From NCBI RefSeq assembly GCF_000403645.1, contig NC_021313.1, positions 3,181,014-3,245,013 of the forward strand: a stretch of DNA of 64,000 bases, read 5' to 3'. How positions within the stretch are numbered: position 1 is the first letter of the stretch; every line of letters starts with the position of its first letter. This document shows positions 1-64,000 of this stretch, in pieces. The stretch comes from Salinarchaeum sp. Harcht-Bsk1. Lineage in GTDB: Archaea > Halobacteriota > Halobacteria > Halobacteriales > Salinarchaeaceae. The position numbers were made by a program, and so were the translations under genes. The notes beneath the pieces were generated by a model, which searched no databases, was not told the DNA's origin, and was given only the letters and a program-made list of their open reading frames with translations.

Positions 1-50
1 GGGCGTTCGTTCTCGATGCTGTCAGCCCCAGGTTCGTCCGTCGACGGCAC
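1..50 (-). CDS. N-terminal fragment of a gene following bioF (possibly bioD)
   Basis: A GTG at 50-48 begins directly after the bioF stop codon (TGA at 53-51, giving TGAGTG) and reads MPSTDEPGADSIENER before leaving the window. Translational coupling to bioF is therefore likely. Only about 16 residues are visible and they carry no diagnostic motif. Context suggests dethiobiotin synthase (BioD), the one biotin-ring step missing from this cluster, but this is inference from position alone. Confidence 0.35.
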   Translation of the reverse strand, partial: MPSTDEPGADSIENER

Positions 51-1289
51 TCAGATCACCCCGACTTCGTCCGCTGCGACCGCGAACGCGTCGATGCAGG
101 TTTCCAGTTCGGCGGCGGAGTGCGTCGCCATCGGCGCGACGCGGATCCGACTCGTCCCCTCCGGAACGGTCGGGGGGCGGATCGCGGGTGCGATGACGTC
201 GCGGTCGCGGAGCGCCGCGGCGAGTGCGAGTGCGTCCTCGCGATCACCGACGTGGACCGGAAGAATCTGCGTCTCGCCGCCCACGTCGAGGCCGACGTCC
301 TCGAGGCCGTCGCGTAGCTTGTCGACGTTTCGCCAGAGGCGGGCGCGCCGATCGGTCGTCCTGGCGAGGTGGAGCGCTTCGCCCGCCGCTGCCGCAGCCG
401 GCGGTGCTAGCCCAGTCGAGTAGACGAAGGACCTCGCCTCGTTGACGAGGAACTCGATCAAGTCACTGGACCCGGCGACGTACCCACCCTGACTCCCGAG
501 GGCCTTTGAGAGCGTACCGAGTTGAATCTGGACGCGATCCTCGAGCCCCGCCCGCTGGACGATCCCGCCACCGTCGACGAAGCAGCCGGTCGCGTGCGCC
601 TCGTCGGCGAGCAACCACGCTCCGAACTCCTCGGCCAGGTCTGCGAGGGCTTCGAACGGTGCGATGGTTCCGTCCATGCTGAAGACGGAGTCGGTCACGA
701 CGAGCCAGGACTCGTCGGCACCGCCGTTGGGAACTGCCACGTCGCCGGCAGCGACCGGCTCGGCCCGGCGTTCGCTCATCCGCTCACGGAGGTCGGACGG
801 GTCGCAGTGATCGTAGACGACCACGTCGGCGTCGGCCAGCCGACAGCCGTCCACGATGCTCGCGTGATTCAGTTCGTCGGAGAAGACGACGTCCGGATCG
901 AGTGCCGCGATCGTCCCGACGTTTGCAGCATAGCCCGAGGAGAAGGCGAGCGCCCGCTCGGTGCCCTTCGCATCCGCGATGCGGGACTCGAGGTCGCGGT
1001 GAACCAGGGTGTCCCCAGTGACGAGACGGCTCGCACCGGCGCCGGTGCCGACGACGTCCGCAGCGTTCTGAGCGGCTTCGACGACGCGTTCGTCGCCGGC
1101 GAGTCCGAGGTAGTTGTTCGCCGCGAAGACGAGCTGGTGGTCCGGCTCGATGACCGGCAGGTCCGCACCCGGATCGGGTGCGAAACGAGCACTGTGCCCC
1201 ACGGCGTCTGCAGGCTGGAGGTCACGGTAGAGCGTGCGAGATCGTCGCTCCCGGAGACGGTCGTCGAGATCGAACCCTCGCTCACACAT
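51..1289 (-). CDS. bioF: 8-amino-7-oxononanoate synthase (BioF)
   Basis: A PLP-dependent alpha-oxoamine synthase of 412 residues. It condenses pimeloyl thioester with alanine to give 8-amino-7-oxononanoate (KAPA) in biotin synthesis. Family marks are NNYLGLAGD near the N-terminus, the TGAGASRLVTGDT glycine-rich stretch, DEAHATG with the PLP-pyridine aspartate, and GTLSKALGSQGG with the Schiff-base lysine. 2-Amino-3-ketobutyrate CoA ligase (Kbl) looks similar; the neighbouring bioU and bioB favour BioF. The start at 1289 fits a TATA-like box 25-30 bases upstream, so the gene probably has its own leaderless promoter although it lies 97 bases behind bioU on the same strand. Confidence 0.88.
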   Translation of the reverse strand: MCERGFDLDDRLRERRSRTLYRDLQPADAVGHSARFAPDPGADLPVIEPDHQLVFAANNYLGLAGDERVVEAAQNAADVVGTGAGASRLVTGDTLVHRDLESRIADAKGTERALAFSSGYAANVGTIAALDPDVVFSDELNHASIVDGCRLADADVVVYDHCDPSDLRERMSERRAEPVAAGDVAVPNGGADESWLVVTDSVFSMDGTIAPFEALADLAEEFGAWLLADEAHATGCFVDGGGIVQRAGLEDRVQIQLGTLSKALGSQGGYVAGSSDLIEFLVNEARSFVYSTGLAPPAAAAAGEALHLARTTDRRARLWRNVDKLRDGLEDVGLDVGGETQILPVHVGDREDALALAAALRDRDVIAPAIRPPTVPEGTSRIRVAPMATHSAAELETCIDAFAVAADEVGVI

Positions 1290-1312
1290 TGTATTCGCGC
1301 TCGCCGGCGGGG

Positions 1313-1320
1313 GATTTAGG
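1313..1320 (-). promoter_or_regulatory. TATA-like box of bioF
   Basis: On the minus strand the sequence reads CCTAAATC about 25-31 bases before the bioF ATG, the spacing expected for a leaderless haloarchaeal transcript. It lies between bioU and bioF, so bioF can be transcribed independently of the bioB-bioU unit. No BirA-like arms are visible here. Confidence 0.5.
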
Positions 1321-1386
1321 AACCGCGGTTTCCATTGCTGTCAATCGATCCTCTCACAGTCGGTGAATCGGAAACGACCTCCTCGT

Positions 1387-2481
1387 TCAGAAGCCGGGCA
1401 TCAGCTCTGCAGGTCCGTAGACGCCGTAATCGCCGGCGCGGTTGCGCTCGACTGCGCGCTGGAGGTAGCCCAGCGCCGGCCCGTTGACGTTCGCAGCCAT
1501 CGAGGTGTCGTCGTCGAGTTCGAAGGTGTTCGTCCCGGTCTCGCCGTCGAACGTCGTGCCGGTCACCTCGACCGTCGTGGTCGTGGGCTTCTCGTCGTTC
1601 CGGAGGTCGAGAACGCCGCCGACGCTGACGTCCTCGGCGTCACAGATCCCTGCACGCTCTAAAAGCACGTCGTCGGCGTGCTCCATGTCGTGGAATTCGA
1701 GGACGCCGTTGTGGTCGTCGACGATCTCCTCGATTTCCTCCTCGGAGAGGTCTCGCGCCGTCTCCACGTCGTACCCGTCGAGGTGGGCGATGTCCTCGCG
1801 GACGGTGCCACGGTTGTCCTCGTAGCCGGACTTGAGACCGACGCCCCACCAGATGTCGACGCTCTCGACCTCGACGAAGGACTGTGCAGCGAGGGCTGCC
1901 GCGCCGGTCAGGAAGCCGGGCGTCGCACCGGCCCCACAGACGAACGTAATGCCGGAATCCTCGAAGCGATCCGCTCGGACGTCGAGCATGTCGATCACGC
2001 GAGAGCGTTTGAGCACGTCGATGAGGACGCCCTCGTAGTTCGCGTCGGCGAAGCGATCCGCGATGCGCGGAATGAAGTCGTGTTCGAGGTTGGGGAGCGC
2101 GATGAGGACGGCGTCGAACGCGTCGGAGGCTGCGACGACGTCGTCGATCGGCGCGTCGGTCGGCTCGGCCTGCTTGGACGCAACGACGCCCGCGTCCTCG
2201 CCGTGCTGTTTGACGTCGGATGCGCTCGCAGCCGTTTCGTCGTCGTGCCGAACGCCTCCATCGGTCAGCGGCTCGCTATCCGTATCGCCGCGGCCGTCGC
2301 CCGCGATGTTCCCCTCGGTGGCGTCGAGCAACTCCTCGACGTCGAGGCCGTCGTGGTCGATCGCGACGCCGTGGCGATCGCACGCCGCGACGGCGTCGAG
2401 TCCATCCTTGTGCTGGCTCACTTCCAGGGTTCGTCGTCCGATACCGCCCGTGCCGAGTACCGCGAAGTCGATGGATTCCAT
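1387..2481 (-). CDS. bioU: BioU-type suicide 7,8-diaminopelargonate synthase
   Basis: A 364-residue NAD(P)-binding protein of the saccharopine-dehydrogenase-like group. The Rossmann motif LGTGGIGRRTLE is at 8-20. BioU, first described in cyanobacteria and reported to have haloarchaeal relatives, converts KAPA to diaminopelargonate using the amino group of its own lysine, so it replaces BioA. Here Lys158 in DVLKRSRV is the best candidate for that lysine; this is my inference from position and context. Other marks are CGAGATPGF and the C-terminal VYGPAELMPGF. Residues about 52-112 form an Asp/Glu/Gly-rich, probably disordered insertion. The gene follows bioB by 27 bases and no bioA is present. 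If not BioU, it would be a generic dehydrogenase. Confidence 0.75.
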   Translation of the reverse strand: MESIDFAVLGTGGIGRRTLEVSQHKDGLDAVAACDRHGVAIDHDGLDVEELLDATEGNIAGDGRGDTDSEPLTDGGVRHDDETAASASDVKQHGEDAGVVASKQAEPTDAPIDDVVAASDAFDAVLIALPNLEHDFIPRIADRFADANYEGVLIDVLKRSRVIDMLDVRADRFEDSGITFVCGAGATPGFLTGAAALAAQSFVEVESVDIWWGVGLKSGYEDNRGTVREDIAHLDGYDVETARDLSEEEIEEIVDDHNGVLEFHDMEHADDVLLERAGICDAEDVSVGGVLDLRNDEKPTTTTVEVTGTTFDGETGTNTFELDDDTSMAANVNGPALGYLQRAVERNRAGDYGVYGPAELMPGF

Positions 2482-2508
2482 GAGTCGTAGTGTGTCGTCG
2501 ATCTGGGA

Positions 2509-3693
2509 TCAGTCGCTCGCGTTGGTCGCTTCACCGCGGTCGTTTCGAGGGTCCCCGGCCTTGCTCGTCGCCGTGCCGACGGCAGTGTCGGGCTCGAGTG
2601 CCTCGTCGTCGCCGTCGGTTTCGTCGCTGCGCTCGTCCGAACGCGCACGCGTACGAACTTCGTCCGGGTCGAACTCGTTCGCGTCCATGTTGGGCTCCAT
2701 CCCGGCTCGCTCGATCACGTCGAGATCGTCAGCGGCGTCGTTGCCGTGCGTCGTCAGGTAGTCGCCGGTGAGGATGCCGTCCGCTCCTGCCTCGAACGGG
2801 AGGTGTTGCTCGTCTACGTCCAGATTGACTTCGCGCCCGCCAGTGAGGCGGACCCGCGCGTCTGGGTGGAGGAACCGATAGACGGCGATGGTCTTGACGA
2901 TTTCCTCCGTCGAGATGTCGGCGGTGTCACCGAGTTTCTCGCCCAGCTCGGTGCCCGCGACTGGATTCAGTACGTTGACCGGGACCGACGAGACGCCGAC
3001 GTCATGGAGCGCGATCGCGGCGTCGACGCGATCGGTCGGCGACTCGCCCATGCCGAGGATGACGCCGGCACAGAGGTCCATGCCAGCCTCCTTGGCGATC
3101 TCGAGCGTCCGAACGCGATCCTCGAAGCTGTGGGTGTCCACGATCTCCGGGAAGAAGTTCGGGGACGTCTCGATGTTGTGATTGTAGTGATTGAGCCCCT
3201 CCTCGACGAGTATCTCGGCCTCCTCCTCGGTGAGGATGCCGAGCGAGCCGTCGACCTCGACGTCGGTCTCGTCGCGCACGAGGCGGATGGCCTCGAGGAC
3301 ACGATCCCACTCCTCGGGCCGTGCCTCCCTGTCGATGCCTTTCTCCGCGACGACGATACCGAACCGCTGTGCGCCGTCGCGCTCGGCGCGTTTCGCTGCA
3401 GCGAGGATCTCCTCCGGGTCGAGGAGGCCGTAGGTGTCGATGCCCGTGTCGAAGTGGACCGACTGGGCGCAGAAGCCACAGTCCTCCGCGCAGTTGCCCG
3501 CTTTCGCGTTGACGATGGAGCAGGCGTCGACGGTGTCGTCGCCGAACTCCGAGCGGACGTAGTCCGCCGCCGGCGCGAGGTCCTCGACGGGCTGGGCGAT
3601 CAACGCGAGGCCGTCGCGCCGGGAGAGTTGCTCCCCGGCGAGCACGCGCTCGGTCGCCTCGTCGACCGTCGTGTTGCCGGTGCTGTAAACCAC
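2509..3693 (-). CDS. bioB: Biotin synthase (BioB), radical SAM
   Basis: Inserts sulfur into dethiobiotin, the last step of biotin synthesis. The radical-SAM cluster motif C-x3-C-x2-C is at Cys68, Cys72 and Cys75 (GNCAEDCGFCAQS). YNHNIETSPNFFP and RVRLTGGREV are typical BioB segments. A longer open frame extends upstream without an ATG; I chose GTG at 3693 (MVYSTGNTT) because haloarchaeal BioB proteins begin this way and a TATA box lies about 27 bases before it. The protein is 394 residues. The last 65 or so are an acidic, low-complexity tail not needed for catalysis and common in halophiles. First gene of a bioB-bioU unit, with a BirA-like operator across its start. Confidence 0.93.
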   Translation of the reverse strand: MVYSTGNTTVDEATERVLAGEQLSRRDGLALIAQPVEDLAPAADYVRSEFGDDTVDACSIVNAKAGNCAEDCGFCAQSVHFDTGIDTYGLLDPEEILAAAKRAERDGAQRFGIVVAEKGIDREARPEEWDRVLEAIRLVRDETDVEVDGSLGILTEEEAEILVEEGLNHYNHNIETSPNFFPEIVDTHSFEDRVRTLEIAKEAGMDLCAGVILGMGESPTDRVDAAIALHDVGVSSVPVNVLNPVAGTELGEKLGDTADISTEEIVKTIAVYRFLHPDARVRLTGGREVNLDVDEQHLPFEAGADGILTGDYLTTHGNDAADDLDVIERAGMEPNMDANEFDPDEVRTRARSDERSDETDGDDEALEPDTAVGTATSKAGDPRNDRGEATNASD

Positions 3694-3714
3694 GTTCTCG
3701 GTGTCGGTTGACGA
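3683..3714. promoter_or_regulatory. BirA-type biotin operator over the bioB start
   Basis: The plus strand reads CTGTAAACC, a 14-base spacer, then GGTTGACGA. The known BirA consensus is TTGTAAACC-N14/15-GGTTTACAA, so the arms match at 8 of 9 and 7 of 9 positions with the correct spacing. The site covers the GTG start codon and the predicted transcription start, just downstream of the TATA box at 3717-3725, where a bound repressor would block the promoter. The match was made by eye. A repressor-type biotin protein ligase is not in this window. Confidence 0.68.
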
Positions 3715-3716
3715 GT

Positions 3717-3725
3717 CCTTAATTG
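3717..3725 (-). promoter_or_regulatory. TATA-like box of bioB
   Basis: The minus strand reads CAATTAAGG, centred about 27 bases before the GTG start of bioB. This supports a leaderless transcript starting at or next to the GTG. Confidence 0.55.
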
Positions 3726-3779
3726 TGGGGGTCGGCTGAATGTTGGCGTTTCCGCATGTCGTTGTTGCGTCAACGAAAA

Positions 3780-3870
3780 CGCCCCGGAAGCCCCCTCCCG
3801 CTCGTCGACCCAAACTCGCTGCGCCCTTCCCTCGCTCCCTTCGGTCGCTCGGTCCAGTGCTTACGTCGTT
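3780..3870. repeat. Degenerate CTCGCT-rich intergenic stretch
   Basis: The 287-base gap between bioB and the RaSEA gene holds a run of short CTCGCTGCGC/CCTCGCTCCC/TTCGGTCGCTCGG words. Such low-complexity, partly self-complementary sequence is common between haloarchaeal genes. I see no gene in the rest of the gap beyond the bioB promoter. Confidence 0.35.
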
Positions 3871-3980
3871 ACGATCGACGAGCGATCGGCCCCTTCCATT
3901 CCCACCCAGTGGCGGTAAACGAAGTCGCGAGAGACCCCTGCAGACTGTGAAAGCTCGCGGTTGGCGGTGGGCGGCGGCTG

Positions 3981-5090
3981 CTACTGTACCAGTGGGAGGT
4001 TGTAGCCCGCTTCGCGCTCGCAGACGGCCTCCCAGGTGGCTTCGCACTCGCACTCGATCTGGTCGAAGACGGACGGATCCTGGCGCAGGTCGAAGTCCTT
4101 TATCGCGCGCTGGACGCGATCGTCGCACTCCTTGCAATTGTGCGGGCCCCGATCCGAGCCGTGGCCAACTGGATCGGAGATGACGATGGCGTCAGCGTCG
4201 GCCGTCGATTCGAGGACGTCCGCGACGCTCCAGAGCCACGGGGGTCGATACCCGCCCTGGAAGTACAGTTCGTCGACCATCGTGTAGCGCTGGACGTTGC
4301 AGGGGTTCATCGAGACGGTGTGACAGCCCTCGGTCTCGGCGCAGTCGTAGACCGAGGAAATCATGTCGTCGATGGCCTCCTGCTCGGAGAGGAACGGGGG
4401 CTTCATGAGGAGGTAGGCTTTCACGCCGACGTCCGGATCCGAGTCATCGGTCCCGGCTGCTTCGTCAGCGGCCCTCGCTTCCGCGCACGCCTCCTCGAAG
4501 TCCGAGAACGCGAAGTACTTGTTCACGCAATCGCGACGGATCCGATCGCTCGTCGTCTCGAGGCCGATCGCGACGTCGGTGTCGAGACCGCGATCGGTGA
4601 AATCCGCGAGCGTCTCGCGGTCGACGAAGTCCGGGAGCGACTCGACGACGATCCGTTCGCGGTCGGCGAAGGTGTCGGCGATGGCCCGACGCGACTCGGC
4701 CGAGACCTCGCGCTCGTCGAGAAAGGATCCGGAGGTGTAGATCTTGACGAGATCGCAGAGGCCGTCGGCGTTGGCCTCCTCGTGCTCGAGCACGCTGTCG
4801 ACCTGGGCCATGAGGGCGTCGTGGCTGACCTCGCCGCCCTCGACTGATTCGGCGACGTACCCACACATCGTGCAGCCGCCGGCGCGCGCCCAGCGACAGC
4901 CGCCGGTGTTGAGGACGATCGTGAGGGATTCGCGGACGCCGTTCGGGGTGTTGTCCTCGTCGATCCAGACGCGCGTGGGCTCCCGAGGGTCGTACTCGGC
5001 CTCCTTCTCCGCGCGGATCGAACGCATCACCTGGTTGTGTGCGTCCATCCCGCGGCCCTCCTCGTAGACCTCCGGGCTTGGTTCACTCAT
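3981..5090 (-). CDS. raSEA: Archaeosine-biosynthesis radical SAM protein RaSEA
   Basis: A 369-residue radical SAM enzyme of the Elp3/MiaB-like fold. RaSEA acts with ArcS to convert the preQ0-lysine adduct at tRNA position 15 into archaeosine. Visible marks are GGCRWARAGGCTMCGY with the C-x7-C-x2-C arrangement that binds the 4Fe-4S cluster, KIYTSGSFLDE, the LETTSDRIR segment and NPCNVQRYTMVDEL. C-terminal cysteines (CKECDD, CECEATWEAVCE) suggest a further metal site. It stands alone; its partner arcS is not in the window. Start at 5090 gives MSEPSPEVYEEGRGMD. Confidence 0.88.
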   Translation of the reverse strand: MSEPSPEVYEEGRGMDAHNQVMRSIRAEKEAEYDPREPTRVWIDEDNTPNGVRESLTIVLNTGGCRWARAGGCTMCGYVAESVEGGEVSHDALMAQVDSVLEHEEANADGLCDLVKIYTSGSFLDEREVSAESRRAIADTFADRERIVVESLPDFVDRETLADFTDRGLDTDVAIGLETTSDRIRRDCVNKYFAFSDFEEACAEARAADEAAGTDDSDPDVGVKAYLLMKPPFLSEQEAIDDMISSVYDCAETEGCHTVSMNPCNVQRYTMVDELYFQGGYRPPWLWSVADVLESTADADAIVISDPVGHGSDRGPHNCKECDDRVQRAIKDFDLRQDPSVFDQIECECEATWEAVCEREAGYNLPLVQ

Positions 5091-5159
5091 TGCACCGTCG
5101 TACCCGTCGCGTCGACAAAAGGGGCGCGGGTGCGGCTGCGCAGGCGCATCGAACCGGTT

Positions 5160-5819
5160 TCAGCGTCCGACCCGGAGACGTTCGCCGATCCGCTCGGGGA
5201 GGCCCGCGTCGTTCACTGCTTCAATCACGCGCTCCACGTCGTACTCGACGCGGCGCAGTTCGACGGCCATCGCGTCGAGGTCGAGAATCGCGTACGCAGC
5301 GGCCGGATCGCGGTCGCGTGGCTGCCCGACGCTCCCGGGGTTGAGGACGATGCCGTCGTCGAACTGTTCGACGTGCTGGACGTGGGTGTGGCCCAGGACG
5401 AGTACGTCCTCCTCTCCCAGCATCGACGCGGCGAAATCCTCGGGATAGGTGTACCGATCGGGGTCGTCGGGATGCCCGTGGACGACGCGAACGCGTCCGT
5501 CGAAACGGGACAGCGCTTCGGGGAGCGACGCGAGCCACTCGAACTGCGCCTCGTCTAGCTGCCTGCTGGCGTAGTCCACGCCGGCGGCAGCCATCTCGTT
5601 GAACCGGAACGTCGTCTGCTCGACGACGGCCCGATCGTGATTTCCTCGAACTGTCGGAACCTCCCGTGTGCGCATTTCCTCGACGCACGCTGCCGGCCAG
5701 GGGTTGTACCCGACGACGTCGCCGGCGTTGAGGATCGCGTCGACGTGTCCGATGTCGCGGAGGACCGCCTCCAGTGCCGGGAGGTTAGCGTGTACGTCCG
5801 AGATGACGCCGACGCGCAT
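5160..5819 (-). CDS. YfcE/MJ0936-type metallophosphoesterase
   Basis: A calcineurin-like phosphodiesterase of about 219 residues, probably cytoplasmic. The motifs appear in order: SDVHANLPALE (D-x-H), NAGDVVGYNP (GD), VRGNHD (GNHD), VVHGHPDD (GH) and LGHTHVQ (GHTH), followed by LNPGSVGQPRD, typical of MJ0936/YfcE. These enzymes hydrolyse phosphodiesters with two divalent metals; the natural substrate is unknown. The frame is open a further 18 residues, but MRVGVISDVHANL at 5819 is the normal N-terminus. It lies downstream of no close partner: the next minus-strand gene upstream is far away and RaSEA follows 69 bases later. Confidence 0.85.
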   Translation of the reverse strand: MRVGVISDVHANLPALEAVLRDIGHVDAILNAGDVVGYNPWPAACVEEMRTREVPTVRGNHDRAVVEQTTFRFNEMAAAGVDYASRQLDEAQFEWLASLPEALSRFDGRVRVVHGHPDDPDRYTYPEDFAASMLGEEDVLVLGHTHVQHVEQFDDGIVLNPGSVGQPRDRDPAAAYAILDLDAMAVELRRVEYDVERVIEAVNDAGLPERIGERLRVGR

Positions 5820-6245
5820 ACCCGTTGCTGGGGCTCCCGAACACTTCACCCCTTGCAGTGTCAGTGAAGGCAACGCCGGGACCGAGCGGACGTGCAGCGC
5901 CCGCAGTTTCAGTCACCGGCGTCTCGTCGGCCCGCCACGTCGGACCGGCACTTTTCTTGTCAACACGCGATGCGCGACGCGCTTCGGGTAATGGATATGA
6001 TCTCCAATGATCCTCGACTTTCGATACTGAAATCACCCGGATTGCGGTGGTTACTATCTGGGATTTGACTATACGCGAGGTCCGGTGGTGGCGTTTTCTC
6101 ATCCGACCGATCGTCCGATAACTACCGAACACTAGCCCTTCACGGGCGAGGTGGGGTTGTCAGCAAAACGGGTAATGCAAGACAAACCTCGGGAAAATGA
6201 TCAGTAACAGAACAATGATGGGGATGGGGGTGAAACTCGTTGGCA
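5820..6245. other. 426-base gap without a convincing gene
   Basis: This stretch is less G+C-rich than its neighbours, and no frame has haloarchaeal codon bias or a recognisable domain. It holds the upstream region of the phosphoesterase gene (minus) and the leader of the membrane-protein gene at 6246 (plus). A short hairpin GCCC-TTCAC-GGGC lies near 6135-6147. I see no tRNA-like or box C/D-like structure. Confidence 0.4.
6226..6233 (+). promoter_or_regulatory. Shine-Dalgarno-like site GGGGGTGA
   Basis: GGGGGTGA lies 12 bases before the ATG at 6246 and resembles the archaeal ribosome-binding consensus GGAGGTGA. It favours the ATG over the in-frame TTG at 6240, and implies that this gene, unlike most in the window, is translated from a leadered mRNA. 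Confidence 0.45.
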
Positions 6246-7157
6246 ATGACAGACGACTCACCTGACAACGTCCTCTTTGAGTGGTACGAGCGATTCATCG
6301 GCGAACCGGAGGCGGAGACGGACGTCTACCTCGGCTTTGGTCTCTTCTTCACTGCGATCGGCCTGGCGCTGCTCGCACTCGTCCTCTTCGTCGTGGGCGT
6401 TGCGGCGTACGGCATTCGTGAAGACGGCTACTTCGCGGTCGCTCGCGTGGCCTACGCCAGCGGGATGCTCTCGGTTCCCCTCGCGATGTTCTCCATCGTC
6501 GTCTTGCTGCCAGTGAAACAGCGCGCGACGATGGCCGCCGGGGCTGGCGTCGCCGTGACGGTCGCGGCCGTCGTCGGCTTCGCTGTCGTCTATCCCGACA
6601 ACTGGTTCGACTACGGGGGAACGCAGACGCTCTACATCGTCAGCGGCTACGCGGTGGGCCTGATGGTCGTGACGGCGGCGACCGGTGCAGCGCTCGTCGC
6701 CCATCACCTCCAGCGCACCAAGGCACCTGCGCCGTCCGAGATCAAAGCCCAGGAAGAAGAGGAAGACGAAGAGACGTACACCACCGAAGAGATCGAGCGT
6801 GACATCGAAGAGGCAATGGCCGACGTCGAGATGACGTGGGGCGGCGTCGAGAAGTCCGAGAACCGACGCCTCAAGCTAAACACTGACTTCGCCGACGCAG
6901 AACTGCAGGCTGGCGGCCTCGGCCTCGAGGGGAACAAGACGGTCGAGTCCGGCGGCGTCGACGACCAGGTGCAGGGACTCCGGAACCTCAAGGGCGGTGA
7001 GACGAAGACCGCTACCTCCGAATCTACGGTCGACAACCAGACAGCTGCCCTCAACGAGCTGAAGCAGCAGAAGAAGGAAGATCAGGTCCCGACGAACGCA
7101 CCGACCGCAAGTAGCAGTTTCTTAGGCCGTTTGCTGGACCGACTTGGGCTAAGTTAA
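6246..7157 (+). CDS. Haloarchaeal membrane protein paired with the actin homolog
   Basis: A 303-residue integral membrane protein. Four hydrophobic helices occupy roughly residues 27-150. A long cytoplasmic-type tail follows: an acidic stretch ([22 protein letters not shown]), then a Gly/Asn/Gln-rich region and a short C-terminal helix ([13 protein letters not shown]). I do not recognise an enzymatic motif. It lies directly upstream of the actin gene, 100 bases away and on the same strand, but a hairpin and a separate promoter lie between them. The pairing suggests a membrane anchor or regulator of the filament; that is inference. Start ATG 6246 rather than TTG 6240. Confidence 0.72.
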
Positions 7158-7158
7158 A

Positions 7159-7174
7159 GGGGTACTTACACCCC
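7159..7174 (+). terminator. Small hairpin after the membrane-protein gene
   Basis: GGGGT (7159-7163) can pair with ACCCC (7170-7174) around a short loop, starting two bases after the stop codon. A T-rich stretch follows at 7182-7192. It could end the upstream transcript before the actin promoter. Confidence 0.35.
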
Positions 7175-7225
7175 GTCGCCGTCTTATTAATTGTCTATCG
7201 CAATGTCCGAAATTATTTCACATAG

Positions 7226-7233
7226 TTTTATTA
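7226..7233 (+). promoter_or_regulatory. TATA-like box of the actin gene
   Basis: TTTTATTA is centred about 28 bases before the ATG at 7258, in an A/T-rich patch that contrasts with the surroundings. This predicts a strong leaderless promoter and excludes the GTG-ATG start four codons upstream. Confidence 0.6.
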
Positions 7234-7257
7234 CCGCCGGGTACGGTGTGTCACGAT

Positions 7258-8295
7258 ATGGCGAAAGGCCTAGACGTCGGCACCATGAACATCCTGTCGG
7301 CACAGCAGGATGGTAACGACACGGTATTCGTTCAGCAGCGCAACTCCTTCGTGGAGATCGACTACTCGGACATGGCCGAGCAGATGCTCTCGCGAAGCGA
7401 AGTGCTCCACATCCGCAAGGACGACAAGGTGTACGTCGTCGGCGACGACGCCCTGAACTTCGCGAACATCTTCAACCGAGAGACGCGCCGCCCGATGCAG
7501 GCGGGCATCCTCTCCTCGGACGAGAAGTCCGCGATTCCGATGATGAAGCTCATCATCGAGCAGGTCATCGGCGAACCCGACCGCCCCGGCGAGAAACTGT
7601 ACTTCTCGACACCGGCCGACCCGATCGACACGGACCTCTCGACGCTGTATCACCAGAAGACGATCGAGTCGTTCCTCGGCGACATGGGGTACGACGCCGA
7701 GCCGATCAACGAGGGGATGTCCGTCATCTACAGCGAACTCGCGGACAATTCCTTCACCGGTCTAGGGATCAGCTTCGGGGCCGGCATGACGAACGTCTGC
7801 CTGTCCTACTACGCAGTGCCCGTCATGAAGTTCTCCGTCGCCCGTGGTGGCGACTGGATCGACGAGCAGGCCGCACAGGCGACCGGTACGCCCGTCGACA
7901 AGGTCACTTCCATCAAGGAGGAGGACTTCGAACTCGACTTCGAGACGGACGTCGGCGGCGTCGAAGGAGCGCTCTCGATCTACTACGAGAACCTCCTCGA
8001 CTACGTGATCGACCTCATCGTGGAGGAAGTCGACGAGGAGGACGTCGAGGAAGGCCTCGACGTGCCCGTTGTCGTCACCGGCGGCACCTCGAGCCCCGAC
8101 GGCTTCGAGGCCCTGTTCCGTGACCACCTCGAGGACGCGAACATTCCGTTCTCGATCAGCGGCGTCTCCCACGCCGACGAGCCGCTGTACTCCGTCGCAC
8201 GGGGTGCACTCGTCGCAGCCCGCTCCGACGAGCAGGAAACCGAAGGCAGTGCGGACGCAGAGGCAGAGGGCGAAGCCGCGGCTGCAGACGAGTAA
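7258..8295 (+). CDS. volA: Actin homolog of the volactin/salactin family
   Basis: A 345-residue actin/Hsp70-fold ATPase. Phosphate-1 motif LDVGTMN is at 5-11, phosphate-2 motif [11 protein letters not shown] lies mid-protein, and the adenosine motif [12 protein letters not shown] is near residue 275. The family is haloarchaea-specific; published members form dynamic filaments and affect cell shape (volactin in Haloferax, salactin in Halobacterium). The C-terminus ends in an acidic Glu/Ala tail. ATG 7258 gives [11 protein letters not shown], the family's usual start, and matches the TATA spacing. Which of the two named proteins is the true ortholog cannot be decided here. Confidence 0.85.
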
Positions 8296-8310
8296 CCCTT
8301 CCCCGATTCT

Positions 8311-8320
8311 TCCGTTTTTG
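8311..8320 (+). terminator. T-run after the actin gene
   Basis: TCCGTTTTTG lies 16 bases after the actin stop codon. Five consecutive T residues in this G+C-rich background fit the U-rich terminators of archaea. Confidence 0.4.
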
Positions 8321-8412
8321 AGACCTCCCAGCCGCCGCACCATCGAATCGGAGACTATCGATCGCCGACAGCAACGGCTATCGAACGCACAGCAGGAAAC
8401 GCCGGACAGTCT

Positions 8413-8589
8413 TCAGGCCGATTGCTCCTCGTAGAACCGCTCGAGGGCGTCAGTCCAGGATTCGAACTCTTCCGGCTCGCTCTGGTGTTCGACGGCGACG
8501 CCGACGTAGCCACAGCTTTCGCAGATATCGGCGTCGTGACCGGCCAGCGAGTACGTCTCGATCTCGCCGCCACAACGTGGACACTCCAT
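8413..8589 (-). CDS. Small zinc-ribbon protein
   Basis: A 58-residue protein starting MECPRCGGEIETYSLAG. Two CxxC knuckles (CPRCG at 3-7 and CESCG about 25 residues later) should bind one zinc ion, as in TFIIB-type zinc ribbons. The rest is acidic. The open frame extends upstream to 8679, but a TATA-like ATTAAGG sits about 28 bases before 8589, so the short start is preferred. Role unknown; nucleic-acid or protein binding is possible. Convergent with the actin gene. Confidence 0.7.
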   Translation of the reverse strand: MECPRCGGEIETYSLAGHDADICESCGYVGVAVEHQSEPEEFESWTDALERFYEEQSA

Positions 8590-8747
8590 GTACGAATCCT
8601 CACGCGGCTGGACCTTAATGATTGCCCACGCCCAAATCGGTCCAAGTGCCTCGTTGACGGTCACTCCGGCCAGAATCACCGACGGTCACGTGAGAAAAGA
8701 ACGCGTCTGGATCGATCGAGATATTACTATGGGGCATTCAACAAGGC

Positions 8748-8757
8748 TTTTGTATTA
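8748..8757 (+). promoter_or_regulatory. TATA-like box of the 8780 gene
   Basis: TTTTGTATTA lies 23-32 bases before the ATG at 8780, giving a leaderless promoter for the two-gene unit with the METTL5-type methyltransferase. Confidence 0.5.
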
Positions 8758-8779
8758 GCCAAGTGTATCCCCGAACAGC

Positions 8780-9169
8780 ATGAGCACCACACAGCGGCAG
8801 GCCGTCGACCACGAACCAGTCCAGGACGTCACTGCAGTCCGCCTCGATGCCGAATCGCTGGAGTCGACGTCGCCGGAGTACCTCCGTGACTGTCGAGCGG
8901 GACTCGTCGGCGAGGGCCTCGCTCCCGTCGAACTCGCCGTCGAGGCGCGTTTCGACGCCGACTCTTCGCTCGATACGGAAGCCGAAGCCGATCGAATTCG
9001 CGGCCTGATTCGAGCCGCGACGTTCCTCGGTGCGAATCGGGTCGTCGTCAGGATCGACGCGGCGTCCGTGCCAGACGCTGCGGACACTGCACTGCGGGCC
9101 TGTGCCGAGCGAGCGAGGAGGGAGGGCGTCGGATTCGAGATCGAGGGACCGGTTACGATCGACGACTGA
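8780..9169 (+). CDS. Haloarchaeal protein of unknown function, coupled to a methyltransferase
   Basis: A 129-residue soluble acidic protein without a motif I recognise. The predicted pattern is alternating strands and helices (VELAVEARF, IRGLIRAATFLGANRVVVRID, ALRACAERARREGVGFEIEG), ending with a strand. Its stop codon overlaps the methyltransferase start by one base (TGATG), so the two are translationally coupled and may work together. Confidence 0.7.
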   Translation: MSTTQRQAVDHEPVQDVTAVRLDAESLESTSPEYLRDCRAGLVGEGLAPVELAVEARFDADSSLDTEAEADRIRGLIRAATFLGANRVVVRIDAASVPDAADTALRACAERARREGVGFEIEGPVTIDD

Positions 9170-9795
9170 TGAGCACGCGCCGATCGCTCGCGCAGCGGCT
9201 GGGCGTGGTCGCGGGCTTCGACGACCCGCGGGTCGACCTCGAGCAGTATCCGACGCCACCGGAGCTGGCGGCCTACCTCGTTCACGTCGCAGACCTGCAG
9301 GGTGACCTCGCTGATCGGACCGTCGTCGACCTCGGTGCAGGCACCGGGATGCTCGCCCTCGCGGCGGCCCTCCGTGGTGCAGGGCTCGTCGTCGGCGTCG
9401 AGCTAGACCGCGATCCGCTGGAGACGGCCGTCCAGAACGAACGAAAAGTCGCGACCACGACCGATATCGATTGGGTGCAGGGTGACGCGACCCGTTCCCC
9501 GCTCGCTACGGATCGGTCCCGGACGACCGTGCTGATGAATCCGCCATTCGGCGCACAGCACGGGAACCGTGGGGCCGACAAGGCGTTTCTCGAGACGGCT
9601 CGCTCGATCGCTTCGGTTTCCTATTCCGTGCACAACGAAGGGAGTCAGGAGTTCGTGGAGGCGTTTGCAGCGGACGTCGGGGGCGAGGTGACCCACGCAT
9701 ATGAGGCCGAGTTCGAACTCGACAATCAGTTCGTCTTTCACGAGGACGAGCAGCGAATCCTCGACGCCGAAGTGTTCCGCATCGAGTGGGAGTAG
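9169..9795 (+). CDS. METTL5-family N6-adenine RNA methyltransferase
   Basis: A 208-residue class I SAM methyltransferase. Motif I is VVDLGAGTGMLALAA, followed by GVELDRDPL, and the catalytic motif IV is NPPFG, the signature of N6-adenine methyltransferases. EQYPTPPELAAYLV before motif I and FGAQHGNRGADKAFL after NPPFG match the METTL5 group. Eukaryotic METTL5 makes m6A in 18S rRNA; an archaeal small-subunit rRNA target is plausible but not shown here. Second gene of the 8780 unit. Confidence 0.82.
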   Translation: MSTRRSLAQRLGVVAGFDDPRVDLEQYPTPPELAAYLVHVADLQGDLADRTVVDLGAGTGMLALAAALRGAGLVVGVELDRDPLETAVQNERKVATTTDIDWVQGDATRSPLATDRSRTTVLMNPPFGAQHGNRGADKAFLETARSIASVSYSVHNEGSQEFVEAFAADVGGEVTHAYEAEFELDNQFVFHEDEQRILDAEVFRIEWE

Positions 9796-9811
9796 GCGCT
9801 TCCGTGCCCGT

Positions 9812-11737
9812 TCAGATCTGTCGATAGGTCTCCCGCTGGGCGATCTGCACGCGCGTTCCGTCTGCAATCGCGAAGATTGTCACGAGGTCGTTGGACTGGC
9901 CGGTGCTGAACGTGATGGGCCCGACCTGCGTGTCGTTGCCGATCGCTGGAATCGGGGACCGACCGACGGTCGAGTTGTTCTGGTAGACGCGGAGTTCGAA
10001 GCGATCGCGCGCCGGGACGAGGCCGACCGTGTGGTTCTCGATCACCGGCTGTGCGCGTTGCTCCGGACTCGAGTACGCGCGGATCGATTCGTTGCCGTGG
10101 CTGAGGTCGATCGCGTACGCAGTGTCGTTCCCGGTGACGGTCCAGCCGATCCGGTCTGCGTGGACCGTCTCCCGCCAGCCCACACCCCCGACGGTGACCG
10201 ATCCGTCTCCTTCACTGGCGAGGTACTGCTTGGAGAGCGCCGTCGTCCAGATGTGGCGCTCCTCGTTGACGACGATGACGCCACTCGTGGGGACGGCGGT
10301 TTCGTTCGCGACGGCCGGTAGCTCGATCGCGGGGATCATCTGATTTCGTACGTCCTCGGCGTAGGTGATCGAGTACCCGTCGACCTCGATCGACTGGTCG
10401 CTGGGAACGGGGTCGTCACCGACGGTCACGAGATTCGGGATCGTTGCCGGAATCGCGACGAGGACCAATACGACGACGAGTACGGTGAACGTCGACTGGA
10501 AGCCGGTCGGTGCTGCGTCGAACGTGACCGGTGCGAGCACGGCGACCGCAGGGACTGCGAGGACCAGTGCGAACAAACCGACGACCACCAGCACGACGAA
10601 GGATTTGCCCGCGACGATCGAGTACCCGCCGGTAGCTGTGACCGCCAGGGCGAGGAGGGCGAGGAACCCGATAGCGACCTGGCTCGGCGTCGGTGACCTC
10701 GGCAGCCTCGCAAGTGTGGCCGTAACGGGCCGATCGCTAGACGTTACGGCGAGTGCCACGAGGACGGCGAGTCCGACGACGAGACTGACGCCGAGGCCTC
10801 GATAGAGGACGTACACGCCGTTCCCCTCGAACCAGTAGACCGCCCAGAGTCCCTCGCTCATCCCGTAGACGAGCATCGCGAGGAAGACGCGGTTCACGTT
10901 CGGGGCGACGCTTCGGTGGTGCATCAGCGCGAGACCGAGAACGACGCCGAGGAGGATCCCGAGCGCGTGGCCCTGCACAGCGATCGTCGCCCACCAGGGA
11001 ACGCTCGGCGCGCTGCCGGAGATTTCGGCGTACACCACCGGATACTGGATGGCGTAGTATGTCGTCGAGAGCACGCCGGAGAGCAGGATCGCGACCAGCG
11101 TCGCGATCGGGTACCGGACGAGGGCGAAGGCGGCGAACGCGAACACGACGCCCGAGAAGCCGATCACGGGCCCGACCGCGAAGAGGGCCGTGAGGAGACC
11201 GAGTGCGAGGACCGCGCCTGGGAAGCAAACGAAGGCACGTACCCAGGGGATCGTGGTCCAGGTCTGCAGTCGTTCGCGGAGCCGTGGCGTGCCGTCAAGT
11301 CGATCAGTAGCCTGGTCCGTCGATCGATCGCTCGTCGTGGATCGGCTACCGCCCGGGTAGTGACCCCAGGCGTACTCCGCGATCGGTGCGAGCGCGATCG
11401 TTCCCATCAGATTGCCGACGAGGTGTCCCGACGAACTGTGGGCGAACCCCGCGGTGAGGAGTCCGACTGGGTACAGGTAGGACCAGGCACGGAAGGGGAT
11501 CACCGTCGGATCGTGCCAGTGTTCGATACCGCCCTGCACGAAGAGGTAGACGGCGAGGACGAACGCGATAGAGACGAGCGTCCCCCAGGGGACGCCGTAC
11601 CAGAACCGATCGGTGAGCCGCTTCCGCCACCGATCTCCGTCGCCGAGATACCACGCGATCGCGAGTGCGACGGCGTAGGTGGCGACGATGAGTACGGCGT
11701 ACGGCGACGGGAGCATCAGTGGATCCGTAGCACTCAC
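9812..11737 (-). CDS. Rhomboid-family intramembrane serine protease with C-terminal ectodomain (copy 1)
   Basis: A 641-residue membrane protein. The rhomboid core spans about residues 45-275: HSSSGHLVGN carries the conserved His100, His105 and Asn109, GFSG carries the nucleophile Ser195, and VQGHALG carries the catalytic His257. A hydrophilic loop (about 130-160) interrupts the core. Five more hydrophobic segments follow (about 283-450), then a soluble domain of about 190 residues, probably outside the cell, with GGVGWRETV. The ectodomain and architecture are shared with the next gene, so the two arose by tandem duplication. Substrate unknown. Confidence 0.85.
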   Translation of the reverse strand: MSATDPLMLPSPYAVLIVATYAVALAIAWYLGDGDRWRKRLTDRFWYGVPWGTLVSIAFVLAVYLFVQGGIEHWHDPTVIPFRAWSYLYPVGLLTAGFAHSSSGHLVGNLMGTIALAPIAEYAWGHYPGGSRSTTSDRSTDQATDRLDGTPRLRERLQTWTTIPWVRAFVCFPGAVLALGLLTALFAVGPVIGFSGVVFAFAAFALVRYPIATLVAILLSGVLSTTYYAIQYPVVYAEISGSAPSVPWWATIAVQGHALGILLGVVLGLALMHHRSVAPNVNRVFLAMLVYGMSEGLWAVYWFEGNGVYVLYRGLGVSLVVGLAVLVALAVTSSDRPVTATLARLPRSPTPSQVAIGFLALLALAVTATGGYSIVAGKSFVVLVVVGLFALVLAVPAVAVLAPVTFDAAPTGFQSTFTVLVVVLVLVAIPATIPNLVTVGDDPVPSDQSIEVDGYSITYAEDVRNQMIPAIELPAVANETAVPTSGVIVVNEERHIWTTALSKQYLASEGDGSVTVGGVGWRETVHADRIGWTVTGNDTAYAIDLSHGNESIRAYSSPEQRAQPVIENHTVGLVPARDRFELRVYQNNSTVGRSPIPAIGNDTQVGPITFSTGQSNDLVTIFAIADGTRVQIAQRETYRQI

Positions 11738-11789
11738 TTCGTATAGGTCGTGTGGTCTCTGGCACTCGCAGCGTAGCCTCGATCGATCG

Positions 11790-11817
11790 CTCTCGATCGA
11801 CCGCTCTCGATCGACCG
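11790..11817. repeat. Two copies of a 14-base direct repeat
   Basis: CTCTCGATCGACCG occurs twice head to tail upstream of rhomboid copy 1 (11790-11803 and 11804-11817). It lies in the 154-base gap between the paralogs and may be simple slippage. Confidence 0.5.
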
Positions 11818-11840
11818 CAGTAGCACGTACCTACGCGCTC

Positions 11841-11891
11841 GACGCTACGTCTTCACGTTTGACGCCAGGTCTTCACTTACGACGCTCCGTC
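11841..11891. repeat. About 2.5 copies of a 20-base imperfect tandem repeat
   Basis: The units at 11841-11860 and 11861-11880 both follow the pattern GACGC-x5-TCTTCAC, and a third partial unit starts at 11881 and runs to the stop codon of rhomboid copy 2. The repeats lie between the two rhomboid genes and may mark the duplication joint or ordinary slippage. Confidence 0.45.
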
Positions 11892-13625
11892 CTACGCGTA
11901 CGTCTCTTCGGTCGCGACGAGCGCCCGGCTATCGTCGGTCTCCATGTAGACGTGCTGGACGCCGTCCTCCGTTTCAGAGGTGATCGTGATCCCGCCGAGC
12001 GTGGTGGATCCGTTCCCGTCGGGGATCGCGACGGTTTCGGCCGTGCCGTCGGCGTTCGAGACGCGCAGTTCGAAGGCGTCTCGGGTGGGAACGACGGTGA
12101 CTGCGTGGCCGTCGATTCGCGCACCGGCAGTCAGGGGATCGGAGGTGAACGACCGAACGGTCTCGTCGTCGTGGTGAAGGTCCACGACGAACGCCGTCTC
12201 GTTCCCCGCGACGTTCCACCCGGTGCGCTGGGCCCGAACGGTCTCCCGCCAACCGGGCCCACCGACGACGACCGTCTCGTTCCCCGAGTGCGCGAGGGCG
12301 TCCGGTCGAACGACCCTCGTCCAGATCTCCCGATCCTCGCTAATGAGCACCACGCCGGAGACTTCGTTCGCGAAGATCTCTTCCGTCCCTTCGCCGAGGT
12401 CGACGCCGGGGACGTGCCCGCTGGTGGTGTTGTTGGCGTACGCGACCGTGTAGTCCTGGATCTCGATCGCCTGGGACTGCTCGATGCCAGCGTCGTCTAC
12501 GGCGACGATCCCGAACAGGACGGTGGGCAAGGCGAGGAGGACGGTTAGCAGGACCAGCGCACCGATCGCTCCCTTCCGCTTCGTGAGCCACGAGGAGGAC
12601 CGCGTGCTCGTCGCCGCGACGGTGACGAGTCCAGTGACGACAAGAAGGGCAACGACGCCTGCCCCGCGATAGAGGTAGAAGACGTCGTCGCCGCCCGGCC
12701 ACACGACGAGCCAGAGCGACATCGCGAGGCCGATACCGACGAGGCCGAAGAACACGCGCTGCGTCGAGGGAATCCGGTTTCGCTTCGTCAACAGTGCGAG
12801 TGCGGCGAAGGCGCCCAGGAGGAAGCCCAGCGCGTGGGCCTGGAACCCGATCCCGGCCCAGGACGGCGGCGACGGCGGCCCGGACGAGACGGTGCCCCGG
12901 ACGATCGGATTCGCGAGCGCGTTCCAGACGACGCCCAGTGCGCTCGCAGCGACCACGCCGACCACAGTCCTGAGGGGGTAGTAGACGACTGCGAATCCGA
13001 TGATGCCGTAGACTGCACCGGAAAATCCGAGACCCGGGCCGAGCGAGTAGACGGAGGTCAGGAGTGCAATCGCGAACAGCGCCCCAGGGAAGAGCACCAG
13101 TGCTCGGACGAGCGGTCGTTCGACGAAGGATCTGGCAGCGCTCCCGGTTGGTTGATCCGGGAGCAGTTCGTCGTCGGTATCCCAGGGCTCGTCGTCACCC
13201 CCGTCGGTTTCGGCGTCTGCCCCGCCAGACTGTGGGTCGCCATCGGAATCGTACGTGGATCGGGGATAGTGACTCCAGGCGTACTCGGCGATTGGCGCGA
13301 GGGCCAGCGTGCCAGTCATGTTCCCGATCAGGTGCGCCGGAGAGCCGTGAGAGAACCCGGCGGTGACGAGCCCCAGTGGGTAGAAGTACGACCAGGAGAC
13401 GAACGCGTAGACCACCGGATCGCTCCAGTGGGTGAGGCCGCTCTGGGCGAAGAGGTAGAACGCGACGACGGACCCGACGACGAGCACGGTTCCCCACGGG
13501 ACGCCGAGGACGAACCTGTCCTCGAGTCTGGCCCGCCACCGGCCACGTCCTTCGTAGAACCAGATGCCCGCGGTGACCACCAGTAACGCGAGTGCGACGA
13601 CGATCTGCGTCGGGGAGGGTTCCAT
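11892..13625 (-). CDS. Rhomboid-family intramembrane serine protease with C-terminal ectodomain (copy 2)
   Basis: A 577-residue paralog of the neighbouring gene. The core shows [10 protein letters not shown] (His93, His98, Asn102), GFSG with nucleophile Ser202, and FQAHALG with catalytic His264. An acidic loop at about 123-165 ([10 protein letters not shown]..., Asp-rich) lies inside the core, as in copy 1. Further membrane segments follow, then the ectodomain with [16 protein letters not shown]. Copy 2 lies upstream of copy 1 on the same strand, 154 bases apart. Both catalytic residues are present in both copies, so both are probably active. Confidence 0.85.
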
Positions 13626-13725
13626 TGGGGAAAGCCACGACCACCGGCCTTGTGAGCTATTCGGTCGCCTGCTGGCCGCGCAACGCTTCGAAAGCTACAA
13701 ACGCGCCTCGCAAGTATCACATCGC

Positions 13726-14004
13726 ATGGACCTGCGGGTCATCGACCTATCGGACGAGGAGCTCTCTATCGAGATCGCCGGGGAGGATCACACGTTCATG
13801 AACGTGCTCAAGGGCACGCTGCTGGAGACCGACGGCGTCGAGGCAGCGACCTACGACATGAACCCCGAGCAGTCCGGCGGCCAGACCGACCCGATCCTCA
13901 CCGTCAAGACAGACGGCGTCGATCCGCTGGAGGCCCTGGAGGACGCTGCTGGTCAGGTGAAGGAGAAGACGACGGCGCTGAGCGACGCGGTGAAGGCGGC
14001 GTAA
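13726..14004 (+). CDS. rpoL: DNA-directed RNA polymerase subunit L (Rpo11)
   Basis: A 92-residue subunit that pairs with Rpo3 in the assembly platform of archaeal RNA polymerase, like eukaryotic RPB11 and the alpha N-terminal domain. The conserved segment [15 protein letters not shown] contains the family's H-T-x-x-N-x-L pattern, followed by the TYDMNPEQ strand. The frame is open upstream, but ATG 13726 gives the normal subunit length. It lies opposite rhomboid copy 2 with 100 bases between. Confidence 0.93.
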
Positions 14005-14061
14005 TTTCTCGATAGTAGGCGTTCGCTCCGACAGAACTCGTTGCACAGCGATCGGAGCCGG

Positions 14062-14877
14062 TTACAATCGAACTGGAACGCCCCGCTCGTCGAGGTACTC
14101 CTTCACCTCGCGAATCGAGTACTCGTCGAAGTGGAAGATGGACGCGGCGAGCGCGGCGTCCGCGTCTGCCTCCGTGAAGACTTCGTAGGCGTCCTCGGGA
14201 CCGCCACAGCCGGAGGAGGCGATGACGGGTGTACTGACAGCGTCGCAGACTGCGTTCATCAGCGGAATGTCGTAGCCGTCCTTCGTTCCGTCGGCGTCGA
14301 TGGAGTTGACGAATAGCTCGCCCGCGCCACGCGATTCCGCCTCCTTCGACCACTCGACGACGTCCTGGCCGGTCCCTTCGCGACCACCTTTGACGGTGCA
14401 CTCGAACCAGCAGGACTCGCCGTCGACCTCGGCGTAGTACTCGCCCTGTTCGTCGAAGCGCCGGCGGGCGTCGACGGAGATGACGATGCACTGGGAGCCG
14501 AAGGCGGCGGCGCCCTCCTCGATGAGTTCGGGCCGCTCCAGCGCGCCGGTGTTGATCGAGCACTTGTCCGCACCTGCCCGGAGCGTCTCCTTGACGTCCG
14601 CCTTGGTCCGGATCCCGCCGCCGACGGTCAGCGGGATGAACACCTCGTCGGCGACGGCGGAGACGGTCTCGAGCATCGTCTCCCGGCCATCGGCAGAGGC
14701 GGTGATGTCGAGGAAGACGAACTCGTCGGCGCCCGACTCGTTGTACCGTTTCGCCATCTCGACGGGGTCGCCGGTGTACTCGAGGTCCTCGAAGTTGACG
14801 CCCGTGTAGACCGCGGCGTTCCCCTCGTCGTCGACGTCGACGTCGATACAGGGGATGATCCGCTTCGTGAGTCCCAT
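14062..14877 (-). CDS. hisF: Imidazole glycerol phosphate synthase, cyclase subunit (HisF)
   Basis: A 271-residue beta/alpha-barrel enzyme. It joins ammonia delivered by HisH to PRFAR, giving IGP and AICAR in histidine synthesis. RIIPCIDVD carries the catalytic Asp12 and VISVDARR the second catalytic Asp136. TVGGGIRT and the second phosphate-binding [13 protein letters not shown] loop are intact. Length is normal; there is a small halophilic insertion near residues 15-22. hisH and the rest of the pathway are not in the window, as usual for dispersed haloarchaeal his genes. Confidence 0.96.
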
Positions 14878-14990
14878 TCGTGTAGTGGTTGCCGCGGACG
14901 GGGCAAAAACCGTGCGTTCGATCGCAGTATTCGCCGCGGCGCCACCGGGGACGTGAACCGGACCGTCCCCGACCGCGCGGGATAGCTGCG

Positions 14991-14997
14991 TTTAAGG
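14991..14997 (+). promoter_or_regulatory. TATA-like box of the 15021 gene
   Basis: TTTAAGG starts 30 bases before the ATG at 15021, which fits a leaderless transcript and supports that start over the longer open frame. Confidence 0.55.
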
Positions 14998-15020
14998 AGA
15001 GAGCGACGCGAGATGCGTCC

Positions 15021-15317
15021 ATGAGCGACGACGAGAAGGAGTCCGACTCCGTGGGTCCGGACATCGACCTCGAGAAGATCGCAGCGGACGGCGACGGCTC
15101 GCACGGCGACGCCGCCGCTGGCGACGCTGACACCGGTCACCACGGGAGCGACGAGGAGCACAGTCACGGGCCGGACACGCACGACCACGACGACGCGACG
15201 ACCGGTCGATCGACCGCGCCCCAGAGCGAGTTCACGACGCGGCAAGCGATGATCGGCGCGCTGGTGACGGCCGTCGGCATCGTCGTCGCCTACGCCGTTC
15301 CCGGACTCCTCGGATAA
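15021..15317 (+). CDS. Small tail-anchored-type membrane protein, haloarchaeal
   Basis: A 98-residue protein. Residues 1-68 are highly hydrophilic, rich in Asp, His and Gly (GHHGSDEEHSHGPDTHDHDD), and could bind metal. Residues about 72-95 form one hydrophobic helix (MIGALVTAVGIVVAYAVPGLLG) at the C-terminus, so the protein is probably anchored by its tail. No function can be assigned. It is divergent from hisF. Confidence 0.7.
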   Translation: MSDDEKESDSVGPDIDLEKIAADGDGSHGDAAAGDADTGHHGSDEEHSHGPDTHDHDDATTGRSTAPQSEFTTRQAMIGALVTAVGIVVAYAVPGLLG

Positions 15318-15371
15318 TCACGTGGACTCTCTCCTCGAACGATCCACTGTCGCACTCGAACTGTACTGTCG

Positions 15372-15764
15372 TTAGACCAATTTGACGAGAACGACCGCGA
15401 GACCGACCCCGAACAGCGACGCGAGCAGGGTTCCGAGAGCGAACGTCCCCGCTGCCAGTGGCCGGTCCTCGCGCCAGAGCGTCACCGTACGAACCGAGAA
15501 GGTCGAGAACGTCGTCAGCGACCCACAGAACCCGACGCTCGCGACGAGAACCGCGTCACGACCAGGTGCGAGCAGGACGAGGAGCGTCGCGAGAAACGTG
15601 CCGATGGCGTTGACCACCATCACCGAGATCGGAAAGTGGTCGAGGCCGACGAGTTCCCCGATTCCGAATCGCGTCAGCGCACCCGCTGCCCCACCGACGC
15701 CAACGAGCAGCGCTGGCGAGAGGCCGCCCGACAGCACTGAGTGCGAGTACGCGGCCTCGATCAC
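15372..15764 (-). CDS. crcB: CrcB/Fluc-type fluoride channel subunit (second gene)
   Basis: A 130-residue protein with four membrane helices. GGAAGALTRFGIG, VNAIGTFLATLL and GFCGSLTTFSTFS are the family signatures; the last holds the phenylalanine and threonine residues of the fluoride path. The frame opens further upstream, but GTG at 15764 overlaps the stop of the preceding crcB (GTGA), a typical coupled start. Paired non-identical CrcB proteins probably form a dual-topology heterodimer that exports fluoride. Confidence 0.88.
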   Translation of the reverse strand: MIEAAYSHSVLSGGLSPALLVGVGGAAGALTRFGIGELVGLDHFPISVMVVNAIGTFLATLLVLLAPGRDAVLVASVGFCGSLTTFSTFSVRTVTLWREDRPLAAGTFALGTLLASLFGVGLAVVLVKLV

Positions 15765-16138
15765 CACCGTCCACCTCCACGCTCGGCTATCGCGAGGCCG
15801 AGGCCGGCGCACGTAAAGCCGACGGCGTACGTGGCAACCACGTAGCCGATTGCAACCGGCGGGTCACTCTGGATCGTTCCGACGACGAACGCGCTGTAGG
15901 TCGTAAACGACGAGAGGAACCCGGTCGCAGCGAATCGCCGGAGCCGATCGCTGCCCCCGTGATCGAGCCAGCCGGCGAGGACCAGCGCGAGAGCGACGCT
16001 CCCGATAGCGTTCACGAGGAGCGTCGACTCGAGCGAGGCGCCGACGAGAACGTCGACGCCGTAGCGGACGATGGCGCCGGCGAAGCCACCGCTCGCGACG
16101 AGCGGGCCAGGACCGAATCGGTGCAGCGGCTCCGTCAT
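15761..16138 (-). CDS. crcB: CrcB/Fluc-type fluoride channel subunit (first gene)
   Basis: A 125-residue four-helix membrane protein, paralogous to the next gene. GGFAGAIVRYGVD, VNAIGSVALALVL and GFLSSFTTYSAFVV correspond to the CrcB signatures. ATG 16138 (MTEPLHRFG) is preferred over the ATG eight codons upstream because MTEP precedes the first helix with a normal spacing. The 4-base overlap with the second crcB gene indicates co-translation. No fluoride riboswitch is visible upstream. Confidence 0.86.
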   Translation of the reverse strand: MTEPLHRFGPGPLVASGGFAGAIVRYGVDVLVGASLESTLLVNAIGSVALALVLAGWLDHGGSDRLRRFAATGFLSSFTTYSAFVVGTIQSDPPVAIGYVVATYAVGFTCAGLGLAIAERGGGRW

Positions 16139-16182
16139 GGGTCGTCTTGCCAACTGCTGCACGAACGAGAGACAGCAACGGA

Positions 16183-16197
16183 CCGCAGGAACTGCGG
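16183..16197. other. Six-base-pair hairpin upstream of crcB
   Basis: CCGCAG-GAA-CTGCGG can fold into a stem of six pairs with a three-base loop, 45 bases before the first crcB start and downstream of the RHH gene. It may end the RHH transcript or be incidental. Confidence 0.3.
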
Positions 16198-16247
16198 GGA
16201 TCGATGGGCGGTGAGGCGAACGATGCGTGTGGACGCCACGACGCCGA

Positions 16248-16466
16248 TCAGAAGACGTACTCGTCGTCGTGGCCCATCATGCCGTCGTCCTCCAGGCCAC
16301 CGGGTTCGTTCTCGTCGTCCATGGGACCGCTCGTCTTGTAGGCCTTGAGTCCGGTCGAGAGGAGTTCCTCGATGGCCTCCTCCCGGTTGACGAACTCTCC
16401 TTTCTCGACGAGCTGGGCGATCTGCATCTCGAGGTGCTCCGGGACCGTTATCTCGACTTTCGGCAT
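16248..16466 (-). CDS. Small ribbon-helix-helix (CopG-like) protein
   Basis: A 72-residue protein. MPKVEITVPEHLEMQIAQLVEKGEF fits the beta-strand plus first helix of a ribbon-helix-helix DNA-binding fold, and NREEAIEELLSTGLKAY the second helix. The last 25 residues are acidic and flexible. ATG 16466 is chosen over an ATG ten codons upstream because MPKV begins the strand and a TATA box lies about 30 bases before it. It precedes the two crcB genes on the same strand, 110 bases away; regulation of crcB is possible but unproved. Confidence 0.75.
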   Translation of the reverse strand: MPKVEITVPEHLEMQIAQLVEKGEFVNREEAIEELLSTGLKAYKTSGPMDDENEPGGLEDDGMMGHDDEYVF

Positions 16467-16493
16467 CGGACGTGCGGCGGTTCGGCAGAGGGC

Positions 16494-16502
16494 CATTTAA
16501 GT
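16494..16502 (-). promoter_or_regulatory. TATA-like box of the RHH gene
   Basis: The minus strand reads AACTTAAAT about 28-36 bases before the start at 16466, in keeping with a leaderless or nearly leaderless transcript. Confidence 0.5.
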
Positions 16503-16709
16503 TTGACGGGGAGGTGTGCAACCGGTGCGACAGCAAAACCGACAGATGGAAGCGTCGTCGTGCCCCGTCCGCTCTCTGACCCTGCTGGAGCCGCGTTCAA
16601 AGCGACCCCTGACCCCGCGATTCCCGTCGATTCGTCGGCCTGGGTCTCGTGACGGGCCGATTCATCGAATGGGATAGCCTGAAGGGACCACGGCACTGAG
16701 ACCACGTCA

Positions 16710-18041
16710 ATGGACGGGAGCGGAGCCGTGTCGGTCGTTGCAGGGGATGGCGCCCTCGTTTCCCACACGCGGACGATTCCGGACGTGGCACTCCGGGCCG
16801 TACTCGAGGCGTTCGGACCGCCGACGGTCTGCTGGCGCACGCCGGACGAGCCGTCGCTGGTCGGCTGCGGATCGGCTGCGACGCTGACGGCCACTGGTGC
16901 CGATCGGTTCGCCGAGATCCGTTCCCAGGCCGACGACCTCTTCGGATCGTTCGAGGAGAGCACGCCACGCGCCGCTCGTCCGCGACTGTTCGGCGGGTTC
17001 GCGTTTCACGGCGACCACGAACCCGGCCACCCGTGGACGGGCTTCCCCGGTGCGTACTTCGTGCTTCCCGAGATTCTCGTCGTGCGCGACGGCGAGGAGA
17101 CGCGGCTGACCGTCACGCTCACCGACGTCGACGAAGGCGCAGCCAGCGAACGCGCCGACGAGGTCGCCGAGCAACTCGAACGGCTCCCGGATCCCGGACC
17201 GCCAGCGTCGCCCCCAGGCTTCGAGCATCGACGTCGCGATCCGTCACGCGAACAGTGGAACGAGCAGGTACTGGCAGCGATCGACCGGATCGAAGACGGA
17301 TCGCTCCGGAAGGTCGTCCTCGCACAGTCCACGGAACTCTCCCTCAGCGGGCCGTTGTCGCCTTCGGACGCGCTGACGCGCCTCGCGGAGCCGTATCCGG
17401 ACTGCACCAGGTTCGCCCTCAGTCCGACTGCCGAAGCGACGCTGTTCGGTGCGACGCCAGAACGACTCGTCTCGCTGTCCGGACGGTCCGTCGAGACCTG
17501 GGCGCTGGCGGGTTCGACAGGTCGTGGCGACACCGAGGAGGAAGACGAGTGGCTCGCCCGAGAGCTCCAGAAGAGCCAGAAGGACCAGCACGAACACGCT
17601 CTCGTCGTCGATGCGATCCGTGACCAGCTGGATCCCGTGGCCGCGTCGGTCACGACCGGGCAGCGTCGCATTCGAACGCTCTCGACCGTGCAGCACCTCG
17701 AAACGCCGATCGCTGCCGAACTCGCCGACGCGGAACACGTCCTCTCGATCGTCGAGGCGCTCCATCCCACGCCTGCGGTCGGTGGATTGCCGCCGGAGGC
17801 CGCTCTGGAGACGATTCGCTCGACGGAGACCTTCGACCGTGGGTGGTACGCCGCACCCGTCGGCTGGTTCGACGCGGCCGGCGACGGGACCTTCGAGGTC
17901 GCCATCCGGTCGGCCGTCGCGAACGGTTCCTCCGCATCCCTCTTCGCCGGCGCCGGCATCGTGGCGGACAGCGAGCCGGATCGCGAGTGGGACGAGGTGC
18001 AGCTCAAGTACGGACCGATGCTGGAGGCGCTGTCGGAATGA
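16710..18041 (+). CDS. menF: Isochorismate synthase (MenF)
   Basis: A 443-residue chorismate-binding enzyme that converts chorismate to isochorismate, the entry to menaquinone synthesis. Family marks are LRKVVLAQ with the catalytic lysine, WALAGSTGRGD, EHALVVDAIRDQL and LHPTPAVGGLP, the last typical of isochorismate synthases. The N-terminal 170 residues are the usual variable domain. It overlaps menD by four bases (ATGA), so the two are co-translated. Start ATG 16710. Confidence 0.93.
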   Translation: MDGSGAVSVVAGDGALVSHTRTIPDVALRAVLEAFGPPTVCWRTPDEPSLVGCGSAATLTATGADRFAEIRSQADDLFGSFEESTPRAARPRLFGGFAFHGDHEPGHPWTGFPGAYFVLPEILVVRDGEETRLTVTLTDVDEGAASERADEVAEQLERLPDPGPPASPPGFEHRRRDPSREQWNEQVLAAIDRIEDGSLRKVVLAQSTELSLSGPLSPSDALTRLAEPYPDCTRFALSPTAEATLFGATPERLVSLSGRSVETWALAGSTGRGDTEEEDEWLARELQKSQKDQHEHALVVDAIRDQLDPVAASVTTGQRRIRTLSTVQHLETPIAAELADAEHVLSIVEALHPTPAVGGLPPEAALETIRSTETFDRGWYAAPVGWFDAAGDGTFEVAIRSAVANGSSASLFAGAGIVADSEPDREWDEVQLKYGPMLEALSE

Positions 18042-19837
18042 CTGCGCCGAACCGGAACACCCGCTGGGCCGAGATCCTGATCGACGAACTGTACGAGGGC
18101 GGACTCGAGTCGGTCTGCATCTCCCCCGGGAGTCGCTCAACGCCCCTGACCGTCGCCGCGTACGAGCACGACGACCTCACCGTCTTCTCCCACCTCGACG
18201 AACGTTCGGGGAGCTACTTCGCGCTCGGTCGGGCGCGGCGAACCGCCGAACCCGTCGGCCTGATCTGCACTTCCGGGACTGCCGCGGCGAACTTCCACCC
18301 CGCCGTCGTCGAAGCGAACCAGGCCAGGGTGCCCCTCGTGGTGCTCACTGCGGATCGACCGCCGGAACTCCGGGACAGCGGTGCTAACCAGACGATCGAC
18401 CAGGAGAAGCTCTACGGCGACGCCGTTCGCTGGTACCGCGACCTCCCGGAACCGGATACGAGCGATCGAACGCTCCGACGCCTGCGGGTCGACGCGGCGA
18501 GAGCGGTCGCCAGTGCGACCGACGCGCCCGCCGGTCCGGTCCACCTCAACGTGCCGTTTCGGAAACCCCTCGAGCCGGTCGAAGTGCCCGAGGACCAGCC
18601 AACGAATCCAGACGGCCTCGGCGTCACCGGTCGGGACGGGTCGTTCGTCGACGCAACTGATGCCGTGCTCGCGCCCTCGCCCGACGCCATCGACGAACTG
18701 GCCGAACGCGTCGCCGACGTGGATCGCGTGCTGCTCGTCGCCGGACCGGCCGATCCTGGGCTCGGCGCCGGTGCCGAAGCCCGTTCGCTCGCGAGTACAA
18801 CAGGCGCACCCCTGCTCGCCGATCCGCTCTCGGACGCTCGATTCGGATCGTCGCGGTCGGAAACCGGAGATTCGGTGTTGATATGCGGCGGGTACGACGC
18901 GTACGTCGGTACCGAACCGGTGGCGTCGTGGCCCGAGCCGGAGGTCGTCGTTCGGTTTGGGGCCTCGCCCACCTCGAAGCCGCTTCGAAAGTATCTCGCC
19001 GGGACGGACGCCTGGCAGGTCCTGATCGACCCGACGACGGACTGGCGGGAAGCGGAGTTCACGGCAGCGGCAACGATTCGTGCCGACCCCCCACGCGCGC
19101 TCGAGGCGTTGACGAGTGCGCTCCGCGAACGAGGGGTCGATCCCCTGGCTCCCGAGCGAGTTGCCTATCGCGAGCGGTTCGCAAGTGCCGAATCCGAGCA
19201 CTGGTCGCTAGTGGACGACGCCCGGGACGAGACACCCTTCGAGGGTGCAGTCGTGCCGAGCGTCCTGGGTGCGCTCCCGGAGCGAACGAGCGTCTTCGCG
19301 TCGAACAGCATGCCCGTGCGGGACCTCGATCGGTTCGCAGAGCCGGACGATCGCTCCATTTCGGCCTTCGCGAACCGCGGTGCGAGTGGTATCGACGGCA
19401 TCCTGTCCACGGCCCTCGGCGTCGCGAGCGCCGGGGAGGAGCCACTGGTCGCTATCGTCGGCGACCTCGCCTTCTACCACGACATGAACGGACTGCTCGC
19501 CGCCCAGCGCTGTGGCGTCGACGCCACGATCGTCGTCGTCAACAACGACGGCGGCGGCATCTTTCACGCGCTGCCGATCGAGTCGTTCGACCCGCCGTTC
19601 ACGGAGGCCTTCAAGACGCCACACGGGCTGGACTTCGAGCCGACTGGCGACCTCTACGACCTGCAGTACGACCGCGTGGCGTCGGTCGACGCGCTCGCTG
19701 CGGCATGTGCCCGGTCAGTCGGGACCGACGGCGTGGACGTCGTCGAGTGTCGATTCGATGCCGAGACGAGTCACCGCACGCGAGAGTCCCTCCAGGAGCG
19801 CCTCGCGCAGCGGCTCTCGGAACGGGCAGCGGACTGA
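18038..19837 (+). CDS. menD: SEPHCHC synthase (MenD)
   Basis: A 599-residue thiamine-diphosphate enzyme that adds a 2-oxoglutarate-derived unit to isochorismate. Visible marks are CISPGSRSTPL, GTAAANFHPAVVEA, DRPPELRDSGANQTIDQ and the ThDP-binding GDLAFYHDMNGLL ... VVNNDGGGIFH. Length is normal. The start at 18038 is fixed by the ATGA overlap with menF and by MTAPNRNTRWAEIL, a typical MenD N-terminus. Confidence 0.95.
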   Translation: MTAPNRNTRWAEILIDELYEGGLESVCISPGSRSTPLTVAAYEHDDLTVFSHLDERSGSYFALGRARRTAEPVGLICTSGTAAANFHPAVVEANQARVPLVVLTADRPPELRDSGANQTIDQEKLYGDAVRWYRDLPEPDTSDRTLRRLRVDAARAVASATDAPAGPVHLNVPFRKPLEPVEVPEDQPTNPDGLGVTGRDGSFVDATDAVLAPSPDAIDELAERVADVDRVLLVAGPADPGLGAGAEARSLASTTGAPLLADPLSDARFGSSRSETGDSVLICGGYDAYVGTEPVASWPEPEVVVRFGASPTSKPLRKYLAGTDAWQVLIDPTTDWREAEFTAAATIRADPPRALEALTSALRERGVDPLAPERVAYRERFASAESEHWSLVDDARDETPFEGAVVPSVLGALPERTSVFASNSMPVRDLDRFAEPDDRSISAFANRGASGIDGILSTALGVASAGEEPLVAIVGDLAFYHDMNGLLAAQRCGVDATIVVVNNDGGGIFHALPIESFDPPFTEAFKTPHGLDFEPTGDLYDLQYDRVASVDALAAACARSVGTDGVDVVECRFDAETSHRTRESLQERLAQRLSERAAD

Positions 19838-19873
19838 CGAGCCTGGCGCCGTCAGTTTTGAATCTGCACTGGC

Positions 19874-20833
19874 TCAGCGCACGAGTACCATCGCGACTGC
19901 TATCGAGTAGACGAGCGGCAGCCAGACGCCGCCGAGCGTGACCAGGCCGGCCGCCGACAGCGGCGAGATACCGAATCCGAGGAGCAGTGCGGGCACGAGG
20001 ATACTCCAGGAGCCAAACACCGGCAGCCCGAACGACGGGCGCGGCAGGAGAAATGCCACCAGTGCGATCGTACAGATGCCGATCGCAACCCGCGCGACCA
20101 TGGGGAACGCTGGCGTCACGGTGAGAAAGAGCAGAATCGGATAGAGGAGGAGCGACGAGAGGAGGAGGACGACGTCGTCCTGAGTCCAGCTCGGGCGTGG
20201 GTTTCCGATCGTCCGTTCCGCTGGTCCCCACTCGTGGACGGCGTGAGCGCCAGCGTCTGGGTCCGTGTCTCCCCACCCATCCGGAGCCGTGTGCGAAGCC
20301 ACGTGCGCCGAGGCGTGTGCAGTGGCAGTACTCGATCCGCCAGGTGCCGACCCAGGGTCTCCGGATGGGCCGGCACTGTTTGCGGACGATTCACGGCGCG
20401 ATGAACGGCCGTCGAACGGATTGTCGTTCGATTCGCGATCCGAATCGTCGTTCCAGAACCACTCGGCACGCCCCGAGGCATGGGCCCGAGATTCCCGATC
20501 GCGCCAGCCGGCACTGCGACCACCGCCAGCGTCGTGTTCGCCCTGGGCTGCCTTCGCTGCTGCCCAGTGAACCTCGTTCTCGGTCGGCTGGTTCGGCGCA
20601 GGGTCGTCGCCGTCGACGTAGGCGTCGTGACCGAGGCGATCGTACGTCGAGCGTTCCTCGGGATCGGCTAGGACGATTTCGGCTCGTTTGACCCGCTTGA
20701 ACCGTTCCTCGGCGTCGGGGTGGTCGGACACGTCCGGGTGGTACTCCTTGACCTTCTCCCGGTACGCGTCCCGAATCTCGTCCTGTGTGGCGTCGGACTC
20801 GATCCCGAGCACGTCGTAGTACGTCGTAGGCAT
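19874..20833 (-). CDS. DnaJ-domain membrane protein
   Basis: A 319-residue protein. The J domain is at 3-65 (TYYDVLGIESDATQDEIRDA), with the Hsp70-stimulating HPD at 32-34. Residues about 70-215 form a low-complexity Ser/Gly/Asp/His-rich linker. Four hydrophobic segments follow to the C-terminus (about 222-319). The zinc-binding and peptide-binding domains of true DnaJ are absent, so this is a specialised co-chaperone that would recruit DnaK to the membrane. MPTTYYDVLG is the natural start. It is reversed within the men cluster, convergent with menD and divergent from menB. Confidence 0.82.
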   Translation of the reverse strand: MPTTYYDVLGIESDATQDEIRDAYREKVKEYHPDVSDHPDAEERFKRVKRAEIVLADPEERSTYDRLGHDAYVDGDDPAPNQPTENEVHWAAAKAAQGEHDAGGGRSAGWRDRESRAHASGRAEWFWNDDSDRESNDNPFDGRSSRRESSANSAGPSGDPGSAPGGSSTATAHASAHVASHTAPDGWGDTDPDAGAHAVHEWGPAERTIGNPRPSWTQDDVVLLLSSLLLYPILLFLTVTPAFPMVARVAIGICTIALVAFLLPRPSFGLPVFGSWSILVPALLLGFGISPLSAAGLVTLGGVWLPLVYSIAVAMVLVR

Positions 20834-20972
20834 GGAGGGCAGCGGACTGTGCTGAGTGTGGACCCGCAGTACCAAAAATCACACCGCCGGAGCGGGCGTG
20901 TTCGGGTGGTCGCCCTACGACGTGGCATCCCGTCGGGAAAGTGCTTTCACCCGCCCGGCCCCACCCGGGAGC

Positions 20973-21911
20973 ATGCCCTCGGCGATCATGGACGACTCGC
21001 GCTGGGAAGCGATCGAGGAACTCGATCTGCAGGACGTGACCTACCATCGAGCGACGGACGTCGGCGCGGTTCGGATCGCGTTCGATCGCCCGGACGTTCG
21101 AAACGCGTTCCGGCCACGGACGGTGGACGAACTGTCCGCGGCGCTCGATCACGCGAAACGCCAGACGGACGTCGGGTGCGTGCTCCTGACCGGCAACGGC
21201 CCGTCGTCGAAAGACGGCGGCTGGGCATTCTCCTCCGGCGGCGACCAGCGGATTCGGGGTGCGGACGGGTACGAATATCGGGAGGACGAAGACGACGCGG
21301 CCAACGGAGCGGAATCGCCGTCCGATACGTCGGCCGAGCCTCCCGAGGGCGCAGATGTCGGCCGGCTTCACATCCTGGAGGTCCAGCGTCAGATCCGCCA
21401 CATCCCGAAGCCAGTCGTCGCAGTGGTTCCCGGGTGGGCAGTCGGCGGCGGCCACTCCCTGCACGTCGTCTGCGATCTGACGATCGCCAGCGACGAGCAT
21501 GCGAAATTCAAGCAAACCGATCCCGACGTCGCGAGCTTCGACGGCGGCTTCGGCTCGGCGTATCTCGCACGGCAGGTCGGACAGAAGAAGGCGCGCGAGA
21601 TTTTCTTCCTCGGCAAGACGTACGACGCGGCCGAAGCGGCCGAGATGGGGATGGTGAACGAGGTGGTCCCGCACGAGGAACTCGAAGCCCGCGCCCTCGA
21701 GTGGGCCGAGGAAATGACCTCGAAGAGTCCGACGGCGATGCGGATGCTCAAGTACGCGTTCAATCTCGACTCCGACGGCCTCGTCGGCCAGCAGGTCTTC
21801 GCGGGCGAGGCGACGCGACTCGGCTACATGACCGACGAGGCGCAGGAAGGTCGGGACGCGTTCGTCGAGGGGCGAGAGCCGGACTTCGACGAGTATCCCT
21901 GGCGGTACTGA
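20973..21911 (+). CDS. menB: 1,4-Dihydroxy-2-naphthoyl-CoA synthase (MenB)
   Basis: A crotonase-fold enzyme of 312 residues that closes the naphthoquinone ring of o-succinylbenzoyl-CoA. RPDVRNAFRPRTVDEL, FSSGGDQRIRG, VPGWAVGGGHSLHVVCDLTIA and DGGFGSAYLARQVGQKKAREI are typical of MenB rather than general enoyl-CoA hydratases. An acidic insertion (about 100-125) is a halophilic addition. The start could be ATG 20973 or ATG 20988; the longer is given. Divergent from the DnaJ-membrane gene. Confidence 0.9.
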   Translation: MPSAIMDDSRWEAIEELDLQDVTYHRATDVGAVRIAFDRPDVRNAFRPRTVDELSAALDHAKRQTDVGCVLLTGNGPSSKDGGWAFSSGGDQRIRGADGYEYREDEDDAANGAESPSDTSAEPPEGADVGRLHILEVQRQIRHIPKPVVAVVPGWAVGGGHSLHVVCDLTIASDEHAKFKQTDPDVASFDGGFGSAYLARQVGQKKAREIFFLGKTYDAAEAAEMGMVNEVVPHEELEARALEWAEEMTSKSPTAMRMLKYAFNLDSDGLVGQQVFAGEATRLGYMTDEAQEGRDAFVEGREPDFDEYPWRY

Positions 21912-21920
21912 TCGGTCGGT

Positions 21921-22184
21921 TCAGGGATCGCGTTCGATGGAATCGGCGTCGGCGCGCTCGATTTCTGCCGCCTGTCGCTGGACGTCCCCGAGCGCTTCTT
22001 CCTGTTCACCACGCGTCACGCCGCCCGATTCGACGTGGCGCCCATCGTACTGCCAGCCTGGGATGAGTTCTCAGACGGAGTTCGAGCCCGTCGAATCGGG
22101 GACGCGATCACGATCGCCGTCGGTCGTCTGCTCGGAACCGCTGGAATCGTCACCACGGAACGTCGAGAGCAGGGACCGGATCAT
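21921..22184 (-). pseudogene. Small haloarchaeal gene interrupted by an in-frame TGA
   Basis: From ATG 22184 the frame reads MIRSLLSTFRGDDSSGSEQT and on for 37 codons, then meets TGA at 22073-22071. The same frame then continues open for 49 codons (ELIPGWQYDGRHVESGG, later EQEEALGDVQRQAAEIERAD) to TGA at 21923-21921. The part after the stop looks like real coding sequence, with G/C third positions and an amphipathic helix. A TATA box lies 24-32 bases before the ATG. The best reading is a gene of about 87 codons with one nonsense change (for example CGA to TGA), or a sequencing error. I do not recognise the family. Confidence 0.5.
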
Positions 22185-22207
22185 ACTCGGATATCCTCCC
22201 CCAGACG

Positions 22208-22216
22208 ATGTATATC
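22208..22216 (-). promoter_or_regulatory. TATA-like box of the interrupted small gene
   Basis: The minus strand reads GGATATACA 24-32 bases before ATG 22184. A clear promoter argues that the interrupted frame is, or recently was, a functioning gene. Confidence 0.5.
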
Positions 22217-22233
22217 CACCGACGAGATGCCAA

Positions 22234-22240
22234 GCTTAAG
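22234..22240 (+). promoter_or_regulatory. TATA-like box of menA
   Basis: GCTTAAG lies 26-32 bases before the menA ATG at 22266, giving a leaderless promoter back to back with that of the small reverse-strand gene. Confidence 0.5.
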
Positions 22241-22265
22241 GCCATCCCGCACCCCACAACCGCCA

Positions 22266-23195
22266 ATGAGCGGCGAGCCGTCGCGTGCGAAAGCGTGGCT
22301 ACTGGCGACGCGTCCACAGACGCTGCCTGCGGGTGCCGCACCAGTGATCGTCGGAACAGCGGTCGCGATCCAGGCGGAGCTCTTCGCTCCACTGCCCGCG
22401 CTCGCGGCGCTCGTCGGCGCGCTCCTGATCCAGATCGGGACGAACTTCGCGAACGATTACTACGACGCCGTCTCCGGGGTCGATTCCGAGGACCGCGAGG
22501 GATTCACCCGCGCGACGAACGCCGGCCTGATCCCGCCACGACAGGTCAAGCTAGCGGCGTTCGGAACATTCAGCCTCGCGATCGTGCTCGGCGTCTACCT
22601 CGTCTACGTCGGCGGACTCCCCATCGTGATCGTCGGCCTCGCCAGCGTCGCCAGCGGGTACGCGTACGCCGGTGGCCCAGCCCTCGGCTCGAAGGGGCTC
22701 GGCGACCTGTTCGTCTTCGTCTTCTTCGGGCTCGTCGCCGTTACCGGCACGACGTACGTACAAGCGGCTGCCGAACTCGCGGAGCCACCGATCGTCGCAC
22801 CGCCGTCAGGTGCGATCGTCCCGGCTGCCGTCGTCGCGAGTCTCGCGATGGCCGGCCTCTCGACTGCGATCCTGGTGGTCAACAACGTCCGGGATCTGGA
22901 GACCGATCGTGCGGCTGGAAAGCGAACCCTCGCCGTGCTGATCGGCTATCGGTGGAGCCGGGTCGAGTTCGCTGGCCTGCTCGCACTCGCCTACTTCGTG
23001 CCGATCGCCCTCTTCGTCGGATTCGACTACTCCGTCGGCGTTCTCCTCCCCCTGCTAACCCTCCCGCTCGGGATCGCCGTCACCCGAACCGTCTGGACGC
23101 ACACGGACGGTGAGGCGCTCAACCCTGCTCTCGAGCGGACCGGTCAGCTGCTCTTCGCGTACGCCGTCGCGTTCGCGATCGGGGTGATCGCGTGA
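22266..23195 (+). CDS. menA: 1,4-Dihydroxy-2-naphthoate polyprenyltransferase (MenA)
   Basis: A 309-residue UbiA-superfamily membrane enzyme that attaches the polyprenyl chain to DHNA, making demethylmenaquinone. ATRPQTLPAGAAPVIVG at the N-terminus, the first Asp-rich motif NFANDYYDAVSGVDSEDR and the second NNVRDLETDRAAGKRTL are diagnostic of MenA. About eight or nine membrane helices are apparent. ATG 22266 is chosen over the upstream open frame from the TATA spacing and the family N-terminus. menC follows 75 bases later. Confidence 0.93.
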   Translation: MSGEPSRAKAWLLATRPQTLPAGAAPVIVGTAVAIQAELFAPLPALAALVGALLIQIGTNFANDYYDAVSGVDSEDREGFTRATNAGLIPPRQVKLAAFGTFSLAIVLGVYLVYVGGLPIVIVGLASVASGYAYAGGPALGSKGLGDLFVFVFFGLVAVTGTTYVQAAAELAEPPIVAPPSGAIVPAAVVASLAMAGLSTAILVVNNVRDLETDRAAGKRTLAVLIGYRWSRVEFAGLLALAYFVPIALFVGFDYSVGVLLPLLTLPLGIAVTRTVWTHTDGEALNPALERTGQLLFAYAVAFAIGVIA

Positions 23196-23270
23196 GGGTG
23201 ATTACGTGACACCGATACCGACGCGCACGGGCCGCGATTCTGGGGCCGCATCCGGAGTGGAGGGCGACTG

Positions 23271-24305
23271 ATGGATCTCGATCTACAGCCCTTCGAACTG
23301 GACCTCGTCGAGCCGTTGCGAACGGCGGATCGCACGATCGAGTCGCGACGGGGCTTCCTCGTTCGCGTCCGGACCGAGGACCGTCGAGGACTGGGGGAGG
23401 CGACGCCGCTCCCCGGGTGGACCGAATCCTACGACGCCTGTGAGGATGCGCTCGAACGGGCAGCGGACCGCCTCTCGGTCCGCGGTCCCGACGCCACGCT
23501 GGACGAACTCGCCGACGCTCCTGCCGCTCGTCACGGGCTCTCACTCGCGATCGCCGATCTCAGAGCACGGCGCATCGACGTTCCTCTCCTCCGGGAGCTC
23601 GGTGGGGGCTCCCGATCCCGCCACCTGCGGGTCAACGCGACGATCGGCGACGCGTCCGTCTCGGACACCGTCGAAGCGGCCGAGCATGCGGTCGCGGACG
23701 GCTTCGACTGCCTGAAGCTCAAGGTCGGTGCCCGATCGCTCGACGAGGACGCCGAGCGTCTCGAAGCGGTGCGATCGGCCGTGGGAGCGGACGTGACGCT
23801 GCGCGCCGACGCGAACGAGGCCTGGGATCGGGCGACCGCCGAAGCCGCCTTCGAGCGCTTCGCGGACGCGTCCGTCTCCTACGTCGAACAACCGCTGAAC
23901 GCGGACGACCTGATCGGGCACGCGAAGCTTCGCGGTGGGTCCGTCGACGTCGCGCTGGACGAGACGCTCGCGGTCGCAAATCACGATCGGGTCCTCGACG
24001 TGGACGCTGCCGACGTCATCGTCTGCAAACCGATGGTCCTCGGCGGACCGGACAGGACGATCGGGCTGGCACGGCGGGGGCGTCGAGCGGGCGTACGACC
24101 GGTCGTCTCGACGACGATCGATGGCGTCGTCGCGAGACTCGGCGCGCTGCACGTGGCTGGCGCACTCGCGCCGATCGACGCCTGTGGCCTCGCGACTGGG
24201 GATCGACTCGCCAACGATCTCGGTCCCGATCCCGCACCGGTCGAGGACGGGACGATGACGATTCCACGCGGGGCCGGGACGGGGCTACGGCTGGCCGATG
24301 ATTGA
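23271..24305 (+). CDS. menC: o-Succinylbenzoate synthase (MenC), enolase superfamily
   Basis: A 344-residue member of the muconate-lactonising-enzyme group. It dehydrates SHCHC to o-succinylbenzoate. FDCLKLKVG carries the K-x-K catalytic lysine, LRADANEAWD the first metal ligand Asp, SYVEQPL the Glu, and VDVALDETLA the third acidic ligand, followed by VIVCKPMVLGG with the second catalytic lysine. Position directly after menA supports MenC over dipeptide epimerase. menE, the CoA ligase that follows, is not in the window. Confidence 0.87.
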   Translation: MDLDLQPFELDLVEPLRTADRTIESRRGFLVRVRTEDRRGLGEATPLPGWTESYDACEDALERAADRLSVRGPDATLDELADAPAARHGLSLAIADLRARRIDVPLLRELGGGSRSRHLRVNATIGDASVSDTVEAAEHAVADGFDCLKLKVGARSLDEDAERLEAVRSAVGADVTLRADANEAWDRATAEAAFERFADASVSYVEQPLNADDLIGHAKLRGGSVDVALDETLAVANHDRVLDVDAADVIVCKPMVLGGPDRTIGLARRGRRAGVRPVVSTTIDGVVARLGALHVAGALAPIDACGLATGDRLANDLGPDPAPVEDGTMTIPRGAGTGLRLADD

Positions 24306-24343
24306 AAGACCGTCGGAGAGCGGGAAACGAGACGCAGCGAGCC

Positions 24344-24925
24344 TCAGGCGTCGTTGCTGCCCGGGAGATCCTGGAAGGCGCCGACGAAGTCGTCGTGATC
24401 GCTGAGCTGGCCGACCGAGTGGTCGACCTTGTCCTCGAGTTGCTCCACGCGCTCGACGAGCTCCTGATACTCGGCGTTGTCTTCGAGTTCGCGCTCGGAC
24501 TTCTCGGATTCGAGCAACGACTTCTTCGATACCAGCGAGTAGTACTCCTGAATGTCGGCCTCGTAGGTCGAGCGGGTCTGAATCCGCTCGACGATGTCGA
24601 CGAGGTCGTCCTTGGAGACCGGCTTGACCAGGTAGTCGTCGAAGCCCATCTCGATGATGTCGAAGTCGGGATCGACTGCGGTGACCATCACCACCCGGCT
24701 ATCGTAGCCATCCTCGCGAATACGCTGTAGCACTTCGTCGCCGGAGAGGCCCGGCATCCTGCGGTCGAGGAGGACGATCTCGACGGAGTCGCCCATTTTC
24801 TCGAGGGCCTCCTCGCCGTCGTAGGCCGTGTCCACGCTCCAGTCTGCTTGCAGCCACGCGGCGAAGAGATCTGCTAGCCGCGCCTCGTCGTCCACGACCA
24901 GAATCTCGGGTGCGTCTTCAGACAT
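24344..24925 (-). CDS. HalX-domain response regulator
   Basis: A 193-residue two-component regulator. The receiver domain (about 6-120) has the acidic pair in LVVDDEARLA, the phospho-acceptor in VLLDRRMPGLSGDEVL, the switch threonine in VMVTAV and the lysine in YLVKPVSKDDL. The C-terminal HalX domain (about 122-185) is helical and charged, a haloarchaeal output module of unknown target. The frame opens upstream to 24970, but the TATA box at 24967-24976 lies there, so ATG 24925 is the start. No histidine kinase is adjacent. Confidence 0.88.
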   Translation of the reverse strand: MSEDAPEILVVDDEARLADLFAAWLQADWSVDTAYDGEEALEKMGDSVEIVLLDRRMPGLSGDEVLQRIREDGYDSRVVMVTAVDPDFDIIEMGFDDYLVKPVSKDDLVDIVERIQTRSTYEADIQEYYSLVSKKSLLESEKSERELEDNAEYQELVERVEQLEDKVDHSVGQLSDHDDFVGAFQDLPGSNDA

Positions 24926-24966
24926 GTGATCCCGGGAAGTCCCTACCCAGTGTTCGTCGTACGGTC

Positions 24967-24976
24967 TCATAAAGCC
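24967..24976 (-). promoter_or_regulatory. TATA-like box of the response regulator
   Basis: The minus strand reads GGCTTTATGA. Transcription would start near 24942, leaving a leader of about 17 bases before ATG 24925 and excluding the upstream ATG at 24970. Confidence 0.45.
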
Positions 24977-25047
24977 GGTGGCCTATCCGCGTTCACGCTG
25001 ACTCGTCTCGTGGTGGAAATCTAGTGATGCAGAAAACCACCACAATA

Positions 25048-25066
25048 TATGTGTCATAATCACATA
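25048..25066. promoter_or_regulatory. Inverted repeat TATGTG-N7-CACATA in an A/T-rich promoter
   Basis: The arms at 25048-25053 and 25061-25066 are perfectly complementary and lie in an exceptionally A/T-rich 60-base patch. They sit directly upstream of possible TATA boxes (CATAATA at 25063-25069 and TTTAAT at 25071-25076) of the small membrane-protein gene at 25091. The size and position fit an operator for a dimeric regulator. Confidence 0.4.
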
Positions 25067-25090
25067 ATAATTTAATGTCGTTCATAACTA

Positions 25091-25339
25091 ATGCCGTATC
25101 GGGATGGTACTCCGCCATCTCGAATGGGTGAACATTCGATGGGACGTACGCTCGGTCTGTTCGCCGTGCTGCTCGGGACGTCGGTGGTCCTCGTTTCGCA
25201 CGCCGGGGTTGTAGAGGGGAGTTTCGCGCACGAAGCGGGGTGGCAGCGGTTCATCGGCGCCATCGGAGGCACGTTGGTAGGGATCGGGATCATCACGTGG
25301 GGCGGTACGAAATACGCTGGCGTCGGGGCACGGATCTGA
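25091..25339 (+). CDS. Small two-helix membrane protein
   Basis: An 82-residue protein with hydrophobic helices at about 18-38 (GRTLGLFAVLLGTSVVLVSH) and 52-72 (FIGAIGGTLVGIGIITWGG). No known domain. Start is uncertain: ATG 25091 is given, but ATG at 25124 or 25142 would still include both helices and would fit the TATA at 25071. It stands alone between two minus-strand signalling genes and has a conspicuous A/T-rich promoter. Confidence 0.55.
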   Translation: MPYRDGTPPSRMGEHSMGRTLGLFAVLLGTSVVLVSHAGVVEGSFAHEAGWQRFIGAIGGTLVGIGIITWGGTKYAGVGARI

Positions 25340-25415
25340 TCGTCGATGCTGACATCGGCCATTGACGGGTGGATCGATCTCGAGGCTATCGCGACCCCGG
25401 GACGGTCGCGTTCGA

Positions 25416-26189
25416 TCAATGATACGCGTCGACGAGATGGGTGAGAATCCAGTCCACGACGTCCGGATCGTACGTCCAGAACCCGTAAAATCCGTCAGAG
25501 CGCTCCTCGGCTAGCAGTGCGCACTCCTGGCTCGGTTCACCGCCGCCGTCGAATGCGACGAACCAGTGGGTGGCGATTTCCGCCGAATCCGTTGCACGAA
25601 CTGTCACCGGGGATAGTCCGTCCACGTCCCGGTCTGGTGTCGCGTACACCGTCACGTCGAGGCCGCGCTTCCCGAGCTCGACGTACCGTTCCTGCTCGAT
25701 CAGCAGCCGATCGACTGTCTGGAACCCCGCTCTTAGATCACCCTCTCCGATCCGGAACGCCCGATCCTCGATTTCGCGGGTCGCCTGGAGCATTCGCTCT
25801 CGATCGAAGGACGTGAACGTCGCTTCCTGCAGGTGCCGCAGCACGTCCGCGGAATCGTCGGTCCCCACGCCGAGTCCGGTCACCGACGACGACGGTTCCG
25901 CGAGACGTTCGTGGAGTTCGTCGACGTCGAACGTCGCGAGCACGACGCCGTCCATCTCGAGGACGCTGAAATTGACGGGGCGTCCCGAGGTCGTCGTCGT
26001 GCTCTGGACCGTCACGTTACGATCCACGAGGAGTTCGGAGAGTTCGTCGACGAATCCGGAATCCGCCCGGGTGGTGGCGCCCGATCCACCGGCCTCGGTG
26101 TCGCCGTCCCGGACCTCCTCCCTCGGATTGAACACGGTGAGCGTCCGCTCACTCCGTTCGACCGACGCGATCACGTCGTCGAGCGACAT
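25416..26189 (-). CDS. DICT sensory-domain protein
   Basis: A 257-residue protein resembling the haloarchaeal DICT family, sensor modules found with cyclases and two-component systems and thought to respond to light or redox. MSLDDVIASVERSERTLTVFNP starts the domain, and the middle part (SFDRERMLQATREIEDRAFRIGEGDLRAGFQ) is the characteristic helical segment. VTVYATPDRDV and the C-terminal YGFWTYDPDVVDWILTHL are also typical. An Asp/Gly-rich insertion lies at about 25-42. There is no kinase or output domain, so it probably signals through a partner. A T-rich TATA-like box (TTTTTGAA) lies about 25 bases upstream. Confidence 0.72.
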   Translation of the reverse strand: MSLDDVIASVERSERTLTVFNPREEVRDGDTEAGGSGATTRADSGFVDELSELLVDRNVTVQSTTTTSGRPVNFSVLEMDGVVLATFDVDELHERLAEPSSSVTGLGVGTDDSADVLRHLQEATFTSFDRERMLQATREIEDRAFRIGEGDLRAGFQTVDRLLIEQERYVELGKRGLDVTVYATPDRDVDGLSPVTVRATDSAEIATHWFVAFDGGGEPSQECALLAEERSDGFYGFWTYDPDVVDWILTHLVDAYH

Positions 26190-26368
26190 CTGGGCTGTAT
26201 TGGGGCCGCTCGTTCAAAAACGTAGGTGAGCAGGCACCGCTCCACCTCAGCGCGATCGAGGGGCGCTCGCTCGATTCTGGGGACGACGCTCGGAGATCTC
26301 ACATCGCCCACGAGTGCTCGCGTAGAACGTGTGCCACTCGACCACGCTCCGCTCCCGCGATAGGTAAG

Positions 26369-26375
26369 TAAAAAT
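26369..26375 (-). terminator. T-run after the fused beta-oxidation gene
   Basis: On the minus strand ATTTTTA follows the stop codon (26396) by about 22 bases, a plausible U-rich archaeal terminator. Confidence 0.35.
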
Positions 26376-26395
26376 CGGGTACAGCGGGCGACAGC

Positions 26396-28366
26396 TTATT
26401 CGCCAGTGAACTCCGGTTCGCGATCCTCCTGGAACGCCGCGAGGCCCTCCCACATGTCGTCGGTCGTGAAGAGGTGGCCGAAGGCGAAGTTCTCGACCTC
26501 GAGGCCGGCGTCGGTGTCGTCTCGGCCAGCGTGCATCGCGAACTTCGTGAACTTCTGGGCGATCGGCGGGCCGCTCGCGAGATCGCGGGCGAGCTCCCAC
26601 GCCCGGTCCTCGAACTCGTCGGGTGCGACGACCTCGTTGACGAAGTCGTAGTCGTACATCGTATCCGGCGAGTAATCGTCCCTGGCGGTGAAGATGATCT
26701 CCTTCGCACGCCCCTCGCCGACGATCTCGCGAAGCCGTTGCGTGCCGCCCCAGCCAGGAAGCAGGCCGAGGTTATGCTCTGGCTGGCCGAACTGTGCGCC
26801 CTCGCTGGCGATTCGCAGGTCCGCACCGGTCGCGAGTTCCATGCCGCCGCCGAGACAGTAGCCGTCGATCGCGGCGAGGACGGGCATCGGCGACTCCTCG
26901 AAGCGGCCGAAGGCCTGCTGGCCCTTTCTGGACATTTCCTGGGCCTGGATTCCACTGCCTGCTGCAGCGGTCGAGGCGTCGAATCCGGCGGAGAACGCGC
27001 GGTCACCGGCACCGGTGATGAGTACTGCTCGCACGTCTTCGTGGGTCTCCAGCTCGCTCATCGCCGCGTCGATCTCGTCGAGCATGTCGACGGTGATCGT
27101 GTTCATGCGGTGCGGACGGTCGATCTCGATGTGGCCAACGGCGTCCTCGACCGACACGGCGATCGTCTCGTACTCCATCGCGTCGTCGTTACTGTCGTCC
27201 CCGCCGTAGAACCCACCGTCTTCGGCGATCTCACGGAGTGGATCTGCTGCCTCGTATCGCGGGTGGTCGTAGCGATCGTGCCACTCGTCGAGTGCATCGA
27301 CCAGTTCGTCGACACCGTACTCGTCTGCGAGCTTCGCGGGCCCGTTCGGCCACCCGAGCCCGAGCATCACGGCCTCGTCGATTTCGGCGGGGTCGGCGAC
27401 GTCCTCGCCGACCAGCTTCGCGGCCTCGTTGGCGGCCACGGCGAGGAGGATTGCTTCGAGGTCCTCGCGGCCCTCGTCGCGGGGGATCTGCACGCCGTCC
27501 CCGTCCTCGTAGTCGTAGAACCCCTTCCCGGTCTTCTGGCCGAGTTCGCCCGCCTCGACCTTCTCCTCGAGGATCGGGCACGGTTCGTACGCTTTCCCGA
27601 GCTCCCCGTTGACGTACTCGAGGACGTCGAAGGACACGTCGAGCCCGACCATGTCCGATAGTTCGAACGCACCCATCGGAAGCCCGACGTCGTGCTTCGT
27701 CGTCGAGTCGACCTCGGCGATGGTCGCCTCGCCCTCGTGGACGAGCCAGGCCGCCTCGTTCATCTGCGGCACGGCGATCCGGTTGACGATGAACCCTGGC
27801 GAGTCCTTGCGGACGCGGACCGGCGTCTTGCCGAAGTCTTCGGCGAGTTCCTCGATCGTATCGAGCGTCTCGCCGCTCGTGTGCGCGCCGGAGATGACCT
27901 CGACGAGCTGCATCCGCACCGGCGGATTGAAGAAGTGCATCCCGCAGAACTGCTCGGGGCGGTCGGTTACTTCTGAAAGCTCCGTGATCGACAGCGATGA
28001 GGTATTCGTCGCGAAGATGGCGTCGGCGGGCGCGTGCGCCTCGACCTCGTCGTAGACCTCCTTCTTGATGTCCATGACCTCGGGCACCGCCTCGATGACG
28101 ACGTCCACGTCGCCGACGGCCTCACCGAGGTCGACGACCGGCGTCACGCGGTCGAGGGCGGCGTCGGCCTCTTCCTGTGTGAGCTGGTCCTTCTCGGCGA
28201 GCTTGTTCAGCGACCACTCGATGCTGTCGTAGCCGTCCTGGACGAGGTCCTCCTCGATGTCACGCATGGTGACCTCGTAGCCAGCCATCGCGGCGACCTC
28301 GGCGATGCCGTGGCCCATGTTCCCTGCTCCGAGAACGGCGATACTGTTGATTTCCTCGAACTCCAT
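26396..28366 (-). CDS. 3-Hydroxyacyl-CoA dehydrogenase / enoyl-CoA hydratase fusion
   Basis: A 656-residue bifunctional beta-oxidation enzyme. Residues about 5-185 are the NAD-binding dehydrogenase domain (AVLGAGNMGHGIAEVAAMAG, FATNTSSLSITEL, HFFNPPVRMQLVEVI); 190-395 are the two C-terminal dehydrogenase domains; 405-656 are a crotonase domain (YCLGGGMELATGADLRIA, LGLLPGWGGTQRL). The order, dehydrogenase first, is opposite to bacterial FadB and resembles crenarchaeal 3-hydroxybutyryl-CoA dehydrogenase/crotonyl-CoA hydratase. The frame is open 92 codons upstream, but that part lies across the divergent promoter; ATG 28366 (MEFEEINSIAVLG) is the natural start. Confidence 0.92.
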   Translation of the reverse strand: MEFEEINSIAVLGAGNMGHGIAEVAAMAGYEVTMRDIEEDLVQDGYDSIEWSLNKLAEKDQLTQEEADAALDRVTPVVDLGEAVGDVDVVIEAVPEVMDIKKEVYDEVEAHAPADAIFATNTSSLSITELSEVTDRPEQFCGMHFFNPPVRMQLVEVISGAHTSGETLDTIEELAEDFGKTPVRVRKDSPGFIVNRIAVPQMNEAAWLVHEGEATIAEVDSTTKHDVGLPMGAFELSDMVGLDVSFDVLEYVNGELGKAYEPCPILEEKVEAGELGQKTGKGFYDYEDGDGVQIPRDEGREDLEAILLAVAANEAAKLVGEDVADPAEIDEAVMLGLGWPNGPAKLADEYGVDELVDALDEWHDRYDHPRYEAADPLREIAEDGGFYGGDDSNDDAMEYETIAVSVEDAVGHIEIDRPHRMNTITVDMLDEIDAAMSELETHEDVRAVLITGAGDRAFSAGFDASTAAAGSGIQAQEMSRKGQQAFGRFEESPMPVLAAIDGYCLGGGMELATGADLRIASEGAQFGQPEHNLGLLPGWGGTQRLREIVGEGRAKEIIFTARDDYSPDTMYDYDFVNEVVAPDEFEDRAWELARDLASGPPIAQKFTKFAMHAGRDDTDAGLEVENFAFGHLFTTDDMWEGLAAFQEDREPEFTGE

Positions 28367-28443
28367 ATCCAATCGTTCTGCACCCGGTCGCTTCAACGTT
28401 GCCCCTGTCCAAGTTTCAAAACTCTTGAGGAGTTCATTACCGA

Positions 28444-28451
28444 GTAAAAAC
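28444..28451 (+). promoter_or_regulatory. TATA-like box of the 28481 acyl-CoA dehydrogenase
   Basis: GTAAAAAC lies 30-37 bases before ATG 28481. A second A/T-rich block at 28415-28427 probably serves the divergent fusion gene, so the 114-base gap is a shared promoter region. Confidence 0.4.
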
Positions 28452-28480
28452 GTCTTGGGTATCCAGCCCCATGAACGACC

Positions 28481-29632
28481 ATGGACTTCGCACTGTCTGA
28501 GGAGCAGAAGGCGATCCGCGACGAGGTTCGCAAGTTCGCAGAGAACGAGATCGAACCTGTCGCGACCGAACTCGACGAGGCCGAGAAGTACCCCCACGAC
28601 GTGATGGACGAGGCCGCGAAGATGGGCCTCACGGGCGCCCATATCCCCGTCGAATACGGTGGTGCAGGCTACACACCCTTCGAGATGGCCCTCATCACCG
28701 AGGAGCTATTCGCGGTCGACCCCGGCACCGGCCTGTCGATCACGAGCGCCGCATTCGGTGCCGACTCGATCATGGCGAACGGGACGGAAGACCAGAAAGA
28801 GCGCTACCTCGAACCGATCGCAGCGGGCGACGCGGTCATGGGCGCCGCGATCAGCGAGCCCGACGTCGGCTCCGACGTCTCGTCCGTTTCGACGACCGCC
28901 GAGAAGGACGGCGACGAGTGGGTGATCAACGGCAACAAGATGTGGATCACCAACGGGAGCGTTGGCGATTACTTCGTCGTGATGTGCAAGACCGACGAGA
29001 CGGACGATCGCTACTCCGGCTTCTCCCAGATCGTCGTCGAGTCGGACCGCGACGGGTTCACCGCGGAGAAGATCACCGGCAAACTGGGCATCCGGGCCTC
29101 CGACACGGCCGAACTCATCTTCGACGACGTGCGGGTCCCCGAGGAGAATCTCATCGGCACCGAGGGTGCTGGCTTCCTCCAGCTGATGCAGTTCTTCGAC
29201 GAGACGCGGACGATGGTCGCCGCTCAGGGTGTCGGCATCGCCAAAGGTGCCTGCGAGCGTGCCCTGGAGTACGCTCAGGAGCGCGAGCAGTTCGACCGTC
29301 CCATCAGCGAGTTCCAGGCGATCCAGCACAAGCTCTCCGAGATGCACACCCGGACTGAAGCCGCCCGTCAGCTCACCTACAAGTCTGCCTGGAGTGTCGA
29401 GAACGAGGGCCAGCAGCTGACCGCGCTCGCCTCCATGGCGAAAGAGTTCGCCTCCGCAACCGCAGTCGAAGTCGCCGACGAGGCCGTCCAGATCCACGGT
29501 GGCGCCGGCTACGTCAACGACTTCGACGTCGAGCGACTCTACCGCGATGCGAAGATCACCCAGATCTACGAGGGCACGACCGAGATCCAGAAGAACATCA
29601 TCGCCCGAGAACTGCTGGGCAAGGGGCTCTAA
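28481..29632 (+). CDS. Acyl-CoA dehydrogenase (first of two)
   Basis: A 383-residue FAD enzyme for the first step of beta-oxidation. [20 protein letters not shown] opens the N-terminal helical domain; [14 protein letters not shown] is the FAD-side motif; [33 protein letters not shown] and [20 protein letters not shown] follow; [17 protein letters not shown] holds the catalytic-base glutamate. Short-chain or methyl-branched substrates are typical for this group but cannot be decided here. Divergent from the dehydrogenase/hydratase fusion, suggesting joint regulation. Confidence 0.93.
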
Positions 29633-29638
29633 ACCACC

Positions 29639-29644
29639 TTTTTT
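29639..29644 (+). terminator. T6 run after the acyl-CoA dehydrogenase
   Basis: Six T residues begin seven bases after the stop codon, followed by CTCG; a plausible U-rich terminator. Confidence 0.45.
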
Positions 29645-29765
29645 CTCGTCGGGTGTCCTCGGCCGCTCGGAGAGCGGCCTGCGGGCACCGCTCCTCGAAA
29701 AATCTGGACCAAAAAAGACCGCGCCTCGCCTGCACCGAGAGACTCGCACTGCTCCTCTCTCGAGC

Positions 29766-29788
29766 CCTCGTTCGCTTCGCTCACGAGG
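29766..29788. repeat. Inverted repeat in the 29633-29852 gap
   Basis: CCTCGT and ACGAGG flank TTCGCTTCGCTC, making a stem of five to six pairs. This type of CTCGCTTCGCTC hairpin is common between haloarchaeal genes. The remaining gap holds no gene. Confidence 0.4.
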
Positions 29789-29852
29789 ACTCCGCTCGCT
29801 CGGCACGGGTGCATCGGGTCATGCAAGCTCCAGCTCTCGCCACCACCTGCCC

Positions 29853-30323
29853 TCAGAGGAATGACACGGCGAGCGCCGCCGTAACGCCGCTGATCGCGAA
29901 CCAGCCCACGTAGTTCCACCACGGCACTTCGCCGTGTCGGGGGCCGGGGACGTCGTCTGTGTACGTCCAGTGGCCGTTCTCGACGCCGACGTTGTCTGTT
30001 AGCACGTCGTAGCTCGTCGCGATTGCGGCTGTGAGCACGATGGCACCGACTCCACTCGTCGCGAGGAGCGCAATCCTGAGCGCGACGTAAATCACCGCCG
30101 TCCAACCGGCCAGAACGTAGAGCGGCACTCCCGCAAACTGTGGCCAAACGTGGTGGTCTAACCAGCCGAGGGAGACGACGAGGGCCTCGGCGACGAACGC
30201 GATTAGGGCACCGCCGAGGAAGAGCGCCGCCGTAACTTCCCAGGGCCAGGTGAAGAGGGCGTGTCCGAGTGCAGCCCCGCCGAGAAGGACGGTCGACGCT
30301 GCGAATATTCGTCCGCTCGCCAC
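29853..30323 (-). CDS. Carotenoid-biosynthesis-type membrane protein (CruF/DUF422-like)
   Basis: A 156-residue membrane protein with about four or five helices. WLDHHVWPQFAGVPLYVLAGW, YDVLTDNVGVENGHWTYTDD and WWNYVGWFAISG are features of the CruF/bisanhydrobacterioruberin-hydratase group, which makes C50 carotenoids. It is shorter than usual for that group (about 240-300 residues), so it may be a half-size relative with a different role. No other carotenoid gene is adjacent. Confidence 0.65.
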   Translation of the reverse strand: MASGRIFAASTVLLGGAALGHALFTWPWEVTAALFLGGALIAFVAEALVVSLGWLDHHVWPQFAGVPLYVLAGWTAVIYVALRIALLATSGVGAIVLTAAIATSYDVLTDNVGVENGHWTYTDDVPGPRHGEVPWWNYVGWFAISGVTAALAVSFL

Positions 30324-30359
30324 GTGACTGGAATCGGCGCAGTCGATGAAAAAGCCAAC

Positions 30360-30399
30360 CGTTCGGGACGATTGTCACCCGTTCGGGAGGATTGGCGCC
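30360..30399. repeat. Two copies of a 20-base imperfect direct repeat
   Basis: CGTTCGGGA followed by CGATTG (first copy) or GGATTG (second copy) recurs at 30360-30379 and 30380-30399, upstream of the carotenoid-type gene. It could be tandem binding sites or slippage. Confidence 0.4.
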
Positions 30400-30433
30400 G
30401 TCCACGTCGTGAGCCGGTGCCGAAGGCTGTCCG

Positions 30434-31612
30434 TCATTCAGCCGCCCTCCAGGCCAGGACTGCAGCGGCGAGCGCGACGATTCCCGCTGCAAGGAGCAAC
30501 GGATCGAATCCGACGAGATCCGTCTCCGCCAGTCCCACGAACGTGATCGGCCCGGCGGCTCGTCCGAAGAAGGTCGCACTGTTGCGGACGCTGAACGCCC
30601 CAGCACGATGCGCGCTGTCGATTCTGGCACCGATCGCCGCGTCGACGGTCGGCAGCAGTAGGCCGAGTCCAGCGCCGACGACGAGGAGGGCCATGGCGAC
30701 GAAGAGCGGCGCCGGTGCGGCCCAGATCCCGAAGAATCCGAGCGCGTAGCACGCGAAGCCGAGAGCGATGATGTGCAGGTTCGCGAGGCCGCGCGCGAGA
30801 CGACCGCTCCCAGCGGCGACGAGCGTCGCGACCGTTTCCGCGCCGAAGAGCGTCACGCCGATCCAGACCGGAGAGATCGAGCGAGCGAGGACGATGGGCA
30901 CCGTCGTGAACACGACGCCGAAGGCGAGAAACTCGGTGAGGATCGTCGCCCCGAACAGGGAAAGCACGACTGGCTCTACGACGACGTCGATCGCGGATCG
31001 TACGTACTCGAGTCCCCGGTCCGGGGCCGATCGGACCGGTTCGTCGACGCCGATCAGGACGAACGCTGCAACTGGAAACGCCGCGGCGTAGGCCAGGAAT
31101 GGGGCGTTCCAGGCCAGTTCGACCAGCAGTCCACCGATCACCGGAAAGATCGCAGCAGCGGCGGAGAGCACGGCGACGTTGACGCCCAGCACTGTGTTCC
31201 GCTGGGCATCTTCGAACGTGTCTGTGATGATCGTGACCGTCGAGATGAAGATCGTCGCCGCGCCAGTTCCCTGGAGGACGCGCAACGCGAGCACGACGTC
31301 GAAGGACGGTGCGAACGCCATCGCAGTTCCGAACGCGCCGAACGTGGTGAGGCCTGCCGCGAGCATCCGCCGGCGACCGATCCGATCGATGAGCAGACCG
31401 ATGAACGGCGAGAGCACGATCCCGACGACGAAGTAGGCGCTGATCAGCAGGCTCGCACGAGCGTTACTGATCGCGAACTCGTCTCGGATCGGTGCGATGC
31501 CAGGCGCGATCAACGGCACCCCGAGCGGAGCGAGCGCGGTGCTCGCGAGCACTGCCCGAACAGTTCGCGTGTTCCAGGGTACGCCTCGCTCGCGTGGATC
31601 GGGCTCGCTCAT
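30434..31612 (-). CDS. MFS transporter
   Basis: A 392-residue, 12-helix major facilitator. GLLIDRIGRRRMLAAGL is the loop 2-3 signature, and GTGAATIFISTVTIITDTF and LGVNVAVLSAAAAIFPVIGGLL resemble drug/proton antiporters. Substrate unknown. ATG 31612 (MSEPDPRERGVPW) is chosen over an upstream ATG because it gives the usual short cytoplasmic N-terminus. It lies 55 bases downstream of the ABC permease on the same strand and may be co-transcribed with that exporter. Confidence 0.85.
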   Translation of the reverse strand: MSEPDPRERGVPWNTRTVRAVLASTALAPLGVPLIAPGIAPIRDEFAISNARASLLISAYFVVGIVLSPFIGLLIDRIGRRRMLAAGLTTFGAFGTAMAFAPSFDVVLALRVLQGTGAATIFISTVTIITDTFEDAQRNTVLGVNVAVLSAAAAIFPVIGGLLVELAWNAPFLAYAAAFPVAAFVLIGVDEPVRSAPDRGLEYVRSAIDVVVEPVVLSLFGATILTEFLAFGVVFTTVPIVLARSISPVWIGVTLFGAETVATLVAAGSGRLARGLANLHIIALGFACYALGFFGIWAAPAPLFVAMALLVVGAGLGLLLPTVDAAIGARIDSAHRAGAFSVRNSATFFGRAAGPITFVGLAETDLVGFDPLLLAAGIVALAAAVLAWRAAE

Positions 31613-31667
31613 TGAGAGAAGCGCTCGAAGCGTTCCAACGGTCGATCTGCAGAAAAGTACGACCCGA

Positions 31668-32909
31668 TTACCGGAAGTCACGCCAGCGCGTGATCCGGAT
31701 CGCGGCCCCCAGGAAGACGACGGTCAGGAGGCCGAGGCTGCCGACGGCCAGCGGGACGCCCTCCGTTGCGCCGACGACCATCAGCTGTCGAAGCGCACGG
31801 TGGAGGTGATACAGCGGCAGTAGCTCCGCAACCTGCTGGAGGTACTCAGGCATCAATTCGACGTCCCAGAAGACGCCGGAGAGGAAGAGTACCGGGAAGG
31901 CGATCGCGTTCCCCAGACTCGTCGCCGCGTCCTGGTCGCTCACCAGCCCGCCGAGCGTGAGCCCGATCGCCGAGAAGGCCATAGCGGCCAGCAGGATCAG
32001 CGCCATGGACGCCACGCCGGGGATCACCGTCACGTCGAAGACCAGGTGCGCGACCCCGACCATCAATGCCGTAATGACGATCGCCAGCAACGCCTGGAGC
32101 AGGAGGTGGCCGACGATCCACTCCCACCGACGGAGCGGCGTCGAGGCCAGTCGTTTCAGGGTTCCGTCGGTGTTGTACCGGGCGACCGATCCCGTCAGCG
32201 TGATGACGCCATTGATCAGCATGACGGCGGCGATCAGCGCCGGGAGGAAGTAGTCGACCGCCCCGAGCGACTCGTCCCCGATCTCCCCGGACCGGATCGT
32301 CGTCGGCGATTGTTCGACGCCGACGGCGCGCTCGTTGAACGCGGCGACGTAACTCCCGACGATCCCGCGAATAGCCGCGGCAGTGTTGTCGTCGGGCGCG
32401 GTCAGTAGGGTCAGGTTCGCGGGTGGCGTTCCGGCGCCCGCCGTCGACCCGTTCCGGAGCGCCTCGGTGACCGACTGCTGGGTCCCGTCGGGGAGGCCGG
32501 GTCCAAGGCGTTCGAGCGTCGCCATCGTCACGTCGGCCTGTGCCCGGCCGGCACTGGCTCTGACCCGCTCAGCGAAGCCGTCGTGTATCACCAGCACTCT
32601 CGATGGCCCGTCGGCGTCACTACTCTCGCTCCACTCGTCCAGGTCGCGGTCGGCGTCGATGGTTCGCACCCGCAGGGCGTCCGATTCCTCGAGCGACTCC
32701 ACGAACGCCGCGGAGAGGTTCGTGGCCGTGCCGTCCTCGACGTCGTTGTTCTGGAGGTAGACGGTGAACTCCGCCGACCCGCCGCCAGCGAAGACGGAAC
32801 TGAAGATGAGCAGGAGGACGATCGGGAACACCAGCGAGAAGAAGACGGCCTCGCGACTCCGAAGCCAGTTCTTCCCGAGGGCGACGACGATCGCACCGAC
32901 CCGTCTCAT
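31668..32909 (-). CDS. ABC-2 type exporter permease
   Basis: A 413-residue permease. One N-terminal helix (about 23-43) is followed by a large extracellular domain (about 45-205), then five helices (about 220-405). The segment ARYNTDGTLKRLASTPLRRWEWIVGHL is the coupling loop typical of ABC-2 permeases. Its start overlaps the stop of the ATPase gene by ATGA, so the two form one transporter, probably a homodimeric or 2+2 exporter of drugs, lipids or peptides. Confidence 0.9.
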   Translation of the reverse strand: MRRVGAIVVALGKNWLRSREAVFFSLVFPIVLLLIFSSVFAGGGSAEFTVYLQNNDVEDGTATNLSAAFVESLEESDALRVRTIDADRDLDEWSESSDADGPSRVLVIHDGFAERVRASAGRAQADVTMATLERLGPGLPDGTQQSVTEALRNGSTAGAGTPPANLTLLTAPDDNTAAAIRGIVGSYVAAFNERAVGVEQSPTTIRSGEIGDESLGAVDYFLPALIAAVMLINGVITLTGSVARYNTDGTLKRLASTPLRRWEWIVGHLLLQALLAIVITALMVGVAHLVFDVTVIPGVASMALILLAAMAFSAIGLTLGGLVSDQDAATSLGNAIAFPVLFLSGVFWDVELMPEYLQQVAELLPLYHLHRALRQLMVVGATEGVPLAVGSLGLLTVVFLGAAIRITRWRDFR

Positions 32910-33871
32910 CGGTCGTCACCTCCGGTCGCGGTGCCGTCACCGACGACCTCGACCGGCGCTCCGGCCAGCCGCAGGAACACGTCGTCCATGCCCGCCGTCG
33001 TCAGATCGATCGATCGCTCCCCGTTGACGTCCAGCACGTCCCCGAACGCAGTCTGGGCGACCGCGCGATCCTCGTAGAGCGCGACGAAGTCGTCGGTCTC
33101 GTTTCGATAGACTTCGGTCGCAGTAGACTCGAGGATCGATTCGATCGCTGCGTCCTCGCCGGCGCCGGCGCCGACGACCAGTTTGACGTCGCCACCGTAG
33201 GTCGCGATCAGGTTCTGGACGGTGTCGACAGCCTCGATGGTGCCGTCCAGTAGCAGCGCCGCGCGATCGGCGAGTTCCTCGACCTCTTCCATGTAGTGCG
33301 TCGTGAGAACGACCGTCGTCCCGGCCGCTGCAAGGGATTCGATCTGTCGCCACGTCGAGCGGCGCGCGGCGGGATCGAGTCCCGTCGTGGGTTCGTCGAG
33401 GAAGAGCACCTCCGGGTCGCTCACGAGCGCCATCGCGATTCCGGTGCGGCGCTGGTACCCACCGGAGAGCGATTCGAAGCGCGTGTCGGCGTAGTCGTCC
33501 AGGTCGAGTTCGTCGAGTACGTCGTCGACGTCGCGGCCGTCGTCGTACATGCGTCGCGTCAGCGCGACGTTCTCTCGGACGGAGAGGCGATCGAACGTGT
33601 GGAAGGACTGCGGGACGACGCCGATCGCGTCCTTGATCGCCTGCGTGTCGCTGCGCACGTCGTGTCCGAGAACGGTCGCGGTGCCGGCGGTGGGCGTCCG
33701 GAGACACTCGAGGATCTCCACGATCGTCGTCTTGCCGGCGCCGTTCGGCCCCACCAGTGCGAACACTTCGTCGGCCTGGATCGCGAAGCTCACGTCGTCG
33801 ACGGCCGTGAGGTCCCCGTAGCGTTTCTGCAGGTCCTCGACCTCGATGACGGGTGCGGTCGCTCCGCTCAT
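32906..33871 (-). CDS. ABC transporter ATP-binding protein
   Basis: A 321-residue ATPase of the DrrA/CcmA exporter group. Walker A GPNGAGKTT, Q-loop GVVPQSF, signature LSGGYQRRTGIAMAL, Walker B VLFLDEPTTGLDP and the H-loop TTHYMEEVEEL are all intact. The C-terminal 90 residues are the regulatory extension typical of this group. The frame is open upstream to 34093, but MSGATAPVIEVEDLQKRYG at 33871 is the normal start. Divergent HTH-10 regulator upstream. Confidence 0.92.
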   Translation of the reverse strand: MSGATAPVIEVEDLQKRYGDLTAVDDVSFAIQADEVFALVGPNGAGKTTIVEILECLRTPTAGTATVLGHDVRSDTQAIKDAIGVVPQSFHTFDRLSVRENVALTRRMYDDGRDVDDVLDELDLDDYADTRFESLSGGYQRRTGIAMALVSDPEVLFLDEPTTGLDPAARRSTWRQIESLAAAGTTVVLTTHYMEEVEELADRAALLLDGTIEAVDTVQNLIATYGGDVKLVVGAGAGEDAAIESILESTATEVYRNETDDFVALYEDRAVAQTAFGDVLDVNGERSIDLTTAGMDDVFLRLAGAPVEVVGDGTATGGDDR

Positions 33872-34010
33872 CGCTCGTCGGTTCCCACCGTCGACGTTTG
33901 AACCGCGCGTTCGGTCCACCAGGTCACTCTCCGCCGATTCGATCTGTGGTCGCTCGCCGCGTCCATGGGCATCGACTTTACGTGATCGTGGGACCGACGT
34001 AACGATTATC

Positions 34011-34022
34011 CCAACATGTTGG
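34011..34022. promoter_or_regulatory. Perfect 12-base palindrome CCAACATGTTGG
   Basis: It lies in the 188-base region between the divergent ABC exporter operon and the HTH-10 regulator gene, 38 bases before the latter's GTG and next to an A/T-rich GATTAT. A dimeric regulator could bind here; autoregulation by the adjacent HTH-10 protein is the simplest guess. Confidence 0.45.
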
Positions 34023-34059
34023 CGTCTGCCCGAGCGCGAACGCGAGGTGCCCTCGATCC

Positions 34060-34707
34060 GTGGTGACTGCCCAGATCCGCGTCGAGATTCCACCGGGGAC
34101 CTGGATGGAGGAGCTATCGACGCGCTATCCCAATGTTCGATTTCGACTCCTGGCCGGCGTCGAGGTCGACGGCGGCGAGGCGGTCGAACTCGGGGAGGTC
34201 AACGGCGAACTCGCAGTCGAAGCCGCTGCCGCCGTCGGCGATCACGTTGCGATCGGCGAGTACGAGACGTTGTACGCCAGCGACGAGCGCGTGCTCTCCC
34301 GGTACCGGACGGGGGATCTGACGCTCTACGACTTTCTTCGCAGCATCTCGGTGCCCCCGGAGTTCCCCCTCGTCGTCGAAGACGGCTGGCTCGAGTGCTC
34401 GATCACGGCGTCGCGCGACCGGATCGACGAACTCGATCGAACGCTGACGGCGGCTCCCGTCTCGTACGAACTACGATCGCTCGTCGCCGAACCGGACTCC
34501 GAACGGCTCCTGACCGACCGACAGCGGGAGCTGCTGCGGGCGGCGTTCGAGAACGGCTACTACGACGTTCCCCGGGAACAGACGCTGACCGACCTCGCGG
34601 CGACCCTCGACGTCGATCCCTCGACTGCCAGCGGCGTACTCCGGCGGGCGGAGCGCCAGGTCGTCGCGTGGTTCCTGTCGAGCGAGGTACACACGGTGCC
34701 CGGCTGA
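34060..34707 (+). CDS. HTH-10 (Bat-like) transcriptional regulator
   Basis: A 215-residue regulator. The C-terminal domain (about 153-205) is the HTH-10 type: LTDRQRELLRAAFENGYYDVPREQTLTDLAATLDVDPSTAS, recognised in the haloarchaeal Bat family. The N-terminal 145 residues are a ligand or sensor domain without a known motif, including EDGWLECSITASRDRIDELD. The start is GTG 34060 or GTG 34063. Its position suggests it controls the ABC exporter transcribed away from it. Confidence 0.85.
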   Translation: MVTAQIRVEIPPGTWMEELSTRYPNVRFRLLAGVEVDGGEAVELGEVNGELAVEAAAAVGDHVAIGEYETLYASDERVLSRYRTGDLTLYDFLRSISVPPEFPLVVEDGWLECSITASRDRIDELDRTLTAAPVSYELRSLVAEPDSERLLTDRQRELLRAAFENGYYDVPREQTLTDLAATLDVDPSTASGVLRRAERQVVAWFLSSEVHTVPG

Positions 34708-34753
34708 CGGTTCGGGCGGTCGAATCGGGGTCAAAAAGGGTCTGCGGACGGAA

Positions 34754-36043
34754 TCAGGCGAATAGCTGACGAGCGTCGTCGATGGCGTCGACGAGCGCGT
34801 CGACCTCCTCGCGGGTGTTGTAGACGTAGAACGACGCCCGGGCGGTCGCCGGAACGCCGAGCTTCTGGTGGAGCGGCTGCGTGCAGTGGTGGCCGGCACG
34901 GATCGCCACAGCGTGGTCGTTCATGATCGAGGCGACGTCGTGGGCGTGGACGTCGTCGAGCGCGAAGGCGACGAGGCCCGCCCGGTCGGGGCCTGGATCC
35001 GGTCCGAACAGCGTAACGTCGTCGAACTCGTCGAGGCGATCGTAGGCGTACTCGGCGATCAACTCCTCGTGCTCGCGTACGTTCTCCATCCCCAGGTCGT
35101 CGAGGTAGTCGATCGCTGCGTCGAGGCCGATGCCCTGGGCGATCCGGGGCGTCCCCGCCTCGAACTTCCACGGGAGGTCGTTCCAGGTCGCGTCCTCGAA
35201 CGTGACCTTCGTGATCATCTCGCCACCGAACAGGAACGGATCCATCTCCTCGAGGAGGTGCTTCTTGCCGTAGAGGACGCCGATCCCGGTCGGGCCCAGG
35301 AGTTTGTGCCCGGAGAAGGCGTAGAAGTCGGCGTCGATGGCCTCCACGTCGACCGGGCGCGTCGGCACCGCCTGAGCGCCGTCCACGAAGATCAGCGCGT
35401 CCTGCTCGTGGGCCAGGTCCGCGAGCGTCGAGACTGGGTTGATCGTCCCGAGCGTGTTCGAGACGTGGACGATCGAGACCATCGCGGTGTCGGGGCCGAT
35501 GAGTTCCTTCGCGTGCTCCATGTCGAGCCGGCCGTCGCCGCCGACGCGAATGTACCGGACGGTCGCGCCGGTCTTCTTCGCGATCTGCTGCCAGGTGACC
35601 AGCGAGGAGTGGTGCTCCATCTCCGAGAGCACGATCTCGTCACCCGGCCCCAGTTCGTCGAGTCCCCAGGCGTACGCGACGAGGTTCTCCGCCTCCGTAG
35701 TGTTGCTCGTGAAGACGATCTCTTCTCGCTCGCCGGAGGCGCCAATGAACTCCGCGACGCGGTCGTGGGCGAGTTCGTACGCGATCGAGGCTTCCTGACT
35801 CAGGTGGTGGAGGCCCCGGTGGACGTTTGCGTTGTACCGCGTGTAGTACTCGCTGATGGCGTCGACGACCGACTGGGGTTTCTGGGTCGTCGCCGCGTTG
35901 TCGAGGTAGACGATCTGCTGGCCGTCGGGATCGTCCTTGCCGATCGTGCCGGGCGTGACCTCGCTGCCGACGCGTCGCTCGAGGATCGGGAAATCTTCCC
36001 GAATCGCGGCGACGTCGAGGGGCTGCGATTCCTGCGCTTCCAT
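34754..36043 (-). CDS. sufS: Cysteine desulfurase, SufS type
   Basis: A 429-residue class V aminotransferase-fold enzyme that removes sulfur from cysteine for Fe-S cluster assembly. YLDNAATTQKPQSVVDA, TSNTTEAENLVAYAW, EMEHHSSLVTW, FSGHKLLGPTGIGVLYG with the PLP lysine, and RAGHHCTQPLH with the active-site cysteine are all SufS features. It is somewhat longer than bacterial SufS because of an acidic N-terminal insertion. No sufBCD genes are adjacent. Confidence 0.94.
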   Translation of the reverse strand: MEAQESQPLDVAAIREDFPILERRVGSEVTPGTIGKDDPDGQQIVYLDNAATTQKPQSVVDAISEYYTRYNANVHRGLHHLSQEASIAYELAHDRVAEFIGASGEREEIVFTSNTTEAENLVAYAWGLDELGPGDEIVLSEMEHHSSLVTWQQIAKKTGATVRYIRVGGDGRLDMEHAKELIGPDTAMVSIVHVSNTLGTINPVSTLADLAHEQDALIFVDGAQAVPTRPVDVEAIDADFYAFSGHKLLGPTGIGVLYGKKHLLEEMDPFLFGGEMITKVTFEDATWNDLPWKFEAGTPRIAQGIGLDAAIDYLDDLGMENVREHEELIAEYAYDRLDEFDDVTLFGPDPGPDRAGLVAFALDDVHAHDVASIMNDHAVAIRAGHHCTQPLHQKLGVPATARASFYVYNTREEVDALVDAIDDARQLFA

Positions 36044-36135
36044 TGTTCAGAGGGAGGCACCGAAGCGGGAACATTCTGTCGGTCCAGTGGTGGGAACCCA
36101 CACGGTCGAGCACGATCGATCGTCCGGTAGAAGTC

Positions 36136-36154
36136 GTCCCCAGCCCTGGGGGAC
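36136..36154. other. Hairpin in the sufS-36227 divergent gap
   Basis: GTCCCC (36136-36141) and GGGGAC (36149-36154) form a six-pair stem with a seven-base loop between the two divergent genes. Role unknown. Confidence 0.3.
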
Positions 36155-36195
36155 GGTCCGGGCCTCTGCCGACGGCACGCCGGCGATCCATCAGG

Positions 36196-36204
36196 GTTTA
36201 ATAG
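36196..36204 (+). promoter_or_regulatory. TATA-like box of the 36227 gene
   Basis: GTTTAATAG starts 31 bases before ATG 36227, giving a clear leaderless promoter. Confidence 0.55.
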
Positions 36205-36226
36205 CGGTCGTCCACTCGCCTCGCAC

Positions 36227-36658
36227 ATGGTCGAGGCTTCACTCGCCGCGAGCGCGGTCCTGACTGGACTTGCCGTCCTCGGGATCCTCGCGGTGCTGAC
36301 GCTGACGCGACGCCGTCACCCATCGATGCTCGGGCAGGAGGCAGCCGGGAGTGGGTTCATCTCGCAACGACAGCAGACCAAGAGCTGGGCGGCGAGCACC
36401 GATGCGCTGTTCGCAGCGTTCGCGTTGCTCACGATCGGGGCGTTCGGCACCGTGATCTTCTACGTCAACGGCAACGGGTTCGAAGATCCGTACATGCTGC
36501 TCTCCGTGGTCGCTCTGGGAATCGGCGTCCTGCTCGGGAGCTACTCACTGGGGGAGAACGCTGGCATCGGTAGCGCCGGTGCGACGTTCGTCACTGCACT
36601 CGTGATCGCCGTCATCCTCGTCGCGGTCGTCGCGATGAACCTCATCACCGGCGCCTGA
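36227..36658 (+). CDS. Membrane protein of unknown function
   Basis: A 143-residue protein with four hydrophobic helices (about 7-27, 58-80, 89-108, 118-140). The loop between helices 1 and 2 is basic and polar (TRRRHPSMLGQEAAGSGFISQRQQTKSW). No catalytic motif. It stands alone, divergent from sufS, with a strong TATA box. Confidence 0.7.
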   Translation: MVEASLAASAVLTGLAVLGILAVLTLTRRRHPSMLGQEAAGSGFISQRQQTKSWAASTDALFAAFALLTIGAFGTVIFYVNGNGFEDPYMLLSVVALGIGVLLGSYSLGENAGIGSAGATFVTALVIAVILVAVVAMNLITGA

Positions 36659-37244
36659 TCGCAGCTTCTCGTCGACGCCATTCCTTACCGTCGTTCGGTT
36701 CGGAGTTCACTGAGCCACGACTACTCGAAGTCGACGAAACGCGAAACGGGAAGCCATCGAGAGTCGATTGCTGGAACCCGTGCTGATCCACCGAGGCTAC
36801 GATACTTTCCGGCGGTCCGTACCGGCAGCTCGTCTGCGATCAACACGATTCGAACAGTAGCGTCCGGTTCGGAAGGCGTGTAGCAAGTATTCACCGCCAG
36901 TTGGGACGCGTGAATCGAGTATTTCCTCGTGTTCGGAACGCGTGTATCGAGTCGAACGGCGACGTGACTGTTGTGACTCGGCACGGGCGATCCGTGGACT
37001 GTCGATGGCGTCGTTCGTGCACGCGATTCCTAGCTACTCCAGGGAGCAGGCTCGCCGGGGGGCTCGATTTCCCTCTCGTGAATCCGATCCCGGTACGTTC
37101 GCCGACCTCCGGACGTTGTCGTGCGTGCAGGAGCGTCCGAGCAGTGCCGAGTGAGAGGAACGGGCAGCCGACCGGCTATCGAGAAGGTCCGAAGCGAGGA
37201 ACGGTCGGAGCGAGGAACGATCGTCGATCCAGTCGAACTTCCGA
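36659..37244. other. 586-base gap without a convincing gene
   Basis: No frame shows consistent haloarchaeal codon bias. One minus-strand frame (36721-36984, GTG start, 87 codons) has mixed third positions, no clear promoter and no motif I recognise, though its second half (ATVRIVLIADELPVRTAG) looks protein-like. It could be a decayed gene. The right part carries short direct repeats of CGAGGAACG-type words near 37195-37220. Confidence 0.4.
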
Positions 37245-37502
37245 TCAGAGGATCGAGAACGCGGCAGCGAACGTCACGAGGAGGACGCCTGCCACGCCCA
37301 TCGTCATGAGGTAGGACAGGGATCGAGGCTCGAACCTGAGGTGCTGGTAGTAGCCCGCGATCACGAGTGCCTCGGCGACGGCCGATAGCATCGTCAGCGC
37401 GAGCGCCACGTCGTAGGAAAGCGTCTCGAAGAAGACGATCTTCATCGACACGAGTGCGACCAGCAGGACGTAGATCCCGGCATAGAAGCGGACGCTCGTC
37501 AT
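37245..37502 (-). CDS. Cytochrome c oxidase subunit IV-like membrane protein
   Basis: An 85-residue protein with three helices (about 7-24, 30-52, 60-84), matching the size and pattern of prokaryotic oxidase subunit IV. The polar YYQHLRFEPRSLSYLM loop between helices 2 and 3 is typical (H-L-R-F/W-E). It would be a small accessory subunit of a haem-copper oxidase. No catalytic oxidase subunit is adjacent. Divergent from the 37684 membrane-protein gene. Confidence 0.72.
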   Translation of the reverse strand: MTSVRFYAGIYVLLVALVSMKIVFFETLSYDVALALTMLSAVAEALVIAGYYQHLRFEPRSLSYLMTMGVAGVLLVTFAAAFSIL

Positions 37503-37683
37503 CTACCCAGGTGTCCCGTCCGGCTGCACTTAACCCTTTACTTCGACGCCGCCAGATCGCGTGGCGCCAGCGCCCTCGCCGTGGCTGTGGAGGCTCCCCG
37601 CCCCCATCATACTGGGGTTGGGGAGAGAACGAAAAGATCGGAGAACGACAGGTAGTAGGGCCCACCATGGGTACGCACTGACG

Positions 37684-39060
37684 ATGAAACGGCACCTGCG
37701 CCGTGCGCTCCTTTCGGCTGGGGTGGCGGTCGCGTTGCTCGCGTCGATCGACGTCGTCGCGGCAAGCAACGTCTCCGCGGGGCTCGGGAGTCGCGGCGAC
37801 GTGTCCGTGCCGACGTGGCTCTACGCGATCACCGGCGGTGGCGTGATTGGTGCGTCGGGCCTCATGTCGATGCTCGTCACGGATCGCGAACTCCTGGACT
37901 CGCTCCACGGCAAGCGCGTGGAGTTCGGCGTTCCGAACGGACTCGGTGCCCTCGTCTCCCTTGCGGGAGGTGTGATCGGCGTGCTGGCCCTGATCGGCAT
38001 CGTCGTCGTCGGTTTCCAGGGCCCACAGATCGGCCAGGTCAACGCCGGGGTGCTCCTCGTCTTCGTGGGCGGTCGCGCTGGGCTGACGATCGTCGCGTAT
38101 CTCGTCGGGAACCCGTGGCCCGCGATCGACCCGTGGCGACACATCGCGAGCGTCCTGCCGACCGGGTATCGCGAGTACCCGGAGCGCTTCGGTACCTGGC
38201 CAGCCGTCGGCGTCCTGCTCGTCCTCATCTGGCTCGAGGTCGTGCTTCCCGTGACGAGCGAACCGGCACTCCTCGCGTCGCTCGTGCTCGGATACACGGC
38301 GTTCACGCTCGCCGGTGCTGTCGCGTTCGGAGAGACCGACTGGTTCCGCCACGCTGACCCGATTTCCGTCTGGTACCGATACTACGGTGCCGTCGCACCG
38401 CTCCAGCGAACGGCCGACGGCGTCGCGCTCCGTCCGTACGGTGCCCGCCTTCGCGACGGTGACGTCTTCGAGGACCGTTCCGGCGTCGGCTTCGCGATCC
38501 TCCTCGTCGCGGAACTGACCTTCAGCGGCGTCATCGCGACCGAACCTGGTTCCGACGTCGTCCAGTCGATCGTCGACGCCGGGATCCCCTCTGCGATCGT
38601 CTACGCACTTTTCCTTCCAGGCCTCTTCGGGCTGTTCTTCGGCGCGTACCTGCTCGCGGCCCGTGACTCGCGCGAGCGCGCCCAGACCTTCCTCTCGACC
38701 CGATACCTCGGCTACCGCTTCGCCGGACCGTTGCTCGCGATCGCCGCTGGGTATCACTTCGCACACTACGGCGGCTTCTTGCTCTCCCTCTTCCCGACGC
38801 TCACCACCGTCGCGCAGGCACCGTTCTCGACGCTGAATCCGTCCCAGATCGTCCTGCCGTCGTGGTTCGGCCACGTCGAAGCCCTGGCCATCCTGGTCGG
38901 GCACGTCCTCGCCGTCTGGCTCGCTCACGGCACGGCGATCGACACGTTCCCCGGTCGCGTGCAGGCGATCCGGAGCCAGTACCCGTTCATCCTCGTCATG
39001 GTCGCGTTCACCATCGCGAGTCTCTGGATCATCTCGCTCCCGACGATTTCGCCGGTCTGA
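37684..39060 (+). CDS. Polytopic membrane protein with NPW-x4-PW motif
   Basis: A 458-residue protein with an N-terminal helix (about 7-26, possibly a signal anchor) and about ten further helices. The loop VGNPWPAIDPWRH at 142-153 recalls a group of actinobacterial membrane proteins, often annotated after fenitrothion hydrolase, that carry a similar NPW motif; I offer that only as a resemblance. Histidines in AGYHFAHYGGFLL and WFGHVEAL lie in or near helices and could bind a metal or haem. ATG 37684 is preferred over upstream codons because it starts directly at the basic MKRHLRR. Function unknown. Confidence 0.65.
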   Translation: MKRHLRRALLSAGVAVALLASIDVVAASNVSAGLGSRGDVSVPTWLYAITGGGVIGASGLMSMLVTDRELLDSLHGKRVEFGVPNGLGALVSLAGGVIGVLALIGIVVVGFQGPQIGQVNAGVLLVFVGGRAGLTIVAYLVGNPWPAIDPWRHIASVLPTGYREYPERFGTWPAVGVLLVLIWLEVVLPVTSEPALLASLVLGYTAFTLAGAVAFGETDWFRHADPISVWYRYYGAVAPLQRTADGVALRPYGARLRDGDVFEDRSGVGFAILLVAELTFSGVIATEPGSDVVQSIVDAGIPSAIVYALFLPGLFGLFFGAYLLAARDSRERAQTFLSTRYLGYRFAGPLLAIAAGYHFAHYGGFLLSLFPTLTTVAQAPFSTLNPSQIVLPSWFGHVEALAILVGHVLAVWLAHGTAIDTFPGRVQAIRSQYPFILVMVAFTIASLWIISLPTISPV

Positions 39061-39169
39061 GTTTCGTGATTCGGCAGCGGACCTCGACCGCTTCGACCGC
39101 CGTAACATGAGGGGAGCGGGGATCCAGAAAACGCAATCCCTAATCACGCTCCGGTGGCTAGCGACGACG

Positions 39170-40219
39170 ATGAATCGTCGGAGCGTGCTCCGCGGTGTGG
39201 GCGCCGGCCTGAGCGCAGCCGTCGCCGGCTGCTTCGGATACTTCGAGACGGAGTCGGTCTGGAGCGGCGCGCCGCTCGTCGAGGACCGTCCCGACGCCGT
39301 CTACCTCCCGGCCTCCGTCGAGGAGATGGCCAGCTACGGAACGCGGGACCTCGCCGACGGTTCGCGGTGTTCGCTCCACTTCACCTTCCCACACCGCTTC
39401 TGGACGGTCACGGGTTCGACGAAGACTCGCGTGGAAGTTGCTGAGAGTGACTCGATGCACCTGATGGTCTCCGTCTGGGATCCCGTTACCGGCGTCGTTC
39501 TGCCGCGCCAGCCCGCTGGGACGCTCCTCTCGGACGGCGACCCCGTCGAGAGCTACCAGCTCTGGTCGATGCTCGCTCAGCGGATGGGCTATCACTTCGG
39601 GAACAACGTCTCGCTCCCGGGCGAGGGCGAGTACGAGGTGCGCGTCGATTTCGATCCGATCGGCGTTCGAACCGCTGGAGCCTTCGCGGGACGCTATCAG
39701 CAGGCCGAATCCGCGTCCTTCCAGATCGACTTCGACAGCAGCGACGTGCTCGACCTGTCCATCGACGAGATCCCAGCGGACCGGCGCGGCACGAGAGCCG
39801 CAACCGAGCCCATGACCGGAATGGGACCGCCGCCGGGCCAGGTCCCGCCCGCCAGTGACCTTCCCGGGACGCCCCTTGGGACCGGGTCGTCCGCCGACGC
39901 GTCGATCGTCGGCCGGTTGCTCGACGAGCCGCCGGCCGGAATCGAAGGAACTGGGGAGTACCTCGCCGTCTCGATGCGGACGCCATACAACCGCATCGCG
40001 CTCGCGAGTAGCTCGCTCGCCGCACGGATCGATGGTTCCAGCGTCGACCTCGTCGAGACCATCGACGATGGGCTCGGTCACCACTACGGCGTCGTGCTCT
40101 CGGACTCCCTGCAGAGTGCGCCGACGATCGAGGTCGCAACTCCGCCACAGCTCGCCCGCCACGACGGTTACGAGACTGCTTTCTTCGACATGCCTTCCGT
40201 CGACCTGGAGGAACCCTGA
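39170..40219 (+). CDS. Tat-exported lipoprotein resembling Tp34/P19-type iron-binding proteins
   Basis: A 349-residue exported protein. MNRRSVLRGVGAGLSAAVAGC combines a twin-arginine signal with a lipobox, so Cys21 would be lipidated on the outside. The first domain (about 55-200) contains MHLMVSVWDP and YHFGNNVSLPGEGEYEV, which recall Tp34/P19 periplasmic Fe(II)-binding proteins. A Gly/Pro-rich linker (about 215-245) leads to a second beta-rich domain. A role in metal binding at the cell surface is inferred. The start at 39170 is fixed by the signal; a TATA-like CCTAATC lies about 30 bases upstream. Confidence 0.75.
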   Translation: MNRRSVLRGVGAGLSAAVAGCFGYFETESVWSGAPLVEDRPDAVYLPASVEEMASYGTRDLADGSRCSLHFTFPHRFWTVTGSTKTRVEVAESDSMHLMVSVWDPVTGVVLPRQPAGTLLSDGDPVESYQLWSMLAQRMGYHFGNNVSLPGEGEYEVRVDFDPIGVRTAGAFAGRYQQAESASFQIDFDSSDVLDLSIDEIPADRRGTRAATEPMTGMGPPPGQVPPASDLPGTPLGTGSSADASIVGRLLDEPPAGIEGTGEYLAVSMRTPYNRIALASSSLAARIDGSSVDLVETIDDGLGHHYGVVLSDSLQSAPTIEVATPPQLARHDGYETAFFDMPSVDLEEP

Positions 40220-40332
40220 GACGTCGGATCGCGAAACCGACCGCTCGTAGAAAGCTGGTGAGTTCGCCGCTCGTGCGTCGCTGGTACCCGCGACCGCCGG
40301 CCTGAAGAGTTCCCTCGCCCAACTCGCCAGCG

Positions 40333-40593
40333 ATGGCAGACTCAGGACTCGTCCTCTACGAACTGGAGGGCTGCCCGTTTTGTGCGAAAGTCACGACCAA
40401 ACTCGACGAACTCGGGCTGGACTACGAGTCGCGACAGGTGCCTCGATCGCACGGCCAGCGAACGGAGGTCCAGGAGATCAGTGGTCAGACGGGCGTCCCG
40501 GTGCTCGTCGACCCCGAGCACGGCGTCGAGGGAATGCCCGAGAGCGACGACATCGTAGCCTATCTGGAGAAGACCTACGGCGAGGCGGCCTGA
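40333..40593 (+). CDS. Glutaredoxin
   Basis: An 86-residue thioredoxin-fold protein. The active site CPFC is at Cys14-Cys17, the cis-proline is in TGVPVLVDP, and MPESDDIVAYLEKTYG forms the last helix. It reduces disulfides using a low-molecular-weight thiol (in haloarchaea gamma-glutamylcysteine is the usual one). Two-cysteine active site, so both dithiol and monothiol mechanisms are open. Confidence 0.9.
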   Translation: MADSGLVLYELEGCPFCAKVTTKLDELGLDYESRQVPRSHGQRTEVQEISGQTGVPVLVDPEHGVEGMPESDDIVAYLEKTYGEAA

Positions 40594-40692
40594 GACGCTC
40601 GCCGCTGCTCGCTAGCCTGTCGAGCCGAATTGCTATGCCGTCGAGCCGATTCGCAATACTATCGAGCCGATATCTGACCGCCGGGACGAAGA

Positions 40693-41658
40693 TCAGGCCG
40701 CCTCCGCGTCCGACCGCTCGCGAATCAGGTCCCGAAGCCGGTCGGCGTCCTCGATGTCCTCGGCTTCCTCGCGCTCGATGAGCGCGGTCGCGCCGACGGA
40801 CTCGCGCTTCGTCGAGTCGACGAAGTAGACCGACTGCGTCTCCGCGACCTCGCCGACGGAGGCCATAATACGGGCGCGCTTCTCTGCGGATTGCGTGAAC
40901 TCGGAGTGGCCAGTGAGGATGATTTCGGTCTCACCGTCGTCGTCCTCGTTCACGGCCTTGAACGGTGCGCGAATCGTCGGGTGGACGCGGTACCCCGTGC
41001 GGTGCATGACGGCGACCATCGGCTGGTCGTCGGGATCTGCATCGGGGGCGTCTGGCGTGGGCTCGGCGTCGCGGATCTGCTCGGCACCGCCCATGACGTC
41101 GACGGCGCTGGTGAGCCCGCCGCCGAAGAGCTCCTCGAGCTGGGCCGCGACCTCGATGGACGCGTCCATTCCGTCCTCGTACTTGGACACCGTGCGTCGG
41201 GAGACGCCGAGTTCGTTCGCGAGGCGACCGAGCGACCAGCCGCGCTCTTCGCGCTCGTCGGCCAGCACGTCGCTGTCGATGCTAACGTAGAGACCACCGG
41301 GTGCGGCGTAGATCAGCGGCGGCACGCCCTCGACGAACAGGTCGAGAGCGGTGTCGGGCGAGAGTACCGGGACGCCGTGGCGAAGGTAGACGACCTCGGG
41401 TTTGAGCGGCTCGTCGCGCGTTCGGAGGCCGATGACGAGCGAGGTCGCGTCGAGCCACGAGCCGATCCGGCGCATCTCTTCGCCGGTCGCGGCGTCGAAA
41501 GCATCGACGTTCCGGAGCACCTTCACGAGCAGCAGTTCCTCTCCCCGGCGGGCCGCGAGATCGAAGCTCCGCGGCCGAATCGCACACCGGTCGCTCACCG
41601 CGAAGCCCGCGTCCTCGAGCATCGCGATCACGTTTCCGACCAGTGCGGACCGTGACAT
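40693..41658 (-). CDS. COG1395-type HTH transcriptional regulator
   Basis: A 321-residue archaeal regulator. Residues 1-125 form a nuclease-like or ligand domain ([23 protein letters not shown]). A lambda-repressor-type HTH follows (about 133-185: [30 protein letters not shown]). The C-terminal half is a second, acidic domain. This architecture is the widespread archaeal COG1395 family, whose targets are unknown. A TATA-like CTTAAG lies about 27 bases before ATG 41658, in the gap shared with tiaS. Confidence 0.83.
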
Positions 41659-41749
41659 AGGGGACTATACGGGATTCGCGGCTTAAGAGTGTTGTGGCAG
41701 GGGAACGGGACCACGTCGGGCGAATGGCAGGATTGTCCCTGGGGAACGC

Positions 41750-41758
41750 TTTTATACT
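41750..41758 (+). promoter_or_regulatory. Strong TATA-like box well upstream of tiaS
   Basis: TTTTATACT is one of the best TATA matches in the window, yet it lies about 90 bases before the tiaS start. Transcription would begin near 41780 and give tiaS a leader of about 65 bases or make a separate short RNA. A weaker box, GCTTATG (41816-41822), has the spacing for a leaderless tiaS transcript. Confidence 0.45.
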
Positions 41759-41846
41759 GGTTGAACTTGCGCTCGGCCCTGGGACCTCGTCCTCGTGGAT
41801 GGTGCGATCCCAACGGCTTATGCCCAGCGACGGCTACCACCGATCG

Positions 41847-43166
41847 ATGCCAGTCGTCGGCCTCGACGACACGGACTCGCGGGAACGCGGGATGTGCACG
41901 ACGTACGTCGCCGTCCGGATCGGCGAGCGACTCGCAGCGGCGGGCTTCGACGTCCAGCGCCATCTTCTGGTTCGGTGTAACCCCGCGGTCGAGCACAAGA
42001 CTCGGGGAAACGCTGCCCTCGCGCTGCACGTCCGGGGCGCCGAGGAAACTCCGGATTCGGCTGCCCGACAGCGCTGTTTCGACGTCGCGAGGGAGACGAT
42101 TTCCGAACTCGCCGCGACGGCAGATACCGACGCCAATCCCGGACTGATCGTCGCAGACACTTCCCCGGAGGCCGTACCAGACGAGGTCGCCGCGTTCGCA
42201 GAGACCGCCGTCCAGGGCCACCACGCGATCGAGGACGCCGTCGCTCTCGCCGATCGGTTCGAGTATCGCCACGCGGGCTGGGGCGATGGTCGTGGACGAA
42301 TCGGTGCCCTCGCTGCCGTCGGCGCCTGGCGTGCGAACGAGGACTGGACCTACGAACGAATCGCGTACCGGGAATCCGCTCGCTGGGGGTCCGAACGCGA
42401 GGTGGACCGGGAATCGGTCTTCGAGGCCGCGGCGAGCGGCCGTACCGACGTCTGGGACACGGTCGATCGGGGCACGAACACGGCCGTTTGCGTCCCCCGA
42501 ACGCCCTGTCCCGTGCTGTTTGGAATTCGGGGCGACGATCCGGCCGCCGTCGAGGCCGTCGCCAAATCCATCGACAGTGAACCGATCGATCGAGCGGTCA
42601 CGTTCGTCACGAACCAGGGAACCGACGCACACTTGCAGAACGATCCAGACGGAACGCTCGAAGACGATCGGGCCTATCGCGTGCCTGCAACCGTGACGTC
42701 GTCGCCAGAGACTCGTGAGGGCGGCCACGTGTTCGTGAGCGTCCGAACCAGTAGGAACGGATCGCCGACACCCGACGAGGGCATCGAACTGCCCTGCGTC
42801 GCGTTCGAACCGACCAAGCGATTCCGGGAGCACGTCCGCAACCTGCGGCCCGGTGACGAACTCACGGTCTGTGGCGAGGTGAGCGACGGAACGCTCAAAC
42901 TGGAGAAGTTCGCGGTTCGCGACCTCGTCGAGACGGAGACGGCGACGCCCGTCTGTCCCGACTGCGAGCGGACGATGGAGAGCGCCGGTGCGAACCAGGG
43001 CTATCGGTGCCGAGACTGTGGCACGGATGCACCCGGCCCGGTCGAGCGACCGATCGACCGCGACCTGGACCTGGGCTGGTACGAGGTGCCGCCGGTTGCC
43101 CGACGGCACGTGGCCAAACCGCTGATTCGCGGTGGGTTCGACGCTCCCACGCATCCCGAGCACTGA
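41847..43166 (+). CDS. tiaS: tRNA(Ile2) 2-agmatinylcytidine synthetase (TiaS)
   Basis: A 439-residue archaeal enzyme that attaches agmatine to C34 of tRNA-Ile2 in an ATP-dependent reaction, so that the anticodon reads AUA. VVGLDDTDSRERGMCTTY is the N-terminal catalytic signature; HAGWGDGRGRIGALAAVGAW and the OB-fold region (EGGHVFVSVRT) follow; a C-terminal zinc ribbon has CPDC and CRDC. The frame is open 51 codons upstream, but MPVVGLDDTDS at 41847 is the family start and matches the near TATA. Essential in most archaea. Confidence 0.93.
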   Translation: MPVVGLDDTDSRERGMCTTYVAVRIGERLAAAGFDVQRHLLVRCNPAVEHKTRGNAALALHVRGAEETPDSAARQRCFDVARETISELAATADTDANPGLIVADTSPEAVPDEVAAFAETAVQGHHAIEDAVALADRFEYRHAGWGDGRGRIGALAAVGAWRANEDWTYERIAYRESARWGSEREVDRESVFEAAASGRTDVWDTVDRGTNTAVCVPRTPCPVLFGIRGDDPAAVEAVAKSIDSEPIDRAVTFVTNQGTDAHLQNDPDGTLEDDRAYRVPATVTSSPETREGGHVFVSVRTSRNGSPTPDEGIELPCVAFEPTKRFREHVRNLRPGDELTVCGEVSDGTLKLEKFAVRDLVETETATPVCPDCERTMESAGANQGYRCRDCGTDAPGPVERPIDRDLDLGWYEVPPVARRHVAKPLIRGGFDAPTHPEH

Positions 43167-43296
43167 CAGAACCCCTCCTGCCAGTCTGGACTGCACTCTG
43201 GTCGTCCGGCCGTCGGGTCAGTATCCTCGCTACCGGCCTCCCAGAACCCCGCTCCCCGCCTGGATCGCAACCACGATAGGGACGGCTCCGCGAGTT

Positions 43297-44109
43297 GTGG
43301 ACGTGACATCCGATCCCGCCGAGCGCCTCGCCGTCGCTCGCGAGGCTGCGACTGCCGGTGGCGAGCGTGCGCTACAGGACTTTCGGGGAGACGTCGCCGT
43401 CGAGACGAAGTCGGGGCCGACCGACTACGTGACCGAGGCCGACAGGGCCGCACAGCGAACGGTCGTCGAGACGATCCGCGACTCCTTCCCCGACGATCCG
43501 ATCGTGGGCGAGGAAGACGAGACGCCGAACAGCGTCCCCGAGTCCGGACCTGCCTGGGTGATCGACCCCATCGACGGCACGGCAAACTACGTCCGGGGAA
43601 TGCACTGCTGGACGACGGCGGTTGCCGCAGTCGAGGACGGCGAACCCGTCGCGGCCGTCATTGCAGCCCCCGCACTGGGTGACCTCTATGCCGCTGGTGA
43701 AGACGGCGCGACGCGGAACGGTGATCGGATCTCGGTCGCCAGCCGGTCGGACCCACAGGAGGCTGCAGTCTGCCCGACGCTCTGGTGGTCGCGCGACCGC
43801 CGCGAGGAGTTCGGGGCGGTCGCAGACGCGGTCGTCCGGTCCTTCGGCGACTGCCGTCGAATCGGCTCCGCGCAGTACGAACTCGCGCTCGTGGCGGACG
43901 GGGCGCTCGACGCGACGATCGCGAACGTCTTCGCGTCGCCGTGGGACACGATCGCCGGTGCGCACGTCGTTCGACAGGCCGGGGGACGGGTAACCGACGT
44001 CGAGGGGGAGCGGTGGCGCCACGACGCACGAGGAATCGTGGCTTCGAGTGGGGAGATCCACGACGAGGCACTCGAAGCGACGCAAGCTGGCGATGGAGCA
44101 CGGCAGTGA
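43297..44109 (+). CDS. Inositol monophosphatase-family phosphatase
   Basis: A protein of about 270 residues in the Mg-dependent sugar-phosphatase family (inositol monophosphatase/FBPase IV). GPTDYVTEADRAAQ, the metal ligands in IVGEEDE, WVIDPIDGTANYVRGM and the C-terminal ASPWDTIAGAHVVRQAGG are all present. Archaeal members often act on both inositol 1-phosphate and fructose 1,6-bisphosphate. The frame is open to 43132, but the upstream part overlaps tiaS and has poor coding bias; GTG 43297 (MDVTSDPAERLAVARE) is the likely start. Confidence 0.87.
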   Translation: MDVTSDPAERLAVAREAATAGGERALQDFRGDVAVETKSGPTDYVTEADRAAQRTVVETIRDSFPDDPIVGEEDETPNSVPESGPAWVIDPIDGTANYVRGMHCWTTAVAAVEDGEPVAAVIAAPALGDLYAAGEDGATRNGDRISVASRSDPQEAAVCPTLWWSRDRREEFGAVADAVVRSFGDCRRIGSAQYELALVADGALDATIANVFASPWDTIAGAHVVRQAGGRVTDVEGERWRHDARGIVASSGEIHDEALEATQAGDGARQ

Positions 44110-44160
44110 CGGCCAGGCGACGGTCGGCAACGTCGCGATCCGCTACGCCGAGTTCCCGTT

Positions 44161-45369
44161 TCAGAGCGTCTTGAGACCGCTGCCAGTGAGCGCCACGACG
44201 ACGTCGGCGTCGTCGGCGAGGATGCCTTCGTCTCTGAACGCACGGAGCGCAGCGGGTCCGACGGCGCACGTCGGTTCGACGTAGAAACCGGACCGGTGTA
44301 ATCGATCGAGTGCGATCTCGAGCTGGTTTTCGCCGATTTCGATCGCGGCGCCGTCTGTTTCCTGGACGGCCGCGACGATCTGGTCCTTGCGGGGTGGGTC
44401 GCGGATCTGGATGCCGTCGGCCAACTCGTTGTCCGGGAGCCGGTCGTCGTCACCGTCGTCGCCGATGGAGACGCCGAGTCCACCGCTCGTCGTCGGAACG
44501 TCGGGGACGTCGTCCGGTTCCTCGGTGATTGGATCGGGTTCGACGCCGTCGAGAGCGTCGACGATCGGTGCGTAGCCGCTAGCCTGTGCAACCATGATTC
44601 GCGGGACGTCGTCGATCATCCCGGCGTCCTCGAGCGCTTTGAAACCGCGGTACGCCCCGAGCGAGAGCGTGCCGTTCCCGGTCGGTAGCACGACGGCGTC
44701 GGGGATCGACCAGTCGCGCTGGGCAGCGACCTCCAGCGCGAACGTCATCGTTCCCGCGAGGAATGCCGGGTTCCACGCGTGGCTCGCGTACCACGCGTCG
44801 CCGTCTTCGACTGCCTCGATGCAGGCCTCGCTCACGTCTTCCCGCGAGCCGTCGATCCGAACGGGCCGAGCTCCGGCACGCTGAATCGCCATGAGCTTCG
44901 ACTGCGGGAGTTCGCCGGGAACGTATATCTCGGCGTCGACGTTTGCTCGGGCAGCGTAGGTCGCGATCGAGGCGCCGGCGTTGCCGGAGGAGTCCTCGAC
45001 GATCGTGTCGACGCCGAGTTCCGCCGCCCGGGAGAGCGTCGTCGTCGCGCCCCGGTCTTTGAAGCTCCCCGTGGGGAAGACGTACTCGAGTTTGAACTGC
45101 GCGTTCCACTCGGGCGCGCCGACGAGCGGCGTGAACCCTTCGCCGAGCGTCACCTGCTGCGTGACCGGGAGGAACTCGAAGAAGGCCCAGAGGCCACGGC
45201 GGGTGTCGAGCCGGGAAAACGGCGGCGGCGAACCCTGTGGAACCGGGTTCTCCGCGAAATCGAGCGGGGAGCCACACGAACACCGCCATGGCTCGTCCGG
45301 GCCGGCCTCGTACGTCGCCCCACACGCTGAACACTGGAGATCAGTGGGGGTCGGGTCGTCGACCGCCAT
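44161..45369 (-). CDS. thrC: Threonine synthase
   Basis: A 402-residue PLP enzyme converting O-phosphohomoserine to threonine. An N-terminal zinc-ribbon (CSACGATYEAG ... CSCGSPLDF) precedes LGEGFTPLVGAPEW, FPTGSFKDRGAT with the PLP lysine, EDSSGNAGASIATYAA and PTGNGTLSLGAYRGFKAL. An acidic insertion (about 285-330, with DDGDDDRLPDNEL) is halophilic. ATG 45369 overlaps the stop of the deacylase gene by one base (TGATG), so the two are coupled. A second, more distant paralog is at 60659. Confidence 0.88.
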   Translation of the reverse strand: MAVDDPTPTDLQCSACGATYEAGPDEPWRCSCGSPLDFAENPVPQGSPPPFSRLDTRRGLWAFFEFLPVTQQVTLGEGFTPLVGAPEWNAQFKLEYVFPTGSFKDRGATTTLSRAAELGVDTIVEDSSGNAGASIATYAARANVDAEIYVPGELPQSKLMAIQRAGARPVRIDGSREDVSEACIEAVEDGDAWYASHAWNPAFLAGTMTFALEVAAQRDWSIPDAVVLPTGNGTLSLGAYRGFKALEDAGMIDDVPRIMVAQASGYAPIVDALDGVEPDPITEEPDDVPDVPTTSGGLGVSIGDDGDDDRLPDNELADGIQIRDPPRKDQIVAAVQETDGAAIEIGENQLEIALDRLHRSGFYVEPTCAVGPAALRAFRDEGILADDADVVVALTGSGLKTL

Positions 45370-46325
45370 CAGTACGTGTCGACCTCCGTTCCGATGGAGC
45401 AGACGTACTCGCCGGTCGCGACCTGCGGGAGCCGACGGGTTCGCCAGCAGATCCCGTCCTCGTTCGCGGTCACGGTCTCTTTCGTCTGTCCGAACACGTC
45501 GGTGATCGTGAACAGGGTGTCGCCCTGTGAGACGTGATCGCCGAGGTCGACCGCCATCGAGACGAGGCCGCCGCATGGGGCTCCGTACTGCTCGAAGCTG
45601 TTCGCACGCGTTTGCTGTGCTGGCTGGACGGATCCCTCGAGGAAGTCGTAGTATCGCAGGACGTTGAAGACGCCGTCGACGCCGGCCTGGATCGACTGCT
45701 CGTCCCAGCCGACGCAGCCGCCGAGTTCGGGATCGACCGTCGGAACCCCGGCGTCAGGCCCTTCTCGTGCGAGTTGTCCGTCCGGGCCTTTCTGATCGAG
45801 CACGTAACCACAGCCAAAGGCCTTGGCGAGTTCCAGACACTGGTCGTGGAGCCGGTGGCGAGTACCACACCTGACCCGGACCTCGTCGATCATCCGACTC
45901 GTCGAGCCCTGGTGGAGGTCGAGGACGAGGTCGGCCGAACTGGCGACGTCGAAGGTGGCGGCCGCGATGCGCTCGCTGGAGGTGCCTTCTGCGTCGCCCG
46001 GATACGTCCGGTTCATCTTCGTGTCGTCGATGGGGTTCCGGTGTTCGGCGACCTGGAAGGCGTGGTAGTTGACGATTCCGACGATCAGGATCGTTCCCCG
46101 TAGCTCCGCCGGATCGATCCGCGGGACGACGCGCTGGAGGACGCCGACGCCGTTGAGTTCGTCGCCGTCACTGGCCGCCTGCAGGTAGAGCGTGTCCCCG
46201 TCCTCGGCACCGTTGATCACTGCCACCGGGAGGCCGAACTCGCTACCGTCACGCGTCTCACCGACGACGAGGCGCCCGGTATCCAGCTCTCCGGGGGCGG
46301 CCGTCGCCGACCCGAGGGACGTCAT
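45369..46325 (-). CDS. Succinylglutamate desuccinylase/aspartoacylase-family protein (M14-like)
   Basis: A 318-residue zinc carboxypeptidase-fold protein. The first zinc-site motif, usually [AG]-x-HGDE, reads AASDGDELNG, so the histidine ligand appears to be replaced by Asp while the Glu is kept. The later ligand motif DLHQGS is intact, as are VNYHAF, HRNP and KMNRTYPG. The C-terminal domain (about 240-318) is a barrel-sandwich hybrid (LVSMAVDLGDHVSQGDTLFTI). Probable deacylase; substrate unknown. It is translationally coupled to threonine synthase, a pairing without an obvious metabolic reason. Confidence 0.8.
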   Translation of the reverse strand: MTSLGSATAAPGELDTGRLVVGETRDGSEFGLPVAVINGAEDGDTLYLQAASDGDELNGVGVLQRVVPRIDPAELRGTILIVGIVNYHAFQVAEHRNPIDDTKMNRTYPGDAEGTSSERIAAATFDVASSADLVLDLHQGSTSRMIDEVRVRCGTRHRLHDQCLELAKAFGCGYVLDQKGPDGQLAREGPDAGVPTVDPELGGCVGWDEQSIQAGVDGVFNVLRYYDFLEGSVQPAQQTRANSFEQYGAPCGGLVSMAVDLGDHVSQGDTLFTITDVFGQTKETVTANEDGICWRTRRLPQVATGEYVCSIGTEVDTY

Positions 46326-46417
46326 TGTCCAAGGTGGACACCGCTACCCCCTTGAGCGATTCGGTTCAAGCGGTGCGCGCCGTTTGGGGTTGCCACGAAT
46401 TCGCCGTCGGGGCAACA

Positions 46418-46424
46418 CCTTAGT
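46418..46424 (+). promoter_or_regulatory. TATA-like box of the 46448 MFS gene
   Basis: CCTTAGT lies 24-30 bases before ATG 46448, fitting a leaderless transcript. Confidence 0.4.
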
Positions 46425-46447
46425 CCCGACCCCGAGCAAGCACCACC

Positions 46448-47776
46448 ATGGCCTCCGACACGGCCGAGGCAGCAGGACCGATCGACGCTTTCCGATCGTT
46501 CTTCGCACTCGAACGGGACGTCCTCGTGCTCTCGCTGGCGATGTTCGCCTTCAGCCTCGGCTTCCAGATGACCAGCCGGTTCCTCCCCGAGTATCTGGTT
46601 GCGCTCGGAGCGAGCGGCTTCGTGGTCGGCCTCTTCGGCACCGTCGGGAACGTCATCTCCGCCGTCTATCCCTATCCAGGCGGCGCACTCTCGGATCGGA
46701 TCGGTTCCCGCTACTCGCTGACGCTCTTCGGCTTGCTCTCGACGTTCGGGTTCGCCGTCTGGCTGATCGCACCGGGACTCGAACCGATCACCATCGACGG
46801 CGTCGCGATCGAACCGTGGCTCTGGATCTTCGTGGGGCTGCTCCTCGCACAGGCCTGGAAGTCGTTCGGACTCGGGGCGACGTTCGCTGTCGTCAAGCAG
46901 GCTACCGATCCAGAGCGACTCGCCGCCGGGTTCGCGAGTACCGAGACTTTCCGGCGGACGGCGTTTCTGATCGGGCCCGTGTTGGCGGCGGTGCTCATCG
47001 GACTCGACGACACCTTCACCGTCAGTTTCCAGTACGTCCTCGCTGTCGCCGTCGCCTTCGGCGCGATCGGTACGATCGCCCAGCACGTCCTCTACGATGC
47101 GAGCGAGGACACGATAGGCGACTCCTTCGAGGGGATCCAGCAAATCCGCGAGGATCTCGCGAACATGCCGGCGCCCCTCCGCCCGCTCCTCGTCGGCGAT
47201 ACGCTGGTTCGCTTCGCCAACGGGATGGTGTACGTCTTCTTCGTGCTCGTCGTCACGGACTTCCTCGCCGTCGGCGTCGACGCCATCTCGATCGGCGGCG
47301 CGACGCTGAACGTCGACCTCTCCCCCGCGGCCTTCTTCGGTTACCTGCTCGGCGTCGAGATGCTGGTCGCGCTGCTCGTGATGGCACCGGCGGCGAAACT
47401 CGCAGAATGCGTCGGCTTGAAACCCGTCGTGGCGACCGGGTTCGCCGTCTACGCAATCTTCCCGATCGTCCTGATCTTCGCCCCAGCGAACCCGGAGGCG
47501 CTCGTCGCGGTCTTTGCCTTCTCGGGGCTCCGGTTCGCCGGACTTCCCTCACACAAGGCACTGATCGTCGGGCCCGCTCAGGCAGACGCTGGCGGACGAG
47601 TGACCGGCGCCTACTACCTCCTCAGGAACACCATCGTGATTCCGAGCGCCGCCATCGGCGGCGCGCTCTGGGACTTCGTGAGCCCGGAGGTCGCGTTCAC
47701 GGTCGCCGCGGTGATCGGCCTGCTCGGCACCGGGTACTTCCTCGTCTTCGGCGAGGAGTTCGAAGCCTACGAGTGA
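46448..47776 (+). CDS. MFS transporter
   Basis: A 442-residue major facilitator with about 12 helices. YPYPGGALSDRIGSRYSLTLFG is the loop 2-3 signature with the G-x3-D-R-x-G pattern. The long loop between helices 6 and 7 (ASEDTIGDSFEGIQQIREDLANMP) is acidic. It is unrelated in detail to the MFS at 30434. Substrate unknown. It is divergent from the M14-like gene. Confidence 0.85.
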   Translation: MASDTAEAAGPIDAFRSFFALERDVLVLSLAMFAFSLGFQMTSRFLPEYLVALGASGFVVGLFGTVGNVISAVYPYPGGALSDRIGSRYSLTLFGLLSTFGFAVWLIAPGLEPITIDGVAIEPWLWIFVGLLLAQAWKSFGLGATFAVVKQATDPERLAAGFASTETFRRTAFLIGPVLAAVLIGLDDTFTVSFQYVLAVAVAFGAIGTIAQHVLYDASEDTIGDSFEGIQQIREDLANMPAPLRPLLVGDTLVRFANGMVYVFFVLVVTDFLAVGVDAISIGGATLNVDLSPAAFFGYLLGVEMLVALLVMAPAAKLAECVGLKPVVATGFAVYAIFPIVLIFAPANPEALVAVFAFSGLRFAGLPSHKALIVGPAQADAGGRVTGAYYLLRNTIVIPSAAIGGALWDFVSPEVAFTVAAVIGLLGTGYFLVFGEEFEAYE

Positions 47777-47878
47777 ACGATCGTCGGGCTATCTCTCCAA
47801 CCGGCTATTCGCACCCAGTGCGCCGAGCCGTACCGGCCATTTCCTGCAGAATGCGGTATCGTGGCTGCCGACTCACGC

Positions 47879-48829
47879 TCAGTACTCCGACTCGTACCAG
47901 TCCAGCGTGCGCTCGATCCCTTCGCGGTATGCCGTCGGTTCGACGTCGAACTTCGCGGCGAACTTCTCGTGGGAGACCTCGAACGGTTCTGTGATCTGAT
48001 ACCGAGTCTCCTCGAGTTCGGCGAGTGGCCGAATCGCGAGGCCGGCAAGGCGCAGTATCCAGCCGGGCAGTTCGCGTACGGTCGGCTCGGTTCCCACAAT
48101 CTCGCCGGCGACCTCGACGAACTCACGGGTCGTGATCGGTTCGTCGCTCGGAACGTGCCAGGCCTCGCCGAGCGCAGCGTCGCTGGCACCGAGCGTCACG
48201 AGGGCCCTCGCGAAGTCCTCGATGTACGTGTAGCTGTGTGGAACGTCGGGATCGCCGGGGAACCAGACCGTCGATCCATCGAGTACGTTCGGGAACACCC
48301 GATCGCCGACGATCGATCCGGTGACTCCTGGGCCGTAGAAGTCGCTCGCACGCCCGATCGTGGCGCGGACGCGGCCGCTCTCGTGGGCGTCGAGGACGGT
48401 TTCGGCCATCTCGGCACGGACCTCGCCCTTCGAGCCCGCTGCAGCGTAGGGCAGGTCCTCGTGGATCGGTCCCTCGACGGGACCGTACATGTAGAGATCG
48501 TCAGCCATGACGAACGTCGCATCCGCAGCGTCCGCGGCGTCGAGTGTTGCGCGCACGAGTGGCGGAAACAGCTCTGGCCATCTGTGATAGGGTGGCTGCA
48601 CGCAGAAGTAGACCACCGCGGCGTCTGCACAGGCCTCGCGAGCCTGGTCGGGGACGGAGAGATCAGCAGCCTGCACCGAGACCTCGTCCGCGATCGCATC
48701 CGGTGCGGCGCCGGACCGGTTGACGACCTGGACGTCGGCGTCTGCGTCGACGAGTTGCGCCGCGACGTGCTGCCCGACCTGCCCGGTGCCCAGCACGACG
48801 TGGCGGCCGGTCGCTGGCGTCGGTCTCAC
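47879..48829 (-). CDS. NAD-dependent epimerase/dehydratase-family protein
   Basis: A 316-residue extended short-chain dehydrogenase. The nucleotide motif is VLGTGQVGQHVA (G-x2-G-x2-G variant without the usual TG-x2-GF). The catalytic tyrosine is probably in MYGPVEGPIHED, and PHSYTYIEDFARAL follows as in atypical SDRs. The G-T-G-Q-V-G start suggests an NmrA-like or NAD-dependent reductase acting on small molecules. Substrate unknown. Confidence 0.78.
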   Translation of the reverse strand: MRPTPATGRHVVLGTGQVGQHVAAQLVDADADVQVVNRSGAAPDAIADEVSVQAADLSVPDQAREACADAAVVYFCVQPPYHRWPELFPPLVRATLDAADAADATFVMADDLYMYGPVEGPIHEDLPYAAAGSKGEVRAEMAETVLDAHESGRVRATIGRASDFYGPGVTGSIVGDRVFPNVLDGSTVWFPGDPDVPHSYTYIEDFARALVTLGASDAALGEAWHVPSDEPITTREFVEVAGEIVGTEPTVRELPGWILRLAGLAIRPLAELEETRYQITEPFEVSHEKFAAKFDVEPTAYREGIERTLDWYESEY

Positions 48830-48980
48830 GGTCCACCCCCGCTACGTAGAACGCGTTGGCGGAGCCGATCGTGGACAGTGGGTGATCGGTCCTGCATGGC
48901 TCTCGCTAGCTTTGTTCTCACTCGGTCATGGTGTAGTTTGGTGTCTCGCGAAGCTACCGCCGGTCTCACCGACGGTCCTC

Positions 48981-49619
48981 TCACTCACGGTTCGCGTCGA
49001 GTTCGCGGCGCATCTCCACTGCTGGGCCCTCGACGCCGTCGCCGAAGTCGAAGCGTCGCTCACTGATGGCCTCGTAGCCGTGTCGTTCGTAGAATCCGCG
49101 GGCGTTGACCGAGGCGAGGAACCCCAGCGAGTCCAGCCCCTCGTCACGGGCCTCGACTTCGAGCCGCCGCAGGAGGGCCGATCCCACGCCCTCGCCCGCG
49201 TGGTCTGGATCGACGTACACTGCCCGGATCCCGCCATCGGCCGGTTCGTCCAGATACTCCGGCGGTTCGAATCGAACGTCCCCGAAACCGGCGATCATCC
49301 GCGCGCCTGCTCCGTCGTCCGCTGGCACTTCCGCCACGAATAACCGCCCATCGTCGGGCTGCACGCCGACCGAATCGTCGGCGTGGGTGTCACTTTCGTC
49401 GGCTGCGTCGTCAGCACCGTCAGTTTCGTCGGTATCTTCGCCTTCGTCGTCAACATCGTCGGCTTGATCGTCAGTATCTCCGGAATCGTCGTCCGGCAGG
49501 GTGACCCAGGCCTCGACGACGGCATCGTCGTAGGCGTCGGCAGCGAGCTGACGAACCGATCGCTCGTGCACCGACCCGATGACGTCCCCGTCGCCTGCCG
49601 CTGCTTCGCGAATCCGCAT
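48981..49619 (-). CDS. GNAT N-acetyltransferase with an Asp-rich insertion
   Basis: A 212-residue acetyltransferase. MRIREAAAGDGDVIGSVHERS is the usual GNAT opening; VYVDPDHAGEGVGSALLRRLE is motif A, binding acetyl-CoA pyrophosphate; and FLASVNARGFYERHGYEAISE is motif B with the catalytic Tyr region. Between strands 1 and 2 lies an insertion at about 43-90 made almost only of Asp, Glu, Thr, Ala and Gly (DDDSGDTDDQADDVDDEGED and on). A TATA box about 28 bases before 49619 confirms this start over the longer open frame. Substrate unknown. Confidence 0.82.
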   Translation of the reverse strand: MRIREAAAGDGDVIGSVHERSVRQLAADAYDDAVVEAWVTLPDDDSGDTDDQADDVDDEGEDTDETDGADDAADESDTHADDSVGVQPDDGRLFVAEVPADDGAGARMIAGFGDVRFEPPEYLDEPADGGIRAVYVDPDHAGEGVGSALLRRLEVEARDEGLDSLGFLASVNARGFYERHGYEAISERRFDFGDGVEGPAVEMRRELDANRE

Positions 49620-49642
49620 GCGATCGAATTCGGGACAGGAGC

Positions 49643-49651
49643 CAATAAAGG
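49643..49651 (-). promoter_or_regulatory. TATA-like box of the GNAT gene
   Basis: The minus strand reads CCTTTATTG, centred 28 bases before ATG 49619; leaderless promoter. Confidence 0.5.
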
Positions 49652-49755
49652 CGATCCGGGGTCGTGAACGGTTGGCACAGCCGGGGAGGAACGCTCCCCG
49701 GCCCGAAGTGCCGCAGCCCCAGTCGTTAGGAACCCCTCGTTCGTGGTAGCAAACG

Positions 49756-50601
49756 ATGACGACGCCAACGACGACGCTACGAGGCGGCGACGAGTTACCG
49801 ATGGTCGGGCTCGGCACCTGGAACATCGAGGGCGAGGACCTCCGGAACTCGCTTCGAGCGGGCCTCGACGCGGGGTACACCCACGTCGACACCGCGGAAG
49901 GGTACCGCAACGAAGCCACGATCGGGGAGGTGCTCGCGGAGGAATCCGTCGACCGGGAGGACCTCTTTCTGACTTCGAAGGTGCTCCCGAAGAATCTCGG
50001 CTACGAGTCCGTGATCCAGTCTTGCAAGGAGAGCCTCGAGAAGCTCGGAACCGACTACCTCGACCTCTACCTGATCCACTGGCCGAACCCCGCGATTTCC
50101 GTCCGCGAGACCCTCTCGGCGATGGCGCACCTGAAACGGGAAGGACTCGTGCGCAACGTCGGCGTCTCGAACTTCGACACCTACCAGCTCTCCGCGGCGC
50201 TGCACGTCTCCCCGGTGGACATCTCGGTCAACCAGATCGAGTTCCATCCGTGGCTGCAGCGACCGGACCTCGTCGATTTCTGTCGTGAACACGACGTGGC
50301 CGTCGAGGCTGCCGCGCCGCTGGGTCGAACTGAGCTGTTCGCGGACGAGGTCCTCCAGGAACTCGCGGACGACTACGGCCGATCCGTCCCACAGATCGCG
50401 CTCAGGTGGGCCGTCGAGCGCGGCGTTACGGTGCTCCCGAAGTCGACCAGTCCCGAGCACGTCCGGGCGAACCTCGACCTCTTCGAGTGGTCGATCGACG
50501 AGGCGGATCTCGAACGGATCGACGCGCTCGATCGCGGCGAGGCAGTCTACGACGACCGGGTGCGGGGCTGGGAGGGCGACGTCTACGGGATCTCGGAATA
50601 A
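49756..50601 (+). CDS. Aldo/keto reductase
   Basis: A 281-residue NADPH-dependent oxidoreductase. The catalytic tetrad can be placed: Asp and Tyr in DTAEGYRNE, Lys in LTSKVLPKN and His in LIHWPNP. GVSNFDTYQL, NQIEFHPWLQ and VLPKSTSPEHVRANLDLFEW are further family marks; the last binds the coenzyme 2'-phosphate. It resembles the AKR5 2,5-diketo-gluconate/methylglyoxal reductase group. Physiological substrate unknown. Confidence 0.9.
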   Translation: MTTPTTTLRGGDELPMVGLGTWNIEGEDLRNSLRAGLDAGYTHVDTAEGYRNEATIGEVLAEESVDREDLFLTSKVLPKNLGYESVIQSCKESLEKLGTDYLDLYLIHWPNPAISVRETLSAMAHLKREGLVRNVGVSNFDTYQLSAALHVSPVDISVNQIEFHPWLQRPDLVDFCREHDVAVEAAAPLGRTELFADEVLQELADDYGRSVPQIALRWAVERGVTVLPKSTSPEHVRANLDLFEWSIDEADLERIDALDRGEAVYDDRVRGWEGDVYGISE

Positions 50602-50608
50602 TCCGGCG

Positions 50609-51508
50609 TCACTCCGCGCCTTCCGTCGACCGCCCGGGGCCCTCGACGTCGAGCACGTTCATCGATTCGTCGACCGTGACCACGAGTTCCTCTCCATCGG
50701 CCTCGAAGGTGACCGTCACGCGATACGGATCCGAAGCCTCGATCGACGTGTCCTCGTCGTCGAACGCGGCGAACTGCCAGAGCGACCGTTCGCGGACGTC
50801 GACGCCTCTGTCGTGGAAAAACGAGACGATCGTGGGATCCGCCAGCAGCGGCGTACCGACGTCGGTCGTCAGTTCGCCCGCACACCGCGTACAGTCGTAG
50901 CGCACGAGGGGAATTGACTGTAGCTCCTCAATGCCATCTGATGGTTCTTCGACGACGACGATCCGCGATTCGGTTTCTCCCTCGCAGTACGGGCAGACGT
51001 CGTTGCGAAGCTGTTCGAGGAGCGTTCGAAGATAGCGCTCGGTTCGGGCGGGCATCTCCGCATGCGCGACGCCGACGAAGGTCCCTGGCGGTACGGGATA
51101 CTGGATGGCCATCGAACAGGACTCACACTCCATGCGGGCGAACTCGTCCTCGTAGCGGAACTGCCAGCGACCGTCACAGCTCGGACAGGGTTCGTCGAGT
51201 TCGACGGGATCCATCGAGCCAGCCATCGTGTAGGCGCCACCGAGGATCGCGCCGACGACGCGGATACCAGCGGCTGTCAGCTTGTAGCCGTCCTCGGTCT
51301 TCCGGACGAACTGGTCGGTGAGCTTGCCGAGGTGGTAGTTGAACTGGCCAGAGTCCGCGACGTCGACGGAGTCGTGGAGGTCGGAGAAGGACGCGCTGTA
51401 CTCGTCGAGTTCCCAGAGCGCTCGGAGGATCGCGATGCGGTTGTCGTCGGAGAGCACGGCGAAGGCTTCGTCGGGATCGACGGCCTCCTCGAACGACGAC
51501 TGGTCCAT
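50609..51508 (-). CDS. ArsR-like winged-helix regulator with zinc ribbons
   Basis: A 299-residue protein. The winged helix is at about 12-95 (EAFAVLSDDNRIAILRALWELDEYSASFSDLHDSV, QFNYHLGKLTDQFVRK), the form common in haloarchaeal ArsR-type regulators. Two CxxC pairs, CPSCDGRW and CESCS, then CPYCEGE and CTRCAGE, make two zinc-ribbon-like elements in the middle. The C-terminal 90 residues are beta-rich. It is convergent with the aldo/keto reductase gene (7 bases apart). Confidence 0.82.
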   Translation of the reverse strand: MDQSSFEEAVDPDEAFAVLSDDNRIAILRALWELDEYSASFSDLHDSVDVADSGQFNYHLGKLTDQFVRKTEDGYKLTAAGIRVVGAILGGAYTMAGSMDPVELDEPCPSCDGRWQFRYEDEFARMECESCSMAIQYPVPPGTFVGVAHAEMPARTERYLRTLLEQLRNDVCPYCEGETESRIVVVEEPSDGIEELQSIPLVRYDCTRCAGELTTDVGTPLLADPTIVSFFHDRGVDVRERSLWQFAAFDDEDTSIEASDPYRVTVTFEADGEELVVTVDESMNVLDVEGPGRSTEGAE

Positions 51509-51579
51509 AGTCGATGCTCGGGCGACGCGCTGCTTAGAACTGACGGCGATACGGTAGCGTCCCGCAGGATCACCGCTGG

Positions 51580-52692
51580 TTACAGGCCGGCGACGTCCTC
51601 AATGGCGTCGGTGAGCGCTCTGATGCTCTCGACGTCGTGCTCGCCCATGTGGCCGATGCGGAACGTCTTCTCGCCGAGCGCGGAGCCGTAGCCGTTCGAG
51701 AAGGCCATGTCGTACTCCTCGGAGACGGCGTCGATCGTCGCCGCGACGTCGATCCCCTGGGTGTTCTCGATGCAAGAGACGGTCTGGGAGCGGTAGCCTT
51801 CCTCGGCGAAGAGGTCGAAGTGCTCCCTGGCCCACTCGTGGGTGTACTCGGTCATTTCCGCGTGACGCTCGGAGCGCTCCTGGTGGCCCTCTTCGAGCAT
51901 GTACTTCATCTGCTTCCGGTAGGCCAGCATGACCGGAATCGCTGGCGTGGAGTGGGTCTGGCCCTTCCGATCGTAGTAGTCGAGACAGCGCTGGAAGCCG
52001 CCGTACCAGGAGGCGGAGTCCTTCTCGAGTTCGCGGTCGTAGGCCTCGTCGCTGACGACGCAGACCGCGAGCCCCGGCGGCATCGCGAACGCCTTCTGGG
52101 TCGAGGCGAAGATGACGTCGATCCCGTGCTCGTCGATGTCGACGTAATCGCCGCCGAGCGCTGAGACGGCGTCGACGACGAAGTACGTGTCCGGGTACTC
52201 AGCGACCACGTCGCCGATCTCCTCGATGGGGTTCCGGACGCCGGTCGAGGACTCGTTCATCACGGTCGCGACGACGTCGTAGTGCTTCTCGCTGGATTCG
52301 AGTTCTGCGCGGATGTCCTCGGGCTTGATCGCCTGGCCCCAGTCGTACTCGAGACGGTCGACGTTCTTTCCGAGCCGTTCGGCGACGTTGGCGTGGCGTT
52401 CACTGAAACTCCCGCAGGTCGGGACGAGGATGTTCTCGTCGACGAGGTTGAGCGTCGAGGCCTCCCAGAACTCGGTGCCGGAGGCGGTCAGAATGATGAC
52501 CTCGTTGTCCGTGCCGAGGAACTCCTTCGTGTCCTCGACGATCGTTGTGTAGAGATCAGTCATCCGGTCCATCCGGTGGCCGAACATCGGCTGAGCCATT
52601 TCCTCGATGACGTCCTCGCGGACCTCCGTCGGGCCCGGAATGTACAGCGTCTTGTCGTCGTAGTCGCCGGTGTACTCCTGTTTCTTCGTCAC
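51580..52692 (-). CDS. Class V aminotransferase (serine-glyoxylate/alanine-glyoxylate type)
   Basis: A 370-residue PLP enzyme. YIPGPTEVREDVIEEMAQPMFGHR is the N-terminal signature of alanine/serine-glyoxylate aminotransferases; NESSTGVRNPIEE, VVDAVSALGGDYVDID and FASTQKAFAMPPGLAV with the PLP lysine follow. The frame is open to 52998, but GTG 52692 (MTKKQEYTGDYDDKTLYIPGP) is the likely start, with a TATA-like GCATATCCC about 35 bases upstream. Likely use is glyoxylate, serine or alanine interconversion; the direction is not determined. Confidence 0.88.
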   Translation of the reverse strand: MTKKQEYTGDYDDKTLYIPGPTEVREDVIEEMAQPMFGHRMDRMTDLYTTIVEDTKEFLGTDNEVIILTASGTEFWEASTLNLVDENILVPTCGSFSERHANVAERLGKNVDRLEYDWGQAIKPEDIRAELESSEKHYDVVATVMNESSTGVRNPIEEIGDVVAEYPDTYFVVDAVSALGGDYVDIDEHGIDVIFASTQKAFAMPPGLAVCVVSDEAYDRELEKDSASWYGGFQRCLDYYDRKGQTHSTPAIPVMLAYRKQMKYMLEEGHQERSERHAEMTEYTHEWAREHFDLFAEEGYRSQTVSCIENTQGIDVAATIDAVSEEYDMAFSNGYGSALGEKTFRIGHMGEHDVESIRALTDAIEDVAGL

Positions 52693-52868
52693 GGGAATCC
52701 CTGTTGCCAGAAGGGTCACGGCCGAGGGATATGCAGGTTTTGGTCTCGCTTCGATTGTGACTGAAAAAGCGTCTGTGCACCGTTGCGCGACCACACTCCG
52801 TATCTCACTCTCGCGGCGTACCACCAACCTGTCCAACTGGCTGCCTCCCCGTGCCGTCGGGAAGGTGA

Positions 52869-52876
52869 GCTTTATC
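52869..52876 (+). promoter_or_regulatory. TATA-like box of ligA
   Basis: GCTTTATC lies 26-33 bases before ATG 52902, giving a leaderless promoter in the 209-base gap shared with the divergent aminotransferase. Confidence 0.5.
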
Positions 52877-52901
52877 CACGATCGGGGGGCAAGGACGGAT
52901 A

Positions 52902-54950
52902 ATGGCCGACGCGGACAATCCGTATCTCGAGGACCCGCCGACCGACTTCGAACCCACCGATGACCTCTCCGAAGATCGGGCCAGCGAGCAGGCTGCACTG
53001 CTCCGCGAGGCGATTCGTGAACACGATCGACGATACTACGTCGAGCACGACCCTGTGATCGCGGATCGGACCTACGACGCGCTCTTCGATCGCCTCGTCG
53101 ACCTCGAGGAAGCCTTCGACCTCGAGACGGCGGATAGCCCGACGAACCGCGTCGGCGGCGAACCCGTCGACGAGTTCCCGACGGTCGAGCACGTCGCGCC
53201 GATGCTCTCGATCGATCAGAGCGGCGAGGAATCCGAGGTTCGAGCCTTCGACGATCGGGTCCGGCGCGAAGTCGGCGAGGTCACCTACGTCTGCGAGCCG
53301 AAGTTCGACGGCGTGTCCCTGGAGGTCGTCTACCAGGACGGGCACCTCCAGCGGGTCGTCACGCGCGGCGACGGCGTGGAAGGGGACGGCGTGACGAACA
53401 ACGCCCGGACCGTCCCCTCGATTCCGCAGCGCCTCTCCGGCGACCCGCCGTCCGATCTCACCGTTCGCGGGGAACTCTACATGCCCCGTGACGACTTCCA
53501 GGCCTACAACCGGGAACTGGTCGAGCGCGGTGAGGAGCCCTTCGCCAACCCCAGGAACGCGACCGCCGGGACGATCCGCCAGCAAGACCCCTCCGTCGTC
53601 GCCGAACGGCCGCTCGCGTTCGTCGCGTTCGGGGTTCTGGACACGTCCGATCCCTGGCCGAGCCGGTGGGCGGAACACACCGCCCTTCCAGAACTGGGGT
53701 TGCCAGTGAGCGATCGCGTCGAGCGACACGACTCAATCGACGGGGTCATCGCGTATCGAGACGAACTGGTCGCAACGCGCGACGACCTCGACTTCGAGGT
53801 CGACGGCGCGGTCGTCAAGGTGAACGATCGGGAGCAACAGGAGACCCTCGGCACGACGAGTCGGCACCCCCGCTGGGCGTTCGCGTACAAGTTCCCGCCG
53901 CGCTCGGAGGAGACGACGGTTCGGGACGTCGTGCTCCAGGTGGGCCGAACGGGCCGAGCGACGCCCGTCGCGCTCATGGATCCCGTCGACGTCGGCGGCG
54001 TCACCGTCTCCCGCGCGAGCCTACACAACCCCGAACAGATCGCAGAACTCGGCGTGAGCATCGGCGACCGGGTCCGCGTCGAACGAGCGGGCGACGTGAT
54101 CCCCCAGGTCGTCGAGGTGCTCGACGGCGCGAACGAGGACGTTCACTTCAAGTACCCGGACGAGTGCCCAGCCTGCGGGACCGAACTCGAACGTGACGGG
54201 CCGATCGCGCGCTGTCCAGCCGGACTCGAGTGTCCCGCCCAGCGCCGTCGATCCATCCAGCATTACGCGAGCCGTGGCGCACTCGACATCGAGGGACTCG
54301 GTGAGGAGACCGTGGACCTGCTCGTCGACGAAGGACTTGTCGAGACGCCGGCCGACCTCTACGAACTCACCGTGGAGGACCTCGCCGACCTCGAAGGGTT
54401 CGGGGAGCGTGCGGCGACCAGGCTCGTCGACGCGATCCAGGACGCCCGCGAGCCGGACCTCTCGGACTTCGTCACTGCGCTCGGCATTCCGGAGGTCGGT
54501 GGGACGACCGCACGGACCCTCGCTCGAACCTTCGGGAGTCTCGACGCGCTCCGAAACGCGACGACTGACGAACTGGAGGCCGTCGACGACGTCGGTCCGA
54601 TCGTCGCAGAACGTATCCGGGACTTCTTCGAGGCGGATGCCAACCAGCGGGTGCTCGACGACCTGCTCGAACACGTTGATCCACAGGCCCCGGACGTGGA
54701 GATCGGTGGTGGCCCCTTCGAGGGCGAGACGATCGTCTTCACGGGGTCGCTGCCGTCGATGACCCGCCAGGAAGCGACCGAGCAGGTCGAACGCCAGGGC
54801 GGTAACGTCACGTCGAGCGTCTCCTCGAACACTGACTTCCTGGTCGTCGGGGAGAACCCCGGGACGACGAAACGAGCGGACGCGGACGCGAACGACGTGG
54901 CAGAACTCGACGGCGAGGCCTTCGAAGAACGGCTCACGAGCGGTGACTGA
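52902..54950 (+). CDS. ligA: NAD-dependent DNA ligase (LigA)
   Basis: A 682-residue bacterial-type DNA ligase. The Ia domain is at about 30-95 (YYVEHDPVIADRTYDALFDRL), the adenylation motif KFDG has Lys134, the OB fold follows, and a four-cysteine zinc finger (CPACGTELER ... CPAGLECPAQRR) precedes the HhH domain. A BRCT domain ends the protein (about 600-682: IVFTGSLPSMTRQEATEQVE). All domains are present. Haloarchaea carry this enzyme beside the ATP-dependent ligase, and it is considered a gain from bacteria. Confidence 0.96.
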   Translation: MADADNPYLEDPPTDFEPTDDLSEDRASEQAALLREAIREHDRRYYVEHDPVIADRTYDALFDRLVDLEEAFDLETADSPTNRVGGEPVDEFPTVEHVAPMLSIDQSGEESEVRAFDDRVRREVGEVTYVCEPKFDGVSLEVVYQDGHLQRVVTRGDGVEGDGVTNNARTVPSIPQRLSGDPPSDLTVRGELYMPRDDFQAYNRELVERGEEPFANPRNATAGTIRQQDPSVVAERPLAFVAFGVLDTSDPWPSRWAEHTALPELGLPVSDRVERHDSIDGVIAYRDELVATRDDLDFEVDGAVVKVNDREQQETLGTTSRHPRWAFAYKFPPRSEETTVRDVVLQVGRTGRATPVALMDPVDVGGVTVSRASLHNPEQIAELGVSIGDRVRVERAGDVIPQVVEVLDGANEDVHFKYPDECPACGTELERDGPIARCPAGLECPAQRRRSIQHYASRGALDIEGLGEETVDLLVDEGLVETPADLYELTVEDLADLEGFGERAATRLVDAIQDAREPDLSDFVTALGIPEVGGTTARTLARTFGSLDALRNATTDELEAVDDVGPIVAERIRDFFEADANQRVLDDLLEHVDPQAPDVEIGGGPFEGETIVFTGSLPSMTRQEATEQVERQGGNVTSSVSSNTDFLVVGENPGTTKRADADANDVAELDGEAFEERLTSGD

Positions 54951-54986
54951 GCGCCGTTACGGCTGCCGATTGGCACCGACCGCCAG

Positions 54987-55250
54987 TTACAACGTTTCGT
55001 CGGGGTCGTGCCGCTCGCGCACCTTCGAAGCCTCCTCCGCGTATCGCTCTCGGTCCGCTTCGGGCGTGGGCTCGAGGTCTTCTCGGTCGAACTCCTTCGC
55101 CGCCGTGACGTCGAGCCCGAACACGAGATTGGCGGCGAGCTGCCGCTGGTGGAACAGTTCGCCGTCCGGTGTGGCGTAGACGAGCGTCACGACGTCCTCG
55201 TCCCAGTAATCGCGCTCGACCAGCCAGCACCGAACCGACTCCTCGCTCAT
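54987..55250 (-). CDS. Haloarchaeal protein of unknown function
   Basis: An 87-residue acidic protein, beta-rich in the first half (VRCWLVERDYWDEDVVTLVYATPDGE) and helical in the second (TPEADRERYAEEASKVRERH). It appears to be a conserved haloarchaeal family without assigned function. It sits between ligA and the PH-like membrane protein, reversed relative to both. Confidence 0.68.
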   Translation of the reverse strand: MSEESVRCWLVERDYWDEDVVTLVYATPDGELFHQRQLAANLVFGLDVTAAKEFDREDLEPTPEADRERYAEEASKVRERHDPDETL

Positions 55251-55349
55251 GGTCGAGCCAGGACGACCGTCGCAAAGAAGGTGGCGCGACCGTCCGACCG
55301 ATCGGACTGCCCAAAGACGCTATTGTGGGGGCCGCTGAATCTTCGCCCG

Positions 55350-55916
55350 ATGGTCGACTGGAGCGAGCGGGTCGAGCAGCTCCTGTTCGAGGGCGAGCAC
55401 GTCGAAACGACGGTCCAGGTCGGTGCGGGAACGGTCGTCGTGACTGGACAGCGCGTGCTAGTCTTTACGCCGGAGGGTGACGGGAAGCAGTTCCGGGCGA
55501 TCGATCGGCCGAACGTCCTCGGCGTCGAGCGCCGCGGCGTCTCACCGCTCGAACTCGTGCCGACGGCCGGGAAACTCGGCGTCGCGGGCGGGTTGCTGGT
55601 TCTGGTCGGCGTCGTTCTCGATCCCGCGGCCCTCTTCCCCAGACCCGACCTCTCGTCGGCCCAGGCTGCCGGCGGAATCCTCGGCCCGGTGAACTCGATG
55701 CTCGATCTGTTCTACGCGATCGACACGGTCGCGATTGCGCTGGGCGCGCTACTCGCGATTCTCGGAACGGCGCTCGTCGGCGTCCAGGTAGCAACGCGAC
55801 AAGATCGGCTCGCGATCGAAGTGGCCGGCGAAGACGACGTGCTCCTCTCCCTGGGAGCGGACGACGCGAGACTCGCCGATCTTCGGCAGGCAATCGACGC
55901 CCCTGCGCCCCAGTAG
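55350..55916 (+). CDS. Membrane protein with an N-terminal PH-like domain
   Basis: A 188-residue protein. Residues 1-70 (WSERVEQLLFEGEHVETTVQVGAGTVVVTGQRVLVFTPEG) resemble bacterial PH-like domains: short strands around an E-x-V/I-x4-V pattern. Two hydrophobic segments follow (about 73-92 and 118-150), and a polar region ends the chain. ATG 55350 is chosen over the upstream frame on coding bias and a TATA-like TATTG about 28 bases before it. Function unknown. Confidence 0.65.
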   Translation: MVDWSERVEQLLFEGEHVETTVQVGAGTVVVTGQRVLVFTPEGDGKQFRAIDRPNVLGVERRGVSPLELVPTAGKLGVAGGLLVLVGVVLDPAALFPRPDLSSAQAAGGILGPVNSMLDLFYAIDTVAIALGALLAILGTALVGVQVATRQDRLAIEVAGEDDVLLSLGADDARLADLRQAIDAPAPQ

Positions 55917-56023
55917 TCTGCAAGGTTCTGATGGATTACGTCCACATACCGACTGCTTCCGAGGACCCGGTTCCGAGTCGACAGGGAAACCCACATCAAC
56001 GCCCGACGGCGTAGCCATTCCCG

Positions 56024-57847
56024 ATGGACGCTGCCGGGGTCCGCGAACTCGCTGCCGACCTGCCCCGACAGCCCGGCGTCTACCAGTTCCGTGCGACCGG
56101 CTCTCGCGAGCCCACAGCCGATGAAGTGGCTGGAAACGGCGGCACCGGACCCGAGCGAGTCCTCTACGTCGGCAAGGCCGTCGACCTGCGCGATCGAGTC
56201 CGGTCATACGCCGACCCGCGTGGCCAGCGCATCGCGAACATGGTCGCGGCGGCCGACGACGTCGAGATTGCGGTCACGGACACGGAGACGCAGGCACTCC
56301 TGCTCGAGGCGAACCTGATCAAGCGCCACCAGCCGCGGTACAACGTTCGCCTGACGGACGACAAGTCCTACCCGCTGGTGCAGTTCACGGAGCACGAGAT
56401 GCCGCGGATCGAGATCACTCGCGATCCCGACGAGGGAGCGACGGTGTACGGTCCGTTCACCGACCGGGGCGAACTCGAGACGATCGTCAAGGCGATCCGC
56501 GAACTCTACGGGCTGCGCGGCTGCTCGGATCACAAGTACAGCGGACGGGATCGCCCCTGTCTCGACTACGAGATCGGATTGTGTACGGCTCCGTGCACGG
56601 GCGAGATATCCCCCGAGGCCTACGGGGAAGACGTCCTTGCGGCGAGACGGTTCTTCGAAGGCGAGACCGGCGCGCTCGCCGACCCGCTCCGCCAGCGAAT
56701 GGGTGCGGCGGCACAGGAACGAGCCTTCGAGCGCGCCGCCTCGCTCCGCGATCGGCTCGAAACCGTCGAAGGATTCCACGGCGCGGGCGAGGACGTCGTG
56801 TCCCACGCCGGCCAGCAATCCGGCGATCACGGCGTCCGGACTCACGTCCTCGGCGCTGCAGTCGAGGGACGGGAACCGACCGTCGCCGTTCTCGAGAGCG
56901 AAGGCGGCAAACTCGTCGATAGACACCGGCCACCGCTCGCCGTGCCGGAATCCGCACGTGATGATCCCGCGTCGCTGCTGGCCGCGTTCGTGCCACAGTA
57001 CTACGCCGATCGGCGGCTTCCGGACGTGCTCTTGCTCCCGGAGGATCCCGCCGACGCCGAGGTCAGGGCGTGGCTCGAAGACAGAGACGTCGACGTCCGG
57101 GTCCCCGGGGCTGGACGCGAGGCGCGCCTCGTCGACCTCGCCCTGAAGAACGCCCGTCGGGCAGGCCCGGGACGGGACCCGTGCGTCGCGCTGGCCGACG
57201 CGCTCGGGATCGATTCCGCGAACCGCGTCGAGGGGTTCGACGTGAGCCACGCCGGCGGCAAGGCGACCGTCGGGAGCAACGTCCTGGCCGTCGACGGCGC
57301 GGAGCACACGGACGGCTACCGCCGCAAGAAACTCCCCGAAGGCAACGACGATCCCGGAAGCATGTACGAACTGTTGCGGTGGCGTGCAGAGCGCGCCGTC
57401 GCGGGGCGAGACGACCGACCCGATCCGGACCTGCTGCTGATCGACGGCGGCGACGATCAACTCGACGCAGCGACGCGAGCGATCGGGGAGGCGGGCTGGG
57501 ACGTTCCCCTCGTCGCAATCGCCAAGGGAGAACGCGGCGACCGCGACGCCGACGGCGACCGCATCCTCGGAGCCGACGGTCCGATCGACGTGCCCGACGA
57601 AGCGATGCGCCTCTGCCAGCGCGTCCGCGACGAGGCCCACAGATTCGCGGTGCAGTACCACCAGACCGTCCGCGACGACGTTACGACGGCACTGGACGCC
57701 ATCGACGGCGTCGGCCCGACGACGCGCGAGGCGCTGCTCGGACGATTCGGGAGCATCGAGTCGGTTCGCGACGCCTCCGAATCCGAGTTGCTCGACGTCG
57801 AGGGCGTCGGACCGACGACGGCGAGCACCCTCCAGGAACGCCTCTGA
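56024..57847 (+). CDS. uvrC: Excinuclease ABC subunit C (UvrC)
   Basis: A 607-residue nucleotide-excision-repair endonuclease making the incisions on both sides of damage. The N-terminal GIY-YIG nuclease is at about 14-95 (QPGVYQFRA ... [17 protein letters not shown]), followed by the cysteine-rich [17 protein letters not shown]-type region, a UVR helix-pair (about 205-240), the UvrC/RNase H-like nuclease ([35 protein letters not shown]) and a C-terminal helix-hairpin-helix pair. All are intact. uvrA and uvrB are not in the window. Confidence 0.95.
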
Positions 57848-57946
57848 TCCAGCAGTGAGAGCGACCAGCGCCGAGACCGGCGGTCGGCGTGACGCTCGAG
57901 CGGTCCCGAACGAACGGCACTTGGTTCCGGGGTTCGAGGAGCGAGC

Positions 57947-58711
57947 ATGCGCGACATTCTCGACGCAGTCGCTTCGGGCGACCTCTCGCCCGCCGAGGCG
58001 GAGGCCGAACTGACTGGCTACGCTTCCGTCGACGCCGGTCGGTTCGACGCCGCACGCGAGCAACGCCGCGGCGTCCCGGAGGCGATCCTCGCCGACGGCA
58101 AGACGGCCGCCGAGATTGCCGAACTGGCAACGACCGCCGTCGCCACTGCAGGCAGGGCGATCGTGACGCGTATCGACGACCCTGCAGCCAACGCAGTCGC
58201 GGCGATCCTCTCGGAAGAGGCACCCGAGGCGACTGTCCGCTGGAACGATCGTGCCAAGATGCTGGTCGCCCACGCCCCGTCGTACGAACCACCTCGCTTC
58301 GACGCGACCGTCGGCATCGTGACTGGTGGCACTTCCGACGCCGAGCCTGCGGGCGAGGCTGCGATGATCGCGGGCGAGATGGGGGCGCGCGTCGATCTGA
58401 TCGAGGACGTCGGCGTAGCTGGGATCGCGCGGGTCCTCGATCGACTCGAACGCCTCCGCGAATCGGACGTGCTGGTCGTGGCAGCGGGGCGCGAGGGCGC
58501 GCTGCCGACGGTCGTCGCTGGACTCGTCCACGTTCCCGTCATCGGGTTGCCTGTCTCGAGTGGCTACGGATTCGGCGGCGAGGGTGAAGCGGCGCTCGCG
58601 GGGATGCTCCAGTCCTGCACCGTCATCTCGGCCGTGAACGTGGACGCCGGCTTCGTCGCCGGTGCGCAGGCGGGGCTGATCGCCAGGGCCGTGGCTGGAG
58701 CGTGGGAGTAG
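57947..58711 (+). CDS. larB: Nickel-pincer cofactor biosynthesis protein LarB
   Basis: A 254-residue enzyme that carboxylates and hydrolyses nicotinic acid adenine dinucleotide in making the nickel pincer nucleotide of lactate racemase. The C-terminal AIR-carboxylase-like domain shows VGIVTGGTSDAEPAGEAA, EDVGVAGIARVLDRLE, AAGREGALPTVVAGLVHVPVIGLPVSSGYGFGGEG and VDAGFVAGAQAG. The N-terminal 100 residues are the LarB-specific part. larC, larE and larA are not adjacent, so its target enzyme here is unknown. Confidence 0.92.
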   Translation: MRDILDAVASGDLSPAEAEAELTGYASVDAGRFDAAREQRRGVPEAILADGKTAAEIAELATTAVATAGRAIVTRIDDPAANAVAAILSEEAPEATVRWNDRAKMLVAHAPSYEPPRFDATVGIVTGGTSDAEPAGEAAMIAGEMGARVDLIEDVGVAGIARVLDRLERLRESDVLVVAAGREGALPTVVAGLVHVPVIGLPVSSGYGFGGEGEAALAGMLQSCTVISAVNVDAGFVAGAQAGLIARAVAGAWE

Positions 58712-58879
58712 TTCGGTAGCAGCCGAGAGCAACCGGGAACCAGTACAGGCACCATTTGCCGATTGTCACACGTTCCCAACATCTGTCTTGCGCTTCCGGT
58801 TATTCGACCCTTTGTAGACAACAGTATTGGCTTCGAACGTCTAGAGGGGCTACCGCTCACGCGAGCGGCCCACCAACCG

Positions 58880-59029
58880 ATGCCATCGTGTGACCACTGC
58901 AACGGCCACGTGTCCGAACGCTTCGCCCGCGTCTTCGAGACCGACGACGGATCGATCGAAGCGTGCCCGAACTGTTCGGCGAACGCCGGGATCGCCGAAC
59001 AGTCGCGACGGCGACACGCGACAGAGTAA
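58880..59029 (+). CDS. Small zinc-finger protein (haloarchaeal DUF7563-like)
   Basis: A 49-residue protein with two CxxC knuckles: MPSCDHCNGHVSERFARVF and EACPNCSANAGIAEQ. The pattern, with SERFARVF between the knuckles, recurs across haloarchaea, where it is a stand-alone zinc ribbon of unknown function. The frame is open upstream, but ATG 58880 begins the conserved part. The preceding 168 bases carry no visible gene. Confidence 0.72.
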   Translation: MPSCDHCNGHVSERFARVFETDDGSIEACPNCSANAGIAEQSRRRHATE

Positions 59030-59106
59030 CTCCCGGCCATGCCCCGATCTTCGCGGTGAACGGATCGAACCGTAAGCTTCCTCGCCCCGGGAGACACGTC
59101 TCCGCC

Positions 59107-59355
59107 GTGGCCGACCACTACGTCTACGTACTGCGGTGTTCCGACGACAGTCTCTACACCGGCTACACCACGGATCCGGAGCGACGCGTCGCGGAACACG
59201 ACGCTGGCGACGGCGCGAAGTACACGCAGTCCCGCACGCCCGTGGAACTCGTCTACGTCGAGGAACACGCCTCTCGATCGGCGGCGCTCTCCCGCGAGCA
59301 CGAGATCAAATCGCTGTCGAAGCGGGAGAAGGAGCGGCTGGTCGGGGGCGAGTGA
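59107..59355 (+). CDS. GIY-YIG nuclease-family protein (UPF0213-like)
   Basis: An 82-residue single-domain GIY-YIG protein. YVYVLRCSDDSLYTGYTTDPERRVAEHDAGDGAKYT carries the GIY-YIG-equivalent strands and the catalytic Tyr/Arg region, and SREHEIKSLSKREKERLVGG the metal-binding Glu. GTG 59107 (MADHYVYVLRC) is the likely start. The family is widespread with an unknown substrate. Its presence 1.3 kb after uvrC, itself with a GIY-YIG domain, may be chance. Confidence 0.83.
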   Translation: MADHYVYVLRCSDDSLYTGYTTDPERRVAEHDAGDGAKYTQSRTPVELVYVEEHASRSAALSREHEIKSLSKREKERLVGGE

Positions 59356-59421
59356 ACGGCTGGTCCGTTGGGTCCGCTCGGAGAGGAAGACACTGAAGGG
59401 ACCCCCATCCTATGAACCTGT

Positions 59422-60570
59422 ATGGACTTTCGTTTGAATCAGGAGCAACGCCAGATCCGTGACGCCGTCGCGGAGTTCGTCGACGAGGAAGTCGTTCCGC
59501 GAGCGAGCGAGATCGATTCCGAGGACGAGTTCCCGGCCGATCTCGTCGACCAGATCGGCGACCTGGGCATCATGGGCGCGCCGTTCCCCGAGGAGTACGG
59601 CGGCGCAGGACTCGACTATCACTCGTATGCGATCGCACTCGAAGAGATCTCTCGGGGAAGTGGCGGCCTCGGAACGGTCGTCGCCGCGCACGTGTCGCTG
59701 GCCGGCAACATGCTCTACGAGTTCGGCGACGAGGAACAGAAACAGGAGTACCTCGTCCCGCTCGCGGAAGGGGGCGACGTCGGTGCTTTCGCCCTCTCGG
59801 AGCCGGGTGCGGGGAGCGACGTTCCAGCCATGGAGACGACCGCAACGTACGACGAGGCCGCTGGAGAGTACGTCGTCGACGGCGGAAAACTCTGGATCTC
59901 GAACGGCTCGGTCGCCGACACCGTGACCGTCTTCGCGAAGACGGACGCCGACGCCGGGCGGAACGGCATCTCGTCGTTCGTCGTCCGTCCCGACGAAGAC
60001 GACGGGTTCCACGTCGAGGGGACCGAGGACAAACTCGGTGACAAGGGCTGCCCGACAGCTGAACTTCGCTTCGACGACCTCCGGATTCCGGAGGACCGCA
60101 GACTCGGCGAGGAAGGCGATGGGTTCGTCCAGGCGCTCAAGACGCTCAACGGGGGCCGGATCACGATCGCCGCGCGTGGGGTCGGCATCGCTCGAGCGGC
60201 ACTCGACGCAGCGAGCGAGTACGCGACGGAGCGCGAGCAGTTCGACCAGCCGATCGGCGAGTTCCAGTCGATCAAGCACAAACTCGCGGACATGGATACG
60301 AAGGTCCAGGCGGCGAAGCTCCTGATGCACAAGGCTGCCGACCGGAAGATCCGGGGCGAGAGCTACGTCAAGGAGGCTGCCCAGGCGAAACTCTACGCGT
60401 CCGAGATCTCCCGGGAAGTCGCCAACGAGGGCATTCAGATCCACGGCGGATACGGCTACGTCAAGGACTTTCCCGCCGAGCGGTTCTACCGTGACGCGAA
60501 GCTCAACGAGATCTACGAGGGGACCAGCGAGATCCTCCGCAACACGATCGGTGATCGCGTGATGGAGTGA
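59422..60570 (+). CDS. Acyl-CoA dehydrogenase (second of two)
   Basis: A 382-residue FAD enzyme, paralogous to the one at 28481. MDFRLNQEQRQIRDAVAEFV opens the protein; ALSEPGAGSDVPAM is the FAD-binding motif; KLWISNGSVADTV, EREQFDQPIGEFQSIKHKL, IHGGYGYVKDFPAERFYRDA and IYEGTSEILRNTIG, with the catalytic Glu, are intact. The KDKGCPTAELRFDD-type segment reads GDKGCPTAELRFDD. Short-chain specificity is likely but not proved. No other beta-oxidation gene is adjacent. Confidence 0.93.
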   Translation: MDFRLNQEQRQIRDAVAEFVDEEVVPRASEIDSEDEFPADLVDQIGDLGIMGAPFPEEYGGAGLDYHSYAIALEEISRGSGGLGTVVAAHVSLAGNMLYEFGDEEQKQEYLVPLAEGGDVGAFALSEPGAGSDVPAMETTATYDEAAGEYVVDGGKLWISNGSVADTVTVFAKTDADAGRNGISSFVVRPDEDDGFHVEGTEDKLGDKGCPTAELRFDDLRIPEDRRLGEEGDGFVQALKTLNGGRITIAARGVGIARAALDAASEYATEREQFDQPIGEFQSIKHKLADMDTKVQAAKLLMHKAADRKIRGESYVKEAAQAKLYASEISREVANEGIQIHGGYGYVKDFPAERFYRDAKLNEIYEGTSEILRNTIGDRVME

Positions 60571-60658
60571 CGGGCCCGCGGCGCAAGATCGCCGAACCCT
60601 GCTACTGCGTACCACGGCGCCGAATCGTTGACGTGACTGCTCGAAGAACGCCAGATCG

Positions 60659-61942
60659 ATGGACGGGTCAGCCACTTCCGCTGGCACGGACGACGAGTCG
60701 CTCGCGACCGGCCAGCGTTCGCTGAAGGATCGATCCATCGAGTACCCGCTGTGGCCACCACAGACGGGCGGCTGTCCCGAGACCAGTGACGAGGCAGTCC
60801 AGTATCCCGTCGAGGTCACCTACGAGTACGAGGCCGTGCCCGACGGACTGTTCGAGGGGCCGATCGAGCACGGGATCGACCAGTGGCAGCCACTGCTCCC
60901 GCCACTCGCCGAGGGTACGTCGCTTGGGGAAGGGAACACGCCGCTGCTGGCCGCCCCCGACGTCGCGGACTGGGCCGGCGCAGGTGCTGGAACCGAGGTG
61001 TACGTCAAGGACGAGAGCCGGAATCCGACGTGGAGCCAGAAGGACCGTCTCGCCAGGCTCACCGTCAGCGCGTCCGTCGGCGTCGACGCGCCCGGAATCG
61101 TCGTCTCCTCGTCGGGGAATCACGGCGCTGCGACGGCAGCCTACGGCGCTCGGGCGGGACTGTCGGTCGTCGTCTTCACGTCGCCCGATACGCCTGCCGC
61201 GGTCCAGCAGTTCGTCGGTGCCTACGACACGGCGATCCTCCAGATTCCAGACTGGCACGCGCGACAGGAGGCAGTCGATCGGCTCGCAGCGACGGCCGGA
61301 TACCACCCGGTGAGTAGCCGCACAGCGGTACCGACGGGCCACCCCTGGGGGCCGGAAGGGTACAAGACGATCGCCTACGAGTTGTTTCTCCAGCTCGATC
61401 GTCGAGTCCCGGGGACGGTCTTCGTTCCGACGGCCCACGCCGAGGTGCTCTACGGCGTCTGGAAGGGGTTCCGGGAACTCGAATCACTCGGCGTCACCGC
61501 CGAGACGCCACGAATGATAGCGTGCGAACCCGCCGCTCGTGCGCCGCACGTCGCAGCGCTCGAGTCGGAAGCCGCGCTCCCGAGCGTCGCGCCAGGCGAC
61601 ACCGACGCCCACTCGATCCAGGCGACACAGGCGACCTACCACGGCGTCACTGCAATCGATGAGAGCGACGGCGACGCGACCGGCGTGACCGACGACGCGA
61701 TCGCTGAAGCACAGGCGCTACTCGCAGCCCGGGGCTGCTGGCAGGAATTCTCCGGAGCGGCCGGCGTCGCAGGACTCCGCGAGGCCGCCGCCGACTTCGA
61801 CGGGTCACTCGACGGTCCGATCGTCTGTCTCGCGACCTCGAGTGGGTTCAAGGACGGGGAGACGCTCGATGCCCCGACCGTCGATGGATCGTGGGAATCG
61901 ATACGGAACGCGCTTCGAACGGAGTACGGGCTGCTGGAGTGA
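60659..61942 (+). CDS. Threonine synthase-like PLP-dependent enzyme
   Basis: A 427-residue fold-type II PLP protein. YVKDESRNPTWSQKDRLARLTV holds the candidate PLP lysine (SQKDR), VSSSGNHGAATAAYGARAG the phosphate-binding loop region and CLATSSGFKDG the C-terminal glycine-serine region. The usual threonine-synthase zinc-ribbon N-terminus is absent; instead YPLWPPQTGGCPETSD precedes the domain. It is distinct from the ThrC at 44161, so another reaction (for example threonine dehydratase-like or amino acid beta-replacement) is possible. Confidence 0.78.
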   Translation: MDGSATSAGTDDESLATGQRSLKDRSIEYPLWPPQTGGCPETSDEAVQYPVEVTYEYEAVPDGLFEGPIEHGIDQWQPLLPPLAEGTSLGEGNTPLLAAPDVADWAGAGAGTEVYVKDESRNPTWSQKDRLARLTVSASVGVDAPGIVVSSSGNHGAATAAYGARAGLSVVVFTSPDTPAAVQQFVGAYDTAILQIPDWHARQEAVDRLAATAGYHPVSSRTAVPTGHPWGPEGYKTIAYELFLQLDRRVPGTVFVPTAHAEVLYGVWKGFRELESLGVTAETPRMIACEPAARAPHVAALESEAALPSVAPGDTDAHSIQATQATYHGVTAIDESDGDATGVTDDAIAEAQALLAARGCWQEFSGAAGVAGLREAAADFDGSLDGPIVCLATSSGFKDGETLDAPTVDGSWESIRNALRTEYGLLE

Positions 61943-61980
61943 GGTGGCGGCCACTGGCGACCGCCCGATCCGTCGCTCAC

Positions 61981-61987
61981 ATTTAAT
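61981..61987 (+). promoter_or_regulatory. TATA-like box of the nitroreductase gene
   Basis: ATTTAAT lies 25-31 bases before ATG 62012, a strong leaderless promoter. Confidence 0.55.
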
Positions 61988-62011
61988 CCGATTCCGTGCG
62001 TCGGCCGAGGC

Positions 62012-62536
62012 ATGGACGTCACGGACGTCATCCAGACGGCGATTTCCGTCCGCGAGTTCACGGACGAACCAGTCGATACGGAGACCAAACGAGCGATTCT
62101 CGACGCCGGCCACCTCTCCCAGAGTGGCCACAACAGTCAGCACTGGCGACCGATCCTCGTCGACGACGCCGACGATCTGGCTCGGCTAGCCGAACTCAGT
62201 ACCTCTGGTTCGTGGGTCGCCGACGCCGATTTTGCCGTGGTGATCGTCACGAATCCGGAGCGACACTACCACGAGATCGACGCGGGGCGAACGATCACGC
62301 ACATGCAGTTCGCCGCCTGGGACCGTGGCATCGGCTCCTGCATCTACACGGGGTTTCACGAGGCCGGCACTCGCGAGTGTCTCGACGTCCCCGAGGATCT
62401 CGAGGTAACCGCAGTCATCGGATTCGGCCACCCCACGTTCGACGTGGAAAGCCTTCGCGGACGGAAAGACAGGGAACCACTGGACGAAATCGTCTCCCAC
62501 GGACGGTACGGGAATCCGCTCGCGCTTTCCGACTGA
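62012..62536 (+). CDS. Nitroreductase-family FMN oxidoreductase
   Basis: A 174-residue protein of the short nitroreductase type. ISVREFTDEPVDTETKRAILDAGHLSQSGHNSQHWRPI is the FMN-binding N-terminus (R in SVRE, SG-x-NSQ-x-W), and the C-terminal VIGFGHPTFD holds the second FMN contact. It is single-domain and would act as a homodimer. NAD(P)H oxidoreductase on quinones or nitro-compounds is typical; the natural substrate is unknown. Confidence 0.88.
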   Translation: MDVTDVIQTAISVREFTDEPVDTETKRAILDAGHLSQSGHNSQHWRPILVDDADDLARLAELSTSGSWVADADFAVVIVTNPERHYHEIDAGRTITHMQFAAWDRGIGSCIYTGFHEAGTRECLDVPEDLEVTAVIGFGHPTFDVESLRGRKDREPLDEIVSHGRYGNPLALSD

Positions 62537-62622
62537 GGTTCGGTTTCTGCTCCGGCGAACCGGGAGGAGGCGAGCGGCGATTCTCGCCACGTTCGGAGAG
62601 CGTCGGTGCCTTCCAGCGAGCC

Positions 62623-62901
62623 TCAGGATTCGACGTGCGATCGCATCCACGCGAACTGCTCCTCGACCATCGATCGTCCAGCATCGGTCAGCGCGTAGGC
62701 GTCGTGGAGGCCGTCCTCGTGAACCTCGAGGTGACCCGTCTCGACGAGGGCCTCGAGGGCGCCGTAGAACGTCGACGGGTCGATTCGCTCGTCGTAGTGC
62801 GCTGCGATCCGCGCTTTGAGTTGCTGGCCGTGGAGTTCGCCCTCCCCAGCGAGGACGATGCAGACGTCTCGGCGAAGCCCGCTCTGGAGCCACTTGGTCA
62901 C
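62623..62901 (-). CDS. PadR-family transcriptional regulator
   Basis: A 92-residue winged-helix protein. WLQSGLRRDVCIVLAGEGELHGQQLKARIA, then DPSTFYGALEALVETGHLEV and AYALTDAGRSMVEEQ, match the PadR core (helix-turn-helix then wing). It lacks the long C-terminal dimerisation helices of full PadR proteins, as small archaeal PadR members do. Target unknown. It is convergent with the nitroreductase. Confidence 0.85.
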   Translation of the reverse strand: MTKWLQSGLRRDVCIVLAGEGELHGQQLKARIAAHYDERIDPSTFYGALEALVETGHLEVHEDGLHDAYALTDAGRSMVEEQFAWMRSHVES

Positions 62902-63019
62902 GGGCGGCCCTCCGTATCGGACCCACTGGATACTTGCGATCCTGCATCCGCCGCTGGAGAGTCCTGAACGGTCGGCACGAACCGGAAGCTACGTGGGATC
63001 CCGACCCCCAGAACGGACA

Positions 63020-63295
63020 ATGACAGAGGCCTCCGTGACCGAGGGGTCGATCACCGCAACGTACCGCGAGACGCCGGCCGAGCGACTTCTCGAGTTCGAG
63101 CGGGACGGGCGCACTGCCGCAATCGCACAGAACGTCGAGGGCTACGCCATGCTCAAAGTGCGCCCAAGTGCCGACGGCGACGAACTCGAACGGTACTACG
63201 GGTTCGACATGGCGCTGGATCACGCCGCGGAGTTGCTCGGCGTCGCCCCCGCGGAGCTCCCGGTCCCGGAGCAGGCTGCGGACATGGGAATGTGA
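63020..63295 (+). CDS. Haloarchaeal protein of unknown function (DUF7111-like)
   Basis: A 91-residue acidic protein. FERDGRTAAIAQNVEGYAMLKV, then ADGDELERYYGFDMALDHAAELLGV and ELPVPEQAADMGM, look highly ordered and conserved, as in a widespread haloarchaeal family without a known role. ATG 63020 gives MTEASVTEGSITATY. It is divergent from the PadR gene by 118 bases, so the two may share control. Confidence 0.7.
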   Translation: MTEASVTEGSITATYRETPAERLLEFERDGRTAAIAQNVEGYAMLKVRPSADGDELERYYGFDMALDHAAELLGVAPAELPVPEQAADMGM

Positions 63296-63414
63296 TCGCT
63301 TCGAGGTGCGACCTGATTACACGAGATGCGACCCCGATCACAGGCCCTCGATGCTGGGGGTTCGGTGCGAATCCCGCGAGGAATCAACAATCGGAATCGT
63401 GGTGAAGCGCCGAG

Positions 63415-63422
63415 ACTAAATA
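63415..63422 (+). promoter_or_regulatory. TATA-like box of the right-edge haem gene
   Basis: ACTAAATA lies 29-36 bases before GTG 63451, fitting a leaderless transcript. Confidence 0.5.
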
Positions 63423-63450
63423 CGAACAGGCAAAGGTTCTCTCAACAGCC

Positions 63451-64000
63451 GTGACTGCCGAGACCACCCCAGAGGACGACTCCTTCGCGACGTTACTTGC
63501 CGTGACGGCGATCGGCGCGTACCTCCTCGTGATTCTCGGCGCGACCAACGCCGTCTCCGAGGCAGCCACGACCTGCTCCACGTGGCCGGTCTGCGACGGC
63601 GCGCTGGGCGCACTCGAGGAGCCCGAAGTGGCGATCGCCCTCGGCCATCGGACCGCAGCGCTCCTCGTCGGCGGTCTCGTCCTCGCCGCCACAGCGCTCG
63701 CCCTCCGACGGCCCACCAGTCGCCGCGTTCGGGCGTCCTTGCTCCTCGCACTCGGTCTCTATCCAGTCCAGGTCGGTCTCGGTGCAGTCGCTGCGACATC
63801 TGGCGGGGCCGCCGGGTTCCTCGGCGTGCTCCACCTCGGATTCGGCCTCGCGATCTTCGGCGGTATCCTCGCTGCACTCGCCTGGTCGCTCGACGCACAG
63901 ACCGCGAGCGCGGCAGATCGCGAGCCCCTGGAGGCCCCCGAACCGGTGACCGCCGACGCTGACGCCCAGCCACGAGATATTCCCGCCAGTGGCCTCGGCC
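63451..64000 (+). CDS. ctaB: N-terminal part of haem O synthase (CtaB) with CtaA-like domain, cut by the window edge
   Basis: The frame from GTG 63451 reads MTAETTPEDDSFATLLAVTA and runs 183 codons to the edge without a stop. Four hydrophobic helices are visible. The first (LLAVTAIGAYLLVILGATNAVS) and TTCSTWPVCDG with a GHRTAALLVGG helix resemble CtaA/COX15 haem A synthase, where the histidine binds haem. Haloarchaeal CtaB proteins are known to be about 480 residues with such an N-terminal extension before the UbiA-type farnesyltransferase, so the full gene is probably that fusion. A stand-alone CtaA-type protein remains possible. Confidence 0.65.
   Translation, partial: MTAETTPEDDSFATLLAVTAIGAYLLVILGATNAVSEAATTCSTWPVCDGALGALEEPEVAIALGHRTAALLVGGLVLAATALALRRPTSRRVRASLLLALGLYPVQVGLGAVAATSGGAAGFLGVLHLGFGLAIFGGILAALAWSLDAQTASAADREPLEAPEPVTADADAQPRDIPASGLG

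Follow-up and report, generated by a model that had tools for sequence, protein, structure and literature searches.

The bioB locus and its promoter

We analysed a window of 64,000 nucleotides (the whole stretch of DNA under study) from Salinarchaeum sp. Harcht-Bsk1, in which the biotin synthase gene bioB is followed by further biotin genes, all on one strand. We infer that bioB, bioU, bioF and bioD are co-transcribed. The features of the locus are given below, with promoter positions counted from the first base of the bioB start codon.

51-1289, minus strand: bioF-like 8-amino-7-oxononanoate synthase gene, third gene of the predicted operon (TIGR00858, E=4e-117, 391 bits, below the cut-off of 426)
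1387-2481, minus strand: bioU-like gene, second gene of the predicted operon (best NCBIfam match NF047886 BioU, E=8e-96, residues 92-364)
2509-3693, minus strand: bioB, biotin synthase, 394 aa, first gene of the predicted operon (TIGR00433, 345 bits, cut-off 225)
3683-3691, minus strand: coding half-site GGTTTACAG, +3 to +11, the third base of the GTG plus codons 2-4
3691-3693, minus strand: GTG start codon of bioB, also its inferred transcription start (leaderless)
3692-3705, minus strand: 14-base spacer between the half-sites
3706-3714, minus strand: non-coding half-site TCGTCAACC, -21 to -13
3719-3724, minus strand: TATA box AATTAA, -31 to -26
3726-3731, minus strand: BRE-like element CCCCCA, -38 to -33
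L261:2300-3064, same strand as bioB, just outside the window: bioD-like reading frame after the bioF-like gene, assigned by eye on the basis of a P-loop

BioU is a replacement for BioA; the bioU-like gene scored 321 bits for NF047886, below that family's cut-off of 600. The gene that precedes bioB, likewise on the minus strand, encodes the archaeosine radical SAM protein RaSEA (TIGR01210, 3981-5090).

Read along the minus strand, the region runs AATTAAGGAC TCGTCAACC GACACCGAGAACGT GGTTTACAG, with the GTG at 3693-3691. Among 76 non-redundant bioB rows from relatives, a TTTAT-like box is conserved at -30 to -26 and, further upstream at -38 to -33, a BRE-like CC..AA. A pyrimidine-purine step falls at -1/+1, which fits a leaderless transcript beginning with the GTG. 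Together, the positions of these three elements put the transcription start at that codon. They also back the claim of the first-pass annotation that a regulatory site lies over a likely leaderless start, inside the TATA box.

GTG is the start codon in 126 of 145 haloarchaeal bioB genes, far more often than among leaderless genes generally. In Haloferax volcanii, where 72% of transcripts are leaderless, GUG begins 6-9% of the leaderless transcripts and is associated with weak expression (PMC4983044).

A BirA-type palindrome and the first codons of bioB

Just inside the TATA box, a 9-14-9 palindrome of the BirA type (3683-3714) spans the GTG of bioB. Its arms, CTGTAAACC (3683-3691) and GGTTGACGA (3706-3714), are separated by exactly 14 bases, as had been claimed, and the first of them covers codons 1-4, so that one arm does double as the first BioB codons. 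For comparison, we took the BirA consensus published for bacteria, TTGTAAACC-N14/15-GGTTTACAA, from PMC545781, where it is quoted from Rodionov 2002. The site differs from TTGTAAACC-N14-GGTTTACAA at 3 of 18 positions and is the sole match in the window at three or fewer mismatches, with 0.00 matches expected from 100 shuffles. The core GTNAACC-N14-GGTTNAC has one exact occurrence in the 3.26 Mb genome; when one mismatch was allowed, a search of the Salinarchaeum genome for more sites returned matches at control level only. The palindrome is correctly described, its fit to the consensus included, and it stands far above chance.

To place the site in its relatives, we aligned, without gaps and anchored at the start codon, 80 bioB loci from named haloarchaeal species together with further bioB starts taken from 242 genomes drawn evenly across the class. 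GTNAAC was found at exactly -19 to -14 in 139 of 145 distinct starts, and GTTNAC at +4 to +9 in all 145. Across 103 non-redundant rows, mean pairwise identity was 0.89 in the non-coding core and 0.29 in the spacer, which has decayed to background, equal to the 0.29 found further upstream at -45 to -39. The predicted operator is thus conserved in orthologous promoters, which the first-pass annotation had named as a test of its proposal.

Such conservation might in principle have arisen without an operator, if the coding arm were kept for the N-terminus of BioB and the non-coding arm were a general promoter element. Most BioB proteins do begin with MVYETGN, and the non-coding arm adjoins the TATA box. 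However, the valine at codon 2 is encoded by GTT in 145 of 145 bioB genes, although GTT accounts for only 5.2% of the remaining valine codons in the same genes; among second-codon valines of flanking genes, it is used in 3 of 11. Codon 3 is always NAC (TAC, GAC, CAC or AAC), with its first base being the variable base of the half-site, so that four amino acids (Tyr, Asp, His and Asn) share a single DNA pattern. At one locus (L183), BioB has an unrelated N-terminus, MVNELAEEIG, and yet the palindrome TCGTCAACC-N14-GGTTAACGA is kept. Because GTT is invariant and the amino acid at codon 3 varies while NAC is kept, coding conservation alone is insufficient for the coding arm, and a protein-only explanation was rejected on these grounds. 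As for a promoter element, the exact core is unique in the genome, a count that refers to the paired arms and not to a single arm. We regard this combined explanation as very improbable.

Judged from these alignments, codons 2-4 of bioB are kept for the predicted switch rather than for the protein: the DNA is conserved and the protein is not. The proposed overlap of regulatory and coding constraint is therefore supported, and since the half-site is codons 1-4, this stretch would be selected both as DNA and as protein. It is likely that, class-wide in archaea, an operator half-site has become fixed in the opening codons of a leaderless gene, with regulation setting codons 2-4 while the amino acid drifts, and possibly with the otherwise rare GTG being favoured.

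A biotin protein ligase with a winged helix, and a probable second target

Among the proteins of the genome is a 336-aa biotin protein ligase that matches HTH_11 (PF08279), BPL_LplA_LipB (PF03099) and BPL_C (PF02237), all above cut-off. With a winged helix at its N-terminus ahead of the ligase and C-terminal domains, it is a group II biotin protein ligase, and the HTH-bearing ligase that the first-pass annotation suggested looking for is thus present. Both outcomes that the annotation had named as refuting its proposal were checked, and neither occurred. The alignment with E. coli BirA (1BIA; query residues 9-177) covers most of the HTH, as does that with S. aureus BirA, which begins at residue 17. 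The genome holds one other PF03099 match, which is weak.

We propose that the site is the predicted operator through which a group II BirA represses the leaderless bioB-bioU-bioF-bioD operon, and we give this reading a probability of about 0.9. Once biotin is ample and its acceptor proteins carry it, BirA loaded with biotinyl-5'-AMP would dimerise, and each winged helix of the dimer would sit on one half-site, with the two half-sites on either side of the transcription start, a short way past the TATA box. BirA bound in this way would block the recruitment of RNA polymerase or the opening of the start site. Binding, effector and repression at bioB are here deduced from sequence; to our knowledge, and in the literature that we searched, no haloarchaeal BirA has been proven by experiment to be a repressor.

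Many haloarchaea carry the same palindrome in front of bioY, the gene for the biotin transporter. Once the bioB arrangement is excluded, 68 of 242 haloarchaeal genomes have sites with the BirA-type pattern, with few in a reversed control. Among 30 such loci that were fetched, a bioY reading frame was found at 18 by script and at a few more by eye (for example L095); several further matches have no biotin gene near and may be due to chance. The palindrome is thus located at promoters of biotin synthesis and transport genes, bioB here and bioY elsewhere. In the bioY promoters, the spacer contains a TATA-like sequence, and about 20 bases at most separate the site from the start codon. This arrangement bears on whether the palindrome, being an inverted repeat, could instead form an RNA hairpin in an mRNA leader. 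At bioB, the promoter sets the start at the GTG, which leaves the upstream arm untranscribed. Given this start and the TATA-like sequence in the bioY spacer, a hairpin was rejected as having next to no likelihood.

The bioY of Salinarchaeum (L123:1331-2001; G000:C1, around 2379448) has no visible BirA-type site, so only one target of the predicted operator system is visible in this genome. This bioY sits between dnaK-like and dnaJ-like frames, and most other haloarchaeal bioY genes examined carry the site.

We scored 25 bioY promoters. The main reason for picking their genomes was that no exact pattern match occurred in them, and two more were included for comparison; this selection makes for a demanding test of the site-bearing promoters. 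Twenty-three scored 16-18 of 18; in 1000 shuffles, the mean was about 13 and the highest score 16. The other two (G173 and G124) reached at best 14 of 18, the shuffle level. The 23 promoters with a site come from genomes with an HTH-bearing ligase, as read from alignment coverage among the matches listed, and the two without come from genomes whose ligase lacks it. In these two, the ligase alignment starts at residue 55 (G173) and residue 57 (G124); Pfam detected no HTH in the G173 ligase, and inspection by eye found no HTH-like sequence in the upstream reading frame of G124. Both genomes belong to one genus, and the loss is probably a single evolutionary event. This co-occurrence of an HTH-less ligase with a site-less bioY supports BirA as the predicted binder. 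A different winged-helix regulator of biotin genes might bind the arms, given that the ligase HTH also matches other HTH families, more weakly, so that domains of this kind are common. Against this, motif, 14-base spacing and targets fit the published BirA consensus (PMC545781), and the absence of the ligase HTH coincides with the absence of the bioY site. We therefore consider another regulator unlikely and retain BirA.

In ten genomes, no BirA-type ligase was detected; these had neither operator pattern, no bioY and no bioB (hypergeometric 1e-5, relatedness ignored), and the remaining PF03099 matches inspected in them were lipoate-ligase-like by eye. Since bioB and bioY are missing as well, regulator and targets are not separated in these genomes, which show that the regulon travels as a unit and nothing beyond that.

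Variation in the spacer offers a further view of the predicted binder. In Halalkalicoccus bioB (L015), Tyr is replaced by Asp and the spacer has 13 bases, with arm cores that match each other exactly (GTCAAC / GTTGAC). In one genus group (g34), a 13-base spacer occurs in both bioY promoters examined and in one bioB. A shared 13-base spacer at bioB and bioY of one group points to one trans-acting protein with a putatively altered geometry, and it suggests a shift in the geometry of the BirA dimer. The loci with 13 instead of 14 bases are L015, L144, L232 and L234, comprising Halalkalicoccus bioB and the bioY of two genomes in the matching genus group.

Two other placements of the pattern were observed. 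In genome G171, a gene resembling biotin carboxylase (acyl-CoA carboxylase alpha) has a palindrome (L097:1501-1530) ~85 bases ahead of it, with birA ~3 kb away; the palindrome could mark an additional BirA target, or be due to chance. In three genomes of another genus group (g24; L101, L102 and L103, each 1501-1530), a similar site is conserved just before a 300-aa reading frame.

Comparison with known BirA operators

No haloarchaeal BirA operator is described in the literature that we searched, although the 2002 consensus paper may list one. The title of that paper reportedly includes Archaea, and with the consensus already published for bacteria, the kind of site is known. Archaeal BirA sites have already been predicted; what is new is a half-operator that doubles as coding sequence and is conserved class-wide. 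The predicted sites provide a clean candidate biotin regulon for haloarchaea, open to test. They would also illustrate clearly how, in a leaderless gene, the demands of DNA binding can override those of the protein. Wherever leaderless transcripts are in the majority, genes with a coding half-site could be frequent.

The haloarchaeal site shares with bacterial and archaeal BirA operators, to the extent that these are represented by the quoted consensus, its arms, the 14-base spacing, biotin synthesis and bioY as targets, and an HTH-bearing ligase. The haloarchaeal sites differ from these operators in their preference for TCGT(C/A)AACC, in having an arm formed by codons 1-4 of bioB, a leaderless gene, and, in Halalkalicoccus, in a spacer of 13 bases. 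In the PDB, the best match to the Salinarchaeum ligase is the catalytic domain of 1WNL, a 235-aa entry for a ligase without an HTH. Bacillus subtilis BirA is, as in haloarchaea, a group II ligase with sites at biotin synthesis and other operons, and its binding requires biotin and ATP (PMC4016012). The B. subtilis sites lie within the 5' UTR (PMC4016012), whereas the predicted haloarchaeal site spans the start codon.

Follow-up and report, generated by a model that had tools for sequence, protein, structure and literature searches.

Two neighbouring genes in Salinarchaeum sp. Harcht-Bsk1 encode rhomboid-like proteins that end in the same kind of C-terminal ectodomain. The locus raises the question of whether these form a special local pair of proteases, and of what the domain outside the rhomboid core might do for them. 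We analysed a window of 64,000 nt (NC_021313.1, 3,181,014-3,245,013 of the forward strand), and all coordinates given here are positions in that window (Table 1).

Table 1. Positions of the two rhomboid genes and of their features in the window
Feature	Position	Strand	Remarks
P0001, Rho1-type rhomboid protease (putative), core (syntenic) copy, 641 aa	9812..11737	-	GTG start
P0001 ectodomain, residues 443-641	9815..10411	-	7 N-X-S/T sequons, two overlapping
P0001 motif RIGWTVTGNDTA (529-540), pattern RxGWxVxGNxTA	10118..10153	-	
P0001 motif GGVGWRETV (517-525)	10163..10189	-	
P0001 catalytic His257 (QGHALG)	10967..10969	-	column His in 118/118
P0001 catalytic Ser195 (GFSG)	11153..11155	-	column Ser in 117/118
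P0002, Rho1-type rhomboid protease (putative), paralogue clade B, 577 aa	11892..13625	-	
P0002 ectodomain, residues 378-577	11895..12494	-	all-beta in predicted model; 5 sequons, two overlapping
P0002 motif of RxGWxVxGNxTA pattern (467-478)	12192..12227	-	
P0002 motif GGPGWRETV (455-463)	12237..12263	-	
P0002 catalytic His264 (QAHALG)	12834..12836	-	
P0002 catalytic Ser202 (GFSG)	13020..13022	-	
P0002 hydrophilic TM2-TM3 loop, predicted cytoplasmic	13116..13271	-	variable length, 11-77 aa in family
P0002 H93-H98-N102 motif (H-x4-H-x3-N), start of TM2	13320..13349	-	116/118 at each position

Two intact rhomboids in tandem

The original prediction described two adjacent, diverged paralogs that keep the Ser/His dyad, and this is what we found. 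Both ORFs are intact and were correctly placed, they lie 154 bp apart on the same strand, and the proteins are 41% identical overall (MAFFT), with 43% identity in the rhomboid part and 36% in the ectodomain (BLASTP). An alternative in-frame ATG start of P0001 at 11716 aligns with the start of P0002. The proposed layout of a hydrophilic loop, extra membrane helices and a soluble C-terminal domain with two common motifs is likewise present in both proteins, with ectodomains of 199 and 200 residues.

Conservation was counted in an alignment of 118 family members. Both window proteins carry the catalytic Ser in GxSx on TM4 and the catalytic His (A/GH) on TM6, as QGH and QAH respectively. The sole exception to the Ser is a frame-broken locus, and the dyad is complete in all 116 frame-intact members. 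Both proteins also have H(x4)H(x3)N where TM2 begins, and the two exceptions to this motif are again frame-broken loci. TM2 of E. coli GlpG carries the same motif, and the likeness to GlpG extends to the six-helix core and the Ser-His dyad; the P0002 model (pLDDT 91.4) matches the GlpG fold with a VIA Z of 11.8 and an rmsd of 3.8 over 159 residues. To our knowledge GlpG has neither the extra C-terminal helices nor an ectodomain. A further difference lies in loop L1, where the WR motif is replaced by WS in the haloarchaeal family (W78 in 109/118, S79 in 114/118). In the part of a recent review that treats this motif, WR is found in about 80% of rhomboids and is no strict requirement (PMC12615303).

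P0001 and P0002 score 17.0 and 22.0 bits against PF01694, both below the gathering cut-off of 22.6, while the 10 other family members scanned all reach it (22.6-31.4 bits). When the profile was run against genome frames with neighbours joined, the P0001 and P0002 frames gave 27.9 and 32.8 bits. Judged by sequence, both seem to be intact rhomboids of the S54 kind, and we infer that they are proteolytically active.

One copy might instead be a pseudoprotease or a decaying duplicate, the latter having been named in the original prediction as a finding that would overturn it. Two loci elsewhere in the family are frame-broken (L083 and L086) and nothing in the window resembles them; the two ORFs of the window are unbroken, their catalytic motifs are complete, and dN/dS against S. 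laminariae is ~0.31 for P0001 and ~0.27 for P0002 (NG86 only). Both genes are under purifying selection and neither is decaying. Gross decay is excluded, and we regard this alternative as extremely improbable.

A universal haloarchaeal family

All 284 Halobacteria genomes sampled, from 76 of 76 genera, contain the family, and the layout of rhomboid plus ectodomain is universal in the genomes sampled (L001-L032 were left out of the family set because they overlap with other fetches). The published sections on Haloferax volcanii rhomboids report only two, Rho1 and the AN1-type Rho2 (PMC11985538, PMC4343526). As the family occurs in every genome sampled, we take it, by exclusion, to be that of Rho1/RhoI (HVO_1474, MEROPS S54), listed as UniProt D4GYA9 in PMC9263693. 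Rho1 has a size of ~549 aa as judged from an amplicon of 1,651 bp in the methods reported (PMC11985538). Rho2/RhoII (HVO_0727, AN1-type), although a rhomboid of the same organisms, differs in having six TMS, an N-terminal zinc finger, a smaller size (891 bp amplicon, ~296 aa) and no ectodomain. A gene with PF01428 and PF01694 (L171) is found elsewhere in the Salinarchaeum genome.

P0001 stands in the conserved Rho1 slot, hisF-rpoL-rho1-MTase, where, for 73 of 89 loci, the MTase is the adjacent gene and is read from the other strand; P0002 is not in an orthologous place. The best explanation of P0001 is thus a vertically inherited haloarchaeal Rho1. Salinarchaeum differs from H. volcanii in its extra B copy adjoining Rho1. 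The notion of a special local pair is not borne out: the ectodomain belongs to a Rho1 family that is universal in haloarchaea, and the extra gene is a paralogue that is both old and dispersed.

Membrane topology and the C-terminal ectodomain

Each protein would consist of an N-terminal helix, the six-helix core and further helices, three in P0002 and five in P0001, and this odd number would place the C-terminal ectodomain outside the cell. The counts rest on hydropathy and on one model, that of P0002, which has about ten membrane helices. H. volcanii Rho1 also exceeds six TMS, but the published count for it is nine (PMC4343526). In the linker ahead of the ectodomain three helices are predicted for P0001 and one for P0002, and across the family the linker (340-392) has one in 89/118, three in 28/118 and two in 0/118, which is what a fixed topology requires. 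The TM2-TM3 loop of the core would then lie in the cytoplasm; pLDDT is below 60 over much of it in the P0002 model.

The sequons point to the same side for the ectodomain. Among 116 members (L083 and L086 dropped) the ectodomains hold 533 sequons, whereas the reversed motif occurs 111 times; the TM2-TM3 loops hold 2. Separate shuffling gave z-scores of 46.9 for the ectodomains and -3.8 for the loops. This enrichment argues for an extracellular domain, as the original prediction had it, and the ectodomain is probably N-glycosylated. The prediction had also called for a structure model, and the ectodomain of P0002 was modelled as all-beta with high confidence. The kept residues include G455 (117/118), W459 (109/118), R467 (115/118) and W470 (113/118), and the conservation of the ectodomain motifs across 118 members is not due to chance.

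We searched for relatives of the domain in several ways. Pfam gave no consistent match among 103 ectodomains, the best E (0.0021) coming from a single protein, PDB sequences gave no match, and Foldseek against the PDB gave a best E of 0.0059 and thus none at E <= 0.001. With VIA the best Z was 5.0 (a lectin, over 38 residues), which is no better than background. NCBIfam gave nothing above noise for the ectodomain in full-length P0001, P0002 and four other members, and neither did the Foldseek viral library (E >= 0.006). Propeller-blade, lectin and fatty-acid-binding proteins appeared in these lists, mostly over ~40-50 residues, and were rejected as kin. The view that the domain is not a recognised one is supported in that it matched no Pfam family, PDB sequence or PDB fold (E <= 0.001); the match to a known family that would have overturned the original prediction did not turn up in these libraries. 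The gene family is known and its ectodomain is apparently undescribed; the excerpts of the H. volcanii Rho1 literature cited here make no mention of it.

It had further been suggested to look for the ectodomain apart from the rhomboid core. In 36 genomes, all already known to hold the family, it was not seen without the core: 53 of 53 strong matches each lay in an open frame of 545-704 aa. Two weak partial matches (E 0.0038 and 0.033) covered 66 and 49 of 197 positions in frames of 380 and 406 aa.

Instead of selecting substrates, the ectodomain could be a sensor or an S-layer docking module which switches or positions the protease when a surface glycoprotein, glycan or ion is bound. Extracellular placement and conservation fit this equally, the conserved Trp/Arg/Gly cluster (R432, W435, W459, R467, W470) might serve either for binding or for packing, and the weak single-blade matches include the lectins already mentioned, at background level. 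However, no ligand-binding domain was matched in Pfam, Foldseek PDB or VIA, and the present evidence does not distinguish between a site for a ligand and the core of the fold. We consider this reading the less likely one and prefer a role for the ectodomain in recruiting or gating substrates.

Origin of the second copy

P0002 is an old Rho1 paralogue belonging to a patchy clade, B, found in some haloarchaea only (SH-aLRT 99). Two family copies are present in 37 of 284 genomes, and a clade B copy was once found on a plasmid. Among 23 B loci no common neighbour was seen in more than two other loci. When P0001 was compared region by region, the identities did not clearly point to a mosaic. It should be noted that the trees omit L086 (367 aa, broken frame), and the rooted tree also 45 loci picked as near-copies or long branches; near-copies at >= 85% identity were left out of A2 and A3, the first sequence of A2 lacks its initial Met, and the alignment of ectodomains further excludes L036 (cut), L071, L083 and both L033 copies.

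An alternative is that P0002 arose as a tandem Rho1 duplicate in the Salinarchaeum lineage, and that clade B spread from there to other haloarchaea. The tandem exists in Salinarchaeum only, and a rooted quick tree sets B beside the Salinarchaeum core copies (SH-aLRT 99). Yet a tree that unites the core copies in a single clade is not rejected, being 10.7 log-likelihood units better (p-AU 0.64), and P0002 is nested within B rather than basal. We therefore find a Salinarchaeum origin rather doubtful.

The original prediction also asked whether the pair is conserved; it is kept in both Salinarchaeum genomes, the only ones in which a B copy adjoins Rho1. This adjacency, on one strand and 154 bp apart, is the sole evidence that P0001 and P0002 might act together, be it as a heteromeric protease or as an obligate pair. 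Outside Salinarchaeum 36 two-copy genomes have listed positions, and in these the copies are separated by at least ~98 kb or occupy different contigs; core copies stand alone in most genomes. Because the copies are so widely separated elsewhere an obligate complex is disfavoured, and we consider joint action of either kind very unlikely.

Proposed role of Rho1 and its paralogue

Parts of the H. volcanii work describe altered cell shape, motility, adhesion and biofilm upon rho1 deletion, and state that the substrates of Rho1 are not known (PMC11985538). With some confidence we suggest that P0001 is a Rho1 intramembrane serine protease and P0002 its old B paralogue, with an outside ectodomain recruiting or gating surface substrates. 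Surface membrane proteins would enter the rhomboid core sideways and be cleaved close to the outer side of the membrane. The ectodomain, tied to that side by the last helix, most likely faces the S-layer and would recruit or gate substrates beneath it. In this way Rho1 would control the amounts of those surface proteins on which cell shape, adhesion and motility depend. The B copy would serve as an accessory whose range of substrates is different or narrower; different substrates for P0001 and P0002 are possible.

Further, we speculate, quite tentatively, that the ectodomain is an undescribed extracellular all-beta fold which was fused to the rhomboid before the Halobacteria diverged and acts beneath the S-layer as a glycosylated lid that recruits substrates, and that clade B copies are mobile accessories which equip some haloarchaea with a second specificity for cutting at the surface. 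Two genomes from another family in the phylum carry a diverged form.

In the sections cited, deletion of the archaeal protease Rho1 affects cell shape and adhesion (PMC11985538). A conserved, outward domain that is probably glycosylated, and predicted to lie on the same side of the membrane as the opening of the active site, hints at a way in which Rho1 might find its substrates at the surface. A 2025 review, in its passage on H. volcanii Rho1, puts the protein to one side as a departure from the topologies expected of rhomboids (PMC12615303), and the anatomy described here offers a reason for this. The natural two-copy genomes provide a built-in comparison of two ectodomains.

Layout, fold and topology of the tandem rhomboids

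P0002 (the clade B paralogue) lies 154 bp ahead of P0001 (the core, syntenic copy), and identity between the encoded proteins is 41% overall, with 43% for the rhomboid part and 36% for the C-terminal ectodomain. The layout claimed in the original prediction proved right in every part checked; the Ser/His dyad, the hydrophilic loop and the extra helices are present in both, and the C-terminal soluble domain was confirmed at 199-200 residues with both shared motifs. Much of the gap between the genes is occupied by two short tandem repeats.

Features of the rhomboid locus and volactin-family genes in the window genome
Feature	Position	Strand	Remarks
Membrane protein with DUF7139 (PF23600)	6240-7157	+	directly before the volactin-family gene
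Volactin-family actin homologue	7246-8295	+	PF25216, E 2.8e-137; about 1.5 kb from P0001, in the core rho1 block
P0001	9812-11737	-	intact, 641 aa, after P0002
Two short tandem repeats	11778-11818 and 11840-11885		14 and 20 bp units
P0002	11892-13625	-	intact, 577 aa, ahead of P0001
Second volactin-family match	G000:C1:2814466-2815341	-	260.8 bits; elsewhere in the window genome, within an open frame of 893 codons

The P0002 model, built on a 108-row alignment (pLDDT 91.4, pTM 0.89), shares its core fold with GlpG (Z 11.8, rmsd 3.8 over 159 residues), the next unrelated row reaching Z 5.0. Ser202 is kept in 117 and His264 in all of the 118 family members, and H93, H98 and N102 in 116 each; the exceptions are the frame-broken loci L083 and L086. 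P0001 (17.0 bits) and P0002 (22.0 bits) score below the 22.6 cut-off of the Pfam rhomboid model PF01694, which was reached by 10 of 10 other family members scanned. The loop-1 WR motif, found in about 80% of rhomboids according to a review (PMC12615303), is WS in this family.

The 118 ectodomains hold 537 N-X-S/T sequons against 127 in shuffles (z 46.9, not to be taken as a probability since related sequences are counted separately), and the TM2-TM3 loops hold 2 against 15; it is the asymmetry between ectodomain and loop that counts. With the two broken rows left out, 533 ectodomain sequons compare with 111 of the reversed motif, 59 of Q-X-S/T and 300 of D-X-S/T. In the linker leading to the ectodomain, one helix is predicted for 89 of 118 members, three for 28 and two for none, and at a lower threshold one row with two helices and one with four appeared among 45 long linkers. 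Together, the sequon asymmetry and the linker helix counts put the TM2-TM3 loop inside and the ectodomain outside, as judged from sequence. Rhomboid active sites open to the outer side, as in GlpG.

If these proteins work as rhomboids generally do, membrane proteins would reach the core sideways and be cleaved close to the outer face. Hanging from the last helix on that face, the ectodomain would be the natural candidate for recruiting, filtering or gating substrates beneath the S-layer. The computation establishes the family, the dyad, the fold, the distribution and, through the sequons, the side of the ectodomain; beyond this, both proteins are probably active and glycosylated, and the two copies may split substrates between them.

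The ectodomain

Structure prediction, proposed along with the original claim, gave a confident model of the ectodomain alone (pLDDT 93.1, pTM 0.87), made up entirely of strands except for two short helices. The domain had been called unrecognised, and it remained so in our searches. Among 103 ectodomains there was no consistent Pfam match, the commonest touch being PF21139 (10 members, best E 0.036; best single E of any family 0.0021), and no PDB sequence came under E 0.38. Against PDB folds the best Foldseek E was 0.0059 with TM 0.19, and the best VIA Z was 5.0 over 38 residues. It should be noted that lack of a match in Pfam and PDB is no proof of a new fold. One check proposed with the original claim was whether the ectodomain occurs without the rhomboid core; among the 53 strong profile matches in 36 genomes none was free-standing, as all lie in frames of 545-704 aa.

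The genes are already known, elsewhere under the annotation rhomboid family intramembrane serine protease. In the searchable literature on HVO_1474 or on rhomboid, haloarchaea and ectodomain together we found no description of the ectodomain; an earlier one in the founding paper on H. volcanii rhomboids (Parente 2014) is possible. The ectodomain mentioned in PMC9263693 concerns another protease.

Relation to Rho1 of Haloferax volcanii

Two rhomboids are described for H. volcanii, Rho2 with an AN1 zinc finger and Rho1 (HVO_1474), with amplicons of 891 bp and 1,651 bp, respectively, and nine TMS in Rho1 (PMC11985538, PMC4343526). Because all sampled Halobacteria genomes hold the present family and it is not of the AN1 type, its H. 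volcanii member should, by exclusion, be Rho1. The window genome has three more rhomboid genes: L171, with a frame of 328 aa, is of the AN1-zinc-finger type like Rho2, and L172 and L173 are short, with frames of 204 and 199 aa. In the H. volcanii rho1 deletion, cells are giant, filamentous and irregular, motility and biofilm go up and adhesion goes down, and the shape defect is not rescued by rho2 (PMC11985538). This phenotype is probably the effect of lost surface-protein processing.

Of the 89 core loci, 29, from several families, have a volactin-family gene downstream of rho1, and in many core loci the DUF7139 membrane protein accompanies it. Volactin and Rho1 are both reported with cell-shape phenotypes in H. 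volcanii (PMC10869688, PMC11985538). The link is only suggestive, as HVO_2015 (volactin) and HVO_1474 are far apart by gene number in H. volcanii.

Core copies, clade B and the age of the pair

In a 117-row tree a 31-row clade B including P0002 separates with SH-aLRT 99. P0001 sits in a conserved slot: of 89 core loci, 73 have an adjoining methyltransferase on the opposite strand, and rpoL was found at 34. None of rpoL, methyltransferase and volactin was seen at the 29 clade B loci outside Salinarchaeum. Two family copies, called as two matches with best E under 1e-150, are present in 37 of 284 genomes. Fifteen further genomes have two matches at best E about 1e-95 to 1e-105, and in the four listed both matches belong to a single gene. 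Not all second copies are of clade B, since L129, the second copy in G049, scores higher against P0001 than against P0002 and equals L065, which stands outside B, in frame length and scores. Among two-copy genomes other than those of Salinarchaeum, 36 have listed positions; in these the copies are separated by at least about 98 kb (the value in G045) or sit on different contigs, and different contigs in a draft genome are no measure of distance.

A plasmid of 342 kb in Halorussus salilacus carries one B copy. B members of three taxonomic families (f4, f7 and f10) group together with support 100, which suggests lateral transfer. In the rooted tree clade B stands beside the Salinarchaeum core copies; an alternative tree that unites all core copies in a single clade improves the fit by 10.7 units and is not rejected (p-AU 0.64), hence clade B may have been born in the Salinarchaeum tandem or have come to it.

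The nearest named relative, Salinarchaeum laminariae (62% over the best segment), carries this tandem at the corresponding location, and the window copies are beside its copies in the tree. By the terms of the original prediction, it would have been refuted if one copy were a recent pseudogenising duplicate. This does not hold: both genes are intact, dN/dS between the two Salinarchaeum genomes is about 0.31 for P0001 and 0.27 for P0002 (NG86), and the pair is not recent, since P0002 nests inside clade B.

Distribution of the family

A relative of P0002 was found in 292 of 292 class genomes, and the family profile matched in 284 of 284 genomes and 76 of 76 genera of Halobacteria. In a phylum draw of 294 genomes the family was matched in 55. 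Of these, 53 belong to the same order, counting the window genome, and the other two, G300 and G309, come from another family of the phylum (loci L166 and L167; frames of 567 and 543 aa) and have a strongly diverged ectodomain (ectodomain-profile E 2.6e-11 and 7.7e-8). These two Rho1-like proteins hint that the family arose before Halobacteria, or that it was transferred. The gene order rpoL - rho1 - methyltransferase is kept in G217, G285 and G021, all deep members of the order. Two family genes are each split into several frames, Rho1 in Halolamina pelagica (L086) and a copy of clade B in halophilic archaeon J07HX64 (L083), either by assembly error or as pseudogenes.
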